Positions 1-64,000 of a stretch of 64,000 nt of DNA are shown one piece after another. The position numbers and the translations under genes were made by a program. The notes below the pieces were generated by a model. The model did no database searches and was not told the DNA's origin. It was given only the letters and a program-made list of their open reading frames with translations. Each line of letters starts with the position of its first letter. The stretch's first letter is position 1. The stretch comes from Bacillota bacterium (GTDB taxonomy: Bacteria; Bacillota; Sulfobacillia; JACIYH01): contig JASEFA010000011.1 in assembly GCA_030019365.1 (NCBI GenBank), forward strand, positions 1-64,000, in the 5' to 3' direction.

Positions 1-47
1 CACGCCGCCAGCGTTCGTCCTGAGCCAGGATCAAACTCTCCGTGAAT
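1..47 (-). rRNA. rrs: 16S ribosomal RNA, 5' end (partial)
   Basis: The reverse complement of bases 1-39 is the universal bacterial 16S start (AGAGTTTGATCCTGGCTCAG followed by the GACGAACGCTGGCGGC block). Only the first 45 or so bases are inside the window; the gene continues leftwards. The mature 5' end is placed about 8 bases before the AGAGTTTG block. The rRNA operon is transcribed away from oriC, as expected for leading-strand rRNA. Confidence 0.95.
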
Positions 48-255
48 CATGGATCTCGCCGCGCCGGGCCGTCTGACGACGTACCGGCGGTTAGCGAGCA
101 CCTTTCGTGGGCGGGGCACGTCGCTCAGCGAACTTTGCCCCGCCCCGGAGGTCGATCCACGCCCATTGCTGGGCCGCAAAGCCATCTCACAAGGCTCGCA
201 CGCTGTTCGGTTTTCAAGGACCGGTCGCGGGGCTGTCGGCCCCACGCAGTTCGTT

Positions 256-284
256 AAGATAGCACCGGACGACGTCGCTGTCAA
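256..284 (-). promoter_or_regulatory. rRNA operon promoter
   Basis: On the minus strand a perfect -35 TTGACA (279-284) and a -10 TATCTT (256-261) are separated by 17 bases. The start would lie about 200 bases upstream of mature 16S. The transcribed leader holds a CCTTGAAAACCGAACAG block at about 203-219, which resembles the boxA/antitermination leader of Firmicute rRNA operons. Confidence 0.8.
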
Positions 285-453
285 GTACCCCTCGCCGAAC
301 CCGAACCTCGTCGATTGCGCGTCTCGCCGATTGCCGCGGGATTGAACCCACGATCGACCGGCGTACCCCTGGTCGATTGCTCGTCGAGGCGTTGCATGAG
401 CCGCCCGGCCGGCGGCCTCGGGGACCAATCGCTGGCCTCCACGGCCGCCCGTG

Positions 454-476
454 AAAAGGGAGTGCCGGGCACTCCC
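454..476 (-). terminator. Intrinsic terminator of the tRNA-Glu unit
   Basis: An 8-bp perfect stem (GGGAGTGC/GCACTCCC) with a three-base loop at 458-476 is followed by TTTT on the minus strand. It sits 15 bases downstream of tRNA-Glu and upstream of the rRNA promoter, so it insulates the two units. Confidence 0.8.
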
Positions 477-490
477 TCGTCAGTCGATAG

Positions 491-566
491 TGGTAGCCCC
501 AAGGGGATTCGAACCCCTGCCACCGCCGTGAGAGGGCGGCGTCCTAGGCCTCTAGACGATGGGGCC
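491..566 (-). tRNA. tRNA-Glu (anticodon CTC)
   Basis: A full cloverleaf with an encoded CCA end. The anticodon stem CCGCC/GGCGG encloses loop CTCTCAC, giving anticodon CTC. The T arm is GGTTCGAATCC. It forms its own unit between a consensus promoter and an intrinsic terminator just upstream of the rRNA operon. Confidence 0.95.
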
Positions 567-597
567 ACGCGCTCTTTGCTGTCAAGGACCAGACCTC

Positions 598-626
598 ATT
601 ATAGCACGCCTCCACCGCGTCTGCAA
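598..626 (-). promoter_or_regulatory. Promoter of tRNA-Glu
   Basis: -35 TTGCAG (621-626) and -10 TATAAT (598-603) with a 17-base spacer, and TGC immediately before the -10 (extended -10). The start falls about 25 bases before the tRNA. Confidence 0.8.
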
Positions 627-654
627 CCGCAAGCGGCAAATGCAGATCGCCGCA

Positions 655-685
655 GGCGCGGATCGCGTATGTGCGGCGCGGATCG
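655..685. repeat. 11-bp direct repeat between tRNA-Glu and the ferritin-like gene
   Basis: GGCGCGGATCG occurs at 655-665 and 675-685, a 20-base period, about 30 bases upstream of the tRNA-Glu -35 and in front of the divergent gene at 739. It belongs to a set of promoter-proximal repeats in this window. Confidence 0.6.
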
Positions 686-738
686 GCACCGGACAGGGCG
701 ACCCGGGAATAGATTGTAGGCGACCGGGAGGTGCAGTC

Positions 739-1170
739 ATGCCTCAAGACCTGCAGCGCATACTGACCTTGCTGAATGGAGACCTGGCCTGGGAGTACGC
801 GGCTCTGGTCCAGTACGTCCAGCATGCCAGCATGCTCACCGGACCGCAATACGTGGCGGTCATAAAGGAGCTGCTGCAACACGCCCAGCAGGAGCACGAG
901 CACGCCGTGATCCTCAGCGACCTGATCCAGTATCTGGGCGGCATACCCACAGTCGAGGTTTCCCAGAGACAAACGTCCCTGGACAACGTGGAAATGCTGC
1001 GCCAGGACCTGCAACTCGAGTACGATGCCCTCAGCAGGTATCTGCAGCGGATCAAACAACTGGAGGATCTGGGCCTTTACGACTCGGCCCAGAAGATCAG
1101 GAACATCGCCGTGGTGGAGCAAGAACACGCCATCGATCTCGAGAAGGCTCTCGGCATCCGCAAGGGGTGA
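739..1170 (+). CDS. Ferritin-like di-iron protein (bacterioferritin type)
   Basis: A 143-residue four-helix protein with the spacing of di-iron carboxylate ligands of the ferritin-like superfamily: Glu19 in the first helix, Glu52/His55 (ExxH) in the second, Glu94 in the third and Glu127/His130 (ExxH) in the fourth. Proteins of this group bind a di-iron centre and store iron or reduce peroxide or oxygen in the cytoplasm. The ATG at 739 follows GGGAGG with good spacing; an upstream in-frame extension would run into the tRNA-Glu promoter. It stands next to superoxide dismutase (convergent), which suggests oxygen defence. The exact subfamily (bacterioferritin, Dps or rubrerythrin-like without rubredoxin) is not settled by sequence reading. 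Confidence 0.8.
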   Translation: MPQDLQRILTLLNGDLAWEYAALVQYVQHASMLTGPQYVAVIKELLQHAQQEHEHAVILSDLIQYLGGIPTVEVSQRQTSLDNVEMLRQDLQLEYDALSRYLQRIKQLEDLGLYDSAQKIRNIAVVEQEHAIDLEKALGIRKG

Positions 1171-1206
1171 GGGCGGGTGCGTCGCCGGCTCATGCGGGCC
1201 ACCCGC

Positions 1207-1869
1207 TCAGAGGACACTCATGTCGTTCATGGCTGCCACCAGGCGCCGGTCCACATCCGCCCAGTTGACGACGTTCCACCAGGCCGCGACGTAATCACCC
1301 CGGCGGTTCTGATAGTCCAGGTAGTAGGCGTGTTCCCAGACGTCGGTCACCAGCACGGGAATGCCGCCCCACTGGGTGAGGTCCTGATGCTTTTCCGCCG
1401 TCAGGATCTCCAGCCGACGCCAGTAAGGCTGCCACACGAGGATCGCCCATCCCGAGCCTTCGGCCTGTTCGGCTGCCGCCGTGAACTGGGCGCGGAAGGC
1501 GAGGAAGTTCCCGAAGGCCCGGTTGATTTCCGCGGCCAGCAGCCCCTCCGGCCTGCCTCCGCCGCGCGGACTCATGTTGGTCCAGTAGACGCTGTGCAGG
1601 ATATGGCCTGACCCGTGAAATGCCAGTTCCCGCTCCCAGTGCTTGACGAGGCTGAAGTCGCCGGACTCACGGGCCGCCACCAGGGCCAGTTCCGCCCGAT
1701 TCAGCCCTCTTACATAACTGAGGTGATGGCGGTCATGGTGAATACGGAGCGTGGTGGCGCTGATATACGGCTCCAGGGCATCGTAGGAGTAGGGCAGCGG
1801 TGGAAGCACATGTCCTCCCGGCGGCACAGGCTGCGGCTGGCCAACCCACTTTGTTCCCCCTTCGTGCAC
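1207..1869 (-). CDS. sodA: Superoxide dismutase, Fe/Mn family
   Basis: Converts superoxide to peroxide and oxygen. The N-terminal helical domain and C-terminal alpha/beta domain are both present. Metal ligands are His44 (HHDRHH), His92 (HILHS), Asp176 and His180 in the family signature DVWEHAYY. The position that holds glutamine in typical Mn enzymes (NQD) appears to carry His161 (EKHQD), as in some archaeal or cambialistic enzymes, so the metal cannot be called. I chose the GTG at 1869, which has GGGAGG 8 bases upstream; the in-frame GTG at 1878 is only two bases from that ribosome site. About 20 residues precede the canonical LPPLPY start; no clear signal peptide is visible. Confidence 0.92.
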   Translation of the reverse strand: MHEGGTKWVGQPQPVPPGGHVLPPLPYSYDALEPYISATTLRIHHDRHHLSYVRGLNRAELALVAARESGDFSLVKHWERELAFHGSGHILHSVYWTNMSPRGGGRPEGLLAAEINRAFGNFLAFRAQFTAAAEQAEGSGWAILVWQPYWRRLEILTAEKHQDLTQWGGIPVLVTDVWEHAYYLDYQNRRGDYVAAWWNVVNWADVDRRLVAAMNDMSVL

Positions 1870-1990
1870 AGGGTGCACCTCCCTCTCCCAGTATTACGTT
1901 AACATTGGGCGGAACGTGCCGGCCGCACCGTGGACCTGCAGATCCAGCGGCGGCCACGGACAGCCCTGCCTGACCGCCCGGGGACGCACA

Positions 1991-2050
1991 GGCGTCCGCA
2001 CGCGGGCGTAGCGCCGGGCGCATCGGTGGCGCCCGCCGCACGCGGACGCC
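1991..2050. repeat. Long imperfect inverted repeat
   Basis: GGCGTCCGC (1991-1999) pairs with GCGGACGCC (2042-2050), and inside it GCGGGCG (2002-2008) pairs with CGCCCGC (2030-2036). It fills the divergent gap between sod and the tRNA-Gln promoter. No T-run follows on either strand, so it is not an ordinary terminator. Confidence 0.5.
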
Positions 2051-2069
2051 CGCGCTGACGCGCGACTGG

Positions 2070-2098
2070 TTGTGGGGACCTGATGAGCGTGGTATAAT
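2070..2098 (+). promoter_or_regulatory. Promoter of tRNA-Gln
   Basis: -35 TTGTGG (2070-2075) and a perfect -10 TATAAT (2093-2098), 17-base spacer, with TGG directly before the -10 (extended -10). Confidence 0.75.
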
Positions 2099-2140
2099 GA
2101 TCTGCGGTCGCAACACAATCGAACCAAGACGTTCTTGTGT

Positions 2141-2215
2141 TGGGGGATCGGCTAACCGGTAGGCCAGATGACTCTGGATCATCCAGCGGAGGTTCGAATC
2201 CTCCTCCCCCAGCCA
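2141..2215 (+). tRNA. tRNA-Gln (anticodon CTG)
   Basis: Acceptor TGGGGGA/TCCCCCA, anticodon stem GATGA/TCATC around loop CTCTGGA giving anticodon CTG, T arm GGTTCGAATCC and an encoded CCA. Gene relics follow directly downstream. Confidence 0.93.
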
Positions 2216-2255
2216 AACTTTTCTGTGTGGAAGACTGAGCATAAATCCTCTGCTC

Positions 2256-2384
2256 CGCCACGCCCGCGAGGGCCATGTGCGGCTGTTCGTCCCGGTTTAC
2301 ATTGCGCTGGCCCGCGCGGTGCGCGGCCAACTGGTCACTGCGGATGAGCGGCTGGCCAACGCGCTCGCCTCACTAAGCCCGTAA
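2256..2384 (+). pseudogene. C-terminal relic of a PIN-domain (VapC-like) protein
   Basis: In the frame ending TAA at 2382-2384 the translation contains YIALARAVRGQLVTADERL followed by ANAL, the usual C-terminal end of VapC-type PIN-domain ribonucleases (the TAD segment carries the last acidic active-site residue). There is no start codon or N-terminal half with the first catalytic aspartate, and no antitoxin gene beside it. It begins about 40 bases after tRNA-Gln, a common landing place for mobile DNA. It is most likely a leftover of a toxin-antitoxin locus. The 3' end overlaps another relic on the opposite strand. Confidence 0.55.
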
Positions 2385-2503
2385 CCCTCCACCAGGCGCC
2401 CTCCGGTGAGTTCCTCAAAGCGGGCCTGCACCTCACCCGGCAGGGACGCAGAACCGGAGCCCGGGTAAAACCGCAGCCAGGGCTTGGGGGCTTCGACTGA
2501 CAT
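2297..2503 (-). pseudogene. Internally deleted long-chain acyl-CoA synthetase relic
   Basis: The ATG at 2503 has a good ribosome site (GGGAGGTG). The first residues (KPWLRFYP) match the usual N-terminus of FadD-type acyl-CoA ligases. The frame then jumps to PGEVQARFEELTGGRLVEGY plus GLSEAS, which in intact enzymes lies some 300 residues further on, in the central adenylation motif. After GLSEAS the similarity stops and the frame reads antisense to the PIN relic. It therefore looks like a fadD gene with a large internal deletion and a lost C-terminal half. No active ligase could be made: the P-loop and the C-terminal domain are missing. Confidence 0.6.
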
Positions 2504-2643
2504 GTCTGGCACCTCCCGGCCTCTCGTGCTGTACCCAGTTCGCCGCCGGCCAGAAAATTCCTTCCCGTCCGCATGTTCTGTTACCGTGACGCCCTGGCCC
2601 CGGCCGACAACAGCCACCGCGCGCCGGGCCGGCAACGACCGCC

Positions 2644-3492
2644 CTATGCCCGGCCGGAGCAGCCAAGGAGGCGGATCTTCTCGCGCACCACGGCAGCCAC
2701 TTCGTCCCGGGCCCGGGCGAGATACGGGCGGGGATCCACCCCCGCCGGGTCTTCCGCCATGGCCTGCGCCAGCCCGTGCTTGAACGCCACATTGAGGGAG
2801 GTGGCGAAGTTGACCTTGCAGATGCCTGCCCGGATGCCATCTCGCAGGCTGTCGTCCGCCACCCCCGAGCTCCCATGGAGCACAAGGGGCACTCCCGTTA
2901 CCCGGCGGATCGCTTCCACGCGATCCACGTCCAGCACCGCCTGCTGTCGCGTCATCTGGTGGACACTGCCCACGGCCACGGCCAGCGCATCGATGCCCGT
3001 CTCCCGTACGAATCGAGCGGCTTCGTCGGGATCGGTCATCAGGGCGCGTACTGCCTCCTCCGTCACGCCCACCCGCGGCACGCGGCCGAGCTCGCCTTCC
3101 GCCGACACTCCCGCCGCCCGGGCCCAGTCCACCACCTGTCGCGTCAGCCGCATGTTCTCCTCGAGCGGCAAAGCCGACCCGTCGAACATCACCGAGGTGA
3201 ACCCGGCCCTGATGCACTCCCGCACCAGGTCAAGGTCGCGGCCATGGTCGAGATGTAGCACCACCGGGACGGGAGCCTCCCGTGCCGCCACCTTCACCAT
3301 TTCGGTAATGTGCGCCAGCCCGGCGTGACGGATAGCACCCTGACTGGCCTGAACTATCACCGGAGACCGCTCGGCCACGGCGGCCGAGACGATGGCCTGC
3401 ACGTACTCCAGGTTATTGGCGTTGAATGCCCCCACGGCGTAACCCTGCGCGGCAGCCGGTCGGAGCACTTCCCGTAGTGTCACCAGCGGCAC
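2644..3492 (-). CDS. fba: Class II fructose-bisphosphate aldolase
   Basis: Zinc-dependent aldolase of glycolysis and gluconeogenesis, cleaving fructose-1,6-bisphosphate to DHAP and glyceraldehyde-3-phosphate. The 282-residue TIM barrel has the family signatures: NANNLE near residue 24, the catalytic Asp82 and zinc ligand His83 in LDHG, Glu134 in the EGELG segment, His178 in SVH, His206 in VLHGSSG, and a late phosphate-binding segment KVNFATS. GTG start with an AAGGGGG ribosome site. The length is typical. Tagatose-bisphosphate or another ketose-bisphosphate is an alternative substrate that cannot be excluded from motifs. It stands alone on the minus strand just upstream of the HAD gene's 3' end and may be cotranscribed with it. 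Confidence 0.9.
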   Translation of the reverse strand: MPLVTLREVLRPAAAQGYAVGAFNANNLEYVQAIVSAAVAERSPVIVQASQGAIRHAGLAHITEMVKVAAREAPVPVVLHLDHGRDLDLVRECIRAGFTSVMFDGSALPLEENMRLTRQVVDWARAAGVSAEGELGRVPRVGVTEEAVRALMTDPDEAARFVRETGIDALAVAVGSVHQMTRQQAVLDVDRVEAIRRVTGVPLVLHGSSGVADDSLRDGIRAGICKVNFATSLNVAFKHGLAQAMAEDPAGVDPRPYLARARDEVAAVVREKIRLLGCSGRA

Positions 3493-3596
3493 AACCGTTA
3501 CCCCCTTCTCTCCCCGTCCACCCGCATCGCCGCTCTCACGGCAGCATGCACAGTCACTCCGGACAATGCCTCCTGGTCATTCCAGGCGATCTCCGA

Positions 3597-4463
3597 TCAA
3601 AGCCACCGGAGGACATCGGCGACACTGTCCACTACCAGATCCGGGTGTGTCGCCCCAGGGCCAACAGCCGCAGCGGATTTGCCGGTCCGCACCAGGATGG
3701 CGAACGCGCCCACCGCCCGGGCTCCGGCCACATCGCTGGCCGGGTCATCCCCCACCACCGCCACTTCATCGGGTGCCAGCCCCAGGTCCTCCAGGCACAT
3801 GGCGAAGAAATCCCGTGCCGGCTTCCCGAGTACCCTGGCCTGTTTCCCCGAGGCGTATTCCAGAGCGGCCACCAGCGCTCCGGTATCCAGGTTGGTCCCG
3901 TCCGGTGCGAAGAAGTATCGCCCCTTCTGGAGCGCCACCAGATCGGCGCCGCCCAGCAACTGCCGGAAGGCCTCGTTGAGCATGCGGTAATCGACCTGAG
4001 GGCAGTAGCCCACCAGGACGCGGTCAACCTGTCGCCCGCCAGAGGCATACTCCTGGAGGTCCTGCCCGGCAGAAGCACCCGCGGGGCGGCCAGCCTGCTG
4101 CCCGGCAAAGGCACGCGGGCGGAGGAAGTCCTCCAGGTCAGGTCCCACCAGGCAGTGCCAGCACCGGTCGGGTTCAGCCTGCATGAGACGCAGCGCCACC
4201 AGCGGAGGGTTGATCACCTCGCCGCTGCGGACGTCCAGCCCCAACCCGAGCAGATGGGCACGGACGCTCTCCGGAGGGCGGGAATCGATGTTGGTGGCAA
4301 AGCGAAGCAGCAGGCCGCGACGGCGAAATTCGGTAAGGGCGACCTCAGCCCCGGGGATCAGCCTCCCCCGAAAGGTCAGCGTCCCGTCAACGTCCAGCAG
4401 CAATGCCTTCCACCGCAAGTAGCCCACCCCCGGCCTGGAGGAAATCAACCCTATGTCGCTCAA
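3597..4463 (-). CDS. HAD-superfamily phosphatase, NagD/subfamily IIA type
   Basis: A 288-residue haloacid-dehalogenase-type hydrolase. Motif I is DVDGTL (nucleophile Asp24, Asp26), motif II is the FATN segment, the conserved lysine is in GKP, and motif IV is VVGDDPASDVAGA near the C-terminus. The large insert between motifs II and III corresponds to a C2 cap as in NagD, p-nitrophenyl-phosphatase and phosphoglycolate phosphatase-like proteins. The insert contains a low-complexity Ala/Gly/Gln stretch near residues 120-140, which probably forms a loop. The physiological substrate is unknown. It lies divergent from tRNA-Ser(TGA), whose promoter begins about 30 bases beyond the gene's start. Confidence 0.8.
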   Translation of the reverse strand: MSDIGLISSRPGVGYLRWKALLLDVDGTLTFRGRLIPGAEVALTEFRRRGLLLRFATNIDSRPPESVRAHLLGLGLDVRSGEVINPPLVALRLMQAEPDRCWHCLVGPDLEDFLRPRAFAGQQAGRPAGASAGQDLQEYASGGRQVDRVLVGYCPQVDYRMLNEAFRQLLGGADLVALQKGRYFFAPDGTNLDTGALVAALEYASGKQARVLGKPARDFFAMCLEDLGLAPDEVAVVGDDPASDVAGARAVGAFAILVRTGKSAAAVGPGATHPDLVVDSVADVLRWL

Positions 4464-4494
4464 CTGACGTCGTCTTTTTCGGCCTTGCCTCCCG

Positions 4495-4503
4495 TGCTAT
4501 AAT
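4495..4503 (+). promoter_or_regulatory. Extended -10 promoter of tRNA-Ser(TGA)
   Basis: TGCTATAAT: a perfect -10 (4498-4503) preceded by TG. No convincing -35 lies at the right distance (a T-rich stretch at 4475-4479 only), so the promoter appears to depend on the extended -10. Confidence 0.65.
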
Positions 4504-4543
4504 GGCTGATGACGCGGGCCTTCGCCCTCGGCCTTCGCAGCGC

Positions 4544-4635
4544 GGAGGGGTGACGGAGCGGTTTATCGTGGCGGTCTTGAAAACCGTTGCGGGACTTAGC
4601 ACCCGCCGTGGGTTCGAATCCCACCCCCTCCGCCA
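4544..4635 (+). tRNA. tRNA-Ser (anticodon TGA)
   Basis: Acceptor GGAGGGG/CCCCTCC, long variable arm (GCGGG...CCCGC), anticodon loop CTTGAAA giving TGA, T arm GGTTCGAATCC, discriminator G and an encoded CCA. One of four serine tRNAs in the window. Confidence 0.95.
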
Positions 4636-4644
4636 GGTCCGAGC

Positions 4645-5109
4645 CTAGTTCACGTCGCCCAGATACACAGGTCCCCCTTTACGGGTTTGGGGAATCAGTT
4701 CCTTCAACACGGCCGGGTACAGCCGGTATTGTCCCAGTTCATCCAGGTCAAGCCACACCACAGAGACCTGGTTCGCATCCGGGTTGCTACCGAGGGCGGG
4801 GGCGGCTTCCCCGGCCAGCGCGCACGAAAACATGAGTTCAACCTGGTGTACGTCACCGTCGTACTCGGCGAACTCGTGGTTCCGTCCGATGTACTCACGC
4901 ACGTACAGCAGGTCTCCCACGTGTACCGTCACCCCGATTTCCTCCATGCACTCCCTCTGCAATGCCGAGACCATGGTTTCCCCGGGGTGCTGGCCTCCTC
5001 CCGGCAGGAGGTAGTAGTCCCCCCACGGGTCCCTGTTCCGCGTGACCAGGAGCTGTCGGTCCCGGATGATGACGGCCCTCACCGACACCCTGACCGCACT
5101 CACCGCCAT
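4645..5109 (-). CDS. Nudix hydrolase
   Basis: A 154-residue single-domain protein with a complete Nudix box: Gly38, five residues, Glu44, seven residues, then RECMEEIGV at 52-60, matching Gx5Ex7REUxEExGU. Nudix enzymes cleave nucleoside diphosphates linked to another moiety, using Mg2+ bound by the REUxEE glutamates. The substrate cannot be told from the box alone. The ATG at 5109 gives the standard domain start; the frame stays open further upstream, but that stretch lacks domain similarity and is repeat-rich. Convergent with tRNA-Ser(TGA), with only 9 bases between. Confidence 0.85.
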   Translation of the reverse strand: MAVSAVRVSVRAVIIRDRQLLVTRNRDPWGDYYLLPGGGQHPGETMVSALQRECMEEIGVTVHVGDLLYVREYIGRNHEFAEYDGDVHQVELMFSCALAGEAAPALGSNPDANQVSVVWLDLDELGQYRLYPAVLKELIPQTRKGGPVYLGDVN

Positions 5110-5274
5110 CCCCCCTGGGGCCTCAAGGGAACACACCCGGGACACCTTCGGCACCGAAACGCGCTTTCCCTGCGCGGCGCCACGTGACGCGCACGTGCGC
5201 CCGTGCCCCGTGCGCACGGTGGTCACGAGACGGCGTACCGGGCAGTCGCTGCCGGGTGCTGTGTCGCGTGTCGC

Positions 5275-5320
5275 GTGCCCGACAGGCGCGTCGCGTGCCC
5301 GACAGGGGGGTGTGCCCGAC
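5275..5320. repeat. Three copies of GTGCCCGAC before the tRNA-Ser(GCT) promoter
   Basis: Copies at 5275-5283, 5295-5303 and 5312-5320; the first two are part of a 16-base repeat (TCGCGTGCCCGACAGG, 5271-5286 and 5291-5306). The last copy ends two bases before the -35 at 5323. Confidence 0.7.
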
Positions 5321-5322
5321 GC

Positions 5323-5351
5323 TTGCCTGATAACGGTCCGTCTGCTAGAAT
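5323..5351 (+). promoter_or_regulatory. Promoter of tRNA-Ser(GCT)
   Basis: -35 TTGCCT (5323-5328), -10 TAGAAT (5346-5351), 17-base spacer, TGC before the -10. Confidence 0.75.
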
Positions 5352-5362
5352 TGGTGGCGTGC

Positions 5363-5456
5363 GGAGGGGTACTCAAGCTGGTTGAAGAGGCGAGTTTGCT
5401 AAACTCGTAGTGGGGCGCAAGCTCCAGCGCGGGTTCGAATCCCGCCCCCTCCGCCA
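5363..5456 (+). tRNA. tRNA-Ser (anticodon GCT)
   Basis: Acceptor GGAGGGG/CCCCTCC, anticodon stem CGAGT/ACTCG around loop TTGCTAA giving GCT, long variable arm, discriminator G, encoded CCA. The long variable arm first suggests leucine, but the anticodon is serine. About 270 bases with no visible feature follow before the next gene. Confidence 0.95.
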
Positions 5457-5725
5457 GCCGACCAAGGTACAGCGCCAACAGCTTCGCGGAGGGATTATGT
5501 TCTAGTCGCCCACACTTGCTATTCCCGTTTCCAGACCAGCCCAGCCCGGACGGTTCGCCAGCAAAGGCCCTGGAGAAGAGCCTACTGGTATAGATCGATC
5601 AGGCCACTGCCCAGTCTTGCGAGAGAGCCTCGGCCTGCTCCAGCACGGTGCGGAGAGCACGGGGGTCCGGGGGACGGAGGGAGCCAGAAGCCCGCCGGCA
5701 GGCGCCGAGACGGGGGGAATGAGCG

Positions 5726-8143
5726 TTGCTCGGGGCGAAGATGGCACGGTGGACCCTGGCATGCGTGGTAGGACTGGCCCTGGTTGCCGGGGCGGCGACC
5801 CCGTGCCTGGCCGCCGACCGACCGCCCACCCGGGAATGCTGGCAGCTTATGTCCCGGGCAGCTGAACTCGAGAGGCAGGGTCGCTGGGAGGAATGCATCC
5901 CGCTCTGGCGGCAAATCGTCGCCATCGAAGCCCCGTACGGGGACGATACCGCCCTGCTGCGCCTGGGGACATTCTGGCAGAAGATAGCCCGCACATGCGA
6001 CCGGCTGGGGCGGTACCCCGACGCCGTGGACGCGTATGAGCAGGAAGTGCGGGCGTGGCGGCAACTCGCCGGGGTCAGGCCCGAGGTAACGGCGGAGTGG
6101 TACCGGTACGACCTGGCCCGCATCGAGGGCATCCGCACCGAGTTCGAAGTCTACCGGGAGGTGCCCGCCCCGGCGCCGGACGGCAGCGGGGGCACTGGCG
6201 GACTCGCGAAATACGAACCTGCCGCCGGCTGCTACCTGGGGGGTTGCTTCGAGCTTGACCCTGCCGTCGAAGGCGACCCGTCGCGTGCGGCGGCGGCGTA
6301 CGGCAGGCCGCACGCGGCTTTCCTCGTCTACGTGGACTGGGGCGACCCCATCCCCGAGCAGGTCCTGTCGCGGGCGGCCATAAACGACGTCGCCCTGCAG
6401 GTTGCCCTCCAGCCCCAGCAGGGGCTGGACGCAGTAGGCGAAGGACCTTACCTGGAGGGCCTGCTACGGCGTCTGTCGGCGTTCGGGAGGCCGGTTTTCC
6501 TGCGCTTCGGCGCCGAGATGAACGGCAACTGGACGCTGTGGTCGGGAGACGCCCAACTCTACATAGAAAAGTTCCGGCTGGTGGCGAAGGCAGCCCGGCG
6601 GCTGGCGCCCAACGTGGCCATGGTTTGGGCTCCCAACCATGCCCCCGAGGAGAACATCGAGGCGTACTACCCCGGTGACGAGTGCGTCGACTGGGTGGGC
6701 GTAAACTTCTACTGCGACTACTACATGTCCGGCGACCCGGGCCAGGATCGCTTTGCCCAGCACCTCTACCACCAGGGGAAACTGGCTTCGCCTCTGGAGA
6801 AGCTGGACTACGTGTACGCGCTGTACTCGGATAAGAAGCCCATCATGGTGTGTGAGTTTGGGATCGCGCACCGTTCGGTCACCACCGGCGAGGACGTCAC
6901 GGACTGGGCGCTCCGCCAGCTGGGCATGACCTACGGGTACCTGCCCCTGCGCTTTCCCCGGGTGAAGGCAGCCTTCTACTTTTCAGTGGATCAGGCCAGT
7001 CCGTCCTACCGCCCGGCCAACCGGTGGTCGAACTACTGCCTTTCTGCAAACCGCGAGTTGCAGGACCGCTATCGGGAATTGACCCGTAGCCCCTACTTCC
7101 TGAGCCGGGTGGGGGAGTCGTCCCCGCTGGCCCACCGGCCCCTTGAAGAAGCGGGCCTGATCCCGGGGCCGAACCGGCTGCTCGCTTACGCCAGGATGGC
7201 TTACCCGTTCGCCGGGCGTGTCGAGTGGCTGTGGGACGGGGTCAAAGTGGTGGAGTCGGATCAGGCTCCCTTTGTCGCGAACCTCGAGGTCCCGGTGGCT
7301 GATGGTCGGGTCCACTACCTGCTGGTCCGCGCAACTTCTGCGGACGGCCGCCAGGTCCAAGAGGTCCTCTACGCCGTGGATCCCTGCGGCCGTGTGGTCA
7401 GACAGGGCACAACGGTGCCGCCGCGCGCAGTGTTCCCCGACCTCGGGGGCCACTGGTCCCGCGCCTATGTGGAAAGGCTGGCCTCGCTAGGGGTTGTGGG
7501 CGGCTTCCCCGATGGCAGCTTCCGGCCGGACGCCCCCGTCACCCGCGCTCAGTTCCTTAAGATGCTGTGGCGGGCCCTGGGCCTGGAAGCCGCCCTGCGG
7601 GAACGCCGCGAGGTGCACGCACACCTGCAGCGGGTGCTGGGGACGCAGGCCGCCCCCGCCGTTGCCGGCGTCCCGGAAGGACACTGGATCGGGGAAATCG
7701 CAGCTTCCGCCGTGGAGGCCGGCGTCCTGGACCTGTCACTCTATCCGCGTGGCTTCACGCCCGATGAGGAGATCCCGCGCTGGGAGATGGCGGTGCTGGC
7801 CGCCCGTGCCCTCGGCCTGCAACCGGGGCAGGGCGACGCGGCCGCGCGCGCATCAACTCCCGCGCGTTCGGGTGAGACTGCGGGTCAACCTCCCACCACC
7901 GCAGGCGGCTTCGCCGACGAAGCCGACATTCCGGCGGTGGCCCGGGCCTCTGCGGCCGCGGTGAAGGCGGCGGGGATCATGACCGGCGATCCCGCGGGAA
8001 GGTTCCTGCCCCTGAACGGGGCCAGACGCGGTGAAGCGGCCAAGGTGATCGTGACCGCCCTGGAGGCCAGGGCCCGATCCTCCGGGGCGAACACCCAGGC
8101 GCCGCCGAAGGCGCCCCCCTCCATTTGCGGTGGAGCGAGGTAG
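5726..8143 (+). CDS. Secreted S-layer-anchored protein with a GH26-like glycosidase domain
   Basis: 805 residues. Residues 1-30 form a signal peptide (basic start, hydrophobic core, cleavage near CLA-AD). Residues 35-135 look helical with tetratricopeptide-like character (AELERQGRWEECIPLWRQ). Residues 165-450 resemble a TIM-barrel glycoside hydrolase of the GH26/mannanase-like group: FLRFGAEMNG carries a candidate acid/base Glu264 and VCEFGIAH a candidate nucleophile Glu377. Three S-layer homology repeats end the protein: VFPDLGGHW near 569, a second near 650-700, and a third, weaker one near 728-785. It is probably exported, bound to cell-wall polymer by the SLH repeats, and acts on a beta-linked polysaccharide; the substrate is unknown. 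Start: TTG 5726 after GGGGGG, or ATG 5741 in the same frame. Convergent with thiL. Confidence 0.8.
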   Translation: MLGAKMARWTLACVVGLALVAGAATPCLAADRPPTRECWQLMSRAAELERQGRWEECIPLWRQIVAIEAPYGDDTALLRLGTFWQKIARTCDRLGRYPDAVDAYEQEVRAWRQLAGVRPEVTAEWYRYDLARIEGIRTEFEVYREVPAPAPDGSGGTGGLAKYEPAAGCYLGGCFELDPAVEGDPSRAAAAYGRPHAAFLVYVDWGDPIPEQVLSRAAINDVALQVALQPQQGLDAVGEGPYLEGLLRRLSAFGRPVFLRFGAEMNGNWTLWSGDAQLYIEKFRLVAKAARRLAPNVAMVWAPNHAPEENIEAYYPGDECVDWVGVNFYCDYYMSGDPGQDRFAQHLYHQGKLASPLEKLDYVYALYSDKKPIMVCEFGIAHRSVTTGEDVTDWALRQLGMTYGYLPLRFPRVKAAFYFSVDQASPSYRPANRWSNYCLSANRELQDRYRELTRSPYFLSRVGESSPLAHRPLEEAGLIPGPNRLLAYARMAYPFAGRVEWLWDGVKVVESDQAPFVANLEVPVADGRVHYLLVRATSADGRQVQEVLYAVDPCGRVVRQGTTVPPRAVFPDLGGHWSRAYVERLASLGVVGGFPDGSFRPDAPVTRAQFLKMLWRALGLEAALRERREVHAHLQRVLGTQAAPAVAGVPEGHWIGEIAASAVEAGVLDLSLYPRGFTPDEEIPRWEMAVLAARALGLQPGQGDAAARASTPARSGETAGQPPTTAGGFADEADIPAVARASAAAVKAAGIMTGDPAGRFLPLNGARRGEAAKVIVTALEARARSSGANTQAPPKAPPSICGGAR

Positions 8144-8294
8144 GTTAACATCGGGGTCGCGCGTCACCTCGTTGACTGCCAGCGCCACTCTCATATCGCA
8201 ATGCCCCCCGCAAAACGTCCAACACCAACGCGCTCGCCCCCTTCCGCCAGTGCAGCTACCGGGGTGGCTGCCACGCCGGGTGGGGCGGGCCGAC

Positions 8295-9311
8295 CTAAAA
8301 GTGCTTCCAGCCGCGGGCACCCAGGGGGACCCGGCGGCCGTCGGCCAGCACCAGGATGCGGCCGGCCGCGGCGGGCAGGATTTCGCCCACCACCGACACC
8401 GGAGTGCCCGTCGCCTCCCGCACGGCGACACGGATCGCGTCTACGGCGTCGGCGGGCGCGCTGAAGAGAAGCTCGTAATCCTCACCCCCGGTCAGGGCCC
8501 ATTCCAGGGAGTCCCTGCGCGCAGCCTGCGCCACCCGTCGGGTGGCCTCGTCGATGGGAAGGACATCGCCCCGCACCAGGGCCCCCACCCCGCTGGCATC
8601 ACAGATGTGGCCCAGGTCGGCGGCCAGTCCATCGCTTACGTCGATCATGGCGGTGGCGCACCCGGTGGCCGCAATAGCCGCCGCCTCGCCCAGGCGGGGC
8701 GTGGGGGTCTGGTGGGCCGCCAGCACACTCTCCCTGTCGGCCTCGTCCACCTGCAGGGAAGGATCGACCAGCAGGGCAAGGCCCGCCGCCGAGGCCCCTA
8801 CGCGACCGGTAACCAGGATGCGATCACCGGGCCGGGCACCGTTGCGCCGTATGAGGTGCCGAGGATCGACCTCGCCCAGGAGGGTGAGGTCGATCGTCAG
8901 GCAGGACGAGCGGCTGACGTTACCGCCCACCACGTCCGCCTCGTAGCGACCTGCTTCCTCGCCTATGCCGTCGTACATGGCCTCCACGAAGGAAACGGGG
9001 ATGTCGGGCGGGAGGGCCAGCGACACCAGGAAGTGCGCGGGACGCCCCCCCACGGCCGCGATATCACTCAGGTTGATGGCGGCCACCTTGCGGCCCAGCC
9101 GGTAGGGGTCGCAGGCGCCGGGCAGGAAATGGACCCCCGCCACCTGAACGTCACAGGTGGCGAGCAGGTAGCGGTCTGGGGTCATGGCCAGGACGGCCAC
9201 ATCGTCTCCGATTCCCACCACCACGTCGGCACGGGCGGGACCCAGGCGGGCCGCCAGCCGCTCTATGAGGGGAAACTCCCCCACCTCTGCCACCGTCAGG
9301 TCAGGCGCCAT
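8295..9311 (-). CDS. thiL: Thiamine-monophosphate kinase
   Basis: Phosphorylates thiamine monophosphate to the active cofactor TPP. The 338-residue protein is of the PurM/SelD/ThiL ATP-binding fold: the glycine-acidic segment GIGDD near residue 33, TCDVQVAGVHF, the NLSDIAAVGG block, VVGGNVSRS, the IDVSDGLAADLGHI segment and the C-terminal GEDYELLF. Last gene of the TPP-riboswitch operon, 96 bases after thiM. I place the start at the ATG at 9311; the frame remains open for 28 further codons without family similarity. Confidence 0.92.
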   Translation of the reverse strand: MAPDLTVAEVGEFPLIERLAARLGPARADVVVGIGDDVAVLAMTPDRYLLATCDVQVAGVHFLPGACDPYRLGRKVAAINLSDIAAVGGRPAHFLVSLALPPDIPVSFVEAMYDGIGEEAGRYEADVVGGNVSRSSCLTIDLTLLGEVDPRHLIRRNGARPGDRILVTGRVGASAAGLALLVDPSLQVDEADRESVLAAHQTPTPRLGEAAAIAATGCATAMIDVSDGLAADLGHICDASGVGALVRGDVLPIDEATRRVAQAARRDSLEWALTGGEDYELLFSAPADAVDAIRVAVREATGTPVSVVGEILPAAAGRILVLADGRRVPLGARGWKHF

Positions 9312-9407
9312 GCTCCACCCCCGACAGCTTGCGGTCGGGCGACGCGGTGCGCCGGGCCGGGCGAGCACCCGCAGCCGCCCCCCGTCACGTGCCACGCGCG
9401 CGCCCGG

Positions 9408-10223
9408 TCAGGCGAGCACCACCACGCGGGCACCGTCCTCCAGTTGCTCGGGCGTCAGGTGGTAGAGAGCGTCGAAGAGGCCCTCCTTGAACGAGGCCGG
9501 CCCCCGCGCCTCCCGGGCGGCCAGCTCCGCCGCCAGGCCAAAGCAGGTCAGGCCGCCGGCCGCGGCCACCAGAGGATCGGGTTCCACGGCGGCGAAGGCC
9601 GCCACCATGGTGGTGGACATGCACCCCGTGCCCACCACGGTGGTCAGCCACGGATGGCCGTTGTCCACCCCCAGGGCGCGTTCCCGGTCTGCGATGATAT
9701 CCCGTTTTCCCGTGATGGCCACCACCGCTCCCCACCTGCGAGCGGAGTTCTGCGCCACGCCCACCGGGTCCTCCACGCCTTCGATGCTTTCCACGCCCCT
9801 CACCACCCCGCCCGCGCCCGAGAGGCTCCCGATCTCCCCGGCATTGCCCCGCACGATGGCCGCCCTGACCTCCCGCAGGAGGCGCAGGTTGGTCTTCGTC
9901 CGGTACGGCGTGGCGCCGGCTCCCACCGGGTCGAGCACCACGGGAACACCCCGTTCGTTGGCGCGGCGCCCGGCCAGGATCATGGCCTCCACCCACTCCG
10001 GCTCCAGCGTACCGGGGTTGAGTACAAGGGCGCCGGCCAGGTTGACCATGTCGGCCGCTTCTTCCCGAGCGTGGGCCATCACCGGAAGCGCCCCCACCAG
10101 GAGGGTCACGTTGGCCGTGTCGCTCATCACCACCAGGTTGGTTATGTGGTGCACCAGCGGCTTCTCCGCCCGGATGCGCGCCAGCGCCTCGCCAAATCGC
10201 CTCCCCAGATCCCCCTCGTTCAT
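9408..10223 (-). CDS. thiM: Hydroxyethylthiazole kinase
   Basis: Salvage kinase that phosphorylates the thiazole moiety (THZ) so that ThiE can join it to the pyrimidine. Ribokinase-like fold, 271 residues: N-terminal HHITNLVVMSDTAN, the DPVGAGAT segment, RGNAGE, AITGKRD and the ATP/anion-hole motif GTGCMSTT with the conserved cysteine. The ATG at 10223 begins the conserved domain; an open extension of 26 codons upstream overlaps the thiE end and lacks similarity. Cotranscribed with cytX, thiE and thiL, which makes this a salvage operon: no thiC, thiG or thiD is seen in the window. Confidence 0.92.
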   Translation of the reverse strand: MNEGDLGRRFGEALARIRAEKPLVHHITNLVVMSDTANVTLLVGALPVMAHAREEAADMVNLAGALVLNPGTLEPEWVEAMILAGRRANERGVPVVLDPVGAGATPYRTKTNLRLLREVRAAIVRGNAGEIGSLSGAGGVVRGVESIEGVEDPVGVAQNSARRWGAVVAITGKRDIIADRERALGVDNGHPWLTTVVGTGCMSTTMVAAFAAVEPDPLVAAAGGLTCFGLAAELAAREARGPASFKEGLFDALYHLTPEQLEDGARVVVLA

Positions 10224-10273
10224 CGTGCGTGTACCCCCTATCGCTTTCGTTGCGCTGTCGCCACCAGCGCGCT

Positions 10274-10996
10274 TCATTCCGGCCCTGGGTACCGCCGGCA
10301 CCCCCGGTGTGCGGCGACACCCGGTGATGGGGCGACACCCGCCGGCGTGGCGCCGGCACGTGCGTCCCCGGCGATGGTCCGCAACTGCCGTGCCGCCGCG
10401 GTGACGTCCGGGGCGCTCATGAGGGCGGAGACCACGGCTATCCCCGCCACCCCGCAGGCCATCACTTCGGCGGCGTTGCCCGCGTTGATGCCCCCGATGG
10501 CCACCACCGGGATGCTCACCGCCTGCGCCAGCCGTCGCAAGCCCTCCAGCCCCAGGGGCGGGCCGGTGTCCGTCTTCGAGGGGGTGGCGAACACCGCGTT
10601 GCAGCCCACGTAGTCGGCCCCGTCGCCCTGGGCCCGGCGGGCCTCGGCCTCACTGGCCGCCGTCACCCCCAGGATGCGGTCGGGCCCGATGAGGCCCCGC
10701 GCCAGGGCAGCGGGCATGTCCTCCTGGCCCACGTGGACGCCGTCCGCGTCGGCCGCCAGGGCCACGTCGACGCGGTCGTTGACGATGAAGGTCACCCCCG
10801 CCTCCCCGGTGATCTCCCTCAGGGTGCGGGCCAGGGCCACGTATTCCCGCGTGGAGATGTCCTTCTCCCGCAACTGCACCGTGGTAACCCCGCCGGCTAT
10901 GGCCGCCCGCACGATCTCCTCCAGTGGCCGCCCGCCGCTCTGGCGGCGGTCGGTAACCAGGTAGAGGGTCAGGTCGAACCGCTTCCCCGCTGTCAC
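10274..10996 (-). CDS. thiE: Thiamine-phosphate synthase
   Basis: Couples HMP pyrophosphate with thiazole phosphate to make thiamine monophosphate. A TIM barrel of 240 residues with family landmarks: LYLVTDRR, VQLREKD, the FIVNDRVDVAL strand, DGVHVGQEDMP, GCNAVFATPSKTD and the phosphate-binding AIGGIN...GIAVVSAL. About 25 C-terminal residues rich in Ala, Gly and Pro extend past the domain. GTG start at 10996 after GGGGAGGAG; it overlaps the cytX stop (GTGA), so the two are probably translationally coupled. Confidence 0.93.
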   Translation of the reverse strand: MTAGKRFDLTLYLVTDRRQSGGRPLEEIVRAAIAGGVTTVQLREKDISTREYVALARTLREITGEAGVTFIVNDRVDVALAADADGVHVGQEDMPAALARGLIGPDRILGVTAASEAEARRAQGDGADYVGCNAVFATPSKTDTGPPLGLEGLRRLAQAVSIPVVAIGGINAGNAAEVMACGVAGIAVVSALMSAPDVTAAARQLRTIAGDARAGATPAGVAPSPGVAAHRGCRRYPGPE

Positions 10997-12357
10997 GAAC
11001 GTCGCTCCTCCCCGCCGGCGGAGCGGCGGCTCTCCAGGACCTTGGTGAGCACCAGGTGGGCCAGGGCGGCCACGATGAAGGAGGGTAAAGAGGCGCCCAC
11101 GCCCGGTAACCGCGCCACCATGAGACGGTAGGCGGCAAACCCGAGGCCCCAGGCCACCAGGGCCGGCACGTTGACGCCATACCGGTACCAGTATGCACCC
11201 CGGGCCCGGTAGAACTCGGTGAGGTCGTATTGCCGCCGCAGCAGGAAGTAGTCGGCCGCCAGCACGCCGAAGAGGGGCACGAAGAAGGAACCGATCAGGA
11301 ACAGGAATCCCTCGTAGGCGGCCGTGGGGACCCCGGTGGAAATCCACCAGGCCACCAGGAAGCACACGCCGCCCGTGGCAACGGCCAGCACCCACTGCGG
11401 CACCCGGCTCAGCACGTTCTGTGCCGACACCGCCGTGGAGTAGATGTTGGCGAAAGCATTGTCGGTCTCGTCCACGAGGATAAGCAGAAGGGCCATCCAG
11501 CCCCCTGCCAGGCTGAGGATGGCGGGGATGAGGTCCCCGGTCCCGAGGGCGAGCACGAAGAGGGCCCCCAGGGCGTAGAACCACACGTTGGCGACGAAGT
11601 AGCCCGTGTAGGTGCCCCAGAAGGCGCGGCGGTCGTCCCGGGCGAAGCGGTTGTAGTCCGCCACCAGGGGCATCCACGACACCGGCATGGCCACCACCAG
11701 ATCCACCGCCGCCCAGAAGGTGAGGCCTCCCGCACCGGGCTGCGCAAAAATGGCACCCAGGTCATGATGGGTGAAGAGGTACACGGTGAGGTAAATGGTG
11801 CTCAGGTATACGAGCCACACCGCGAACTTCTCAATCCACTGGCGCACCACGGCCAGCGGACCGCTGACGGCCAGGGCGGTGCAAAGGGCGGCGAAGAACA
11901 GCCCCCACCCGAGGAAGCCCGACGCCCCGACAAACTGTCTGGCGATGCCGTGGGCCGCCTGGGCCATGATGAAGATCTCGAAGGCACCCCAGCCCACCAG
12001 TTGCAGCACGTTCAGCAGCGTGGGCAGGTACGATCCCCGCACGCCCAGGGAAGGCCGGAAAAGCACCATGGTGGGCACCCCCGTGCGGCTCCCCACCAGT
12101 CCCACCAGTGCGAGGAGGGCATTGCCGATCAGGGTACCGACCACGATGGCCAGCAGCGCCGGCCCCATGCCCAGGGCTGGCACGAGCAGGGTGCCGGCCA
12201 GGAGGACGAGCAGACCCACCCCCAGGCTGGACCACAGGGCGAAGTAGTCCAGGAAGCCCAGCAGCCGGTGCTCCACGGGCACCGGCTCGATGCCCCACTG
12301 CGGCGGTGCCTGGATGCGCGGCCGCCTGCTCTGAATCTCCGCTTCCTGTGTTCCCAC
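10993..12357 (-). CDS. cytX: NCS1-family permease, probable hydroxymethylpyrimidine transporter
   Basis: A 454-residue integral membrane protein with about 12 hydrophobic segments and the N-terminal features of the nucleobase:cation symporter-1 family (PPQWGIEPVPVEHR, then LDYFALWSSLGVG). Its place directly after a TPP riboswitch and before thiE, thiM and thiL is that of CytX, a transporter proposed to import the pyrimidine precursor of thiamin. Substrate specificity is inferred from context; cytosine or another nucleobase is the alternative. The GTG start has GGGAGGTGA 7 bases upstream. A basic C-terminus (ESRRSAGGEERRS) faces the cytoplasm. Confidence 0.85.
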   Translation of the reverse strand: MGTQEAEIQSRRPRIQAPPQWGIEPVPVEHRLLGFLDYFALWSSLGVGLLVLLAGTLLVPALGMGPALLAIVVGTLIGNALLALVGLVGSRTGVPTMVLFRPSLGVRGSYLPTLLNVLQLVGWGAFEIFIMAQAAHGIARQFVGASGFLGWGLFFAALCTALAVSGPLAVVRQWIEKFAVWLVYLSTIYLTVYLFTHHDLGAIFAQPGAGGLTFWAAVDLVVAMPVSWMPLVADYNRFARDDRRAFWGTYTGYFVANVWFYALGALFVLALGTGDLIPAILSLAGGWMALLLILVDETDNAFANIYSTAVSAQNVLSRVPQWVLAVATGGVCFLVAWWISTGVPTAAYEGFLFLIGSFFVPLFGVLAADYFLLRRQYDLTEFYRARGAYWYRYGVNVPALVAWGLGFAAYRLMVARLPGVGASLPSFIVAALAHLVLTKVLESRRSAGGEERRS

Positions 12358-12478
12358 AGTTCAGTCACCTCCCGCCTACCACATAACCCCTGTTCCGGGG
12401 TCGCCTTCCGTCTCTGGCGAGCGGCTGCTCCCGGGTAGCCGCCTGCCGCCTTCCGGCCGGCACCTGTTCCTAACAGGC

Positions 12479-12503
12479 AGGGCCACCCGACCGGGGTGGC
12501 CCT
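12479..12503 (-). terminator. Hairpin after the TPP aptamer (expression platform)
   Basis: Nine base pairs (12479-12487 with 12495-12503, GGGCCACC type) lie 14 bases after the aptamer. Only a poor T stretch follows (TGCCTGTT), and a second small hairpin (CCTGTT/AACAGG) comes next. It could be the riboswitch terminator, but the weak T-run leaves open another mechanism. Confidence 0.55.
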
Positions 12504-12517
12504 TGCGCATGTCGCAG

Positions 12518-12616
12518 GTCCTGTTCCCTACGCTGGCATTACCCAGGTCAGGTTGTACGGGTCGAGGGCGTTCCAGCCCTCCTCTCAGCCCGGTCCCGTC
12601 GAGCTCCCCGCAAGAC
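12518..12616 (-). promoter_or_regulatory. TPP riboswitch (thi box)
   Basis: On the minus strand the conserved blocks appear in order: GGGGAGC, GGGCTGAGAGG, ACCTGACCTGGGTAATGCC and AGCGTAGGGAA. P1 pairs GTCTTG (12611-12616) with CAGGAC (12518-12523), including one G-U pair. It binds thiamin pyrophosphate and turns off cytX-thiE-thiM-thiL. The gap to the cytX start is about 160 bases. Confidence 0.95.
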
Positions 12617-12635
12617 GCCGTATTCACTTGCCTAC

Positions 12636-12663
12636 ATTGTATTGCATCCCCGCCTCCTGTCAA
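12636..12663 (-). promoter_or_regulatory. Promoter of the thiamin operon
   Basis: A perfect -35 TTGACA (12658-12663) and -10 TACAAT (12636-12641) with a 16-base spacer. The start lies about 12 bases before the riboswitch P1. Confidence 0.8.
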
Positions 12664-12697
12664 CACCTCGCACCCTTTGCCCACCTCGCACCCTTTG
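12664..12697. repeat. Tandem 16-bp repeat abutting the thi promoter -35
   Basis: CACCTCGCACCCTTTG at 12664-12679 and 12682-12697 (18-base period). Read on the minus strand, the proximal copy touches the TTGACA directly. Confidence 0.75.
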
Positions 12698-12807
12698 TCC
12701 GTCACCCACCTGCCTACCCCAACCGAGGGGCCTGCCCGGTAGTGTCCACGCGCTGGTGCTAACCCGTGCTCTCAACAGTGCCCGCTGCTTCGGAATGAAA
12801 GGTACCC

Positions 12808-12843
12808 GTACCAGCGTACCAGCGATGGGCGTACCAGCGATGG
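12808..12843. repeat. Tandem repeats abutting the corA promoter -35
   Basis: GCGTACCAGCGATGG at 12814-12828 and 12829-12843, head to tail, with a partial third copy (GTACCAGCG) at 12808-12816. The last copy ends one base before the -35 at 12844. Confidence 0.75.
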
Positions 12844-12873
12844 TTGACGCGAGGCAGGATGCGGTGATAGCAT
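12844..12873 (+). promoter_or_regulatory. Promoter of corA
   Basis: -35 TTGACG (12844-12849), 18-base spacer, -10 TAGCAT (12868-12873) preceded by TGA (extended -10). The predicted start is near 12880, leaving a leader of about 180 bases. Confidence 0.65.
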
Positions 12874-12879
12874 GGCGCG

Positions 12880-12994
12880 GGGACGGTGAACCCTAATGGA
12901 TGCAGACCGACCAGCATTAGCGAACCGCATCGAGGCCGGGCTCGCGGGAGGTGGGGCCGGGCGCTGATCCGCCCGGCCGGTGAGGTCGTGACGG
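12880..12994 (+). promoter_or_regulatory. Structured corA leader with a possible leader peptide
   Basis: Hairpin 1 pairs CTAATG (12893-12898) with CATTAG (12915-12920). Hairpin 2 has 9 perfect pairs, 12955-12963 with 12970-12978. A small frame from ATG 12896 (GGTGA six bases upstream) encodes MDADRPALANRIEAGLAGGG plus AGR, and its stop codon (12965-12967) lies in the loop of hairpin 2. A terminator follows. This is the layout of an attenuator controlling a Mg2+ or Co2+ channel. The sequence does not match the M-box or other riboswitch consensus sequences I know, so the signal sensed is unknown. Confidence 0.5.
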
Positions 12995-13018
12995 CGCCCT
13001 CCCGCAGGAGGGCGTTTT
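12995..13018 (+). terminator. Intrinsic terminator in the corA leader
   Basis: Stem CGCCCTCC/GGAGGGCG (12995-13002 with 13007-13014) with loop CGCA, followed by TTTT. It lies 45 bases before the corA start, so transcription of corA must read through it. Confidence 0.75.
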
Positions 13019-13062
13019 CTGTTGCGGCCTCGCGATCCGGCCGGTCGGAGGAGGTGGGCCCA

Positions 13063-14019
13063 GTGCTACGCGCATATCGTCAGATCCAGCAAGTGGCGCA
13101 TCCCGTAGAAGACTTCACCCAGCCCGGAACCTGGATACACCTGGTTGCCCCCACCCATGAAGAGATCGCCGCCGTGGCGGCGGCCACCGGGCTCCCCACC
13201 GACTTCCTGCGGGCAGCCCTGGACGAGGACGAACGGCCCCGCCAGGAGGCGGAAGGGGAGGAGGCACTGGTAATTATCCGTATCCCGGTGGCCCGATCCC
13301 CCCTCCAGCACACGACTATCCCTCTGGGCATCGCGGTAAGCCAGGGCTTTCTGGTAACGGTGTGCCTGGAAAAGACACCGGTGATAGACGGCCTGGTAGC
13401 ACAGGGGAAGGTGCACCCGACCAAGAAGACCAGGCTCCTGCTGCAACTCATGTACCACACGGCCAGGCTGTACCTGGACTACCTCGACCGCCTGGACCGC
13501 AAGGCCACGGACCTGGAAACCGCCCTCCGCCGCTCCATGCGTAACGAGGAGATGTTCCACCTCATGGAGATACAGAAGAGCCTGGTCTTCCTTACCACCG
13601 CCCTGCGCGCCAACCAGATTGTGATGGAGAAGCTGCTCCGCTCCCGGCTGCGCCCCGCCCGCGAGGGGGAGAACGGGGGATTGCCCCTGCGGCTCTACCC
13701 GGACGACGAGGATCTCCTGGAGGACGCCATTACCGAGAACCAGCAGGCGCTGTCCGCCGCGGAAGTGCACTCGAGCATCCTGAGCGGCACCATGGACGCC
13801 TTCGCTTCGATCATATCCAACAACCTCAACATCGTCATGAAGTTCCTCACCGCGGTAACCATCATCCTCGCCATCCCCACCGTGATCGGTACCTTTTACG
13901 GGATGAACGTGCCCCTGCCCCTGCAGCAGAGCCCCTTCGGTTTCGGGGTGATCGCAGGCGCATCCGCGCTGGCCGGTGGTGCGGCCGCGTTCCTGCTGTG
14001 GCGCCGGGGGATGCTCTGA
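13063..14019 (+). CDS. corA: CorA-family divalent metal channel
   Basis: A 318-residue protein with the two C-terminal membrane helices of CorA and the signature YGMNV (GMN at residues 280-282) at the pore mouth. The N-terminal two thirds form the cytoplasmic alpha/beta and long-helix funnel (YLDYLDRLDRKATDLETAL). CorA pentamers import Mg2+ and in some species Co2+ or Ni2+. I chose the GTG at 13063 because GGAGGAGGTGG lies upstream; the frame is open further upstream, but that part is the leader RNA with its terminator. Expression probably depends on the leader. It stands divergent from the thiamin operon. Confidence 0.88.
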   Translation: MLRAYRQIQQVAHPVEDFTQPGTWIHLVAPTHEEIAAVAAATGLPTDFLRAALDEDERPRQEAEGEEALVIIRIPVARSPLQHTTIPLGIAVSQGFLVTVCLEKTPVIDGLVAQGKVHPTKKTRLLLQLMYHTARLYLDYLDRLDRKATDLETALRRSMRNEEMFHLMEIQKSLVFLTTALRANQIVMEKLLRSRLRPAREGENGGLPLRLYPDDEDLLEDAITENQQALSAAEVHSSILSGTMDAFASIISNNLNIVMKFLTAVTIILAIPTVIGTFYGMNVPLPLQQSPFGFGVIAGASALAGGAAAFLLWRRGML

Positions 14020-14091
14020 GACACCGGTGGCGTCCCTCGCGGGGAGGAACCCGTCCCGGAGGCGGGGAATAAGCCCGGGCGGTGGTGTTCG

Positions 14092-14301
14092 ATGTACTTT
14101 ACGACACACGGCCTGGTGGGAGCGGCGGTGGGAGCCAGCACGGGGTCGCCGGCCGCCGCAGTATCAGCGGGGCTGCTCTCCCACATTGTCCTGGACGTGA
14201 TACCGCATCATGACGCCTCGGGTCCCCGGGGGACGCTGGTCGACATCGCCGTGGGTGTGGCTGGCCCTGCTCTCCCTGGTGACCGGGTAGGCGAGGTCTG
14301 A
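14092..14301 (+). pseudogene. Small conserved membrane protein, probably truncated by a frameshift
   Basis: Residues 1-50 (YFTTHGLVGAAVGAS, GLLSHIVLDVIPHHD) have the pattern of small membrane proteins whose family keeps THxLVG near the start and LSHxxLDxIPH in the second segment. After VDIAVG the frame turns to polar, proline-rich residues (PALPGDRVGEV). A single-base shift there would read VWLALLSLVTG and stop, restoring a hydrophobic segment. The gene therefore seems frameshifted and shortened. Function unknown; the LSH...PHHD histidines and aspartates suggest a metal site. It lies between corA and the acetyltransferase. Confidence 0.45.
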
Positions 14302-14330
14302 GCCATCTCTCTGGAGGGGAGGCTGTGGGC

Positions 14331-15098
14331 ATGTTTGAGGTCAGGGAGGTACCGGCAACTGCGATCGACGAGGTCAACCGGATGTGCCTGCCGCACGGCG
14401 TCAAGGATGGGCCGGCCCTGGAGGCGGTGCTGCGGGAGAGTGCGGCCGCCCACGCGCGGGCGGCGGCAATGGGGGCCAGGGTCTTCGCGGCCTTCCTGGC
14501 GGGAAAGGCGGTGGGGCGCATTGAGGTGATGCCCGTCGAGGCCGCCCCGCTGCCCCTGGAGGGAGAGGACCTGTGGGTCATCCGCTGCCTGTGGGTGCTG
14601 CCCCCAGGAGAGGGAAAGGGCATCGGGAAGGCGCTGGTGGGTCACGCCCTGGATGCGGCCGGGGGATCGGCTGGCGTGGCCTCCCTCACCTTCCCGGACT
14701 GGATACCGGTCTCGTTCTTCGAGAAGCACGGTTTCACGAACGCAGAGACGCGCGGCGACCACATCCTCCTGCTCAGGGCCAACCGCCCTGCCGCGCGCGT
14801 ATCCCTGGTGCCCGTGAAGAAGGCCCACCAGGGCAACGATGCATCCGTGCATGTGGAAGCGGTTCTTTCGGCACGCTGCCCCTGGCTGATGCTCACCTAC
14901 CGGCGCATGCTCGAAATCGCCCGGGAAATGTCACCCCGGGTGGTGACGGCCGAGCGCGTTATTACCAAACGCGCCGACGCCCTCGCCTTCGGAGAAGAGA
15001 ATATCTACATCGACGGCCAACCCCTCGAGGGGGCACCCAGCTCCGACGCCTTCCGCCAGCAATTGCAGCAGCACCTTCAGGCCAAAGGGCTTCTCTGA
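14331..15098 (+). CDS. GNAT acetyltransferase with a YoaP-like C-terminal domain
   Basis: 255 residues. The N-terminal half (about 1-150) is a GNAT fold: strand LWVIRCLWVLP followed by the acetyl-CoA pyrophosphate-binding loop GEGKGIGKALV and the late PVSFFEKHGF segment. The C-terminal half has a thioredoxin-like/YoaP flavour: ARCPWLMLTYRRMLEIARE, then a late NIYIDGQPLEG strand. It presumably acetylates an amine on a small molecule or protein; the substrate is unknown. ATG 14331 has GGAGGGGAGG 8 bases upstream, better placed than the GTG at 14325. Its last 22 bases overlap the convergent deaminase gene. Confidence 0.75.
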   Translation: MFEVREVPATAIDEVNRMCLPHGVKDGPALEAVLRESAAAHARAAAMGARVFAAFLAGKAVGRIEVMPVEAAPLPLEGEDLWVIRCLWVLPPGEGKGIGKALVGHALDAAGGSAGVASLTFPDWIPVSFFEKHGFTNAETRGDHILLLRANRPAARVSLVPVKKAHQGNDASVHVEAVLSARCPWLMLTYRRMLEIAREMSPRVVTAERVITKRADALAFGEENIYIDGQPLEGAPSSDAFRQQLQQHLQAKGLL

Positions 15099-15655
15099 CG
15101 GGGCGGGTCCCCGGCCTCAGCGTTCCCGGGCGGCCGCTTCGCGGCCGCGGCCTCGCGCACGGGCTCCAGGACGTCGGGCCTGCCCTGTGCCAGCCAGTAC
15201 CGGGTGTGGAGCTCCGCGCACTCCCGCTCCAGCCCCGGGTCCGGGCAGGCGACCACCTGCATACCGTCGCGGTGCCTGCGCATGTACGGATTGGCGTGGA
15301 GAAGGTCGGCGGCGCCCGCGCGGCGGTCCGGTGCCGCCCAGACCAGCCCTCGCAGGTGCAGCATGACCACCATGCCCAGGCACATGGGGCAGGGTTCTAG
15401 CGTGCTGTAGAGCGTCCAGTCCGAGCGCGCTTCCGGGGCCAGGCGGGATATGGCGCGGCGCAGGGCCACCACTTCGGCGTGGGCGGTGGGATCGCGCCTG
15501 CGCACCATCTGGTTACGGCCGCGGGCGACGATCCTCCCCGAACTGTTCACGATGACGGAGCCCACCGGGATCTCGCCCTCGGCCCATGCCTTGTGGGCCT
15601 CGCGTAACGCCGCGGCCAGGAACCTGTGGTGATCCAGCAGCTCTTCGCCCCCCAA
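15077..15655 (-). CDS. Cytidine-deaminase-fold nucleoside deaminase (TadA paralogue)
   Basis: 192 residues with the zinc site of the CDA fold: His59-Ala-Glu61 and Pro-Cys89-Pro-Met-Cys92, and the IPVGSVIV strand near residue 29. Relatives deaminate guanine, other bases or nucleosides, or tRNA adenosine-34. A separate and more typical tadA sits at 30889, so this copy is probably a free-base or nucleoside deaminase; the substrate is inferred only. About 50 extra residues follow the domain, ending in a basic, proline-rich tail. The TTG start at 15655 has a poor ribosome site and is uncertain. Confidence 0.7.
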   Translation of the reverse strand: MGGEELLDHHRFLAAALREAHKAWAEGEIPVGSVIVNSSGRIVARGRNQMVRRRDPTAHAEVVALRRAISRLAPEARSDWTLYSTLEPCPMCLGMVVMLHLRGLVWAAPDRRAGAADLLHANPYMRRHRDGMQVVACPDPGLERECAELHTRYWLAQGRPDVLEPVREAAAAKRPPGNAEAGDPPRQRSPLA

Positions 15656-15766
15656 GAGGGGCGTTCGCCTCTGACACCTTCCTTCCCTGCTCGTTACCGG
15701 TTCTCCAATCGGGGACGGCCCGGGCGCCGCTGGCGCGCAACCCTGAGGCAGGTGCGGCCGGCCCGT

Positions 15767-16077
15767 TCACTCAAGGAGTCTGATGCTACCGATGTTGATA
15801 ATGCGGCCTCCCGTCCTGCGCTCGATCATGACCCTGGCCGCCGCCTGGCTCATGAAGAACAGGCCCCTCAGGTTGACCCCGAGCACCCGGTCCCACTCCT
15901 CCTCGGTAACGGCTTCCGCGGGGTCAACCGTGGCGGTACCGGCGTTGTTCACCAGGATGTCCAGCCGACCAAAGGTGGCGACGGCCTGTGCCACTGCGTT
16001 CCGGCACTGCTCCGGCCGGGAAACGTCGCAGGGTACGTAGACAGCACGCCCTCCCGATTCCCGTATCTGCCGGGCCG
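15767..16077 (-). pseudogene. Short-chain dehydrogenase/reductase fragment
   Basis: The frame between an upstream TAG and the stop at 15767 encodes the middle of an SDR: ARQIRESGGRAVYVPCDVS, LDILVNNAG, GVNLRGLFFMSQ and GGRIINIGS. Missing are the N-terminal nucleotide-binding TGxxxGxG and everything after the serine strand, including the YxxxK catalytic pair. Both ends are lost, so this is a relic and not a gene with a single stop. Closest in pattern to 3-oxoacyl-ACP reductase or glucose dehydrogenase-like SDRs. Confidence 0.7.
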
Positions 16078-16109
16078 GCCAGATCCGTCCCTAGTATTCC
16101 CGCGGGGGA

Positions 16110-17975
16110 TCAGGCGAGCCAGCCGGGGACGGGGAGGCCCAGGCGCTGCAGGGCGGCAGGACGGGGACGGCCGGTGTCAACATCCCAGCCCCGCAGCGCG
16201 TAATATGTGCGGCACGCCCCGCTCAAGGCCCTCTCATCGATGCCAGGATGACCACCGGCGGCGTCCTCGGTGAAGCGGGCGGGCAGGCGGTCAGCGCCGG
16301 GATCCAGGCCCTCGCAGCAGTTGAACAGGCGGGCCTGGACGTTGGCCCTCTCGCCCGCCTGCATCAGCTCGTACAGGCTGGTTTCCCACCCGGTGGCGTA
16401 GCGCACCGAGTCCACTACCATGCCCACCGGGAGCAGGCTGCGGGGCGCCACACAGAAGAAGCAGATCCCCAGGGACTTCAGGGTGTCCCACCAGACTTCC
16501 AGGGTGGCAAAGTGCCGCACTTTGGCGGGACTCAGGTCGCGGGCATCCACGGGATCGAGCAGGCCGAAGGGCGCGATCCGGTCGAGGGCGTAGGCGCCCC
16601 GCTTGAGGAACATGGTGTCGTGGGCCGCCACCATGTGGTCGGCCCCGTGGGCGGCCAGGGTGTACCCCAGCCCCACGCTCACCTTCCCCCGGGGGTCGTG
16701 CATGGCCGCCTCCAGACCCTTCACCTCCACGGCCAGGGGCAGGGCCGGCCCCCCGATCTTCTCCGCCAGACGCCTGGCCCCCTCGGCCAGGTCCGTCCCG
16801 AAGCCTTCCCGGCGGGCAATGAGGGGCACCAGCGCGCGGGCGGGAACTCGCCCGAAGCGCAAGTCCATCCCGCCCGTGTCCCGAGCGGTGATCAGCCCCC
16901 GCTCAAAGCACTCGGCGGCCAGGGCCAGGGTGACCCCCGTGGAGATGGTGTCCAGGCCCAGGTCGTTGCACAGGCGGTTCACTTCCAGGATGGAGCCGAG
17001 GTCGTCGCTGCCCAGGTTGGACCCGAAGGCGGCGATGGTCTCGTACTCGGGCCCTCCCGCCTCCTGGCCGTCCAGACGCACCGTGCGCTTGCATCGCACC
17101 GGGCAGGCATAGCAGCCCCACCTGCCGACCACGAACCGCTTTTCGTAAGCCTCCCCCGAGAGCGCCTCCCACCCCTCGAAGCTGCCCACCGAAAAGTTGC
17201 GGGTGGGCAGCATCCCCGTGGCGTTGAGACCACCCAGCAGCCCGGCGGTGCCCAGGTCGTGCAGGGCCCGGCTGAGGGGGTTGTCCCGGTAGTGGTCGCG
17301 GAACCAGCGGGCGATGCCCAGGACCCCCTCGCGGTCGGCCAGATCCGGCCGGCCCGTCCCGCGCACGGCGACCGCCTTCAGGCGCTTGGAACCCATCACC
17401 GCCCCCAGGCCGCACCGCCCGGCCGCGTTCCGCCCCTCGTGCATGACACAGGCGTAGCGCACCAGGTTCTCCCCCGCCGGGCCCACGGACGCGACCCGCA
17501 CCCGCGCATCCCCCAACTCCTCGCGGATGGCCCGCTCGGTGGCGAAGGTGCCCAGACCCCACAGGTGCGAGGCGTCGCGGATCTCGGCCTGCCCGTCATG
17601 CACGAAAAGGTACACGGGCCGATCAGAGGCACCCGTCACCACCACCGCCTCGAACCCGGCGAACTTCAACTCCGGGGCCAGGAATCCCCCCGCCTCCGCC
17701 TCCCCGTATCCCCCCGTAAGGGGCGACTTGGCCGCCACCGTGAAGCGCGAGTAACCCGGGATGGGCAGCCCGCTCACCACGCTCCCCGCCAGCACCAGCA
17801 CGTTCTCCGGCCCCAGGGGATCGGCCCCGGCAGGCACCTCCTCCAGCAGGTAGTGACCTGCAAATCCCTTTCCGCCCAGGAGCATCCGGTAGAACTTCTC
17901 GCCCGGCTCCTCTTCTGCCACTTTTGCTCCGCTGAGATCCACCCGCAGTACCCTGCCCGCATAGCCTGCCGGCAC
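16110..17975 (-). CDS. aor: Aldehyde:ferredoxin oxidoreductase (tungstopterin family)
   Basis: Oxidises aldehydes to acids with ferredoxin as acceptor; members use a bis-tungstopterin and one [4Fe-4S] cluster. About 620 residues, the usual length. Cluster ligands: CYACPVRC (CxxCxxxC) near residue 325 and a late cysteine in GICFFC. Pterin-binding segments such as AGRCGLGAVMGSK and the N-terminal GYAGRVLRVDLS are present. Start: two GTG codons, 17984 and 17975; the second is at proper distance from GGGAGG, so I use it. It follows the selenium genes on the same strand after a 205-base gap. Tungsten rather than molybdenum is inferred from the family. Confidence 0.9.
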   Translation of the reverse strand: MPAGYAGRVLRVDLSGAKVAEEEPGEKFYRMLLGGKGFAGHYLLEEVPAGADPLGPENVLVLAGSVVSGLPIPGYSRFTVAAKSPLTGGYGEAEAGGFLAPELKFAGFEAVVVTGASDRPVYLFVHDGQAEIRDASHLWGLGTFATERAIREELGDARVRVASVGPAGENLVRYACVMHEGRNAAGRCGLGAVMGSKRLKAVAVRGTGRPDLADREGVLGIARWFRDHYRDNPLSRALHDLGTAGLLGGLNATGMLPTRNFSVGSFEGWEALSGEAYEKRFVVGRWGCYACPVRCKRTVRLDGQEAGGPEYETIAAFGSNLGSDDLGSILEVNRLCNDLGLDTISTGVTLALAAECFERGLITARDTGGMDLRFGRVPARALVPLIARREGFGTDLAEGARRLAEKIGGPALPLAVEVKGLEAAMHDPRGKVSVGLGYTLAAHGADHMVAAHDTMFLKRGAYALDRIAPFGLLDPVDARDLSPAKVRHFATLEVWWDTLKSLGICFFCVAPRSLLPVGMVVDSVRYATGWETSLYELMQAGERANVQARLFNCCEGLDPGADRLPARFTEDAAGGHPGIDERALSGACRTYYALRGWDVDTGRPRPAALQRLGLPVPGWLA

Positions 17976-18180
17976 CGGTTTCACACCTCCCGGTTATTCG
18001 TCACCGGGTGATTCGCCACGCACCCGCTCCCGTCCCTGCCCGGCCCGCGGCACTGGCCGTGGTCACGATGCCCGCGCCATAATTGGCGAGAACGCGCTTC
18101 GCTCGCTGGGAGCGTGACTGCACAAGCGCACTAACCGCCGTTCCCCACGTCGGGGCACCTCCCCGTGCGGGGCGGCTTCG

Positions 18181-18855
18181 CTACAGGGTGAGTACCCCCC
18201 CCGGGGAGGCCAGCGTCTCGACGATCTCATACATGTTGGTGACCCGGCCCACCACCAGCTTCTCGCGCAACCCGAAGTAGTCGAGGCAGGTGCCGCACGA
18301 CAGGATCTGGGTTCCCCTGTCCTGCAACTGGCGCAACTCATCCAACACGGGGCTTCCTTCGGTGGTCAGGTGGACTCCGGCGTTGACGAAGATCAGGGCG
18401 TCCGGCGGAGAGGGCAGCTGGGCCAGGGTGTACAGAAAGCTGCGCATCAGGACGGAGCCCAGTTCATCGGAGCCCCGCCCCAGGCGGTCCGTTCCCATCA
18501 GAATGACCTGCACACCACCGACGCCTGTCCCGCCGCCACCGACGGCCGTCTCGTCGGCGGGCCGGGCCACGGAGGGCTGCCCGGTGCCGGGCTGCCCTGC
18601 GAGAGCAGCCGCATCGGAGATGACGTGGCTTTCGGACTGCTTCACGGCGGGAGGCGTGATGGTGAGGCGCCAGCTGCCCCCCTCCTGCACTACCTCCACC
18701 TCGTATCCCTGGCTGCGGGCGAAACGGGTGACGTTCTCCCGGGCCGCCTCGTTGTCCACTATGGACACCACCGGACCCCCGGACTCCTTCACGGCTTTGC
18801 GCGTGTTGATCACCGGCTGGGGGCAGGGTAGCCCCCGATTATCTACCACTCGCAA
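18181..18855 (-). CDS. yedF: Selenium metabolism protein YedF
   Basis: 224 residues in two parts: a TusA/SirA-like domain at the N-terminus with the active-site motif LPCPQP (Cys11), and a C-terminal DsrE/DsrF-like domain with GVQVILMGTDRLG and ILSCGTCLDYF. A linker of about 35 Gly/Ala-rich residues joins them. YedF proteins co-occur with SelD and are thought to deliver or trap selenium or sulfur; the biochemical role is not proven. TTG start with GGGAGGG 8 bases upstream. Downstream of selD on the same strand. Confidence 0.88.
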   Translation of the reverse strand: MRVVDNRGLPCPQPVINTRKAVKESGGPVVSIVDNEAARENVTRFARSQGYEVEVVQEGGSWRLTITPPAVKQSESHVISDAAALAGQPGTGQPSVARPADETAVGGGGTGVGGVQVILMGTDRLGRGSDELGSVLMRSFLYTLAQLPSPPDALIFVNAGVHLTTEGSPVLDELRQLQDRGTQILSCGTCLDYFGLREKLVVGRVTNMYEIVETLASPGGVLTL

Positions 18856-18997
18856 ACGACCATCCCTCCCGTTCGGTTGCTCCTCGAGCAGCTTACGCTG
18901 GCTCCCCCTTCAAAACGAGAATGGGCGGGCGACGCCGGGCTAGCACGGCCCCGTGGGCTTCTTCCACAACAATCACGGGCATCACACTCCCGACCCG

Positions 18998-20026
18998 TCA
19001 GGCAAGGATTGCCAGCAAGGCGTCGCGCCGGGGGACGGCCTCCCCAATGACCCTGCCCGGGACACCGCGCTCACCGAGGCGCGCCAGGGCGAGTTCCACC
19101 TGGTCCCCGGGCACGGCCGCCAGCAGTCCGCCGGAGGTCTGGGGGTCGCACAGGATGAGGAGGTCGGTGTCGTCGACGCCCCCGGCCGCGAGGCGCCCCT
19201 TCACCCAGTCCCGGTTGCGGTAAGCACCCCCCGGGAACATCCCCATGGCCCCCAACTCCCGGGCCCCCTCCAGGACGGGAATAGCCTCCGCCCGCAACAC
19301 CAGGGTGACGCCGCTCGCCTCTGCCATCTCGGCGGCGTGGCCCAGCAGGCCGAACCCGGTCACGTCGGTGCAGGCATTCACCCTGACGTCCCGCAGGGCA
19401 TGGCAGGCGGCCGCGTTCAGGGTACGCATGAGGTCGACGGCAGCCGCCATCGCATCCGGCGGAGCCATGTCCACCTTGGCCGCGGTGTTGATGACCCCCG
19501 TGCCCAGGGGTTTGGTGAGGATGAGGACGTCGCCCGGGCGGGCGGTGGAGTTGCGCCACAGTCCCTCCGGATGCACGAGTCCCACCGCCGCCAGGCCGTA
19601 TTTGGGCTCGTCATCCTCCAGGGTGTGGCCCCCGGCCAGGATGGCACCCGCTTCGGCCACCTTGTCGGACCCGCCCCTCAAGATCTCGCCCAGCACCTCG
19701 ACGGGGAGGCAGGTGGGGAATCCCACCAGGTTGAGACATAAGAGGGGCCTCCCCCCCATGGCGTACACGTCGGAGAGGGCGTTGGCGGCAGCGATTTGCC
19801 CGAAGGTGTAGGGGTCATCCACCACGGGGGTGAAGAAATCCACCGTGACGATGAGGGCCGTCTCCTCGTCCAGCAGGTACACGGCGGCATCGTCACCCGT
19901 ATGGGGCCCCACCAGGAGGCGGGCGTCTTGCGGAATGGGCAGTTGTCGCAGCACGTGCGACAGGGTCTCCGGACCCACCTTGGCCGCTCAGCCTGCCGCC
20001 TTGGTCATCTGCGTGAGCCGGTGCAC
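18998..20026 (-). CDS. selD: Selenide, water dikinase, a selenocysteine protein (in-frame UGA)
   Basis: Makes selenophosphate from selenide and ATP, the selenium donor for selenocysteine, selenouridine and some selenium cofactors. Translation from the GTG at 20026 reads MHRLTQMTKAAG, then TGA (19988-19990), then AAKVGPETL. The UGA falls exactly where SelD has its catalytic Cys or Sec, three residues before the essential lysine (Sec13 and Lys16; Cys17/Lys20 in E. coli). The rest is standard: VGPHTGDDAAV, TVDFFTPVVDDPY, ANALSDVYAMGG, AGGHTLEDDEPKYGL and TDVTGFGLLGH. A conventional annotation would start at the GTG at 19978 and lose the active site. Expression implies SelA, SelB and tRNA-Sec elsewhere in the genome. 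Confidence 0.92.
19944..19987 (-). promoter_or_regulatory. Candidate bacterial SECIS in selD
   Basis: Right after the UGA, two small hairpins occur in the coding RNA: GGGTC/GACCC (19972-19976 with 19963-19967, loop CGGA) and TGTCGCA/TGCGACA (19956-19962 with 19944-19950). The first starts 11 bases after the UGA, the distance expected for a SelB-binding element. Which one is bound is not determinable here. Confidence 0.5.
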
Positions 20027-20042
20027 CTCGAGCACCCCCTCC

Positions 20043-21308
20043 CTAGCGAGCGCGGGTCAGTCCGCCGGCAATGGCGCCCACCGCGCTCACGATGTAGGCC
20101 ACCTCTTCGGGGGTGTTGGAGTAGCCCAGGCTGATGCGCACGGTCCCCTGGGGGTAGGTGCCCACCGTGCGGTGGGCCCAGGGGCCACACTGCAGCCCCG
20201 CCCTCACCATCACCCCGAATTCGGTGTCAAGAGTTTCGGCCACCAGGGCCGGATCAAGCACCCCGCCGCGACCGGGGGCGAGCACGTTGAAGGAGACGAC
20301 CGCCACCTGCGCCTCCGGGTCCCGGGGGCCGTATACCTCCACCCCCGGGATGGCCTCCAGACCACGGAGCAGCTGCCGGGTGAGCTCCGCCTCATGCTGG
20401 CGGATACGATCGATGCCAACCCCCGCCACGTAGTGCGCAGCCGCCCCCAGCCCGGCCAGCCCCACCCCGTTGAGGGTGCCGCTCTCATACAGGTCGGGCA
20501 GGACCGGAGGCTGCTCCTCCAGGTGGGAGAAGCTGCCCGTGCCCCCGCGCACGAGGGGCCGGGGCGTGAGCCCTTCTCTTATGTAGAGGCCCCCCGTCCC
20601 CTGGGGACCGAGCAATCCCTTGTGCCCGGTGAACGCCACCACGTCGAGGTCCATGGCGGTGACATCCAGGGGCAGGCAGCCCGCAGTCTGGGCCGCATCC
20701 ACCAGGATGAGGGCGCCGTGCTCGTGGGCCAGGCGGGCGGCCTCGGCCACCGGCAGAATAGTGCCGGTCACGTTGGAGCCGTGGGTCAGGACCACCAGGC
20801 AGGTGGGGTGCCGCGTGCCGCCCCGCCCGCTACCGGCCGGGGCCCGCCCGTGGGCAGCCTGCCGCAGAGCCCGGCGCAGGTCGTCCAGGTCGAGGTGGCC
20901 CTCGGGCGTGCAGCGCACGCGGGTCACTTGCACTCCACGCCCACTCAGCTCGTGGAGAGGACGAGCGACCGCGTTGTGCTCCATGCCGGAGGTCACCACG
21001 CGGTCGCCGGGTTCAAGTAGCCCGTGCAGGGCCAGGTTGATGCCCCAGGTGGCGTTGGGGCCGAAGACTATGCGGCTCTCATCGCGGGCGCCCAGGAGGC
21101 GAGCCACCACCTGCCGGGCGGCGAACACGGCCCGGGCGGACGCCACCGCCCGGCGGTGAGCCGACCGCCCCGGGTTGGCCCCCGCCTGTTCCAGGTACTC
21201 CACCATGGCACGGGCCACCGCCCGAGGTTTGGGCCACGAAGTGGCAGCGTGATCGGCGTACACCAGTCGCTGTCCCGCGGGCACCCGGCCCGCCCCGGGT
21301 GCCCTCAT
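20043..21308 (-). CDS. Cysteine-desulfurase-like class V aminotransferase of the selenium cluster
   Basis: 421 residues, PLP fold type I: N-terminal YADHAATSWPKP, substrate loop HNAVARPLH, VLTHGSNVTG, the PLP aspartate in LVDAAQTAG, the PLP lysine in FTGHKGLLGPQG and a C-terminal cysteine in RAGLQCGPWAH. It matches the subgroup found beside selD and DUF3343 in selenium-using anaerobes. Likely mobilises sulfur or selenium from cysteine or selenocysteine as persulfide or perselenide for SelD. The gene overlaps the DUF3343 stop by four bases (ATGA) and ends 17 bases before the selD start. Confidence 0.85.
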   Translation of the reverse strand: MRAPGAGRVPAGQRLVYADHAATSWPKPRAVARAMVEYLEQAGANPGRSAHRRAVASARAVFAARQVVARLLGARDESRIVFGPNATWGINLALHGLLEPGDRVVTSGMEHNAVARPLHELSGRGVQVTRVRCTPEGHLDLDDLRRALRQAAHGRAPAGSGRGGTRHPTCLVVLTHGSNVTGTILPVAEAARLAHEHGALILVDAAQTAGCLPLDVTAMDLDVVAFTGHKGLLGPQGTGGLYIREGLTPRPLVRGGTGSFSHLEEQPPVLPDLYESGTLNGVGLAGLGAAAHYVAGVGIDRIRQHEAELTRQLLRGLEAIPGVEVYGPRDPEAQVAVVSFNVLAPGRGGVLDPALVAETLDTEFGVMVRAGLQCGPWAHRTVGTYPQGTVRISLGYSNTPEEVAYIVSAVGAIAGGLTRAR

Positions 21309-21700
21309 CCCGACCCACCCCCGGGCCCGCGCCCCGGCGGTCGGACGAGCCGCCGGTCCCCGGGCAGCTGCCGGGGGACCGGCCCTTCGGGGGACGCACG
21401 CGTGGGAAGTGGTAGCCCGGACGCCGGGCGCCTCGTGCCCCGGCCGGCCGGCGCCTCAACGGTGAACATGCCTGTGCACTCGAGACCGGCGCAGGTCGAC
21501 AGTTCCGCTACCCTCTCACGGTAGCGCGGCGCAAAGGCCACGGCCATGCCGCAGGCATCCGAAATCCACCTCGGCGTGGGAATCAGGCTGTGAGGGATAC
21601 CCTTCTCGCTCAAGATCCCATCCAGCCTGAGCGCCTGGTGGGTGCTGGGATAGACTGCGCACAGGCGCGTCCCGCCCTTGTCCGCGAGTGCTCGCTCCAT
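21305..21700 (-). CDS. DUF3343 protein, putative selenium or sulfur carrier
   Basis: 131 residues. The first 80 or so are the DUF3343 domain: YPSTHQALRLDGILSEKG, then LIPTPRWISDACGMAVAF with the conserved cysteine. A short Cys-containing STCAGLECTG segment follows, and about 45 basic and proline-rich residues that look like unstructured tail or read-through into non-conserved sequence. DUF3343 genes travel with selD and yedF; a carrier role is proposed but unproven. First gene of the selenium operon. Confidence 0.75.
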   Translation of the reverse strand: MERALADKGGTRLCAVYPSTHQALRLDGILSEKGIPHSLIPTPRWISDACGMAVAFAPRYRERVAELSTCAGLECTGMFTVEAPAGRGTRRPASGLPLPTRASPEGPVPRQLPGDRRLVRPPGRGPGGGSG

Positions 21701-21708
21701 GGCACCTC

Positions 21709-21717
21709 ATTATATCA
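21709..21717 (-). promoter_or_regulatory. Extended -10 of the selenium operon
   Basis: TGATATAAT on the minus strand: TATAAT at 21709-21714 preceded by TGA. The start would fall 0-4 bases before the ATG at 21700, so the message would be leaderless or nearly so, with the apparent ribosome site (GAGGTG) lying upstream of the RNA. Confidence 0.55.
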
Positions 21718-21809
21718 CGCCCGCCGGCCGGTGGTCGAAACCCATGGGCCGCCGGCTCCGGCTCTACCCGCATATCCTACGCTACCGAAGGGAAAACGGA
21801 TTCATCTTT

Positions 21810-23306
21810 TCAGTGGCTTCTGACCCAGGAGATGGCGCGTTCCAGGCGGCGCAGGGTTTCCTCCCGGCCGAGGAGGGCCATGATGTCGAAGAGGCCGGGC
21901 CCCACGGTACGGCCGGTGAGGGCCAGGCGGGTGGGGTGGATGATCTGGCCGGCACCGATGCCGCGCCCCTCCGCGAGGGAACGGTAGCAGTGCTCCACGG
22001 TGGCCGCATCCCAGCCGGGCAGGGCCCGCAGGCGCTCCACCGCCGTTTGCAGCAGGTCCGCCACACCCGGCCGGGCGAAGTGCTTGGCCACGCCCTTCTC
22101 GTCGTAAGTGAAGTCGTCCGTGAAGAAGTAGCGGGTGGCCTCGGGGACCTCGGCCAGGGTACGCACCCGCTCGCGCATGACCCCCATGATGCCTTCCAGC
22201 CAGCGCCGCGTGGCGGGGTCCGGTGGCACGCCGGCGGCGGAGGGGCGGGCCGGCAGGAGGGCGGCCTGGCGCCAGAAGGGCAGGGCCCAGTCCACCAGCA
22301 GGGAGGGAGAGGCCAGGCGCAGGTACTGGGCGTTCATCCAGGTGAGCTTCTCGTTGTCGTAGATCGCGGCACTCCTGGACACCCGCTCCAGGGAGAACTC
22401 GCGGATCATCTCGTCCCGGGAGATGATCTCCTGCCCGCCCTCGGGAGACCAGCCCAGGGTGGCCAGGTAATTCACCAGCGCCTCGGCAAGGTACCCGCGA
22501 TCGCGGTACTCGTGCACCGCCGTGGCACCGTGACGTTTGCTCAGCTTGCTCCGGTCGGGGGCCAGGATCATGGGTACGTGGGCGAACTCGGGCAGGTCGT
22601 AGTCCAGGGCCCGGTAGAGGAGCACCTGCTTGGGCGTGTTGGAGAGGTGCTCTTCGGCGCGGATGACGTGCGTGATCTCCATGGTGGCGTCATCGACCAC
22701 ACAGGCGAAGTTGTAGGTGGGCATGCCGTCCGACTTCACCAGCACCCAATCGTCGAGCACGACGTGCTCGAAGGCCACGTCTCCCCGGACCAGGTCCCTC
22801 ACCACGGTGACGCCCTCCAGGGGCATCTTGAGCCGCAGCACGGGCCGGCGGCCCTCCCGTGCGAGGGCCTCCTCCCGGGCGGGGGTGAGGTCGCGGCAGC
22901 GGCGGTCATAGCGGGGAGGAAGCGCCTGCGCCAGTGCTTCCTTCCGCCGTTGCTCCAGCTCTTCGGGGGTGCAGTAGCACCGGTAGGCGTGGCCGCTCTG
23001 GAGCAGGCGCTCGGCATGGGCGGCGTAAAGGTCCAGCCGCTGGGACTGAAAGTAGGGACCGAACGGCCCCCCCACCTCGGGGCCCTCGTCCCAGTCGAGC
23101 CCAAGCCAGCGGAATGCCTCCAGCATGGGCCGGACCAGCTCATCCCGCGACCTCTTGACGTCGGTATCCTCCATGCGCAGGACGAACTTTCCCCCGTAGT
23201 GCCGCGCGAAGAGCCAGTTGAAGAGGGCGGTACGCGCGCCCCCTATGTGCAGCTCTCCCGTGGGACTGGGAGCAAAACGCACCCTGACCAGTCCTGACAC
23301 CCCCAC
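21810..23306 (-). CDS. gltX: Glutamyl-tRNA synthetase
   Basis: Charges tRNA-Glu with glutamate. 498 residues, class I: FAPSPTGELHIGG (HIGH-like, residues 12-23), the Cys/Cys/Cys cluster CYCTPEE...RRC (catalytic-domain zinc site), PTYNFACVVDD, HVIRAEEHLSNTPKQ, and KLSKR as the KMSKS loop. The C-terminal half carries the anticodon-binding domain. In organisms without GlnRS, such an enzyme also charges tRNA-Gln with glutamate for amidation; the window gives no evidence either way. GTG at 23306 or one of the next in-frame GTGs is the start. Confidence 0.95.
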   Translation of the reverse strand: MGVSGLVRVRFAPSPTGELHIGGARTALFNWLFARHYGGKFVLRMEDTDVKRSRDELVRPMLEAFRWLGLDWDEGPEVGGPFGPYFQSQRLDLYAAHAERLLQSGHAYRCYCTPEELEQRRKEALAQALPPRYDRRCRDLTPAREEALAREGRRPVLRLKMPLEGVTVVRDLVRGDVAFEHVVLDDWVLVKSDGMPTYNFACVVDDATMEITHVIRAEEHLSNTPKQVLLYRALDYDLPEFAHVPMILAPDRSKLSKRHGATAVHEYRDRGYLAEALVNYLATLGWSPEGGQEIISRDEMIREFSLERVSRSAAIYDNEKLTWMNAQYLRLASPSLLVDWALPFWRQAALLPARPSAAGVPPDPATRRWLEGIMGVMRERVRTLAEVPEATRYFFTDDFTYDEKGVAKHFARPGVADLLQTAVERLRALPGWDAATVEHCYRSLAEGRGIGAGQIIHPTRLALTGRTVGPGLFDIMALLGREETLRRLERAISWVRSH

Positions 23307-23443
23307 TCACGACCTGCTCGGGCTTCGCGGCCGCACCAGGCCCCCCGGCGCCGCCGTGGACCGCGGCGTCGCGAGGCGGGCAGGCCCAGGGGGGCGGGGC
23401 TTGGACCCGGGGCCGTCGCCCCCCTCGGTTGGTCCCCGCCCGC

Positions 23444-24367
23444 TCAGATTTCGCCGCAGCGGCGGAGCAGTTCCTCCCATTTGCGGTCCACGTGGGCCTG
23501 GATCTCGTCGATGATGTGCCGGTTCTCCGGCCGGAAGAGGTGGCGGAAGCGCCCCTGCATCTTGAGCCACTCCTCCACCGGCTTCCTCTGGCGGGGCTTG
23601 TAGGTCAGGCGCCACCTGCCGTGATCCACCTCATACAGGGGCCAGTAGCAGGTCTCCACCGCCACCCGGGTCACCTCGATGGTGAGAGAACCGTCGTGGC
23701 GCCAGCCGCGCGGGCAGGGGGCGATGGCGTTGATGAAGGCGGGACCTTCGGCATCGAAGGCCTTCTTCATCTTGGTGACCAGGTCGTTCCAGTGACTGGG
23801 CGACACCTGGGCCACGTAAGAGATGTCGTGCGCTGACATGATGGCAGTGAGGTCCTTGCGGTGCCCGCGCTTGCCCGGGATCACCTCACCGGCGGGGGTG
23901 GTGGTGGTCTCCGCCCCCAGCGGGGTGGCACTGGAGCGCTGGATGCCAGTGTTCATGTACGCCTCGTTGTCGTAGCAGATGTACACGAACCGGTGGCCCC
24001 TCTCGGCGGCGCCGGACAGGGACTGGAGTCCGATGTCGAAGGTGCCACCGTCCCCACCGAAGGCCACGAAGCGGAACTCGCCCGGGATCTTCCCCTGCCG
24101 CTTGAGGGAGCGGTAGGCCGCTTCCACCCCCGAGATGGTGGCGGCAGCGTTCTCGAAGGCGCTGTGGATCCACGAACACCGCCAGGCCGTGTACGGGTAG
24201 AGGGCGGTGGCCACCTCCAGGCAACCGGTGGCGTTGGCGGCCACCAGGGAGACGTCCAGAGCCTTGAGGGCCTGGCGCACCACGACGGGCGCGCCGCACC
24301 CGGCGCACAGGCGGTGCCCTCCCGTGAGGAGTTCCGGTTGGCGCGACAGTTCTTTCAGGCTGGGCAT
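23444..24367 (-). CDS. porB: Pyruvate:ferredoxin oxidoreductase, beta subunit
   Basis: TPP-binding subunit of a four-subunit 2-oxoacid:ferredoxin oxidoreductase, which converts pyruvate and CoA to acetyl-CoA, CO2 and reduced ferredoxin. 307 residues: N-terminal cluster motif LCAGCGAP, NATGCLE, and the TPP/Mg signature GGDGGTFDIGLQSLSGA with ICYDNEAYMNTG. A late cysteine in the APCPRG segment completes the cluster ligands. Last gene of porCDAB. Pyruvate is the likely substrate by gene order, but other oxoacids are possible. Confidence 0.92.
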   Translation of the reverse strand: MPSLKELSRQPELLTGGHRLCAGCGAPVVVRQALKALDVSLVAANATGCLEVATALYPYTAWRCSWIHSAFENAAATISGVEAAYRSLKRQGKIPGEFRFVAFGGDGGTFDIGLQSLSGAAERGHRFVYICYDNEAYMNTGIQRSSATPLGAETTTTPAGEVIPGKRGHRKDLTAIMSAHDISYVAQVSPSHWNDLVTKMKKAFDAEGPAFINAIAPCPRGWRHDGSLTIEVTRVAVETCYWPLYEVDHGRWRLTYKPRQRKPVEEWLKMQGRFRHLFRPENRHIIDEIQAHVDRKWEELLRRCGEI

Positions 24368-24374
24368 GACGTCT

Positions 24375-25574
24375 TCACTCCCTCACGCCGAGGTACGTCA
24401 CCGCTTGGGCGGCAGGGCCCTCGTCCTTGATGCGCAGGAGGTCGCGGAATACCCCTTCGATGTCCTCCAGAGATACGTCCCGGCCGCCCAGCCCGTAGAT
24501 GTAGTCCACGGTCAGGGGCCGCCGCGCCCGATCGTACAGGGCGGAGCGCACTTCGCCGAAGAGCGGTCCTCCCAGGTTGGAAAGGCTGTCGGCGCGATCC
24601 ATTACTCCTACCACCTGAGCCGACCCCAGGGCGTCACCGATCTCCTGCCAGGGCCAGGGACGGAACACCCGCACCTTCAGGACACCGGCCTTGATGCCGC
24701 CGGCGCGCAGGGAGTCGGCCACTGCCCTGGCGCTCCCCGCCGCCGATCCGATGGCCACCACGGCCACCTCGGCATCCTCCAGGCGGTGGGCCTCGAAGAA
24801 CCCGTACTCACGCCCGCTCAGGCGGCCATACTCCTTCCCCACCTCGAGGATGACGGCGGGGGCATGACCCATGGCGTCGGCCAGCTGCCGCCGGGCCTCG
24901 AAGTAGGAATCCTGGAGGGCGAGGGCCCCGTAGGTGACGGGGTGCTCCGCATCGAGCAGCGGGTAGCGGGGACAGAACTCCCCCAGGAAGGCGGCCACGG
25001 CCTCATCGGGCAGGACCTCCAGGTTCATGAGGGAGTGGCTGATCACGAAGCCGTCCTGGCAGACCATTACGGGCAGGCGCACGCCGGGGTGCTCGGCGAT
25101 ACGCACGGCCTGGATTGTATTGTCATACGCCTCCTGGGCGTTTTCGCCGTACAGTTGGATCCACCCCGAGTCGCGGGCGCCCATGGAGTCGGAGTGATCG
25201 CAGTGGATGTTGATGGGAGCGGACAGGGCCCGGTTCACCACCGGCATGACGATGGGGAGCCGGAAGCCGGCGGCGATGTAAAGCACTTCCCACATCAGGG
25301 CCAGCCCCTGCGAGGAGGTGGCGGTCATGGTGCGGGCCCCCGCCGCGCAGGATCCCACGCAGGCGGACATGGCCGAGTGCTCGCTCTCCACGGTGACGAA
25401 CTCCGTCTTCACTTTGCCATCGGCCACGAAGGTGGAAAAGTACTGCACGATATCGGTTTGCGGGGTGATGGGATAGGCGGCCACCACGTCGGGGTTGATC
25501 TGCTTCATGGCCATGGCTACCGCCTCGTTACCGGTCAGGGCTACCTTCTGCTGGGTCACTGTTTGCACGGCCAT
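24375..25574 (-). CDS. porA: Pyruvate:ferredoxin oxidoreductase, alpha subunit
   Basis: 399 residues, the pyrimidine-binding partner of PorB: LTGNEAVAMAMKQ, VVAAYPITPQTDIVQ, VESEHSAMSACVGS (the glutamate that activates TPP) and TATSSQGLALMWEVLY. The C-terminal part is the transketolase-C-like domain (VAVVAIGSAAGSARAV, VGVMDRADSLSNLGGPL). ATG start, one base after the porD stop, so the operon is tightly packed. Confidence 0.93.
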   Translation of the reverse strand: MAVQTVTQQKVALTGNEAVAMAMKQINPDVVAAYPITPQTDIVQYFSTFVADGKVKTEFVTVESEHSAMSACVGSCAAGARTMTATSSQGLALMWEVLYIAAGFRLPIVMPVVNRALSAPINIHCDHSDSMGARDSGWIQLYGENAQEAYDNTIQAVRIAEHPGVRLPVMVCQDGFVISHSLMNLEVLPDEAVAAFLGEFCPRYPLLDAEHPVTYGALALQDSYFEARRQLADAMGHAPAVILEVGKEYGRLSGREYGFFEAHRLEDAEVAVVAIGSAAGSARAVADSLRAGGIKAGVLKVRVFRPWPWQEIGDALGSAQVVGVMDRADSLSNLGGPLFGEVRSALYDRARRPLTVDYIYGLGGRDVSLEDIEGVFRDLLRIKDEGPAAQAVTYLGVRE

Positions 25575-25575
25575 C

Positions 25576-25899
25576 TCACTTCACCTCGGTCATTTCCTCT
25601 TCGGGGACCATCTTGATGGCCTTCACCTTGGGCGGGCACTCCTGGGCGCAGATGCCGCACCCCTTGCAGTGCTCGAAGTCGAACTCGGCGATTCTGCCGT
25701 CCTTCACGATGATGGCCCCGTCCGGGCAGAACACCCAGCAGATCAGGCACTGGATGCACTTTTCCTGGGACCACTCCGGACGTACAGAACGCCAGTCCCC
25801 CGTCTGGTAGCGGGCGGCGTTGCCCGCCTCCGTGATCACCGCCCCCGCGGGCATGTCTCTCCACCCGGGGAGCCGGTCCGGCCCGGGCTGCCTGCTCAT
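25576..25899 (-). CDS. porD: Pyruvate:ferredoxin oxidoreductase, delta (ferredoxin-like) subunit
   Basis: 107 residues with two [4Fe-4S] motifs, CIQCLICWVFC and CKGCGICAQEC (CxxCxxCxxxC), each followed by a distant proline. It passes electrons from the TPP site to external ferredoxin. The N-terminal 50 residues include GDWRSVRPEW, typical of delta subunits. It overlaps the porC stop by four bases. Confidence 0.92.
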   Translation of the reverse strand: MSRQPGPDRLPGWRDMPAGAVITEAGNAARYQTGDWRSVRPEWSQEKCIQCLICWVFCPDGAIIVKDGRIAEFDFEHCKGCGICAQECPPKVKAIKMVPEEEMTEVK

Positions 25900-26477
25900 T
25901 CCCCCCTGACCTCCTCGTAGCCCCGACGGAGGGCTTTGACGTTGGCGTCCACCAGCTCCGGTCGGTTGCGGAATTTGTGGTGCAGCTGCTCTTCGGTGAC
26001 CGTGAGGAACTGCTCATAAGCGATGAGTCCCGATGCACGCATCAAGGCCCCCATCATGGGGGTGTTGGGGATGTCCCTCCCCAGCGTGTCCAGCGAAATG
26101 CGACTGGCGTCCACGGTGAACACCTTCCCCTTGTCGGAGGGGAGCTTCAGCCGCGCCCGCATTTCACCCGGTCCGCGGGCGGTGTTGATGAGAATGATGC
26201 CGTCGTCGGGGAGGCCTGCCGTCACATCGCTCTTGCCCACCAGGGTTGGATCGAGCACGATCACCACCCGCGGGCTCTTTACACCGGAGTAGACGTAGAT
26301 GGGCTCGTCCCCGATGCGGTTGAACGCCAGCATGGGGGCTCCCATCCGCTCCGGCCCATACTCGGGGAAGCCCTGCACGAACTTGCCGGCCGCTGCCGCT
26401 GCCTCTGCCAGAAGTACTGCCGCCGTCTTGGCGCCCTGTCCGCCCCGCGCGTGCCACCTGATTTCCGTGGTGGGCAC
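25896..26477 (-). CDS. porC: Pyruvate:ferredoxin oxidoreductase, gamma subunit
   Basis: About 193 residues: EIRWHARGGQGAKTAAVLLA at the N-terminus, FPEYGPERMGAPM and VLDPTLVG are the gamma-subunit hallmarks; the domain binds CoA. First gene of porCDAB. The GTG at 26477 has AAGGGG at better distance than the GTG at 26486, so I prefer it. Promoter and a leader hairpin lie upstream. Confidence 0.9.
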   Translation of the reverse strand: MPTTEIRWHARGGQGAKTAAVLLAEAAAAAGKFVQGFPEYGPERMGAPMLAFNRIGDEPIYVYSGVKSPRVVIVLDPTLVGKSDVTAGLPDDGIILINTARGPGEMRARLKLPSDKGKVFTVDASRISLDTLGRDIPNTPMMGALMRASGLIAYEQFLTVTEEQLHHKFRNRPELVDANVKALRRGYEEVRGE

Positions 26478-26530
26478 AGGCCTCACCCCTTCTCCTTGAC
26501 GGAATTATCTCCAATTTCCCGCATAACGTT

Positions 26531-26560
26531 GAGACCGGGCGCCTTTGCGGCCCCGGTCTC
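26531..26560 (-). promoter_or_regulatory. Hairpin in the porC leader
   Basis: GAGACCGGG/CCCGGTCTC (9 bp) with an inner GCC/GGC pair. It begins soon after the predicted start and is not followed by a T-run, so it is not a plain terminator. Function unknown. Confidence 0.5.
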
Positions 26561-26579
26561 CCAGGACTCACCGATCCTA

Positions 26580-26608
26580 ATGGTACCCCTTGTCCTCGGT
26601 CCCGTCAA
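26580..26608 (-). promoter_or_regulatory. Promoter of porCDAB
   Basis: -35 TTGACG (26603-26608), 17-base spacer, -10 TACCAT (26580-26585; four of six). Confidence 0.55.
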
Positions 26609-26645
26609 GGAAAACTGGGCTGGACGGCAAGACTGCGCTGGGCGC

Positions 26646-26909
26646 TCACGGGATGCACAGCTGCAGGGCGGCCACCATGAGCAGACCCGGGATGCCCAGG
26701 TATCCGACCGCCAGGGCGGTAACCGGGTTGAGGGAGAGATGCAGTCCGAAGAGAGCGCCGGCGAGGTTCACCGCCCACAGGGCCAGGCCTCCCAGCACCG
26801 CTCTCCCCGCCGCCACCCCCACCCAGCGCAGGGGCCGGTAAAACAGCCTCACCACCACGTAAAGCAGGAGCAAACCGAACCCGTAGGCAGCAAGCAGCTG
26901 GGGGTCCAT
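26646..26909 (-). CDS. bofA: BofA-family membrane protein (pro-sigma-K processing inhibitor)
   Basis: 87 residues with two to three hydrophobic segments: LLAAYGFGLLLLYVVVRLF at the start and ALAVGYLGIPGLLMVAALQL at the end. BofA in spore-formers inhibits the SpoIVFB protease that activates sigma-K in the mother cell. Location after recR and the DUF2508 gene is the usual one in Bacillota. Good marker that this organism sporulates. Confidence 0.85.
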   Translation of the reverse strand: MDPQLLAAYGFGLLLLYVVVRLFYRPLRWVGVAAGRAVLGGLALWAVNLAGALFGLHLSLNPVTALAVGYLGIPGLLMVAALQLCIP

Positions 26910-26959
26910 GTCCCAACGACCTCCTGCCTAACGGTATGCCCCGCCAACCACGGGCAGAA

Positions 26960-27265
26960 CTAGCCCGCTATCCTGCCCTGCCTGGCCAGTCTCAACAGGT
27001 ACGAGTAGCGCTTCTGCGCCGCCTCCAGCAGGTAGCAGGCGTGGTCCACGAGGTCCGGATCGGAAACGCTCTCGAAATACGCCCTGGCTGCATCCAGCTC
27101 GCGTTGGGCCTGCCAGACCAGTTCGTCTACCTGGGAGTCAGGGCCGCCCCCCGGGGCGCCTGCAGCCACGCCTCCGTGAGCGCTCCCCTCCTCGCCATCG
27201 GCGTCCCGGGCCCTGGTCAGCCACCAGTTCCGCAGTCTATCCCACGGCTGTCCCACGTCGGCCAT
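26960..27265 (-). CDS. DUF2508 protein (YaaL-like)
   Basis: 101 residues. The C-terminal 60 form the conserved helical pair: VDELVWQAQRELDAARAYFE, then DHACYLLEAAQKRYSYLLR. The N-terminal part has a Gly/Ala-rich stretch. Found between recR and bofA in many spore-formers; the function is unknown. ATG 27265 lies right after GGGAGGA; the frame is open upstream, but without similarity. Confidence 0.75.
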   Translation of the reverse strand: MADVGQPWDRLRNWWLTRARDADGEEGSAHGGVAAGAPGGGPDSQVDELVWQAQRELDAARAYFESVSDPDLVDHACYLLEAAQKRYSYLLRLARQGRIAG

Positions 27266-27431
27266 CTTCCTCCCGAAGACCGCGCCGCCCCTTACTCTAT
27301 ATGCGCGCGGTCCTCCGGAGGATATTATCCGCCCGGGAAGAATCTTCCATGCATCCGGGGGCAGTGGGACGCCGACCGCCCCCTGCATACCGCCCCGTGC
27401 TGCCTGCCCCGCGCGGGCCACCCCGTAGCGG

Positions 27432-28025
27432 TCAGACTTCCCGCCGCCCCTCCAGGGCACGGGCGAGGGTCAGTTCGTCCGCGTACTCCAGGTCGGTGCC
27501 GACTGGCAACCCGTGGGCGAGGCGGGACACCTTCACCCCCAGGGGTTTGAGGAGCTTGACCAGATAGAGGGCGGTCGCCTCCCCCTCCACGTCGGGGTTG
27601 GTGGCCAGGATGATCTCTCTCACGGTGCCGTCAAGGCGGTTCAACAGCTCCGCAATGTGCAGGTCATCAGGACCGACCCCGTCCAGGGGGGATATGGCCC
27701 CCTGCAGGACGTGATACAGCCCCCGGTACTGACGGGTGCGTTCCATGGCGGCCACATCGCGGGGATCTTCCACCACGCAGATGGCACCCCGGTCCCGGTC
27801 CGGGGCCGAGCAGATGGGACAGGGGTCCACATCCGTCAGGTTGCAGCACGCCGAGCAGAGCACCACCCGATCACGGGCTTCCCGCAGGGCGTCGGCCAGC
27901 TGGTGGACTTCCTCGCGGGGCCGCCGCAGGAGGTAAAAGGCCAGGCGCTGGGCCGTCTTGGGGCCGATCCCGGGCAGGCGGTTGAGTTCTTCTACCAGTC
28001 GCGTGATAGGGGGAACGAAGCTCAT
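27432..28025 (-). CDS. recR: Recombination protein RecR
   Basis: 197 residues. Helix-hairpin-helix [20 protein letters not shown] at 14-33, a C4 zinc finger (CSAC...CPIC), then a Toprim domain ([16 protein letters not shown] and [15 protein letters not shown]). RecR works with RecO and RecF to load RecA at gaps. Follows dnaX and ybaB in the classical dnaX-ybaB-recR operon with a 14-base gap. Confidence 0.96.
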
Positions 28026-28039
28026 ATCGGAATATCCCC

Positions 28040-28363
28040 TCAGAATACCCCCGGGATGGAAAGGCCTCCCGTCACCCTGGCCATCTCTTTCTGCACCATC
28101 TCCTGAGCGCGCCTGATTCCCTCGTTGACCGCGGCCAGCACCAGGTCGGCCAGAAGCTCGGGGTCCTCGGGGTCAATGGCCTCGGGACTGATCTGGAGCG
28201 CCTTCACCTCCAGCCTGCCGTTGACCACCGCCCGTACCGCTCCGCCCCCGGCGGTAGCCTCCACAGTCTTTTCCGCCACCTCCTCCTGCACGCGGACGAG
28301 CTCCGACTGCATCTTCTGCACCTGCTTCATCATCTTGGCCATGTTACCGGCTCCAAAGCTCAC
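28040..28363 (-). CDS. ybaB: YbaB/EbfC nucleoid-associated protein
   Basis: 107 residues: [20 protein letters not shown] coiled-coil helix, the [20 protein letters not shown] sheet and a C-terminal helix. Binds DNA as a dimer. GTG start with GGGAGGG; it overlaps the dnaX stop by four bases (GTGA), so translation is coupled. Confidence 0.94.
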
Positions 28364-30276
28364 GGGGCACCCTCCCTTTCCAGATCCAGGATGTATCCTC
28401 CCCATTCGCACCAGGCGCGCTGCACCACCTCATCGAGCTGATCAGGGGCATCGACGGATGCGGCTCCCCGGACCCCAGCCCGCTCCCGCCGACTTTCTCC
28501 CCCCCTGTCCAGCCCGGCCGCAGCTCCGTTCCCCGCACCGGGCGCAGCGGCAGGGGCCGCACCCTCCCGCCCGGTCGGGACCGACGGGGCCGCGTCGGTG
28601 ACGGGCAGGGCATCCGCCCCTGCGGGAACTCCAGCCCCGGAGTCCGCAGGTACCCCCGCCACTGTTGCGTCATCCACCAGCTGCGTGCAGACCAGCCGGC
28701 ATTCGTGCCCCACCACCTGGGCCAGCACCTGCTCCACCGCGCCGCGATAGGTGTGCTCGAGTTGCTCGCGCAGGGTCGCAAGATGAGGCGAGAACCCCAC
28801 CAGGAAGCGTTTCCCCTCAAGGCCCAGAGGCTTCCCCTCCCGCAGGCAGGCAGCGGCGAACTTGCGCCCCCGCGTGCGGTCGAGGACGGAGAGCACCTGC
28901 TGCCACACCTCCTGCAGTGACACGCCTCCGCTCGCCCCGGCAACGGAGGTAGCTCCGGCCGGACCTGGCTGCCGGACGCCGCCGACCTGCGCTTCAGCAG
29001 GGACGGCGTGCGTGGGGACCCCCGGCTGCGGTTGAGCAGGAGGGGCCGGCGCAACCGCCTGCGGCCGCGCAGCCTCTACCTGCGCGGCTTGAACCATCTG
29101 TGGCTGGGCGGATGCCTGAGCTCGGGCCGCTGAAAGCAGCCGTGGCTGGCCGGATGCTGCGGCCTGCACTTGCGGCGCCTGGCCCTGCCCCCGATCTGCT
29201 ACCAGCCGGAGCAGCGCCAGCTCCAGGGCAAGGCGGGGCTGGGAAGTCCAGCGCACCTCCGCCTCCGCCCGCGCCAGGGCGGTGGCCAGCTCCCACCACC
29301 GGGCGGGCGGGAGCACCGCCGCCTCCTCTCGCGCCCCGGCGGCCTCGCCCGGCGGAAGGTAGAGGAGGGTAGTACCATCACCGCAGGACACGAGCACCGA
29401 AAGGTCGCGCAGATAGGCGGCGAGATCCCGTAGCACCTGACGCATGTCCAGCCCGCGCAGGGCAGCCTGTTCCACCGCACCGAGCAACAACGCCGCGTCC
29501 CCGCCCGCCAGGGCCCGGCCCATCTCCCTCATCAGATCCAGGGGGGCACGACCCAGCACCGCCCACACCGTCTCCTGGGTGATCCCCTCGCCAGAGTACG
29601 CCATCAACTGATCGAGCAGGCTGATGGCGTCTCGCAGGGACCCCTCGGCGTACCGGGCCACCGCCCCCAGGGCCTCCTCCGACACGGGAATCCCTTCCTG
29701 TCGCGCCACCTCCCACAGCCGTTCCGTCATCTCCGTGGCGTCGAGCCGTCTGAACTCAAACCGCTGGCAGCGCGAGGTAATTGTCAGAGGAAGACGATGG
29801 GGCTCGGTGGTGGCCAGCACGAACAGGACATGCCGGGGCGGTTCTTCCAGGGTCTTGAGGAGGGCGTTGAAGGCCTCCGTGGTTAGCATGTGAACTTCAT
29901 CGATTATGTAAACACGTGTGCGCCCCTGGGCCGGGGCAAGTCCCACGTTTTCGCGCAGGTGGCGGACCTCGTCCACGCCCCGGTTGGAGGCAGCATCCAT
30001 CTCGATCACGTCCAGGCACGATCCCGCCGCGATACTCTGACACATGTCGCATTCCAGGCACGGCTCCGGGGCCGGCCCCCGCCGGCAGTTCAGTGCCTTG
30101 GCCAGGATGCGCGCCACCGTGGTCTTGCCCGTCCCCCGCGGGCCGGCAAACAGGTAGGCATGCCCCACCCGGCCCTGGGCGATGGCCCGCTGCAGGGTAA
30201 GCACTACGTGACGCTGGCCCACCACTTCGGCGAACTTCCGCGGCCTCCACCTGCGGTACAGCGATACGTACTCCAC
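28360..30276 (-). CDS. dnaX: DNA polymerase III subunits gamma/tau
   Basis: Clamp-loader ATPase, 638 residues. Walker A GPRGTGKT at 45-52, zinc cysteines 64, 73, 76 and 79, Walker B in VYIIDEVHML, sensor 1 and SRC finger motif (TSRCQRFEF). Residues from about 370 form a long Ala/Gln/Pro-rich linker (AQASAQPQMVQAAQV) and a C-terminal domain that contacts the polymerase. I see no A-run slippage site that would produce a short gamma form. The GTG at 30276 starts the conserved EYVSLYRRWRP; the frame stays open upstream, but only because it crosses the SRP RNA gene. Confidence 0.95.
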   Translation of the reverse strand: MEYVSLYRRWRPRKFAEVVGQRHVVLTLQRAIAQGRVGHAYLFAGPRGTGKTTVARILAKALNCRRGPAPEPCLECDMCQSIAAGSCLDVIEMDAASNRGVDEVRHLRENVGLAPAQGRTRVYIIDEVHMLTTEAFNALLKTLEEPPRHVLFVLATTEPHRLPLTITSRCQRFEFRRLDATEMTERLWEVARQEGIPVSEEALGAVARYAEGSLRDAISLLDQLMAYSGEGITQETVWAVLGRAPLDLMREMGRALAGGDAALLLGAVEQAALRGLDMRQVLRDLAAYLRDLSVLVSCGDGTTLLYLPPGEAAGAREEAAVLPPARWWELATALARAEAEVRWTSQPRLALELALLRLVADRGQGQAPQVQAAASGQPRLLSAARAQASAQPQMVQAAQVEAARPQAVAPAPPAQPQPGVPTHAVPAEAQVGGVRQPGPAGATSVAGASGGVSLQEVWQQVLSVLDRTRGRKFAAACLREGKPLGLEGKRFLVGFSPHLATLREQLEHTYRGAVEQVLAQVVGHECRLVCTQLVDDATVAGVPADSGAGVPAGADALPVTDAAPSVPTGREGAAPAAAPGAGNGAAAGLDRGGESRRERAGVRGAASVDAPDQLDEVVQRAWCEWGGYILDLEREGAP

Positions 30277-30418
30277 CGTGACCGTTGCCCCCTGGTCAAC
30301 TTTTTCGGCACCGGGTCCGCCAGAACCTGCGCACCCCGTCCCCTGGTGTGCACGCTCGCCCCCTGTCCGGGAGCGGGCGCGGCGCTCCCACCCGCCGCTC
30401 TCAGAGGGCGGGCCCAGC

Positions 30419-30445
30419 AAAAAAGGAGCCGGCATCTCCGGCTCC
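30419..30445 (-). terminator. Terminator of the SRP RNA
   Basis: GGAGCCGG/CCGGCTCC (8 bp, loop of 5) followed by TTTTTT on the minus strand, directly after the SRP RNA 3' end. dnaX therefore needs read-through or its own promoter in the 140 bases after it; I see no clear one. Confidence 0.9.
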
Positions 30446-30453
30446 CCCTTTTC

Positions 30454-30724
30454 GGGCCGTGCACCCGTCCCCGACCGCTCCCTCCGGGCGGTATCGGTGC
30501 AGCCGGCTCCGGCCAGGTAGCCCCGCGGCACACGGAAGTGCCCGCTTACCGCTGCTCCCTCCCGGGCCTGACGGGGTTCACGGGTTCCCGTTGCGCGGGA
30601 CCCGGCCCTCGTCGCCACTTGCACCGGCCGGACCCCACAGGAAGACGCCCTCAGACGGGAGTTCAACCCCGCTATAGCGGATTGCGGGTTACAGGGCACC
30701 GCTACCTCCCCGTCTAGCACGGCC
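30454..30724 (-). ncRNA. ffs: Signal recognition particle RNA, large (Firmicute) type
   Basis: About 270 bases with 5' and 3' ends pairing (GCCGTGC/GCACGGC). The Alu domain blocks GGGGAGGTAGCGGTGCCCTG and TAACCCGCAATCCGCTATAG are nearly invariant in Bacillus-type SRP RNA. Helix 8 is present as GTCAGGCCCGGGAGGGAGCA followed by GCGGTAAG with a GGGA (GNRA) loop. It sits between a serine tRNA and dnaX, its usual neighbourhood in Bacillota. Confidence 0.95.
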
Positions 30725-30730
30725 AAGATC

Positions 30731-30824
30731 TGGCGGAGAGAGTGGGATTCGAACCCACGAGGCAGGTTTGGGCCCGCCTACACGCTCTCCAGGCGTGCTC
30801 CTTAAGCCACTCGGACATCTCTCC
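30731..30824 (-). tRNA. tRNA-Ser (anticodon GGA)
   Basis: Acceptor GGAGAGA/TCTCTCC, anticodon loop CTGGAGA giving GGA, long variable arm, discriminator G, encoded CCA. It reads UCC and UCU, so it is the tRNA matching the UCC specifier of the T-box at 34.6 kb. Confidence 0.95.
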
Positions 30825-30842
30825 GCTCCATGTCAAGGTGCC

Positions 30843-30935
30843 TGGCGGAGAGAGTGGGATTCGAACCCACGAGGCACCTTTTGGGCGCCTACCCGTTTTC
30901 GAGACGGGCCCGTTCAACCGCTCCGGCATCTCTCC
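30843..30935 (-). tRNA. tRNA-Ser (anticodon CGA)
   Basis: Acceptor GGAGAGA/TCTCTCC, anticodon loop CTCGAAA giving CGA, long variable arm, discriminator G, encoded CCA. The 3' end of the tadA reading frame lies inside its first 47 bases. Confidence 0.95.
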
Positions 30936-31377
30936 GCAACCGGCCGAAAAACTCGCGTAGAAGCTCCCGGCATTCCTCCTCGCGCACCCCTGTGCTTACC
31001 TCCACCTGGTGGTTGAAGCGCTCATCCCGCAGCAGGTCGACCAGAGTGCCCGCTGCTCCTGCCTTGGGATCTGCCACCCCGTACACGAGGCGGTCGATGC
31101 GCGCCTGGACCATGGCGCCGGCACACATGGGACAGGGTTCCATGGTGACGTACAGCGTGCACCCGGTGAGGCGCCATCCGCCCAGCACGCCCGCCGCTTC
31201 CCTGATGGCCCGCATCTCGGCATGGGCGGTGGGATCGCAGGCCGTCTCGCGCAGGTTGCGCCCGCGGCCCACGATGCGACCGTCCTTCACCACCACCGCG
31301 CCCACGGGGACTTCACCCACGGCCATGGCAGCGCGCGCTTCCGCCAGGGCTTCTCCCATCCAGAAGTTGTCGTCCAT
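30889..31377 (-). CDS. tadA: tRNA-specific adenosine deaminase
   Basis: Converts A34 to inosine in tRNA-Arg(ACG). 162 residues: zinc and catalytic site His52-Ala-Glu54 and Pro-Cys82-Pro-Met-Cys85, VPVGAVVV near 23, DPTAHAEM, and the C-terminal helix with RFNHQVEV and EECRELLREFF typical of TadA. The reading frame ends inside tRNA-Ser(CGA), so the last 16 residues or so are encoded by tRNA sequence. Its substrate tRNA-Arg(ACG) lies 136 bases upstream on the same strand. ATG start after GAGGAG. Confidence 0.94.
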   Translation of the reverse strand: MDDNFWMGEALAEARAAMAVGEVPVGAVVVKDGRIVGRGRNLRETACDPTAHAEMRAIREAAGVLGGWRLTGCTLYVTMEPCPMCAGAMVQARIDRLVYGVADPKAGAAGTLVDLLRDERFNHQVEVSTGVREEECRELLREFFGRLRRDAGAVERARLENG

Positions 31378-31405
31378 GGCTCCTCGCAGGTTGTCAAGGT
31401 AGGAA

Positions 31406-31482
31406 TGGTGCGCCCGAGACGACTCGAACGTCCGACACGCGGTTTAGGAAACCGCTGCTCTATCCACCTGAGCTACGGGCGC
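31406..31482 (-). tRNA. tRNA-Arg (anticodon CCT)
   Basis: Acceptor GCGCCCG/CGGGCGC, anticodon stem GCGGT/ACCGC with loop TTCCTAA giving CCT, CCA encoded. Confidence 0.95.
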
Positions 31483-31512
31483 ACCTCAAAAAGGATTTCT
31501 GGTTTGGACGAG

Positions 31513-31589
31513 TGGCGCGCCCGGCAGGATTCGAACCTGCGACCCCCGGATTCGTAGTCCGTTACTCTGTCCAGCTGAGCTACGGGCGC
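31513..31589 (-). tRNA. tRNA-Arg (anticodon ACG)
   Basis: Acceptor GCGCCCG/CGGGCGC, anticodon loop CTACGAA giving ACG, CCA encoded. In bacteria this tRNA is the TadA substrate (A34 to I34). Confidence 0.95.
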
Positions 31590-31605
31590 GCTTTTCGCAA
31601 CCTGT

Positions 31606-31635
31606 ATGATAGCACATGCCTGCCTTTCTCCGCAA
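31606..31635 (-). promoter_or_regulatory. Promoter of tRNA-Arg(ACG) and following genes
   Basis: -35 TTGCGG (31630-31635), 18-base spacer, -10 TATCAT (31606-31611) with TGC before it. No terminator is seen between the two tRNA-Arg genes and tadA, so they may be one unit. Confidence 0.6.
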
Positions 31636-31750
31636 CCCGACCGCGCGCCGCCCGCGCGCTCCGGGCCCGCGACTCCTGCCACTCACTCCGCCCGACCGGC
31701 CGCACATGGCGCCCGTGACGCGCACACGAGGCCCGATGCCGGCGGCCACG

Positions 31751-33043
31751 TCAGGGAGCAACCGGTGCGGCGGGTTCCATCACGGCCAGTCCGTCCATGT
31801 AGGGCCGCAGCACCTCCGGGACGACCACACTGCCGTCTTCCTGCTGGTAGTTCTCCAGGATGGCAGCCACCGTGCGCCCTACGGCCACGCCCGAGCCGTT
31901 GAGCGTGTGCGCATACTCCACCCTGCCGCGAGGGCCGCGGCGGAACCTGATGTTCGCCCGTCGCGCCTGGAAGTCCTCGAAGTTGGAACACGACGATATC
32001 TCTTTGTAGTCATTGTAGCTGGGCAGCCACACCTCCAGGTCGTAAGTCTTGGCCGAGGCGAAACTCATGTCGCCCGTGCACAGCAGGACCACCCGGTAGG
32101 GCAACCCCAGGAGTCGCAGCACCTCTTCGGCGTCGGCCGCCAGCTTTTCCAGCTCGTCGTACGACTGCTCGGGCAGGGTGAGCTTGACCAGTTCCACTTT
32201 GTTGAACTGGTGGACGCGGATCATGCCGCGGGTGTCGCGACCCGCCGCCCCCGCCTCGGCGCGGAAGCAGGCGGTGTAGGCAGTGTAGTACAGGGGAAGC
32301 TGATCGGCGTCCAGGATTTCGTCGCGGTGAATATTGGTGAGGGGCACCTCCGCGGTGGGGATGAGCCAGAGGTCCTCGCCCTCCACGTGGTACATGTCCT
32401 CCACGAACTTGGGCAACTGGCCCGTACCCACCATGCAGTCCCGCGTCACCAGGAAAGGTGGGAACCACTCCAGGTAGCCGTGGCGGGTGGTGTGCAGGTC
32501 CAGCATGAAGTTGATGAGGGCGCGCTCCAACCGGGCCCCCACCCCCCGGTTGAGCACGAACCGCGACCCCGCCAGCCGGGCCGCCCGCTCGAAGTCCAGC
32601 GCCCCCAGGCTGGAGCCGATGTCCCAGTGAGCGCGGGGGTCAAACGAGAAACGCGGCGGAGCGCCCCGGCGGCGCACCTCCACGTTGGCGGAAGCGTCCG
32701 GCCCCACGGGCACGCTCTCGTGGGGGAGATTGGGCACGAGCAGCAGCAACTCGTTCAACCTGGCGTCTATCTGCCCCAGCTCGGCGTCCAGATCTGAGAT
32801 GCGGTCGGCCACTACCCGCATCTCTTCCACCAGCGAGGCCGCGTCCTCCCCCCGCTTCTTGCGCCGTCCAATCTCCTCGGACACCCGGTTGCGCTGGGCC
32901 CGCAGGGCTTCCGCCTCGCCCAGGATGCGCCTGCGCTCGTCGTCCGCGGCCAGGATACCGTCCAGGTCCGCCTCCATGCCCTTCTTGCCTATGCCCTGTC
33001 GCACCAAATCGGGATTGGCCCGGATGAACTTGAGGTCAAGCAT
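31751..33043 (-). CDS. serS: Seryl-tRNA synthetase
   Basis: Charges serine tRNAs (four occur in this window). 430 residues, class II: N-terminal [16 protein letters not shown], the long antiparallel coiled coil at about 30-100, motif 2 around [20 protein letters not shown] with HQFNKVEL, and motif 3 [19 protein letters not shown] after AGGAGGAG; the mtnA stop overlaps the ribosome site. Second gene behind the serine T-box. Confidence 0.96.
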
Positions 33044-33044
33044 G

Positions 33045-34277
33045 TCAGGCTCCTCCTTCTTGCCTTTCTCCGCGCGCGCCGCTCCGTTCACCCCGTCCCT
33101 GTCCCCTGCGTCCCGTGCCGCGCGCTTTACCCCGCCCGGACGCGGCCGGCCCGGAGCCCGCCAGGTGGGCCAGGGCCCGGTCGAGGGGTGGACGCAGGAC
33201 ACCGCCGTCGGTGACGATGGCGCTCACCAGAGGGGCGGGCGTGACGTCAAAAGCAGGGTTGTGGGCGCGGGCACCCGCGGGCGTCACTCGCCGCCCCAGC
33301 ACCGCCAGCACCTCCTCCTCGTCCCGCTCCTCGATGAGTATGTGTTCGCCCGATGGGAGAGTCAGGTCCAGGGTAGATCGAGGAGCCGCCACGTAGAAGG
33401 GAACCCGGTGGTGACGGGCCAGTACGGCCAGGCTGTACGTGCCGATCTTGTTGGCCACGTCCCCGTTGGCGGCGATGCGGTCGGCACCCACCAGCACCAG
33501 GTCGACCTCGCCCCGGGACATCAGGTAGCCGGCCATGTTGTCGCTGATCACCCGGTAGGCTACGCCCGCCTGCTCCAGTTCCCAGGCCGTCAGCCGCGCC
33601 CCCTGTAGGAGCGGCCGGGTCTCATCGACCCACACACTCACCCCCCGCCCCTGGCGGTGGGCGTAGATGACGGCGCCCAGGGCCGTTCCGTACCCCGCCG
33701 TGGCCAGCGGCCCCGCGTTGCAGTGGGTCAGTATGCGGGCACCCTCCGGGATGAGTTCCAGGGCGTGGCGGCAAATGCGCATGTCCATCTCCAGGTTCTC
33801 CCGGTAGATGGCCAGGGCTTCCTCTCTGACCAGGTCGGCCATCTCCCGCGGGCCAAGCGAAGAGTCGATGCGAAACCGCCTGCCGGCACGTGACCCGGCG
33901 CCGGCAGCAGCACCCGCATCCGTCCCGTCCCTGAACGCCTCCCCCGAACCCGCCGCCAACCCGATTCGCCCCATCACCCGGTCAACCGCCCAGGCCAGGT
34001 TCACCGCCGTGGGGCGGGCCGAGCGCAACGCGGAAGCCGCCTCGCCGAGCCGGGCCAGGAGCTCGCCCGGCTCCAGTCCCGAAAGTCGCCGGGCCTCCTG
34101 GGCCAGGGCAAAGGCCGCCGCCACCCCGATGGCGGGTGCCCCCCTCACCGCCAGGCTACGGATGGCCTCCACCATCTCCTCCGCCGACGTCAGGCACAGG
34201 TATTTCTCCTCGCCCGGGAGGAGGCGCTGGTCCAGGATCACCACGCCTTCCTCGCTTAGGCGCACGCTCTCCACCAT
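33045..34277 (-). CDS. mtnA: S-methyl-5-thioribose-1-phosphate isomerase
   Basis: Methionine salvage enzyme converting methylthioribose-1-phosphate to the ribulose form. 410 residues with the family motifs [28 protein letters not shown] (catalytic Cys), [35 protein letters not shown] (catalytic Asp) and [13 protein letters not shown] Gly/Ala/Arg-rich insert lies near 115-140 and a basic, glycine-rich tail of about 30 residues follows the domain. The ATG at 34277 has GAGGGG six bases upstream. It is the first gene after the serine T-box and ends one base before serS. Confidence 0.93.
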
Positions 34278-34400
34278 CCCCATCCCCTCGGCGTCGCCTC
34301 CTGCGCACATCGCGACCACCCCCGCGTTCAACCGCACGCCCATATCCCACGGGCCGTCTCGCGCCCGCACCGGGTCGTCAGGGCGCTTACCCGCCCCCGG

Positions 34401-34437
34401 AAACGGAAGTGCCTCTCGTCACAGGGACGAGAGGCAC
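34401..34437 (-). terminator. T-box terminator
   Basis: A 12-bp stem (34409-34420 with 34426-34437) mutually exclusive with the T-box antiterminator, followed by TTCCGTTTCC. Confidence 0.8.
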
Positions 34438-34735
34438 GGACTCCCGCGTTGCCACCCTGGTTGACCTGCCCTGCCCCGCGCGCAGCCGCCACGGAGACCA
34501 TCATGCCTCAGCGCCGGCGCCCGCTCGAGCTGCGGGCGCGCAAAGGCACGATCCCGGACCCCGCCAACCAGCGCGGTGCCGGCAGGTCCACCTCTTAGCT
34601 GTAACGGGCTGTCCCCGGGCGACTCATCGCCGCCGGCTCCGGGGCGGATTCGCCGCCTACCCCGCCGGTTCGCAGCATCCACCGGCTCTCTGCGGGGGCC
34701 CAGCCACGGCTACTGCTCCCCATCCTCGCCTGTTG
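34409..34735 (-). promoter_or_regulatory. Serine T-box leader (tRNA-Ser sensing riboswitch)
   Basis: The T-box sequence AGGGTGGCAACGCGGGAG lies at 34441-34458. Stem I has GGGGAGCAGTAGCC and the distal AGAGAGCCGGTGG...GAACCGGC block. The specifier region reads GAA-TCC-GCC with codon UCC at 34646-34648. The TGGC bulge would pair with GCCA, and all serine tRNAs here have G at the discriminator. Uncharged tRNA-Ser would stabilise the antiterminator and turn on mtnA-serS. Confidence 0.88.
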
Positions 34736-34741
34736 GCGCCG

Positions 34742-34770
34742 ATTGTACCACACTTGCGCCACGCGTACAA
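34742..34770 (-). promoter_or_regulatory. Promoter of the T-box operon
   Basis: -35 TTGTAC (34765-34770), 17-base spacer, -10 TACAAT (34742-34747) with TGG before it. The 100 bases further upstream, to the rtcB stop, hold only a weak hairpin (GCCTC/GAGGC). Confidence 0.7.
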
Positions 34771-34869
34771 CTCAAGCCCGGTGGCATCCCGGAACCCGAT
34801 GTCAGGACGTCTTGGCCCGGTCCCACTCCCGTCGTGTTGAGAAGCCTCTGCAGGAGGCCCGTCGTCACG

Positions 34870-37782
34870 TCAGCCCTTGATGACGCCGACGGGGCGCATG
34901 CGCACCACCTTGGCCGCCAGGCCGGCGCGGTGCATCACCTCGACCACCCGGGAGACGTCCTTGTACGCCTCGGGAGCCTCCTCCGCCAGGCCGGCGTCGG
35001 AAGCGCCCCGCACCACGATCCCCTTCTCGAGAAGTTCCTTCTTGAGCGCAGACCCCCGCGTGCCTTTCTTGGCCTGGGCGCGCGACATCACCCGGCCGGC
35101 ACCGTGAGAGGCACTGCCAAAGGTCTCGGCCATGGCGCCAGGCCGCCCCACCAGGACGTAGGACGCCCTGCCCATGTCGCCGGGGACCAGCACGGGCTGG
35201 CCCACGGCCCGGTACACGGGAGGCAGGCCGGCATGGCCGGCGGCAAAGGCGCGGGAGGCCCCCTTGCGGTGCACGCACACCCGTGTCCGCCGCCCGCCCA
35301 TCTCGTGCTCCTCGAACTTGGCGATGTTGTGGGTCTGGTCGTAAAGGAGCGAAAGGTCCAGATCCTCCGGTCGCTTGCGGAAGAAGCGGGCCATGGACTC
35401 CCGCACCCAATGGGCCAGGATCTGCCGGTTGGCCCAGGCGAAGTTGGCCGCCGCCGCCATGGCGGCGAAGTAGTCCCGGCCCTCGCGGGAATCCAGGGGC
35501 GCGCAGGCCAGCTGGCGGTCGGGCACCTTGATGTCGTATTTGGAGAGGGCCTGGTCCATCACCACCAGGTAGTCCGTACACACCTGGTGCCCCAGGCCGC
35601 GGGAGCCGGTGTGTACCTGGACCACCACCTGTCCCTGGTGCAGGCCGAAGGCGCGGGCCACCGGTTCATCGAAGACCTCGTCCATCACGGAGATCTCCAG
35701 GAAGTGGTTGCCCGAGCCCAGGGTGCCCAACTGGGGGGCGCCCCGCTGCTTGGCGCGCCCGCTCACCCGACCGGGATCGGCCCCAGCCAGGCTGCCCCGC
35801 TCCTCGATGAAGTCCAGGTCTTCCGGGCGTCCGTAACCTTTCTCCACCGCCCAGGCGGCGCCCCGCACCAGCACCCCGTCGAGATCCGCACCCTTGACGG
35901 TCAGCCTCCCCTCCGAACCCAGCCCGGCGGGGATGTCCCGGAAGAGCTGGTCCACCAGTTCCTTGAGGCGCGGCCGCACATCCTCCTCCCGCAGGTTGGT
36001 GCGCAGGATGCGCACCCCGCAGTTGGAAACCACGAACCCGCTGGCGATGAAGTTGTGATGGGTATCGCTCACCGTGAAATCGTAGACGGGGTGATACCAG
36101 GAGATGGGTTCCTTTCGGATGATCCGGTCCCAAACCTGGCCGGTCGTCCCCAGGCCCTCCGTCCTCTCGCGCACGAACGAGGGGAACGCGACGAACCCGG
36201 TGCCCATGCGCACAGGCCCCTTCCGGCCCTCCCACAGGGACCTTGAAGCCCCGGAGCGCCTCAGTTCTCGGGCGCGGTCGATGCTGTCCCGGCGATGCTC
36301 CAGCACCAGGAGTTTCAGACGGAGATAGTGTGCGGCCACGTTGGCAAGGTACTGCTTGTGGCGGTTGTACTCGAATCCGACCCGGGTCCAGAAGGCAAAG
36401 AGGTTCTCGGGCTTGCCGGAGATCTGCAGCCGGAGCCTCACCGACACCTGCCCGTCCTTGCGCACGTACTCGCCCGCCTCTTTGCGGATGGCGCTGGCAA
36501 CCCCGAGTTGCTCGAGCAATGTCCGCAACTCCGCTAGGTAGCGACGACCCTCTGCAAGGTGGTCGCGCAGCACGTTTGCGCAGAGTACGGGAGCCTCCAG
36601 GTTGTACGGGTGGCCCGTGACGGCCCGCGGAGCCGTCAGTTCGGCACCGAACAGGGAGGCCAGGAAGAGACGCTTCATCCAGAGGGGAGCCCGGTGTAAC
36701 CAGGCGGGTACCGACACCCCGTGGGTCATCCTATCCCCGTCGGTGGCGCCCAGGCACCTGAGTAAGAGCGCCAGCGCCGAGGACCCGCACTGGACCCGCG
36801 ACTCGGTGCGCTCGAAGCAGACCGTCCCGTACCCGGTCTCTATATGGTGCGAGCGGCGGCGCCCGTAAATGCCGGACGGGACGAAGCCCAGGCGCCTTAC
36901 GTCTTCGCGGATGCTCTCCAGGTCCTCGGGCTGCCCGCAGAATGCCACCAGGGCGCCTCCGGGCCTCAATAAGTGGAGGCTCCCGGCGCCCTGGACGAAC
37001 CCGACCAGCTTGACCAGATAAGGCAGGCGCGGGTCGTCCATGCGTAGCGGCAGGAGACCCCGCTCGCCGAGCACCCGCACCACCTGCTGCAGCCCGGTAG
37101 CCGGCCCGGGGTAGGCCGCCCGCAGGTCCGCCTCCGATACCAGCACCTCGTCGGCCGGTTCTTCGAAAGGTACCCCCTCGAAGGGATACACCGAGACGAC
37201 ATCGCCCGCCGCCAGCTCTCCCAGGGGCACCATGCCCCGCCGGGTCAGGAAGGGATGGTCGGCGGTGGCGGCGAGCTCCCGTCCCGATTCCGTCGTCACC
37301 CGGTACACGGGGGCCCGCGGCGGGTACTGGGTCAGGTAGGCGGCAATGGGGGTGTCCCTGACCTCGGTGTGAGGATTCACGCACCGGATGCGCTCCCCCG
37401 TCCAGTGCCCGTCGAACTCGGCGATAGGGCGATGATAGCCGAACTCGTGCAGCACGCGCGCTTCCCCGGCCAGGCAGTTGATGTCGAAGCCTATTCCGCC
37501 GGGGGAGATCACGCCCCCCTCCAGGGTGGTGGCGGCCACCCCGCCGATCGGGAAGCCGTAACCCCAGTGGATGTCGGGCATGGCCAGGGAGGCGCCCACG
37601 ATCCCGGGCAGGGCGGCCACGTTGGCCACCTGCTCGGGCGCCTGGTCTTCCTTGATCTCGCCGAGCATGTCTTCTGCGGCGTAGATGATACCGGGGACGC
37701 GCATGAACCCGCGGTAGGAAGTGGGTATGCGCCACCGGTAAGGATCGATGCGCTCGAGGGGACCTTCCCATCGCCTGCTCAC
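34870..37782 (-). CDS. rtcB: RtcB RNA ligase interrupted by an intein
   Basis: Joins RNA 2',3'-cyclic-phosphate or 3'-phosphate ends to 5'-OH ends with GTP and Mn2+. The precursor is 970 residues: extein parts of 102 and 383 residues plus a 485-residue intein. Extein landmarks: AMPDIHWGYGFPIGGVAA, GGIGFDIN, then CGVRILRTNL, TLGSGNHFLE, HTGSRGLGHQ, and HRKGASRAF with the guanylylated histidine. The intein sits exactly before the cysteine that is a metal ligand in RtcB (DIN/CGVR), so the enzyme is inactive until splicing. Start GTG 37782 after GGGGAGGGG; the frame is open 30 codons upstream, overlapping archease. Archease lies directly upstream in the same operon. Confidence 0.95.
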   Translation of the reverse strand: MSRRWEGPLERIDPYRWRIPTSYRGFMRVPGIIYAAEDMLGEIKEDQAPEQVANVAALPGIVGASLAMPDIHWGYGFPIGGVAATTLEGGVISPGGIGFDINCLAGEARVLHEFGYHRPIAEFDGHWTGERIRCVNPHTEVRDTPIAAYLTQYPPRAPVYRVTTESGRELAATADHPFLTRRGMVPLGELAAGDVVSVYPFEGVPFEEPADEVLVSEADLRAAYPGPATGLQQVVRVLGERGLLPLRMDDPRLPYLVKLVGFVQGAGSLHLLRPGGALVAFCGQPEDLESIREDVRRLGFVPSGIYGRRRSHHIETGYGTVCFERTESRVQCGSSALALLLRCLGATDGDRMTHGVSVPAWLHRAPLWMKRLFLASLFGAELTAPRAVTGHPYNLEAPVLCANVLRDHLAEGRRYLAELRTLLEQLGVASAIRKEAGEYVRKDGQVSVRLRLQISGKPENLFAFWTRVGFEYNRHKQYLANVAAHYLRLKLLVLEHRRDSIDRARELRRSGASRSLWEGRKGPVRMGTGFVAFPSFVRERTEGLGTTGQVWDRIIRKEPISWYHPVYDFTVSDTHHNFIASGFVVSNCGVRILRTNLREEDVRPRLKELVDQLFRDIPAGLGSEGRLTVKGADLDGVLVRGAAWAVEKGYGRPEDLDFIEERGSLAGADPGRVSGRAKQRGAPQLGTLGSGNHFLEISVMDEVFDEPVARAFGLHQGQVVVQVHTGSRGLGHQVCTDYLVVMDQALSKYDIKVPDRQLACAPLDSREGRDYFAAMAAAANFAWANRQILAHWVRESMARFFRKRPEDLDLSLLYDQTHNIAKFEEHEMGGRRTRVCVHRKGASRAFAAGHAGLPPVYRAVGQPVLVPGDMGRASYVLVGRPGAMAETFGSASHGAGRVMSRAQAKKGTRGSALKKELLEKGIVVRGASDAGLAEEAPEAYKDVSRVVEVMHRAGLAAKVVRMRPVGVIKG
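36022..37476 (-). other. Intein in RtcB (485 residues)
   Basis: Begins with Cys1 (CLAGEARVL, block A). Block B is TADH at 71-74. The C-terminal blocks are VYDFTVSDTHHNFIASGFVV and the final Ser-Asn before extein Cys+1. Thus Cys1, Asn and Cys+1 are present, but the usual penultimate histidine is serine. Two LAGLIDADG-like motifs lie at 157-165 (LVGFVQGAG) and 271-279 (FLASLFGAE); the first lacks the catalytic acid and the second has Glu. The homing endonuclease is probably decayed or weak, while splicing should still work. Confidence 0.92.
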
Positions 37783-37810
37783 CGCTATCCACCCCTCCCC
37801 ATCCGCATGC

Positions 37811-38242
37811 TCAGAGGTCGAAGACGACCTGCGCCGAGAGCCGCCCACCCCTGCGGGCGACACGAAGGCCATGCAGGGTGGCGGCCTTCACCTCCCGGCG
37901 CAGGTGGTGTTGCGGCCCGAGCGGCTCTCCTTTCGCCACCGCCCGCATCCTCAGCCCGCCCCCCGGCCCTTCCTCCACGGCCAGGTGTTCCAGTTCCCTC
38001 CAGACCACTTTACCCGTTTCGTGGTGGAAGATCAACTCGTTGAGGAAGTTCACCAGCAGGGCCTCGGCGTCCCTCCCGTCCGCAGTGATCTCCCAGGCCT
38101 GTGCGGGGCACACCCGCCGGACGTCCCAGGACACCGACCATAGACCCAGGGCGGCGGCCCGCAGGACCTCCTGCAGGTCCTCCCCGGTCACCGCCAGGGC
38201 CAGATCCGCCGTATGGGGGATCAGCCTCCACCTGCCCGCCAT
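37811..38242 (-). CDS. Archease
   Basis: 143 residues, cofactor that activates RtcB for guanylylation and multiple turnover. N-terminal LIPHTADLALAVTGEDLQE with the conserved HTAD, NFLNELIFHHET and C-terminal KAATLHGLRV; the conserved acidic metal site (the HTAD aspartate and a C-terminal aspartate in VVFDL) is visible. It precedes rtcB by 28 bases, an operon seen in many organisms. Confidence 0.92.
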   Translation of the reverse strand: MAGRWRLIPHTADLALAVTGEDLQEVLRAAALGLWSVSWDVRRVCPAQAWEITADGRDAEALLVNFLNELIFHHETGKVVWRELEHLAVEEGPGGGLRMRAVAKGEPLGPQHHLRREVKAATLHGLRVARRGGRLSAQVVFDL

Positions 38243-38271
38243 CTCTTCTCCCGGCGGTCAGCGGCCCGATG

Positions 38272-40701
38272 TCAGGAGGCCACGTCGCCGTCGATGAGGG
38301 CGAGGGCCGCCACCTCGTCGCCCTCCTCCAGCCGCATCACGGCCACCCCCTGCGCCTCGCGCCCCTGCAGGGGGATGTCATCCATCTTCACCCGAATGAC
38401 GATGCCGTGGGCGGACATGAGCAGGGCCTGGTCGCGGGGCCCCGCCATGCGGATACCGACCACGGGACCGTTGCGGCGGCCCACCCGTACCGCCCGCACG
38501 CCCTTGCCCCCGCGGTGGTGGACGCTGAACTCCTCCAGGGGAACCCTCTTACCCATGCCACGGGCGTTCACCACCAGCAGGGAAGCCCCCTTGCGGTACG
38601 CCGCCAGGGACACCACCCGGTCCTCTCCCTCCAGCCTGATGCCGGTGACGCCCCGGGCCATGCGACCCATGGGGCGGACGTCCGTCTCGGGGAAGCGGAG
38701 CAGCTGGCCCTGCCGGGTGGCCAGGAAGATCTCGTCTTCCCCGCCCGTCAGGCGCACACCCACCAGCTCGTCCTCCTCCTCCAGTTGCAGGGCCCACATG
38801 CCCGTGCGACGGGCGGTGGCAAACTCACTCAGCGCGGTCTTCTTGACCAGACCCCGACGGGTGGCGAAGAACAGGAAGCGGTCGTCGGTGAACTCCCGCA
38901 CCGGGATCAGAGACGCCACCTCCTCATCCGCGGCCACGCCGCACAGGGCCGACACCAGTTGCCCCTTAGCGGTGCGGCTCCCCTCCGGCACCTCGTGCAC
39001 GCGCACCCGGTACATGCGCCCCCGGTTGGTGAAGAGGAGCAGGTGATCCAGGGTGGACGCCACCGTGAGGGCTCCCACGGAGTCATCCTCCCGCGTGGCG
39101 GTGCCGATCACGCCCCTGCCCCCGCGGCGCTGGCTGCGGTAGGCCTCCAGGGGCTGGCGCTTGATGTAACCGTCCCGGGTGAGGGTGATCACCACTTCCT
39201 GATCGGGCACCAGTTCCTCCAGGGTGGGCTCGTCGGGGACCGGCACGATGCGGGTGCGGCGGGGGTCGGCGTGGCGCTCCTTCACATCCAGGAGCTCCTT
39301 GCGGATGATGCGGTACACCATGGCCTCGTCCGCCAGCACCGCCCGGTAGTACTCGATGTCCTTGAGCAGGCCCTGGTACTCCTCCTCTATCTTGTTCCGT
39401 TCCAGGGCCACCAATCGCTGCAGCCGCATATCCAGGATGGCATCGGCCTGCTTCTCGGTGAGACCGAACTTCTGCATGAGGCCGCTGCGGGCCTTCTCGA
39501 CCGTGGGGGAGCTCCGGATCAGGCGGATGACCTCGTCCAGGTGGGCCAGGGCGATGCGCAATCCCTCCAGGATGTGGGCCCTGGCTTCGGCCCGGGCCAG
39601 GTCGTGCCGGGTGCGCCGGACCACCACCTCTCTCTGGTGGTCCAGGTAGTGGCGCACCATGTCCCGCAGGGTGAGGACCTCGGGGATGCCGTTGACCAGG
39701 GCCAGCATGATCACGCCCAGGCTCTGCTGGAGGGAGGTGCGGCGATAGAGCCGGTTGAGGATCACCTGGGGGGAGGCGTCGCGGCGCAACTCGATCACCA
39801 CGCGCATCCCCTGGCGGTCGGTCTCGTCGCGCAGGTCCACGATCCCCTCGATTTCCCTCTCGCGCACCAGCTCGGCGATCTTCTCCACCAGGCGGGCCTT
39901 GTTCACCTGGTAGGGCAGCTCGGTCACCACCAGCCGCACCCGCCCGCCGGCAGCGCTTTCCACCTTCACCTGGGCGCGCATGGTGATGAGCCCGCGGCCG
40001 GTGGTATACGCCTCCCGGATACCGTCGGTGCCCAGGATGAGGGCCCCCGTGGGAAAGTCCGGGCCGGGGATGTGCTCCATCAACTCTTCGCTGGTGATGT
40101 CGGGGCGCTCGATCATGGCCAGCACCCCGTCGATGACCTCACCCAGGTTGTGGGGCGGGATGTTGGTGGCCATGCCCACCGCGATCCCCGCGGAGCCGTT
40201 CACCAGCAGGTTGGGGGAACGCGCCGGCAGCACCAGGGGCTCCCGGTACTCGCCGTCGAAGTTGTCGCCGAAGTCGACGGTTTCCTTCTGGATGTCGGCC
40301 AGCATCTCCATGGCCAGCGGGGTAAGGCGGGCCTCTGTGTACCGCATGGCCGCCGGAGGATCGCCGTCCACGCTGCCGTAGTTCCCCTGCCCGTCCACCA
40401 GGGGGTAGCGGGCGGCAAAATCCTGGGCCATGCGCACCAGGGTCTCGTACACGGGCTGGTCGCCGTGGGGGTGGTACTTCCCCAGCACCTCGCCCACCAC
40501 CCGGGCGCACTTCTTGTAGGGCTTGCCTGGCTCCAGCCCCATCTCGTACATGGCCCACAGGATGCGGCGCTGCGCGGGCTTGAGCCCATCGCGCACATCG
40601 GGCAGCGCCCGGCTCACGATGACGCTCATGGAGTAGTCGATGTAGGAGCGCTGCATCTCGTCTTCGATGGGGATGGGGATCACTTTGCCCACTGCCGCCA
40701 A
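38272..40701 (-). CDS. gyrA: DNA gyrase subunit A
   Basis: Breakage-reunion subunit, about 809 residues. Catalytic Tyr in [10 protein letters not shown] near 121, GyrA box QRRGGRG, six C-terminal beta-pinwheel repeats. The helix that determines quinolone response reads [12 protein letters not shown]: Gln82 and Pro83 where E. coli has Ser83 and Ala84, and Glu86 for Asp87. Start: I prefer the TTG at 40701 because AGGAG lies 8 bases upstream and the product then aligns with other GyrA N-termini; the GTG at 40719 has no ribosome site. Follows gyrB after an 87-base gap. Confidence 0.95.
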
Positions 40702-40788
40702 AGGTCTCACTCCTATCACGCCAACGGTCCTGGCCGGTTACGATTCTGCCGGGGTGCCTTCGCCGCACCGTCCCGGGGCGCGTAAGGG

Positions 40789-42997
<2,209 letters not shown>

Positions 42998-43009
42998 CGG
43001 CAATCACCC

Positions 43010-43993
43010 CTACCTTATGTTTTGCCGATGCGTGGGTCGGCTCGCAGCCCACACGGGAAACAGATCGCCCAGGGCTCTCTTCATCTCTTCTTCGCTGATA
43101 CCGGCCGGAGGCAGGCCGGCCGCGAGCAGAACCAGTTCCTGCGCCCGTGCCCGCCAGCGCGTCCAGTCGGCCTGCCCACCGGCAGCCAGGAGCCCGGCCG
43201 CCTCCTGCCGCAAATCGCTGCGCATCGAAGCTGCGGCCGCAGCACGTGCCACCCTTATCTCCGCCGCGCGTAAACCGGGGAGCTTCGTGCCCAGGTCCTG
43301 TTCTGACATCCACGGGGAGGCGTGGAGGACCCGGGCGGCTTGCTGCACCCGGGGCCCGGCTCCGCCTCTCTGGCAGGTACCGCACAGGAACGGAATCCCC
43401 TCCCCACTCAGGTCGCTGCCAGACTCGCTGCGGCTCTCTCCCGGGTCGGCCAGCAGCCCGCACAGGGGGCAACGTTTCCACCCCCGGGCCTCCAGTTCCT
43501 GCCGGCGCCGGGCCGCCGCGGCCCGCACCAGCAACCACCGCCTGACGGCGTCACCTCCGAGGGCGGCCTCCAGGGCCTGCCCCTCCTCCTCCCACCCCGC
43601 CCCCAATACCGCCGGCTCGGCGTCGGCGCTTCTGCACCCCTGTCCGGCGGTGTTTCTCGCTTCACCCTGCCCGGCCCGGCGGGAACCGCCCAGGGTCGGG
43701 TCCACAGCAAAACGGATCTCCCGGATGACCTCGTCACCCAGCCGGGCGTTCAGCCTGGCCATTAGCTGAATGCGCATGAGGGACAGTTCCTGGGCCCAGG
43801 TGGAGCTGGATACGCTGACCAGCAGTAGCCCCCGCCGGGCCAGTACGGGACGGGTGTTGCGGGCCGCCGGAGCGCCCACTACCTCCGCCCACACCACCAG
43901 GGCCATCCGCTCGCGCACGCCCCGGAAAAGACCCATGCGTTTCAGGGTGCGTTCCAGAGTCACTCCCAGTTGCTCTACACCGCGTCTGGCCAC
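43010..43993 (-). CDS. DciA (DUF721) domain protein with a C-terminal zinc-ribbon extension
   Basis: 327 residues. The first 95 or so are a DUF721/DciA domain (LGVTLERTLKRMGL, VVWAEVVGAPAARNTRP, LLLVSVSSSTWAQELSLM), the replicative-helicase loader family common beside recF. The rest is unusual: a linker, then two CxxC pairs (Cys175/178 and Cys204/207), and a helical C-terminal segment ending in EEEMKRALGDLFPVW. The normal family length is 90-180 residues. The extension may bind zinc and nucleic acid. Its first 19 bases overlap the end of recF. Confidence 0.8.
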   Translation of the reverse strand: MARRGVEQLGVTLERTLKRMGLFRGVRERMALVVWAEVVGAPAARNTRPVLARRGLLLVSVSSSTWAQELSLMRIQLMARLNARLGDEVIREIRFAVDPTLGGSRRAGQGEARNTAGQGCRSADAEPAVLGAGWEEEGQALEAALGGDAVRRWLLVRAAAARRRQELEARGWKRCPLCGLLADPGESRSESGSDLSGEGIPFLCGTCQRGGAGPRVQQAARVLHASPWMSEQDLGTKLPGLRAAEIRVARAAAAASMRSDLRQEAAGLLAAGGQADWTRWRARAQELVLLAAGLPPAGISEEEMKRALGDLFPVWAASRPTHRQNIR

Positions 43994-45177
43994 GGATCAC
44001 CGCCTCCATCCCTGCCTGGGAGGTCGCCATCCAAACTGCGCCCGGGTGGGACTTCGTCCTCCCCCCGCGCTGACACCTGCCCCTCCGCCACCCGGAAGTA
44101 ATGGGCGACCCTGCCCGGCCACGAGGGAAGGCGATCCGGGGCCACACAAGTAAGGAACACCTGGGTCGATGCGGGGAGCCCAGCAGTCAGGGACTGCTGG
44201 CGCCTTTGGTCCAGTTCGGCGAAGACGTCGTCCAGGAGCAGCACGGGTTCGCCCCCCACCCTCTGGCGAAGCAGGGCAAACTGGGCCAGGCGGGCAGCCA
44301 GGGCCACGGACCGCTGCTCGCCCCTCGAGCCGTACTGGCGGACCTCGCGGCCGTCCACCGTGAACCAGACGGAATCGCGGTGGGGGCCGGCCAGGGTGAC
44401 CCCGTACCTGATCTCCTCGCGGCGCCGCCTGGCCAGTTCCTGGCGCAGGGAGCGCTCCCACACTACGGGGTCGGCGGACCCGGCAGAGTCCGGCATCTCC
44501 GTCAGGGCGGGCACCCAGGCCATGGCGGCAGCGCCTTCGGCCAGATCGCGGTAGCACCGCTCCAGGAGGGGGTTGAGGGCGTCGAGCACCTGGCTGCGCG
44601 CGCTCCAGAGTTGGCCGGCCAGCTCTCCCATCTCCTCGTCCCAGGCCTCCAGCAACTCCCCCCGCAGGTGCCGGGCCTGTGCCTCCCTCAGAAGCTCGTT
44701 GCGCTGTTCCAGCGCCCTGGCATAGCGACCCAGGACCTTCTGGTAGGCGGGCTGCACCTGCCCCGCCACCTGATCCAGGAACCGACGCCTGAGGGCTGGC
44801 TGCCCGGAAGCAAGTTCCAGGTCTTCCGGAGCAAAGAGCACCAGGGGCAGGATCAGCGCCGCGGTGCGGGCTGGCGCGGCCGCCTCGGGGGTGCTGATGA
44901 CACAGCCGCGTTGGGGCTGATACGTAGCCCTCAGCCAGGGGGCCACCGTCCCCCGGAGGTCCGCGCGGATGATGAACTCAGCGCCTCCCCTGGTGAGGAG
45001 GTCGGCATCGTGAGGGGTGCGGTGGGAGCGCCCGGCCGAAAGGAAGTACAGGGCTTCCAGCAGGTTGGTCTTGCCTGCACCATTGGCTCCGTAAAAGATG
45101 TTGATGCCCGGCCCGGGCTGGAGTTCCAGGGCCGCGAAGTTGCGAAAAGAGGACAGGAAGAGCCGGGTTACCTGCAC
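43975..45177 (-). CDS. recF: DNA replication and repair protein RecF
   Basis: SMC-like ATPase for gap repair, 400 residues. Walker A YGANGAGKTNLLEALYFLS, signature YGSRGEQRSVALAARLAQ, Walker B PVLLLDDVFAELD. C-terminal 40 residues are non-conserved and acidic/Gly-rich. GTG 45177; overlaps the S4 protein stop by 10 bases. Confidence 0.95.
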   Translation of the reverse strand: MQVTRLFLSSFRNFAALELQPGPGINIFYGANGAGKTNLLEALYFLSAGRSHRTPHDADLLTRGGAEFIIRADLRGTVAPWLRATYQPQRGCVISTPEAAAPARTAALILPLVLFAPEDLELASGQPALRRRFLDQVAGQVQPAYQKVLGRYARALEQRNELLREAQARHLRGELLEAWDEEMGELAGQLWSARSQVLDALNPLLERCYRDLAEGAAAMAWVPALTEMPDSAGSADPVVWERSLRQELARRRREEIRYGVTLAGPHRDSVWFTVDGREVRQYGSRGEQRSVALAARLAQFALLRQRVGGEPVLLLDDVFAELDQRRQQSLTAGLPASTQVFLTCVAPDRLPSWPGRVAHYFRVAEGQVSARGEDEVPPGRSLDGDLPGRDGGGDPWPDAV

Positions 45178-45410
45178 TGCCCCTGGGGGGATCCCACCCG
45201 CCACCTCCCCCGTCCCTTCACTTCCACGAGATCGCCGGGGGCCAGCAGGCGCGATCTCCTGGTCTCCACCCGGTCGTTGACCAGGACCTGACCTCCCCGC
45301 ACCAGGAGCTTGGCCTGCCCCCCGGTCGGGGCGGCCCCGCACCACTTGAGGAAGCTATCCAGCGCAATGGTCGGTGTCAGTATGGGTACCTGCCGCCCGC
45401 CTTCACCCAC
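45168..45410 (-). CDS. yaaA: S4-domain RNA-binding protein YaaA
   Basis: 80 residues: LDSFLKWCGAAPTGGQAKLL, RGGQVLVNDRVETRRSRLL and PGDLVEVKGRGRW make a complete S4 RNA-binding fold. Between dnaN and recF as in B. subtilis. GTG start with GGGGGAAG upstream. A 13-base direct repeat (GCCTTCACCCACG type) surrounds the start, 45400-45442. Confidence 0.88.
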   Translation of the reverse strand: MGEGGRQVPILTPTIALDSFLKWCGAAPTGGQAKLLVRGGQVLVNDRVETRRSRLLAPGDLVEVKGRGRWRVGSPQGQCR

Positions 45411-45452
45411 GGCGCTTCCCCCTTGTACCGGCCTTCACCCACGACACTTCCC

Positions 45453-46556
45453 TCACTGCCGCAAGGGCAGCACGTAGTAACCGTACTGGGTCGAATCGGC
45501 CTCCCGCACCAGGCACACCGACTGGGTCCCGGAGGCCGCGAAGAGCATCTGCTCTCCCTCCAGGGCCTCGACGCCGTCCAAAAGGAGGTTGGCGTTGAAG
45601 GCGACCTCGAGGGGTTTCCCGTCTATCTGTGCCTCCACTTCCTCCTCCGCCCGTCCCACGGCAGGAGAGCTGGCCGCCACCAGGACACGCCCCTCCCCTA
45701 TCTGGAGCCTGACGACAGGAAAGCCATCCCGGGAAAGGAGGGCGGTCCGCTCGCAGGCTCCACGAAAGGCGGCGCGATCCATGCGCACCTGGCATATATA
45801 CTGCCTCGGCATCACCTGCCGGTAGTCGGGGTAGGGGCTGGCCAGCAGGCGGCACACCAGCACTGCCGCCCGCCATTCGAGCCAGACATGGCTTGGACCC
45901 ACCCGGACGGTCAGCTCTCGTTCGCCGCCGGGCATACGCAGGAGTTGCTGCATGGCCCGAGCCGGGACCACCATGCTGGTCCGCCCTTCGGACAGGGTGA
46001 TCGCGTCCACCTCCCGGTAAGCCAGCCTGGTACCGTCGGTGGCCACCAGCCGAAGGACATCGCTCCCCGCTTCCCACAACACTCCCGTGAGGGCAGGACG
46101 CGACATGTCCTGGGCCGCCGCGAACACCGTCTGCCGGCACCAGACCCTGATCTGGTCGTCGGGCACCCTCACGCCGGCATCCCCAGGAGTTGGGGGCAAC
46201 TCGGGGTAAGAGGAGGGGTCGTAGCCGTTGATCTCGTAACGCCCGCGGCCCGACAGCACGGTGGCCACGAAAGACGCGGGATCTGTCTGCAGGGCGAGTT
46301 CTGGCTCCGTGATGTGGCGAACGATGTCGAAGAAGTAGCGGTAAGGGAGAACGGCGTTGCCCGCCTCTTCGACAACGGCGGCGAGGGAGATGCGCATGGC
46401 CATGTCGAGGTCGGTGGTGATGACCGACAGGGTGCCATCTTCCTGCGCCTGCAGGAGAACGGACGACAGGATGGGCACGGTGGTGCGCCCGGGCACGGCG
46501 TGGCCGGCCACGGACAGCGCTGTTGCGAGTTCGGAGGGTCTGATGGTGAGGCGCAT
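45453..46556 (-). CDS. dnaN: DNA polymerase III sliding clamp (beta)
   Basis: 367 residues, three clamp domains: begins MRLTIRPSELATALSVAGHA, GRTTVPILSSVLL, AMRISLAAVVEEAG, LRLVATDGTRLAYRE, and ends YYVLPLR. Follows dnaA after a 195-base gap that carries part of oriC. Confidence 0.96.
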   Translation of the reverse strand: MRLTIRPSELATALSVAGHAVPGRTTVPILSSVLLQAQEDGTLSVITTDLDMAMRISLAAVVEEAGNAVLPYRYFFDIVRHITEPELALQTDPASFVATVLSGRGRYEINGYDPSSYPELPPTPGDAGVRVPDDQIRVWCRQTVFAAAQDMSRPALTGVLWEAGSDVLRLVATDGTRLAYREVDAITLSEGRTSMVVPARAMQQLLRMPGGERELTVRVGPSHVWLEWRAAVLVCRLLASPYPDYRQVMPRQYICQVRMDRAAFRGACERTALLSRDGFPVVRLQIGEGRVLVAASSPAVGRAEEEVEAQIDGKPLEVAFNANLLLDGVEALEGEQMLFAASGTQSVCLVREADSTQYGYYVLPLRQ

Positions 46557-46751
46557 GTTCTTGCCTCCCTGGGGTTAGGTGGGTCCGGGAACGAGGGTTA
46601 GATATGAGCCGTAGTAGTCGTCGGGGTTGTGTATACTGTGGATAACTCGGTGAACAACTTGATACGTGCGGGTTTACGGCTGGGGAAAACCTGTGAGGAT
46701 GTCGAGGCGAGGGTGGGGTTTGTCGACAGGGGGGAGCGGGAGGGGGACTTA
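46557..46751 (-). other. oriC: oriC, dnaA-dnaN intergenic part with DnaA boxes and trio-like element
   Basis: Minus-strand order: a perfect DnaA box TTATCCACA (46637-46645), an adjacent box-like GTATACACA (46628-46636), GC-rich ACCCCG, then GACGACTACTACGG (46609-46622), followed by more AT-containing CTCATATCTAA. This is the order box - GC cluster - DnaA-trios - unwinding site described for B. subtilis. Further degenerate boxes (TTATCAACT at 46749, TTGTCCACC at 46769) run into the dnaA 3' end. Confidence 0.7.
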
Positions 46752-48164
46752 TCAACTGCTATCCCCAGGTTGTCCACCGTTCTCCTGGGGATGACGTTGG
46801 GAGACCGCCTGGGCGCGCAGACGTTCGGTGAGAGCGGCGACGCTGGCGGCCAGGTCCCGGTCTTCCTGCATCTGCCGGGATATCTTGTCGCAAGCGTGCA
46901 GCACGGTGGTATGGTCGCGGCCGCCGAACTCCTCGCCGATGCGCGGGAGGGAGAGGTCGGTCAGTTCGCGGCAGAGGTACATGGCTACCTGGCGGGGGAA
47001 GGCTACCGCCTGGGTGCGCTTCTTGGCTGTGAGGTCGGCGGGTCGGATGCCGTAGTAGTCGCAGACTGCCTGCTGGATGGTGGCGGGCGTTATCTTTTGG
47101 GAGCGCTCGTTGGGGGAAAGGTCGCGCAGCACCGTTTCCGCCATGGAGATGGTGATGGGCAGCCGGTTGAGGGAGGCGAAGGCGACTGTGCGGATGAGGG
47201 CGCCCTCGAGCTGGCGGATGTTACTTTCGATCTGGGTGGCGATATAGAGCATGACGTCGTTCGGCACGGAAAAGCCCTCGATCTGGGCTTTCTTGCGCAG
47301 GATGGCTACGCGCGTTTCCAGGTCGGGGGGCTGAATGTCTGAGGTGAGGCCCCACTCGAACCGGGAACGCAGCCGTTCTTCCAGGGTGGGGATGTCACGG
47401 GGGGGCCGGTCGCTGGAGACGACGATCTGCTTGGAGGCTTCGTAGAGGGTGTTGAAGGTGTGGAAGAACTCTTCCTGGGTGCGCTCCTTGCCGGCGATGA
47501 ACTGGATGTCGTCGATGAGCAGGACGTCTACGGCCCGGTACCGGCTGCGGAACTGGGCGGTGGTTGCGTCGCGGATGGCATCGATGAGATGGTTGCCGAA
47601 TGCCTCGGCGGATATGTAGAGGATGCGCAGGCGGGGGAACCCGGCCGTGACGAGGTGGCCGATGGCGTGCATGAGGTGGGTCTTCCCCAGGCCTACGCCG
47701 CCGTAGAGGAAGAGGGGGTTGTAGACGCGGCCGGGGGATTCGGCTACGGCCTGGCAGGCGGCGTGGGCAAACCGGTTGCAGTTGCCCACGACGAAGGTAT
47801 CGAAAGTGTACTTGGGGTTCAGGCGGGACGACCCGTCCTCTCCCGGCTGAGCCGGGCGGGGGGAGGCGGGGGTGGGGGCGGGGTCGGGAGCCGGGGCGGC
47901 GGCCTGGTGGCCTGTGTCGGGCACGATCAGTTCCAGTTGCAGGGGCCTGGAGGCGGCCTGCGAGAGCGCCCGGCAAATCGGGGTCCGGTACCGGGGCCGT
48001 ATGTAGTCACGGGTGAACTCGTTGGGGGCCGCCAGCACCACGGTATCGTCGGCCATAGCCAGGGGGACGAGGGGCTTGATGAAGCGCTCGATGGTGGGTG
48101 AGCCGAACTCGCGCTCCAGGAGGGAGAGCGCACGATCCCAGAGTTGGTCCAGTTCGGGCGTCAC
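46752..48164 (-). CDS. dnaA: Chromosomal replication initiator DnaA
   Basis: 470 residues. Domain I (1-85), a Pro/Ala-rich linker (APAPDPAPTPASPRPAQPG), AAA+ domain III with Walker A GGVGLGKTHL and Walker B VLLIDDIQF, initiator-specific motif, and domain IV with the DnaA-box-binding helix signature GGRDHTTVLHAC. GTG 48164 with GGGGGG seven bases upstream. DnaA boxes lie on both sides of the gene, as in a bipartite Bacillus-type origin. Confidence 0.96.
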   Translation of the reverse strand: MTPELDQLWDRALSLLEREFGSPTIERFIKPLVPLAMADDTVVLAAPNEFTRDYIRPRYRTPICRALSQAASRPLQLELIVPDTGHQAAAPAPDPAPTPASPRPAQPGEDGSSRLNPKYTFDTFVVGNCNRFAHAACQAVAESPGRVYNPLFLYGGVGLGKTHLMHAIGHLVTAGFPRLRILYISAEAFGNHLIDAIRDATTAQFRSRYRAVDVLLIDDIQFIAGKERTQEEFFHTFNTLYEASKQIVVSSDRPPRDIPTLEERLRSRFEWGLTSDIQPPDLETRVAILRKKAQIEGFSVPNDVMLYIATQIESNIRQLEGALIRTVAFASLNRLPITISMAETVLRDLSPNERSQKITPATIQQAVCDYYGIRPADLTAKKRTQAVAFPRQVAMYLCRELTDLSLPRIGEEFGGRDHTTVLHACDKISRQMQEDRDLAASVAALTERLRAQAVSQRHPQENGGQPGDSS

Positions 48165-48490
48165 GGTATCCCCCCCAAGGTATGGTCTGGTATCCCAGAG
48201 GTGTGCATATTGGCTATGAGGAACTGCATATGGGGCGCGGATGAGGTTTGCGGCACCTGGCCGGGGCCCAGGAGAGGAGCAGGGCTGCGCATAGCCTATC
48301 AACAGCTTGTCCCCAGGGTTATCCACAGCCTGTGTATAAGACAGTTACGCGGGGAGCCGAGTCGGGCTTCCCGCAACTCTTATCATAGCAAAAGGAGGGA
48401 CGGGCTGGCAAGGGGGTGAGGCCGGTTTCTCGGGGCTCGTCCCCGGTCGTCTGCGGGCGGGTAGCTGGCAGGGCCGTGGTGGCTCTCGCG
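48165..48490. other. oriC: oriC, part upstream of dnaA (DnaA-box cluster)
   Basis: Within 48296-48339: CTATCAACA, TTGTCCCCA (both two mismatches), a perfect TTATCCACA at 48319-48327, and on the other strand TTATACACA (48331-48339, one mismatch). The strand preference of genes reverses here. The rest of the gap up to the rpmH promoter shows no gene; I found no clear dnaA promoter. Confidence 0.75.
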
Positions 48491-48524
48491 CCCGTGCTGG
48501 CTTTCCGGGCCCGTGCTGGCTTTC
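48491..48524. repeat. 15-bp direct repeat abutting the rpmH promoter
   Basis: CCCGTGCTGGCTTTC at 48491-48505 and 48510-48524 (19-base period), ending one base before the -35 at 48526. Confidence 0.75.
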
Positions 48525-48525
48525 G

Positions 48526-48554
48526 TTGACACCCGGGGGGTGGTTCTTTATAAT
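48526..48554 (+). promoter_or_regulatory. rpmH promoter (perfect consensus)
   Basis: TTGACA (48526-48531), 17 bases, TATAAT (48549-48554). The strongest promoter match in the window; it drives the rightward rpmH-rnpA-yidC group. Confidence 0.9.
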
Positions 48555-48593
48555 GGCTTTGATTTTGGCCTGGAGAGGTCGGGAAGAACTACC

Positions 48594-48731
48594 GTGAAGA
48601 GAACGTATCAACCCAAGCGCCGGCATCGGCGCCGAGTGCATGGCTTTCTGCGGCGCATGCGGACCCCGGGGGGCAGGCGGGTGCTCGCCAGGAGAAGGGC
48701 CAGGGGTCGCAAGCGGGTGGGCGTCAGCTAG
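48594..48731 (+). CDS. rpmH: 50S ribosomal protein L34
   Basis: 45 residues, [20 protein letters not shown] and arginine-rich throughout. GTG start after GGGAAGA. The open frame upstream of the GTG includes the promoter and is not coding. Confidence 0.96.
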
Positions 48732-48743
48732 CGGCCGGCGACG

Positions 48744-49082
48744 ATGCTTCCCAGGCAGGAAAGGCTTACCCGCAACGGCGAATTCAGGGAAGTGCGCCGC
48801 CGGGGGCGGCGGTACACGGCGACGGGGCTGGTCGTCTATTTCCTGGCCGGCCGTGCGGTGGCAAGGGTCGGGTTCCGGATCCCCCGCCGGGTGGGCACGG
48901 CGGTGGTGCGCAACCGGGTGCGTCGGTTGCTGCGGGAGGCGTATCGCCAGCTACGGGCCGAGGCCTGCGCAGGGGACTATGTGGTGATAGCCCGGGAGGA
49001 ATCGGCCGGAATGGGTATTCTGGAGTTGAGGGAAGCCCTGCGCGAGGTACTGAAGAAGGCGGAGGCGGATGCCGGTAACTGA
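48744..49082 (+). CDS. rnpA: Ribonuclease P protein component
   Basis: 112 residues, the protein cofactor for 5' maturation of tRNAs. [37 protein letters not shown] (the RNR motif) and LLREAYRQL are diagnostic. 12 bases after rpmH. Confidence 0.95.
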
Positions 49083-49341
49083 GATTTGGCGAAAGCATGT
49101 TCTGGTCCTGGCCGCCCGGGTGGAGATGGCGGCCCGGTGGATCGTGGTGGGCCTGATATGGCTGTACCGGGTGCTGGTCTCTCCGGTGCTGCCCGGCACC
49201 TGTCGGTTCCAGCCCAGTTGCTCCGTGTATGCGGAGCAGGCCGTCAAGCGTCACGGACTGATCAGGGGGGGCGTGCTCGCGGGCAGGAGGCTGTTCCGGT
49301 GTCACCCCTGGCATCCCGGGGGATATGATCCCGTGCCCTGA
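49069..49341 (+). CDS. yidD: Membrane protein insertion efficiency factor YidD
   Basis: 90 residues: [20 protein letters not shown] with [13 protein letters not shown], and [15 protein letters not shown] near the end. Helps YidC-dependent insertion. Starts inside the rnpA end (14-base overlap). A later in-frame ATG at 49126 is possible. Confidence 0.9.
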
Positions 49342-49364
49342 ATGACGGGAGAGGGGGTAAGGGG

Positions 49365-50108
49365 TTGAAGTGGCTTGCTGACCTGCTGACCGAGGGCATA
49401 GCGCTCTTCTACTCGTGGACTGGCAGTTACGGGCTGGCCATCATCCTGCTCACGGTGGCGGTTCGCCTCATCCTGCTGCCGGTGGCGTGGAGCGGAGCCG
49501 TATCCACGGCGCGGATGCAGGCGCTGGGACCCGAGATGGAAGAGTTGCGCCGGCGGTATCGCAACGAGCCCCGGAAGTTGAACGAAGCCCAGCTGGAGCT
49601 GTGGCGACGACACGGAGTGAACCCGTTCGCCGGTTGCCTTTCCATGGTGATCGAATTCCCCGTGATCATCGCTCTCTTTCAAGCGCTCAGTCACTTGCAG
49701 TACGCGGGAGGGGCCTCGTTCCTCTGGGTTCCCCACCTGGCGCGGCCGGACCCCTACTACGTGTTGCCCACCCTGGCGGCCGCTGCCACTTACTGGCAGG
49801 CCCGGGTGTCGACGCCGCCATCGGCAGGCGGGGGGACGGGGATGATGCTCCTGAGTCTGGCGATGGGTCCGGCCATGATGTTTTATTTCACCGCGAGGTA
49901 CGGGGCGGGGCTGGGACTTTACTGGACCCTGAGCACGGCACTGCGGGCTTTGCAGCAGTACCTGACGCCGCAGGCCCGACGGGGTAGAGGGGGAGCGCCA
50001 GGTGAGGAGAATCGAGAAGAGGGGTCGCACGGTGGACGAGGCCGTGCAGGCGGCTCTCAAGGAACTGGGCGTGGGTCCGGACGAGGCCGAGGTGGAAGTG
50101 CTGGATGA
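49365..50108 (+). CDS. yidC: Membrane insertase YidC/Oxa1
   Basis: 247 residues, Gram-positive short form. Five hydrophobic segments: YGLAIILLTVAVRLILLPVA, then NPFAGCLSMVIEFPVIIALF and later ones; the conserved arginine lies in the first. Inserts membrane proteins. TTG start after GAGAGGGGG. No lipoprotein cysteine at the N-terminus. The basic, glycine-rich C-terminal tail (about 35 codons) overlaps the first 107 bases of jag in another frame. Confidence 0.9.
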   Translation: MKWLADLLTEGIALFYSWTGSYGLAIILLTVAVRLILLPVAWSGAVSTARMQALGPEMEELRRRYRNEPRKLNEAQLELWRRHGVNPFAGCLSMVIEFPVIIALFQALSHLQYAGGASFLWVPHLARPDPYYVLPTLAAAATYWQARVSTPPSAGGGTGMMLLSLAMGPAMMFYFTARYGAGLGLYWTLSTALRALQQYLTPQARRGRGGAPGEENREEGSHGGRGRAGGSQGTGRGSGRGRGGSAG

Positions 50109-50619
50109 GGGTCGGCGGGGCTTCCTGGGACTGGGCGGCAGGGAAGCGCTGGTGCGGGTGACGCGCAGGCGGCGCGCGGACCGCTTTGCTGCCGGGCTGG
50201 TGCAGGACATCCTGCGCAGCATGGGTGTGGAGGGGCAGGTGAAGACCGAAGAGAGAGACGGGCAGTTCTGGCTCGAGGTGGAAGGGGATGACGTGGGAGC
50301 CCTCATCGGTCACCGGGGGCGCACCCTCGATGCGCTCGAGTATCTGGTGAACGTGGCAGTGTCCAGAGAGTGCGGGGGCAGGGAGCGCCTGACGGTGGAT
50401 GTGGCCGGGTATCGGGGCCGGCGGGCAGAGGCGGTGAGGGGGATGGCGCTGCGGGCGGCGGAGAGGGTGCGTCGGACCGGGCGCCCGGCGACACTGGAGC
50501 CGATGACGGCGCGAGAGCGCAAGCTGGTGCACCTCGCCCTGCAAGGCGACCCGCAGGTGGTGACCCGTTCGGAGGGAGAAGAGCCCTTCCGCAAGATTGT
50601 GATCGCGAAGAAGGATTGA
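50002..50619 (+). CDS. jag: RNA-binding protein KhpB (Jag)
   Basis: 205 residues: Jag-N (EKRGRTVDEAVQAALKELG), KH domain with GALIGHRGRTLDALEYLVN, and R3H domain (MTARERKLVHLALQ). GTG start at 50002 is needed to include the conserved Jag-N. Partner of KhpA in RNA chaperone activity. Confidence 0.92.
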   Translation: MRRIEKRGRTVDEAVQAALKELGVGPDEAEVEVLDEGRRGFLGLGGREALVRVTRRRRADRFAAGLVQDILRSMGVEGQVKTEERDGQFWLEVEGDDVGALIGHRGRTLDALEYLVNVAVSRECGGRERLTVDVAGYRGRRAEAVRGMALRAAERVRRTGRPATLEPMTARERKLVHLALQGDPQVVTRSEGEEPFRKIVIAKKD

Positions 50620-50671
50620 CGCCCGGGTGGGGTCCCGGGTTGCAGGCGGGAGGAGGTGGCAGAGGAGAGGT

Positions 50672-51352
50672 GTGCCTGAATCGCGCTGGGGGGGCACGCT
50701 GACGGCTCTGATCAAGGAGGGGGCACGGGCCCTGGGTATCTACCTGGCGGGGCCCGCGACAGAGAGGCTTGTGCTTTACGGGGCTTTGCTGCAGGAGGCA
50801 GGGAGACGGGCGGGTTTTCGCCCGGCAGATGACGCCCGCATTCTGGTGGGAAAGCACCTCCTGGATGGGGCCACATGTTTGCTGGCCACGGACTACCCCA
50901 GGGGAGCTACGGTCGTGGATGTGGGTAGCGGGGTGGGGCTGCCCGGTCTGGTGGTGGCCATCTGTCGACCGGGTGCGCAGGTGGTGCTGGTCGAGCCGCG
51001 GGGCAGGAGAGCGGGCTTTCTGCGCTGGGCGGTGTGGCAGTTGGAACTCGGGAATGTGAGGGTGGTACGTGCGCGCGCGGAGCAGCTGGCCCTCGCGGGA
51101 GAGAGATTCCAGCGGGTGCTGGCCCGAGCCCTGGCTCCATATGGTGTTGCGGCGAGGCTGTGTCTTCCCCTGGCGGCCGCGGGCGGTGAGTTCATAGCCA
51201 TGCTGGGGCCGCGGGGGGAAGAGGAGGCCGTGGCAGCAGGCGAAGAGACGGGCAAGGCGGGCGGCGTGGTGAAAAGGGTGGTCAGGCTGGACCTGCCGTG
51301 GGGCATGGGGCGGAGGGTGCTGGTGGTGGTGGGGAGGGAGCAGGAGGAGTAG
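50672..51352 (+). CDS. rsmG: 16S rRNA (guanine-527-N7) methyltransferase RsmG
   Basis: 226 residues, Rossmann methyltransferase: VVDVGSGVGLPGLVVAI as the SAM loop, HLLDGATCL before it, and RALAPYGVAARLCLPL. Normally methylates G527 of 16S rRNA. GTG at 50672 is preceded by GAGGAGAGG; an earlier GTG (50627) is also in frame. Between jag and noc, as usual. Confidence 0.9.
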   Translation: MPESRWGGTLTALIKEGARALGIYLAGPATERLVLYGALLQEAGRRAGFRPADDARILVGKHLLDGATCLLATDYPRGATVVDVGSGVGLPGLVVAICRPGAQVVLVEPRGRRAGFLRWAVWQLELGNVRVVRARAEQLALAGERFQRVLARALAPYGVAARLCLPLAAAGGEFIAMLGPRGEEEAVAAGEETGKAGGVVKRVVRLDLPWGMGRRVLVVVGREQEE

Positions 51353-51389
51353 GCATCAGGAAGGAACTGGGTAGGGGGGAGGTGGACGG

Positions 51390-52268
51390 TTGAGACTGGG
51401 ACGGGCACGGGCTGCTGGGGGCACCAGGACGGTGAGGCGGGTGGTGGAGGTGCCCGTGGACCTGGTGGCCTCAGGTCCTTATCAGCCCCGCCGGGACGGC
51501 GATGACGTCGAGGACCTGTCTTCGTCCATCCGCGAGCACGGTTTGCTGCAGCCGGTGGTTTTGCGGCGTACGACGGCCGGATATGAGGTGGTGGCGGGAC
51601 ATAGAAGGCTGAGAGCGGCGCGGGAGGCGGGCCTGTCCCGGGTGCCGGCGGTGGTGACGGAGTGTTCGGATGCCGAGGCCGCCGTCCTGGGGCTGGTGGA
51701 GAACCTGCAGCGAGAGGGACTGAGCCCAGTGGAGGAGGCGGAGGCGTACCGGCGCATCCTGGAGGAGTTCCACCTCACCCAGGAGGAACTGGCACGCACC
51801 GTGGGATTGAGCCAGGCCACTGTTGCGAACCGCTTGCGGTTGTTGCGATTGCCGGAGGAGGTTAGGGACGCGCTGCACCGGGGGGTGATCACGGAGAGAC
51901 ACGGGCGCGCGCTGTTGCGGCTGGAAGACGATGAGGAGATCGTGCGTGCGTTCCGTATGGTGGCAGAGAGCGAGCTGAGGGTGCAGGATACGGAGCACCT
52001 GGTCGATGAGCTGCTGGGCGAAGGAAAGGGAGCCGGTGCCGAAGAAGGAAAGAGAGGGAGGCGGCGGCTGGCGGCGCTTCGGGACTTGAGGATATTCCTC
52101 AATACGTTTCGGTCAGCGGTGCAGGCCCTGCAGCAGGCGGGCGTTCCCGCGCGCATCGAGGAGCGGGATACGGGGCAGGAACTGGTGGTTACGGTGTACA
52201 TAGGGCGGCCCGGGCTGGGTGCAGGGGTGGCCAGGAGGAGCGGTGGCCAGGGTATGGGCGGTTGCTAA
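51390..52268 (+). CDS. noc: ParB-family nucleoid occlusion protein Noc
   Basis: 292 residues. ParB N-domain: YQPRRDGDDVEDLSSSIREH, GLLQPVVLRR, VVAGHRRLRAA (CTP-binding region), LVENLQREGLSPVEEAEAYR; helix-turn-helix LTQEELARTVGLSQATVANR. Followed by parA and a second ParB at 52994. The position between rsmG and parA is that of noc, which protects the nucleoid from division. It could equally be a second Spo0J-like protein. TTG start after GGAGG. Confidence 0.82.
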   Translation: MRLGRARAAGGTRTVRRVVEVPVDLVASGPYQPRRDGDDVEDLSSSIREHGLLQPVVLRRTTAGYEVVAGHRRLRAAREAGLSRVPAVVTECSDAEAAVLGLVENLQREGLSPVEEAEAYRRILEEFHLTQEELARTVGLSQATVANRLRLLRLPEEVRDALHRGVITERHGRALLRLEDDEEIVRAFRMVAESELRVQDTEHLVDELLGEGKGAGAEEGKRGRRRLAALRDLRIFLNTFRSAVQALQQAGVPARIEERDTGQELVVTVYIGRPGLGAGVARRSGGQGMGGC

Positions 52269-53010
52269 CCAGAAAGGCGGGGTGGGGAAGACCACCACGG
52301 TGGTGAACCTGGCGGCATGCCTGGCGGCGCTGGGGCATGCTGTGCTCACGGTTGATTGTGACCCCCAGGGGCATTGCACGACCGGGTTGGGCGTGGACAA
52401 GAGAGGATTGGCGGGAACCCTCTACCAGGTGCTGGCGGGAGCACGGACCATGAGGCAGGTGAAGGTGCGGACGCCCTGGGGGGTCGATGTGGTACCCGCC
52501 ACGGTGGATCTGGCAGGGGCGGAAGTGGAGCTGGTGGGAGCGCCGGAGCGGGAGCAGCGGCTGCGCGACGCCCTGGGGGAAGTGGGGGAGGACTACGGGT
52601 TTGTGTTCATCGATTGTCCGCCTTCGTTGGGGTTGCTCACCGTGAACGCGCTGGTGGCGGCGGAGGGGGTGGTGGTACCCATCCAGTGCGAGTACTACGC
52701 CCTGGAGGGGTTGGGCCAGCTGGTGCGCACCATTCAGTTGGTGCGAAGGAGTTACAATCCGCCGTTGCACCTGCAGGGCGTTATCCTGACCATGTTCGAC
52801 AGCCGCACGAACCTGTCCGCCCAGGTGGCGGCTGAGGTGAGGAAGTACTTCCGCGATAGAGTCTATGAGACGGTGATACCGCGGAGCGTGAGGTTGTCCG
52901 AGGCCCCCAGCCACGGGCAACCGATCAACTGGTACGACCCGCGATCACGGGCGGCGGAGAGCTACATGGCACTGGCCAAGGAGGTATTGTCCCGTGAGTG
53001 CGGGTGCTAA
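52243..53010 (+). CDS. parA: Chromosome partitioning ATPase ParA (Soj)
   Basis: 255 residues, deviant Walker A ANQKGGVGKTTTVVNLAACL, VDCDPQGH, FIDCPPSLG. Works with ParB and parS in origin segregation and regulates DnaA in B. subtilis. GTG 52243 after AGGAGG; its first 26 bases overlap noc and its last 17 overlap parB. Confidence 0.95.
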   Translation: MARVWAVANQKGGVGKTTTVVNLAACLAALGHAVLTVDCDPQGHCTTGLGVDKRGLAGTLYQVLAGARTMRQVKVRTPWGVDVVPATVDLAGAEVELVGAPEREQRLRDALGEVGEDYGFVFIDCPPSLGLLTVNALVAAEGVVVPIQCEYYALEGLGQLVRTIQLVRRSYNPPLHLQGVILTMFDSRTNLSAQVAAEVRKYFRDRVYETVIPRSVRLSEAPSHGQPINWYDPRSRAAESYMALAKEVLSRECGC

Positions 53011-53845
53011 GCGAGGCCTGGGCAAGGGGCTGGGCGCGCTTCTTCCCCAGGAGGGGCAGGTGCAGGACATACCGGTGGAGCAGGTGCGGCCCGCCCCCGG
53101 TCAGCCCCGGCAGAAGGTGGCTGAGGAGGGGCTGGCGGAGCTGGCCCAGTCTGTACGCGCCCACGGCGTGTTGCAGCCGGTGCTGGTGCGACCGGTGTCG
53201 GGCGGGTATGAGCTGGTGGCCGGGGAGCGCAGGTGGCGGGCGGCGGTAATGGCCGGACTGAGCAGCATCCCCGCGATCGTGAGGGACGTGGGCGAGGCAG
53301 AGCGGCTGGAACTGGCGCTGGTGGAGAACCTGCAGCGTCAGGACCTGAATCCGATGGAGGAGGCGGGTGGCTTCCGCCAGCTGATGGAGCGGTTTGGATA
53401 CACCCAGGAGCAGCTGGCGGCGCGGGTGGGAAAGAGCCGCTCGTATGTGGCGAACGCGCTGCGGCTGCTAGGCCTGGCGCCGGCTGTACAGGAGATGGTG
53501 GAGGCGGGGAGGCTGAGCGCGGGACATGCGCGGGCACTTCTGGCGATCAGCGAGCAGGGGCTGCAGGTTGCAACGGCGGAAAGCCTGGTGCGGCGCGGGG
53601 CATCTGTCCGGCAGGCAGAAGAGATGGTCCGGCGGGAGGTGGGGCAGGGCGCGCGCCGGCGCGCACCCAGGGGTACGGGCTCCTGGGGAACGTGGGAGGA
53701 TCGGCTGCGCCAGACCCTGGGCACCAAGGTGTTCATTCGGGGGGACGAGGCAAGGGGCCGCATAGAGATCCAGTACTTCAGCCGGCAGGACCTCGAGCGG
53801 TTGCTGGAGATGCTGGTGGGGAGACCGCGGGCCATGGGGAGATAG
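52994..53845 (+). CDS. parB: Chromosome partitioning protein ParB (Spo0J)
   Basis: 283 residues: KRGLGKGLGALLP start, PGQPRQ, VLQPVLVRPV, LVAGERRWRAA (CTP pocket), ALVENLQRQDLNPMEEA, HTH YTQEQLAARVGKSRSYVANA. A perfect parS lies three bases after the stop codon. Confidence 0.95.
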   Translation: MSAGAKRGLGKGLGALLPQEGQVQDIPVEQVRPAPGQPRQKVAEEGLAELAQSVRAHGVLQPVLVRPVSGGYELVAGERRWRAAVMAGLSSIPAIVRDVGEAERLELALVENLQRQDLNPMEEAGGFRQLMERFGYTQEQLAARVGKSRSYVANALRLLGLAPAVQEMVEAGRLSAGHARALLAISEQGLQVATAESLVRRGASVRQAEEMVRREVGQGARRRAPRGTGSWGTWEDRLRQTLGTKVFIRGDEARGRIEIQYFSRQDLERLLEMLVGRPRAMGR

Positions 53846-53847
53846 GG

Positions 53848-53863
53848 TGTTTCACGTGAAACA
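53848..53863. other. parS: parS centromere site
   Basis: TGTTTCACGTGAAACA, a perfect 16-base palindrome identical to the bacterial parS consensus. Rest of the 190-base gap before the next gene shows no gene. Confidence 0.97.
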
Positions 53864-54053
53864 TGGTGCGCGGCCGTCCTGTGCCACCGGCGTGGTCGGG
53901 GTCTGCTCCGTGCGGTTGCGGAAGGAACGAGATGGCCTCCTGGGAGGCCCACCGGGCTCGCCCGGTCCCGACGGCAGGAAGGGGTAGCGGGGAGGAAAAG
54001 GGGACCCGGCCGGCGAAGTGGGTAGCTACCACCAGGGGAGTGGGGTGGAAAGG

Positions 54054-55247
54054 GTGAGCAAGACCCCGAGGTCACGCCTGGTGACCATCATGCTCGTGCC
54101 CCACTTCGGGGAACGTACATATCAGATAAGGTTGCCCGTGCGCTTTTTCCGCAGGCTCCTTGCCGCTGTCATTCTGCTCTGCGCGATGATCGTCGGGCTT
54201 CTTCAATCCTATTCCATCATGCAGGGCAACATGCAGGAGTTGGCCAGGCTGCGGCATGAGACGTCGACCCAGCGGTCCCTGCTGCAATCCCTCTCCGGGC
54301 GGGCAATGGCCATGCAGGAGCGGGAGGCCCGGGTTGCCGATCTCGAAGGGCGAGTGCGGGCCCTGATCGAGGAGGACAGTTTCCTCCCCGCTCACGTCAA
54401 GGCCCAACTGCTGGGGGCTTTGGGCGGGAAGCGTTCACGCGAGAGCGGCGCCTCCGCCGCCAGTTCGGGAGCAAAGCCTGCTGCACTACCACAGGAGGAA
54501 GCGGTGCTCGACGGGGCCGAGGGGGGCGGGTATGGCCTACCACCCGCCTCCCCCCCGTCCCCGGAAAGTCTTCGCCGGGCGGTTCCGTTGTCCAGCCGGG
54601 CTATGAGCCGGATGGGGGGGCCGGTTGCTGCCGGCGCGGGCGCCGGTGCCTCGGTGGCCGCTGCCCTCTCTCCGTCCGGTACGGAAGCGGAAGGACCGCT
54701 GACGGATGGGCATGGGTCAGGCCCGTGGCTGGGGGATGAGTTGGGGGGTGACCTTGCCCGGGCGACCTCCAGCGCTGACGCCGCCGTGGATCGACTGGCC
54801 TCGCTGGAGCAGGTCCTGGCCCGGCGGCAGGACGTGCTGCTGTCTCTTCCGCAATGCATGCCGGTGATGGGCCGGCTCACTTCAGGGTTCGGATACCGCC
54901 GCTCCCCCTTCGGCCGGCGGCTGGAGTTTCATGAGGGAGTGGATCTGGCAGCGCCGCGGGGGACGCCGGTACGGGTGGTGGCTGACGGCGTGGTGGTCTT
55001 CGCCGGATACAAGCCCGGTCTCGGGCGAACGGTGACTGTGGATCACGGAAACGGCATCCAGACGGTGTACGGTCACCACTCCAGCCTGATGGTAAGAGCG
55101 GGTCAGCACGTGAAGGCCGGCGACGTCGTCGCTGCGGTGGGGGATACCGGCCGGGCCACGGGTGACCACCTGCACTTCGAGCTGCACTTCAACGGACGGG
55201 TCGTCGATCCCTGGCCTTACCTGCAACGGTTGGGAGGAGGCGGCTGA
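54054..55247 (+). CDS. Membrane-anchored M23 peptidase
   Basis: 397 residues. One N-terminal membrane segment (LLAAVILLCAMIVGLLQSYS), a short coiled coil, a long Gly/Ala/Pro/Ser-rich linker, and a C-terminal LytM domain: LTSGFGYRRSPFG, FHEGVDLAAPRGTPV (zinc His and Asp) and the HLHFEL zinc-binding HxH. It cuts peptidoglycan peptides or, if inactive, activates amidases; the zinc ligands appear intact. GTG 54054 preferred. Ends one base into the bactofilin start, so the two form an operon like other M23-bactofilin pairs. Confidence 0.9.
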   Translation: MSKTPRSRLVTIMLVPHFGERTYQIRLPVRFFRRLLAAVILLCAMIVGLLQSYSIMQGNMQELARLRHETSTQRSLLQSLSGRAMAMQEREARVADLEGRVRALIEEDSFLPAHVKAQLLGALGGKRSRESGASAASSGAKPAALPQEEAVLDGAEGGGYGLPPASPPSPESLRRAVPLSSRAMSRMGGPVAAGAGAGASVAAALSPSGTEAEGPLTDGHGSGPWLGDELGGDLARATSSADAAVDRLASLEQVLARRQDVLLSLPQCMPVMGRLTSGFGYRRSPFGRRLEFHEGVDLAAPRGTPVRVVADGVVVFAGYKPGLGRTVTVDHGNGIQTVYGHHSSLMVRAGQHVKAGDVVAAVGDTGRATGDHLHFELHFNGRVVDPWPYLQRLGGGG

Positions 55248-55633
55248 TGCTGGCCAGGAAGGCAGAACGTCCTAACCCGGACAGCGTTGACACTGTGATT
55301 GGTAAGTCCACCTTCATTCAGGGGACGTTGACTTCCCAGGGAACCCTGCGTGTGGATGGTCGCCTCGAGGGGGAGATAATAGGAGACGGCGACGTCTTCA
55401 TAGGCCAGGACGCCCGCGTGGTGGCGAAGATCAAGGCTCGCCACGTGGTGCTGGCCGGGCACGTGGACGGTGACGTGGAGGCGGCGGGGAAGCTGGAAAT
55501 CGGCGCTACCGGGGTCCTGGTGGGCAACGTGAAGGTTTCGCAGCTGGTGGTCGAGGAAGGAGGCGTTCTGGAGGGCTCCAGCAGCTTCCGTCGCCGTCAG
55601 GAGGACAAGGGGTCCGCTGGCGAGGGCAGTTGA
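55247..55633 (+). CDS. Bactofilin
   Basis: 128 residues: DTVIGKSTFIQGTLTSQGTL, RVDGRLEGEI and the repeating beta-helix pattern GxVxG to about residue 115. Bactofilins polymerise without nucleotide and place cell-wall enzymes; the partner M23 peptidase is next door. ATG overlaps the preceding stop (TGATG). Confidence 0.92.
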   Translation: MLARKAERPNPDSVDTVIGKSTFIQGTLTSQGTLRVDGRLEGEIIGDGDVFIGQDARVVAKIKARHVVLAGHVDGDVEAAGKLEIGATGVLVGNVKVSQLVVEEGGVLEGSSSFRRRQEDKGSAGEGS

Positions 55634-55634
55634 C

Positions 55635-56285
55635 ATGTTTGCCGATCGGGAAGAGGCCGGAACTCTCTTGGGGGAGCGTGTGGCAGCCCTCCACCTGGCG
55701 CGGCCGCTGGTTCTCGGTGTGGCCCGGGGCGGGGTGGTGGTGGCCGCCCGGGTAGCGCAAGCCTTGGGTGCTCCCCTGGACGTGGTGGTTCCGCGGAAGA
55801 TCGGTGCTCCCCGCAACCCTGAACTGGCTATCGGGGCCGTGGGTCCGGATGGCGAGGTGGTCGTCGATGGGGAGCTGGCGGATCTGGTGGGGGCGAGTCC
55901 TGCGTACATAGCCCTCGAGTCCCGGCGGCAGGCAGAAGAGGTGCGACGCCGCCTCGGGATGTACCGCCGGGAGTTGCCCCCTCTCGATCCCGAGGCGATG
56001 GATGTCGTCGTGGTCGATGACGGGGTGGCTACCGGACACACGGTGCTGGTGGCCGTGCGCGCTCTGCGCTCGCGGAGGCCGGCCTCCCTCACCGTTGCCG
56101 TGCCCGTTGCCCCACCGGAGGCTGTTCCCCGCCTCCGGGCCGAGGTGGACCGGGTGGTGTGCCTATCCACGCCTTCCCCCTTTTACGCGGTCGGCCAGTT
56201 CTACCGGTACTTCCCCCAGGTGAGCGACGAGGAAGTGGGTGAACTCCTCCGAACGCATAGGCTCCGGCCACCCGAACCAGAATAG
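55635..56285 (+). CDS. Phosphoribosyltransferase family protein
   Basis: 216 residues, PRTase type I fold: VVVVDDGVATGHT is the PRPP-binding loop; PRKIGAPRNPELAIGAVGPD resembles the group of hypothetical PRTases often fused to dienelactone hydrolases. Base substrate unknown. Two bases after bactofilin. Confidence 0.8.
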   Translation: MFADREEAGTLLGERVAALHLARPLVLGVARGGVVVAARVAQALGAPLDVVVPRKIGAPRNPELAIGAVGPDGEVVVDGELADLVGASPAYIALESRRQAEEVRRRLGMYRRELPPLDPEAMDVVVVDDGVATGHTVLVAVRALRSRRPASLTVAVPVAPPEAVPRLRAEVDRVVCLSTPSPFYAVGQFYRYFPQVSDEEVGELLRTHRLRPPEPE

Positions 56286-56300
56286 GGTGGAGGTGAACCT

Positions 56301-56594
56301 GTGACGCTGCGCGGGGAAGACGCCCCTGCCGTGGCCGTGGAGACGGCCCTGACGCCCGTGGCGGATCTACTGCGGAGGGAGGGCTTTCGGGTGGTGCCGC
56401 TGCGCACCCCCGTCCCCGAGGGTGTGGGAGCGGTGGTGACCACGGCCGGCGACATAGACCTCACGGGTATGCAGGACATCAAGACTGCCAGTCCGGTTAT
56501 CGCGGCTGCGGGCAAGGCACCGGAGCAGATCCTTGAAGAAGTGCGGCGGGCGGTGAGGTTGCGTGGTGGCCCGCCCGAGGAAAGATCAGGGTAA
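56301..56594 (+). CDS. YkuS (UPF0180) family protein
   Basis: 97 residues. LLRREGFRVVPL, GVGAVVTTAGDIDLTGMQDI and ASPVIAAAGKAPEQILEEV agree with the small YkuS family, of unknown function, common in spore-formers. GTG start after GGAGGTGA. Its 3' third overlaps the convergent yyaC end by 98 bases. Confidence 0.78.
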   Translation: MTLRGEDAPAVAVETALTPVADLLRREGFRVVPLRTPVPEGVGAVVTTAGDIDLTGMQDIKTASPVIAAAGKAPEQILEEVRRAVRLRGGPPEERSG

Positions 56595-57123
56595 GGGCGC
56601 CGGCGATAACCAGGGCCATTTTGAATACCAGCCACAGTCGTGTGTTTTGCAGCACCACGTATTCCATGTGACCGGCCACGTTCACCGTGCCGGTCATATG
56701 TATATCGCCGACTTCCGGGAGAACCTTGTTCACGCCAGCTCCCGGCCGGATGCAGCCCCTGCCCAGCACGATGCTGCCCACCTGTTCGGTCGTTCCCAGG
56801 CAGGCATCCACGGCGACTACCGGCCTCAGTCCCAGCTCGCGCAGGTTCTCGGCCACGCGAGTCAGGTTGGCGGCATGCACGGGGTGCTGGAGGGTGCCCC
56901 ACACTTCCACACCCACCTGGTACTCCTGCAGGAGGGTGCCGACCAGGGGCCCCAGGGCGTCCCCCGTGGACCGGTCCGTGCCGATGCACAGGATGGCGGG
57001 CCTGGTCCCGGAGATGTGCTGGCAAAGGGCGGCAAGGCGAGCCGCCAGGGCGTGTTCTGCTCCGGGCTGGTGCACGCTCACGCGGAAGGCGTCCTTATCC
57101 TGCAGATCGAGGGGGAAAGCCAA
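56497..57123 (-). CDS. yyaC: Sporulation protein YyaC
   Basis: 208 residues. PAILCIGTDRSTGDALGPLV, LQHPVHAANLTRVAENLREL, VVAVDACLG, GSIVLGRG and GAGVNKVLPEVGDIHMTG with TVNV are diagnostic for YyaC, a germination-protease-like fold produ ced in sporulation with unknown substrate. It is the only minus-strand gene right of oriC. TTG 57123 with GGGGAG five bases upstream. The last 30 residues after LTLIFPRAG are non-conserved and lie antisense to ykuS. Confidence 0.85.
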   Translation of the reverse strand: MAFPLDLQDKDAFRVSVHQPGAEHALAARLAALCQHISGTRPAILCIGTDRSTGDALGPLVGTLLQEYQVGVEVWGTLQHPVHAANLTRVAENLRELGLRPVVAVDACLGTTEQVGSIVLGRGCIRPGAGVNKVLPEVGDIHMTGTVNVAGHMEYVVLQNTRLWLVFKMALVIAGALTLIFPRAGHHATSPPAALLQGSAPVPCPQPR

Positions 57124-57241
57124 TCTCACTCCCCGCAGTGAGAAGTATATATGCGGGTGCACTTCCCTATGCGCCCGGCCCGTGCCCCCGCCGGGGAGGA
57201 GGGGGGGGCCCCACCGGCGAAGAACGGAGCCGGTGGAAGCC

Positions 57242-57607
57242 ATGGAAGGGCGGCAGGCCCGCGCAGTTCCCGTCTGGGTGGTTGTGCCTGTGGTGGCTGC
57301 ATCACTGGGGTGCTGGCACCTGGGCGCACCGTACCTTGCCGACATCTCTCCGGTGGTGCAGGCCGCTGCGAGCTTCCTCATGGTGGGAGTCCTGGGCATC
57401 ACCGCCCGCTACGTGGCCGCACGCCGGCCCATAGTGTTCTTCCAGGACATTCTGACCGAGCTGGGCGTGTACGCTGTGGCCGGCGGGGCGTCTGGCGTGC
57501 TGATCCTGTTCCTGGAGGGGCGGTGGGGCGTGAGGGCGAGTCCCGTTTTGCCTGCGGTCGCCGTTTACGTCGCTCTCACCTTTCTCTTCGATCGGCGGGC
57601 CTCTTAG
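57242..57607 (+). CDS. Small membrane protein, unknown
   Basis: 121 residues with three to four hydrophobic segments (VPVWVVVPVVAASLGCWHLG, AAASFLMVGVLGITARYVAA, LGVYAVAGGASGVLILFLEG, AVAVYVALTFLFD). I do not recognise a family. GGTGGA precedes the ATG. Lies between yyaC (divergent) and cotJ genes, so a sporulation role is possible but only by neighbourhood. Confidence 0.6.
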   Translation: MEGRQARAVPVWVVVPVVAASLGCWHLGAPYLADISPVVQAAASFLMVGVLGITARYVAARRPIVFFQDILTELGVYAVAGGASGVLILFLEGRWGVRASPVLPAVAVYVALTFLFDRRAS

Positions 57608-57687
57608 CCAGAAACCCGTGTGCACATAACGTGTTAACGATGAATAGCCTGCAGTGGGAGCGCGCGCAGCAGGCAGGTGATCCATCT

Positions 57688-57710
57688 CCTCGTCCCTTTT
57701 GGGGACGAGG
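57688..57710 (+). promoter_or_regulatory. Hairpin before cotJA
   Basis: CCTCGTCCC/GGGACGAGG (9 bp) around TTTTG, ending four bases before the cotJA ribosome site (AGGAGG). It could influence translation or mRNA stability; not a terminator (no T-run after it). Confidence 0.45.
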
Positions 57711-57728
57711 GGCAGGAGGTTGATATCC

Positions 57729-57929
57729 TTGGCGGATGTACGACCGGGCGAGGCCGGGATCGCCGAGGAGAAGAGCTTTCAGGGCGGGGAACTGGCCCGC
57801 GCCTATGTTCCCGTCCAGATCTACACGCGGCGTCTGGATCCGGCCGAGGGTTGGAAGGCAGGCACCATATTCCCCGAGTTGATACGTCCCTACACGCCGG
57901 CACCCCGCCGGGTGCGCAGGCGGAGGTAG
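57729..57929 (+). CDS. cotJA: Spore coat protein CotJA
   Basis: 66 residues: LARAYVPVQIYTRRLDP and GTIFPELIRPYTP match CotJA. TTG start with AGGAGG 9 bases upstream. Head of cotJABC, transcribed in the mother cell in B. subtilis (sigma-E). A CATAACGT at 57623-57630 could be part of a mother-cell promoter, but this is weak. Confidence 0.85.
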   Translation: MADVRPGEAGIAEEKSFQGGELARAYVPVQIYTRRLDPAEGWKAGTIFPELIRPYTPAPRRVRRRR

Positions 57930-57946
57930 CAGGGAGGCGAGCGGGC

Positions 57947-58198
57947 GTGGACACGGAGCGGCGACAACTGCTTCACCGGCTGGTGGCCCTCGAGTTCACC
58001 GCCATCGACCTGCAGCTCTACCTTGACACCCACCCTGACGACCAGAGGGCACTGGCGGACTTCAACGCAACTGCCCAGGAGATGGCCGGTCTCAGGGAGG
58101 TCTACGAAAGCAGGTACGGGCCCCTTCTCGGTTACGGGTTTTCGATGAGCCCGGGCGCCTGGCGGTGGATCGAGGAACCGTGGCCGTGGCAGATGTGA
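57947..58198 (+). CDS. cotJB: Spore coat protein CotJB
   Basis: 83 residues. RRQLLHRLVALEFTAIDLQL, YLDTHPDD, YGPLLGYG and the WIEEPWPW end are typical. GTG start with GGGAGG upstream. Confidence 0.9.
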   Translation: MDTERRQLLHRLVALEFTAIDLQLYLDTHPDDQRALADFNATAQEMAGLREVYESRYGPLLGYGFSMSPGAWRWIEEPWPWQM

Positions 58199-58220
58199 GC
58201 CCGAAAGGGGGGAACCCACC

Positions 58221-58793
58221 ATGTGGGTATACGAGAAGACCCTTCTGTATCCCGTGCGGGTGACCCGAGCTGACCCCCGCATGGCCAGGGAGATCATAAC
58301 CCAGTACGGGGGGCCCGACGGCGAACTGGGGGCGTCCCTGCGCTACCTCACCCAGCGTTACACCATGCCCGTCCCTCAGGCCATCGGCACCCTCACCGAC
58401 ATCGGCACCGAGGAACTGGCACACATGGAGATCGTGGCAGCGCTGGTCTACCATCTGATCAGAGACGCCTCACTGGAAGAGCTCGTTGCCGCCGGGATGG
58501 ACACGTATTACGCGGACCACGATCGGGCCCTCTATTTCGTCAGCGCCGCCGGAACTCCCTGGACGGCCGCCTATATCGCCTCCAAGGGTGACCCGGTGGC
58601 CGACCTGCACGAGAACATGGCCGCGGAGGAGAAGGCGCGTGCCACCTACGAGCATCTCATTGACCTCTCCGACGACCCCGACGTCACCGACGTGTTGCGC
58701 TGGTTGCGCGAGCGCGAGGTCGTCCACTTCCAGCGGTTCGGCGAGACCCTTAACCTGGTGCACGAGTACCTCAACCGCCGCCGCGTGTTCTGA
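58221..58793 (+). CDS. cotJC: CotJC manganese catalase
   Basis: 190 residues, ferritin-like di-manganese catalase of the spore coat. YEKTLLYPVRVTRADPRMA, QRYTMP, DIGTEELAHMEIV, HENMAAEEKARATYEHLI and EREVVHFQRF carry the Glu and His ligands. The size is the short CotJC form. It breaks down hydrogen peroxide. Confidence 0.92.
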   Translation: MWVYEKTLLYPVRVTRADPRMAREIITQYGGPDGELGASLRYLTQRYTMPVPQAIGTLTDIGTEELAHMEIVAALVYHLIRDASLEELVAAGMDTYYADHDRALYFVSAAGTPWTAAYIASKGDPVADLHENMAAEEKARATYEHLIDLSDDPDVTDVLRWLREREVVHFQRFGETLNLVHEYLNRRRVF

Positions 58794-58924
58794 GGCGGCG
58801 GCGCCTCTGCAGGGGGCGTGCGGCGGTGTTCCCTGGCCGGGCAGTGCTCGCCCGGCCCCTTATGTGCTATGATGTTCCCGATGGTCAGGCCGTGCACGCG
58901 GGGCGTGAAGGGTTGGTGATTGCC

Positions 58925-59614
58925 ATGCTGCTGGGGTGGCCTGATTATCTCTGCCTGCTGGTGATCGCCTGGGGCGCGGTGACCGGCGTGATGCACGGCT
59001 TCGTGCGGGTGGTCGCCAACCTGGCCGCACTGGTGGTGGGGCTGGGGGTTGCTGCCTGGGGGACGGGGCCCGTCGTGGCCTGGCTGGAGCACCTGGGATG
59101 GGTTAAGGCCGTGGCCACCCGGATATCGGCCCACCTGCCCCTGCCTCAGAGCGTGACCGCCATGCCCGTCGGAGGCAGGGTACCCATTACCTGGGGCGAC
59201 GACCTGCCGCCCGCGCTGAAGGCGGCGCTGCAGCAACGGGCGGAGGCCCTGTTCGCCAGTACGTCCGGGGCGGCCACCCTGGGGGAGCTGGTGACCAGGG
59301 CCCTGACCGAACTGCTCTTCTCGCTGGTGGTTTTCCTGCTCATCCTGGCGGTGTCGCAGGGCTTCCTGAGGTGGGTGGGAAAGAAGGTGTCGGGGTGGCT
59401 GGGTGCGCATGGCCTGAGCTGGCCCAACCGCCTGGGCGGGCTGCTGGTGGGCGCGGCGCGCAGCACCCTGGTGATGTCGGCCGTCGCTGCACTTGCCCTC
59501 CCGCTGGTCACCGTGGTGTCTCCCGGCCTGGCTTTGCTCAAGCCGGGCGGCCTGGCCTACATCCTGGCCGAGTGGTTCGGCCGCTTCTACCCCTGGTTGC
59601 TGGCACGCCTTTGA
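58925..59614 (+). CDS. CvpA-family membrane protein
   Basis: 229 residues, four hydrophobic segments: YLCLLVIAWGAVTGVMHGFV, LAALVVGLGVAAWGTG, LLFSLVVFLLILAVSQGFLR and a long final pair. The arrangement fits the CvpA/colicin-V production family, whose role is vaguely linked to envelope homeostasis. ATG 58925 chosen; the GTG at 58916 is near. A TATGAT with TGC at 58868 may be its promoter. Confidence 0.65.
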   Translation: MLLGWPDYLCLLVIAWGAVTGVMHGFVRVVANLAALVVGLGVAAWGTGPVVAWLEHLGWVKAVATRISAHLPLPQSVTAMPVGGRVPITWGDDLPPALKAALQQRAEALFASTSGAATLGELVTRALTELLFSLVVFLLILAVSQGFLRWVGKKVSGWLGAHGLSWPNRLGGLLVGAARSTLVMSAVAALALPLVTVVSPGLALLKPGGLAYILAEWFGRFYPWLLARL

Positions 59615-59667
59615 TTGGCCCCCGGGCAAATGCCCTGACGGGAAGGAGGTGAGGCCCGGACCCGACC

Positions 59668-60555
59668 GTGGGCCACGGCGGGTGGACGGGCAATGCCTTG
59701 CAGCTTGACATGGCCGTGCTGGGGGTGGCAGGACGCCTGGCCTGGCGGCTCCTCCTGCTGCTGGTGTTGACCGTAGCGATGGTCAAGGGGGCGGACTTCC
59801 TGGTCAACAGGTTGTTTCGTCCCCGGCCGGGGACCAGGGTATGGCAACTGGAGGAAAGCCGTTCGCGTACCCTGGCCTCGCTCTTACGCAGCGCCGTACG
59901 CTACACGGTCACCATCTTCGCCGGCATGATGGCTCTCGACATCCTGGGGGTCGACACCAGGTCGCTGCTGGGGGGCGTGGCCATCGCCGGCCTGGCGATA
60001 GGGTTCGGTGCTCAGAACCTGGTGCGCGACGTCATCACCGGGTTCTTCATTATCTACGAGAGGCAGTATGACGTGGGGGACTACATCAAAGCCGCCGGCG
60101 TTGCGGGCGTGGTCGAGGAGGTGGGGCTGCGGGTCACCAGGCTGCGGGACTGGTCCGGGGAGATCCACGTCATCCCCAACGGCAGGATCGAGATCACCAC
60201 CAACGTGAGCCGGGCGGGAAGCAGGGCGCTGGTTGAGGTGAGCATCGCTTACGAGGCCGACCTGCGCCAGGCCATCGACGTGATGCAGCAGGCCTGCGAC
60301 CAGGCCGCCCGCGAACTCCCGGCCATCCTGGAGGGGCCCACCGTGCTGGGCGTGAAGGAGCTGGGAGACTCAGGGATAGACCTCCTGGTGTGGGCACGTA
60401 CCCAGCCGCTGGAACAGTGGGGGGTGGAGCGGGAGCTCAGGCTGCGCCTCAAGGAGGCCCTGGATGCCGCCGGAATAGAGATCCCCTACCCGCGCCTGGT
60501 GGTGTACGACCGCTCGGAGAGGAGGGCCGACGGTGACCAGGTATCACGTGGGTGA
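59668..60555 (+). CDS. Small-conductance mechanosensitive channel (MscS)
   Basis: 295 residues. Three membrane segments, the pore helix LGGVAIAGLAIGFGAQNLVR with Gly/Ala packing, then the beta domain: GDYIKAAGVAGVVEEVGLRV and VIPNGRI. Corresponds to YkuT/YggB-type MscS, opens under membrane tension. GTG 59668 used; a good ribosome site (AAGGAGGTGA) is 10-20 bases upstream. Confidence 0.9.
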   Translation: MGHGGWTGNALQLDMAVLGVAGRLAWRLLLLLVLTVAMVKGADFLVNRLFRPRPGTRVWQLEESRSRTLASLLRSAVRYTVTIFAGMMALDILGVDTRSLLGGVAIAGLAIGFGAQNLVRDVITGFFIIYERQYDVGDYIKAAGVAGVVEEVGLRVTRLRDWSGEIHVIPNGRIEITTNVSRAGSRALVEVSIAYEADLRQAIDVMQQACDQAARELPAILEGPTVLGVKELGDSGIDLLVWARTQPLEQWGVERELRLRLKEALDAAGIEIPYPRLVVYDRSERRADGDQVSRG

Positions 60556-60742
60556 CGTGGTGCGCCTGCGCAAGACCCACCCTTGCGGCAGCGATCGCTG
60601 GGAGATTGTACGCACCGGCATGGATTTCGGGCTGCGCTGCCTGGGATGCGGGCGCTACGTGTTGCTCCCCAGGCGGCGGTTCGAGCACTCGGTCAAAGAG
60701 GTGCTGGGACCCCCCTCCGGGTCCCGCAGCGCCGCACCCTAG
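60533..60742 (+). CDS. DUF951 family protein
   Basis: 69 residues: YHVGDVVRLRKTHPCGSDRW, EIVRTGMDFGLRCLGCGRYV and LLPRRRFEHSVKEVL are the family core; a small SH3-like protein with Cys18, Cys36 and Cys39, which may bind zinc. Function unknown; always near ychF and rpsF. Overlaps mscS by 23 bases. Confidence 0.85.
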   Translation: MTRYHVGDVVRLRKTHPCGSDRWEIVRTGMDFGLRCLGCGRYVLLPRRRFEHSVKEVLGPPSGSRSAAP

Positions 60743-60753
60743 GGTGGAAGGCA

Positions 60754-61830
60754 GTGGCTTACTCCTGCGGTCTGGTGGGATTCCCGAACGCGGGCAAGAG
60801 CACGCTCTTCCGTGCTCTCACCGGCGTGCCCGCGGAAGTGGGGAACTACCCCTTCACCACCGTTAGCCCCCAGCGAGGCCAGGTACCGGTCGAGGATGAG
60901 CGCCTGGGCCGTATCGCCGGGGTGATGGGCTCAGCCCGGGTGACGCCGGCGGTGGTGGAAGTGGTGGACGTGGCCGGTCTGGTGGAAGGTGCCAGCCAGG
61001 GACAGGGGCTGGGCAACCGCTTCCTCGCTCAGATCAGGGAAGTGGATGCCCTGTTCCACGTGGTGCGCTGCTTCGGCGACCCCAACGTGGTGCATGCCAC
61101 CGCACAGGTCTCCCCGGGGCGCGACGCCGAGCTGGTCGATACGGAACTCATGCTGGCGGACCTGGAAACCCTGGGCCGGCACGAGACCAAGCTGGCTGCG
61201 CTGGTCAAGACGGGGGAGCCCCGGTGGAAGGAGGAGGTCGGCTGGGCTCTCCTTCTCGGGGAATCCCTCGGGAAAGGGACTCCGGCTCGCCTGATTGAGC
61301 ACGAGGGTGCGCGTGCTCTGGCACGGCGTTTGAACCTGCTCTCGGCCAAGCCGGTGCTGTACGTTGCCAACGTGGGAGAGGGAGACGACATCCCCGCGGA
61401 TCTGGCAAGGTACGCCGCCCGTCAGCAGGCGCCCGCGTACCCCTTTTCCGCCCGCCTGGAGGCGGAACTGGGGGAGATGGATGCCGGCGAGCGGGCCGCC
61501 ATGTTGCAGGATCTGGGCTGGCCGGGAGACGCACCCCAGGGGCTGGTGCGGGCCGGGTATGACCTGCTCGGCCTCATCACCTTCTTCACGGCGAACGAGA
61601 ACGAGTGCCGGGCCCGGGCGGTCCCGCGAGGGGCCACCGTGGTGGAAGCCGCCGCTCGCGTTCACACCGACATGGCCAGGGGATTCATTCGGGCGGAGGT
61701 GATTGCGGCCCCCGACTTGCTGGCGGCGGGTTCCTACCAGGCCGCCCGTGAGCGCGGCCTGGTACGCACCGAAGGTCGAGACTACCGGGTGCAGGACGGA
61801 GACGTGCTCCTGTTCCGGTTCCAGCGCTGA
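60754..61830 (+). CDS. ychF: Redox-regulated ATPase YchF
   Basis: 358 residues, Obg-family: GLVGFPNAGKSTLFRALTG, the switch VGNYPFTT, VDVAGLVEGASQGQGLGNRF, and the TGS domain with LITFFTANENECRARAVPRG. Binds ATP rather than GTP (NVGE in place of NKxD). GTG start after AGGGTGGAAGG. Ends 85 bases before the rpsF leader. Confidence 0.94.
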   Translation: MAYSCGLVGFPNAGKSTLFRALTGVPAEVGNYPFTTVSPQRGQVPVEDERLGRIAGVMGSARVTPAVVEVVDVAGLVEGASQGQGLGNRFLAQIREVDALFHVVRCFGDPNVVHATAQVSPGRDAELVDTELMLADLETLGRHETKLAALVKTGEPRWKEEVGWALLLGESLGKGTPARLIEHEGARALARRLNLLSAKPVLYVANVGEGDDIPADLARYAARQQAPAYPFSARLEAELGEMDAGERAAMLQDLGWPGDAPQGLVRAGYDLLGLITFFTANENECRARAVPRGATVVEAAARVHTDMARGFIRAEVIAAPDLLAAGSYQAARERGLVRTEGRDYRVQDGDVLLFRFQR

Positions 61831-61879
61831 AGGCGGGCCAGCGATGACGAACCTGTCCGTGGGGGCGTGGGCAGTCAGC

Positions 61880-61909
61880 TTGTCAGGCGGGGCGGGGCGA
61901 TGGTATAAT
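61880..61909 (+). promoter_or_regulatory. Promoter of rpsF-ssb-rpsR
   Basis: -35 TTGTCA (61880-61885), 18-base spacer, -10 TATAAT (61904-61909) with TGG before it. Confidence 0.8.
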
Positions 61910-61915
61910 CAGCCG

Positions 61916-62130
61916 GACGGCGGAGCATTTGTCCGTAGTTGCCAGTGTCCCTGAGGCGGCTCCCGGGGGCTGGGCGGCTCCCGGGCAACTGGGCGCGGCT
62001 CCGCTGGCGGCCGCCGGGGTACCAGGCAGAACCAGGCCCACGGTGGCCCGCGGGCCTTTTTCGTTGGGCCCGCGCTCCCTGCCCCGCCTCCGAGGCGGGG
62101 CCACAGGCCGAGGGGAGGAGGTGATGGCGT
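61916..62130 (+). promoter_or_regulatory. Structured leader of the rpsF operon
   Basis: Long leader of about 215 bases. AGTTGCC (61937-61943) pairs with GGCAACT (61984-61990). Two direct GGCGGCTCCCGGG copies (61955-61967, 61973-61985) lie between. A terminator hairpin (next entry) comes before the rpsF ribosome site (GGGGAGGAGG). A leader regulating rpsF-ssb-rpsR by S6:S18 or another ligand is known in other bacteria; this one is not obviously the same motif. Confidence 0.55.
62035..62061 (+). terminator. Terminator-like hairpin in the rpsF leader
   Basis: GGCCCACGG/CCGCGGGCC (62035-62043 with 62048-62056, one A-C mismatch, loop TGGC) followed by TTTTT. 70 bases before rpsF. Confidence 0.7.
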
Positions 62131-62424
62131 GTGGCGTACCCCTACGAAGTGATGTTCATCCTCCGGCCCGACCTGGACGAAGAGGCCACGGCGGCGGCCA
62201 TCGACAGGATCGCCGGCGTGATCACCGGCCAGGGCGGGAGTGTGGAGAAGGTGGACAGGTGGGGGAAGAGGAAGCTGGCGTACGAGATCAAGGGTTATCA
62301 GGATGGCTTCTACTCGATGATGGAGTTCGAGGGCACCCCCGATGTAGCCAAAGAGCTGGACCGCGTCCTGAGAATCTCCGACGAGGTCATCCGGAGCCTG
62401 ATCGTGCGGCGCGACGAGCCATGA
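62131..62424 (+). CDS. rpsF: 30S ribosomal protein S6
   Basis: 97 residues: [40 protein letters not shown] 62131; the ribosome site GGGGAGGAGG is 8-12 bases upstream. Confidence 0.95.
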
Positions 62425-62443
62425 CCAGAGGGGGGCTGGAAGC

Positions 62444-62890
62444 ATGCTCAACCGCGTCATCCTCATCGGACGGCTGACGCGAGACCCGGAACTGCGCATC
62501 CTGCCCAGCGGGGTGCCGGTGGCCAGCTTTACGCTGGCGGTGGATCGCCCTTTCACCAACCAGCAGGGCGACCGCGAGACCGACTTCATCGACATCGTGG
62601 TCTGGCGCAAGCAGGCGGAGACCGTGTCCAATCACCTGAGCAAGGGACGGCTGGTGGCGGTGGAGGGGCGGCTTCAGGTGCGCACCTATGAAACGCAGGA
62701 CGGGCAGAAGCGCAAGGTGGCGGAAGTGGTCGCTGATGCGGTGAGGTTCCTGGACCGGCCGCGGGACGTGCTGGCAGAACCCGCGGTCGGCTCCGAGCCG
62801 CCGGGGAGCCCGGAACCGCACACAAGCCCGGAGCCGGCACTCGAAACAGCGGAGGGATCATCGTTTGGCCAAGAGGGACAAAGGTCGTAA
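62444..62890 (+). CDS. ssb: Single-stranded DNA-binding protein
   Basis: 148 residues. OB fold: [60 protein letters not shown]. The tail (107-148) is rich in Pro/Glu/Ser, but the end is [12 protein letters not shown], without the usual acidic DDDIPF-type tip that contacts repair partners. The frame overlaps rpsR by 26 bases. Confidence 0.94.
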
Positions 62891-63098
62891 GCGCAAGCGC
62901 AAGGTGTGCGCGTTCTGCGTGGACAAGATAGAAAGGGTTGACTATAAGGACGTGTCCCGGTTGCGCCGTTACCTCTCGGAGCGGGGCAAGATCATTCCCA
63001 AGCGCATATCGGGGAACTGCGCCCGCCACCAGCGTCAGCTGACGCTGGCCATCAAGCGGGCCCGGAACGTGGCGCTGCTACCGTTCACGGTGGAGTAG
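62865..63098 (+). CDS. rpsR: 30S ribosomal protein S18
   Basis: 77 residues: [40 protein letters not shown] with RQL. Three cysteines and a His (CAFC...CARH) make a zinc-binding (C+) form. TTG start with GGAGGG 8 bases upstream. Confidence 0.94.
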
Positions 63099-63186
63099 TC
63101 GCGAGGAGGCCCGGGCCCGTGCCGCGTGAGAACACCCCGGGGGGTGGCGGGGGCGGCGCCCGGGCCTCTCCTCAGGAGGATGGCCG

Positions 63187-64000
63187 TTGACCCAAGGAAA
63201 CTTGCGTGGCCTGGCCGAAGGGGCGCTGATGGCTGCCCTCTGCGTGGTGCTGGGGCTGGCCGCCTACTACCTCCCTGTGTTGGGGCTGGCGGCGGCACTG
63301 ACGGGACCGGTGCCCATCGTGGTGGCGTACCTGCGCCAGGGTCCCCGCACCGCCGTTCTGGCCGCCCTGGTGTCGGGCCTGCTGCTGGCCGCGTTCTTGG
63401 GGGCGGTCCAGGGGCTGGTCATGGGATTTGCCTTCGGGAGCATGGGGCTGGCCCTGGGGATGGGTTTTTCCCGGCGGGCAGCACCATTCACCACGGTGCT
63501 GTGGGCTTCCCTGTCCGTGGCCGGTGCCACTGCACTGTCCCTGGGATTGGGGTTTCTCTTCATGCACATATCACCCGCGTCCGTCGTGGAGGAGATGCTG
63601 CAGGCATACGAGAGCGCCGGACAGCTGTGGGGCCGGCTCGGAGTCCCGGGGATGCAGGAGCAGGCCCGCAACACGGTGGCCATGATGCGCCAGGCCCTGG
63701 CGCTCCTTTGGCCGGCGACCTTCGCGGCGGCGTTCCTGGCCGCAGCGGCCATCAACTGGGCGGTGGCGCGGGGCATCTTGCGCCGGCTGGGGTATCGGGT
63801 TCCCGACCCGGCGCCGTTCCTGGAGTGGAGGGTGCCCCGCTGGCTGGTGATCCCGTTTCTGCTGGGCTGGGTGGCCATGGTGGCGGGGCCGTACTACCGC
63901 CTGGAGTGGGTCTACCGGGTGGGAGCCAACCTGAGCATGTTGCTGTCACTGGTGATGGCGGTGGAAGGTGCTGCGGTGGCGTTGGGTTTTCTCAGACGGT
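63187..64000 (+). CDS. DUF2232 membrane protein (YybS-like), partial
   Basis: The frame runs off the window: 271 codons visible. N-terminal GALMAALCVVLGLAAYYLPV, GPVPIVVAYLRQGPRTAVLA, LLAAFLGAVQGLVMGFAFGS and a later WLVIPFLLGWVAMVAGPYY give at least six membrane segments. This is the YybS/DUF2232 family found between rpsR and gdpP-rplI in Bacillota. TTG 63187 with AGGAGG 7 bases upstream. Transport function suspected only. Confidence 0.82.
   Translation, partial: MTQGNLRGLAEGALMAALCVVLGLAAYYLPVLGLAAALTGPVPIVVAYLRQGPRTAVLAALVSGLLLAAFLGAVQGLVMGFAFGSMGLALGMGFSRRAAPFTTVLWASLSVAGATALSLGLGFLFMHISPASVVEEMLQAYESAGQLWGRLGVPGMQEQARNTVAMMRQALALLWPATFAAAFLAAAAINWAVARGILRRLGYRVPDPAPFLEWRVPRWLVIPFLLGWVAMVAGPYYRLEWVYRVGANLSMLLSLVMAVEGAAVALGFLRR

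Follow-up and report, generated by a model that had tools for sequence, protein, structure and literature searches.

The corA gene of this Bacillota genome is preceded by a leader that contains a small open reading frame and a terminator, and the locus raises the question of what such a leader would sense and how it could act on a Mg2+ channel gene. The window is here the whole 64,000-nt stretch of DNA that was analysed. The first-pass annotation had placed before corA a promoter, a 23-codon frame whose stop lies in the loop of a second hairpin, and a terminator 45 nt ahead of the gene, and all of these parts are present in the sequence:

12844–12873, + strand: sigma-70-type promoter of the leader/corA transcript (TTGACG at 12844–12849, an 18-nt spacer, TAGCAT at 12868–12873)
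12885–12889, + strand: weak Shine-Dalgarno (SD) of the leader frame, GGTGA
12896–12967, + strand: leader peptide frame, 23 codons, MDADRPALANRIEAGLAGGGAGR, with the stop codon TGA at 12965–12967
12944–12951, + strand: element 2, GCGGGAGG, late in the leader frame; 5′ arm of a proposed antiterminator
12955–12978, + strand: hairpin 2, GGCCGGGCG-ctgatc-CGCCCGGCC, with the leader stop codon in its loop; poorly conserved
12993–13018, + strand: intrinsic terminator, a 10-bp stem with a TTTT tail (weak U tract), 45 nt before corA
12998–13005, + strand: element 3, CCTCCCGC, overlapping the 5′ arm and loop of the terminator and forming 8 bp with element 2
13063–14019, + strand: corA-type Mg2+ channel gene with a GTG start; SD GGAGGAGG at 13047–13054

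The + strand promoter-like site is one of two found, against 0.1 expected by chance, and the terminator-like site is a single one against 0.3 expected. No + strand gene that could own the terminator was seen upstream, and the genes adjoining the leader are divergent. The latter are thiamine-related and headed by a TPP riboswitch (12507–12620, − strand, 67.3 bits); elsewhere in the window, a large bacterial SRP RNA (30457–30722, − strand, 205 bits) lies beside a tRNA cluster. The corA product matches the Pfam CorA family (1.6e-51) and scores 100 bits against TIGR00383 (corA, NCBIfam), which is under the curated cut-off of 200.75, and the protein is therefore assigned to a divergent CorA subfamily. 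The genome encodes a second CorA homologue (L033), and inspection by eye of the sequence ahead of it showed no such leader.

The two hairpins announced by the annotation do exist, but their stability is not above chance: sequences of this dinucleotide content are expected to fold about as stably as the leader does (z −0.37), so that the presence of two hairpins is not evidence by itself. The leader had also been thought to belong to neither the M-box nor any other known metal riboswitch, and this stands, with no Rfam match to the leader at gathering or at relaxed E-value thresholds and no covariance match to the M-box (RF00380) in the leader or anywhere in its genome (G000). Matches to the 6C, RAGATH-5 and lncRNA families of Rfam were at chance level, under the cut-off, and were discarded. 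The signal above chance comes from the small frame, which recurs in front of Mg2+ transporter genes.

A DNA similarity search recovered the leader in one genome only, its nearest relative (G002); five other matches within the class, all short and weak, were set aside. Over its first 59 nt the G002 leader is identical to that of the window, and it has also preserved the promoter hexamers, both pairing elements (2 and 3) and the terminator. The pairing expected to persist in relatives fared unevenly there, hairpin 2 having two A-C mismatches and the 8-bp helix between elements 2 and 3 being unchanged. Beyond this relative, the frame is recognizable from its peptide start. A genome of the same genus with 80% CorA identity (G001) has the frame GTG-GAC-GCC-GAC (MDADQRGCRARHAYTGGG) with a terminator of its own and, ahead of its leader (L010), an equivalent promoter, TTGACG/TAAGAT; that with 65% identity (G409) has the frame MDADRQETNQPARRRNAGVLGVCPG and a terminator. 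Codons 2–4 read GAT GCA GAC in the window, GAC GCC GAC in G001 and GAC GCT GAT in G409, which are synonymous differences only, and over all loci MDAD is encoded by five distinct DNA words. The peptide starts persist through synonymous changes, while the remainder of the leader peptides diverges. In a scan of named genomes, such frames were seen ahead of corA in Negativicutes, Clostridia and other groups, among them MDADRPSSLK (L044), MDVDRPSSH (Propionispora), MDTDYPSPE (Anaerovibrio), MDIDPSRH, MEADPKYHIRN, MDSDPENR, MDADPSSRH and MDSGPEH. Conservation of the small frame thus extends to relatives well outside the genus, and the picture of a compact local unit gives way to one of an element recurring far outside the genome of the window, before Mg2+ transporter genes. 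A metal riboswitch of a new kind, with the small frame incidental to it, could account for the identical 59 nt in G002, but it is the least probable of the explanations weighed here, given that the leader has no Rfam match and that the peptide start is found again, spelled in synonymous codons, before both corA and mgtE in leaders that are otherwise dissimilar.

The frequency of the frame was determined in 300 genomes drawn evenly from the phylum of the window, of which 82 encode a CorA of the window-type subfamily and 80 provided usable upstream regions. A frame was counted when it was SD-preceded, had 8–60 codons and carried Asp or Glu at position 2 with another acidic residue or Pro nearby. 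It was found in 41 of the 80 corA upstream regions, against 2.8 ± 1.4 (maximum 7) in 100 dinucleotide-preserving shuffles, and in 26–27 of 80 loci of a second corA set, taken from genome contigs, against 1.7 in shuffles; the rule was set after the first loci had been seen and the two sets share some genomes, and the gap between 41 and 2.8 is too large for either to matter. The frame is missing before roughly half of the corA genes in the phylum sample, and upstream regions of other genes at the same loci contain it in 8 of 219 cases (3.7%). An in-frame METDQ start in G030 and Ser/Glu/Pro frames of Sporolactobacillus were left out of the count. The latter kind, longer frames with runs of Ser, Glu and Pro, precedes corA at L052 and L058 (Sporolactobacillus and a Bacillus-labelled MAG; MSSHYCSEPEPES and MSSDSSSSKPGPS), and is possibly a divergent form of the Asp/Pro leader.

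CorA and MgtE are unrelated proteins, both of which import Mg2+. A pattern scan of 47 genomes, most of them leader-bearing, returned five intergenic matches, four of them corA leaders and the fifth MDGDPRPPALTAA, ahead of mgtE (TIGR00400, 2e-129), the remaining matches being excluded as lying inside long coding frames. The frame is present in 20 of 30 mgtE upstream regions from near relatives of the query (2.0 in shuffles) and in 31 of 58 more distant ones (2.3 in shuffles), that is, in 51 of 88 (L208–L297) against about 4, many of them with a hairpin over the mgtE SD. Examples are MESVPWRS, MDSYPPS, MDGDPGSRR, MDADPGR and MDPGPSS. A stringent DNA pattern (an SD, then MD[G/A]DP), blind to gene context and modelled on known leaders, the four corA matches and one mgtE match among them, gave seven matches in the 300 genomes: four before corA, two before mgtE and one where a contig ends, from a genus that also supplied one of the mgtE matches. 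No match preceded a gene of another kind. With the pattern reversed, these genomes yielded 0 matches. Asp/Pro frames are associated specifically with the Mg2+ importers corA and mgtE. Some leaders are unusually long, with MDGDPGS or MDADPGS frames 295–392 nt upstream of corA (L133, L135, L043) or mgtE (L272, L281, L283); the G-labelled members of this set all belong to genus g136, in which both importers have such leaders.

These peptide starts also bear on classical amino-acid attenuation, in which the Asp and Pro codons would sense charged tRNA-Asp or tRNA-Pro instead of Mg2+. Sensing of tRNA-Pro has been proposed for the Pro codons of Salmonella mgt leaders, and both the position of the codons at the start of the frame and the terminator/antiterminator layout would suit such a device. 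However, there are two or three regulatory codons only, and the targets found are Mg2+ importers, not genes for Asp or Pro. In addition, Glu replaces Asp (MEADP, MEGDP) and the residues between vary among Gly, Ser and Ala, so that charge, and not a single tRNA, fits the pattern. We regard this explanation as quite unlikely.

Independent of the peptide, a sign of Mg2+ control comes from M-box riboswitches: of the 80 corA genes, 13 have one (132–159 bits) directly ahead of them. In 10 of these 13 loci (L140, L141, L146, L149, L150, L151, L159, L163, L172 and L188), the Asp/Pro frame begins just past the U run of the M-box terminator, and some transcripts therefore stack a Mg2+ riboswitch and a leader frame; L188 has a second terminator-like hairpin 3′ of the frame. 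The leader is found without an M-box at 36 loci, and a search of the 47 mostly leader-bearing genomes detected no M-box in 32 of them.

The closest functional precedents are enterobacterial. MgtL, encoded before mgtA in E. coli and Salmonella, is likewise a short frame ahead of a Mg2+ importer gene (PMC11282234, PMC11552253), and Glu2 and Asp4 of its EPDP motif are needed for the effect (PMC11282234). In MgtQ, encoded before mgtB of Salmonella, Asp2 and Glu5 free the sequestered mgtB ribosome-binding site by a 1:2/2:3/3:4 logic, in which stems 1:2 and 3:4 alternate with 2:3 (PMC8092293). The window leader has acidic residues at positions 2 and 4 beside Pro, as in MgtL, and its Asp2, Asp4 and Pro6 are presumed to be the sensor residues. 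It is the resemblance of the start to MgtL and MgtQ that leads us to propose ribosome destabilisation at low Mg2+, although the window peptide start has just two acidic residues and one proline. The reading that we favour, at a probability of about 0.72, is that the window element senses Mg2+ by way of the ribosome, as a translational leader in the manner of mgtL and mgtQ; the evidence thus supports the annotation's idea of an attenuator-like leader with a peptide recalling mgtL.

From these comparisons we infer the response to Mg2+, the destabilisation of the ribosome and the actual RNA switch as follows. At adequate Mg2+ the whole leader frame would be translated and the ribosome would cover element 2; the terminator at 12993–13018 would then form and corA would be off, full translation switching the gene off as it does with MgtL. 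At low Mg2+, ribosomes would lose stability or be slowed at the acidic/Pro start (MDADRP) and would not reach element 2, which would be free to pair with element 3 as an antiterminator while RNA polymerase passes, allowing corA to be transcribed. Other Bacillota leaders of corA and mgtE may use the same peptide logic, often with SD sequestration in place of a terminator, and in some it would act downstream of an M-box.

The 8-bp helix of the window (12944–12951 with 12998–13005) overlaps the terminator (12993–13016 without the end of its tail) and is mutually exclusive with it, and G409 has an analogous pairing of GCAGGGG with CCCCTTGC. When transcripts ending at 13005–13009 were folded, the predicted probability of the antiterminator was 0.60–0.95 with a ribosome at codon 5 or 11, 0.2–0.7 at codon 3 or 8 and 0.000 at codons 13–20 (the frame was set one base too far 3′ in these calculations, which leaves the picture unchanged). 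For the complete leader, equilibrium folding favours the terminator whatever the ribosome state (0.86–1.0). As it always wins once its 3′ arm is made, antitermination would have to be kinetic.

Most other corA leaders contain no terminator and have instead a hairpin over the corA SD. The predicted accessibility of the SD is below that of shuffles in corA loci with a leader (p = 0.006) and not in those without (p = 0.78). Across 51 corA loci, complementarity between the late frame and the anti-SD arm exceeds that in shuffles (mean z −0.92 ± 0.26), with 15 loci below −1.5 and one above 1.5. In a swap test, pairing of the late frame with the anti-SD arm of its own locus was stronger than that of foreign frames (p = 4e-4), and pairing was likewise seen between the start and the late part of one and the same frame (p = 3e-6); these p values are optimistic because the loci are related to each other. 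This pairing suggests a 1:2, 2:3, 3:4 arrangement in corA leaders. For mgtE leaders, the late-frame/anti-SD swap test was not significant (p = 0.42). The difference in predicted SD accessibility expected between an early and a late ribosome was absent (corA, p = 0.52; mgtE, p = 0.08), and a cruder earlier version of that test went in the opposite direction (p = 0.02). A universal rule by which an early ribosome opens the SD and a late one closes it was confirmed by neither test and was dropped. Because the mgtE swap test and the accessibility prediction both failed, we infer, and do not observe, the switching mechanism.

The same pairing arrangement would serve equally well for a programmed stall, in which a ribosome is held at the Asp/Pro codons by an arrest peptide and Mg2+ or another divalent ion modulates the arrest. 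The 1:2 pairing (p = 3e-6) could re-form after a ribosome drops off and not under a stalled one. The sensor residues lie at codons 2–6, where there is almost no nascent chain in the tunnel, and known RAPP-type arrest motifs sit near the C-terminus (PMC12992588), which counts against a stall. This is the main rival to our reading, and an unlikely one. A frame that merely aids or dampens corA expression, without sensing, would fit the lack of a consistent switch in equilibrium folding, but we consider it very unlikely: the window terminator separates the frame from the gene, and the leaders are associated with M-boxes as well as with two Mg2+ importers that are not related to each other.

If the leader senses Mg2+ through the ribosome as proposed, it would be comparable in its action to known Mg2+ leader peptides. 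The window frame is an SD-preceded, short frame with an acidic/Pro start before a Mg2+ importer gene, as in mgtL, and its predicted output site is an intrinsic terminator, where MgtL acts through Rho-dependent termination; other Bacillota leaders would rely on intrinsic termination or SD sequestration. The Bacillota leaders differ further from MgtL in phylum and in target, corA or mgtE and not mgtA, and share no sequence relation with it past the acidic/Pro start. The likeness to MgtL and CorL leaders is confined to that start, which is too short for a test of common descent. Since the peptide is too short for such a test and the Rho-dependent output is replaced, the window leader was not filed in the mgtL family; the Bacillota leader would work like mgtL, with family identity left apart.

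MgtQ is the closest parallel to the SD-type leaders of Bacillota, but it has 8 amino acids, is enterobacterial and lies within the mgtCB operon, between genes, and the window version uses a terminator. The corL frame in the gammaproteobacterial corA leader, or corA motif, is inversely related to corA expression, but CorL has few acidic or Pro residues and a Rho-dependent output (PMC11552253, PMC6429828). The corA motif is confined to Gammaproteobacteria, and the window leader has no Rfam match. The M-box (ykoK) riboswitch controls Mg2+ importers in Bacillota and stands in series upstream of some frames, but it is an RNA aptamer and not a peptide, and is absent from the window and its whole genome. 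In Mycobacterium tuberculosis, an M-box is followed by the small frame rv1805A; this uORF is Rho-dependent and belongs to another phylum (PMC12810186).

In the literature searched, which left preprints and most subscription papers outside, Mg2+ leader peptides are described from enterobacteria, the gammaproteobacterial corA motif and the mycobacterial M-box-controlled uORF, and no such leaders are described in Bacillota; an earlier description of the Bacillota Asp/Pro leaders is possible. In the same literature, those acting through ribosome stability were known from enterobacterial mgtA, mgtB and perhaps corA. We consider it fairly probable that Bacillota own a phylum-wide, peptide-coded Mg2+ sensor, a ribosome-stability gauge serving corA and mgtE, whose outputs, intrinsic termination and SD sequestration, can replace each other, and which stands alone in most genomes and in series with M-boxes in others, and either independent of enterobacterial mgtL or long predating it. 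A single transcript can carry an Mg2+ riboswitch followed by a leader peptide presumed to read that ion too. If the view of a Bacillota sensor is true, Mg2+ control would be explained in genomes without an M-box, dozens of natural peptides would be at hand to test which nascent chains destabilise ribosomes, and ribosome destabilisation would be a general bacterial gauge of Mg2+.
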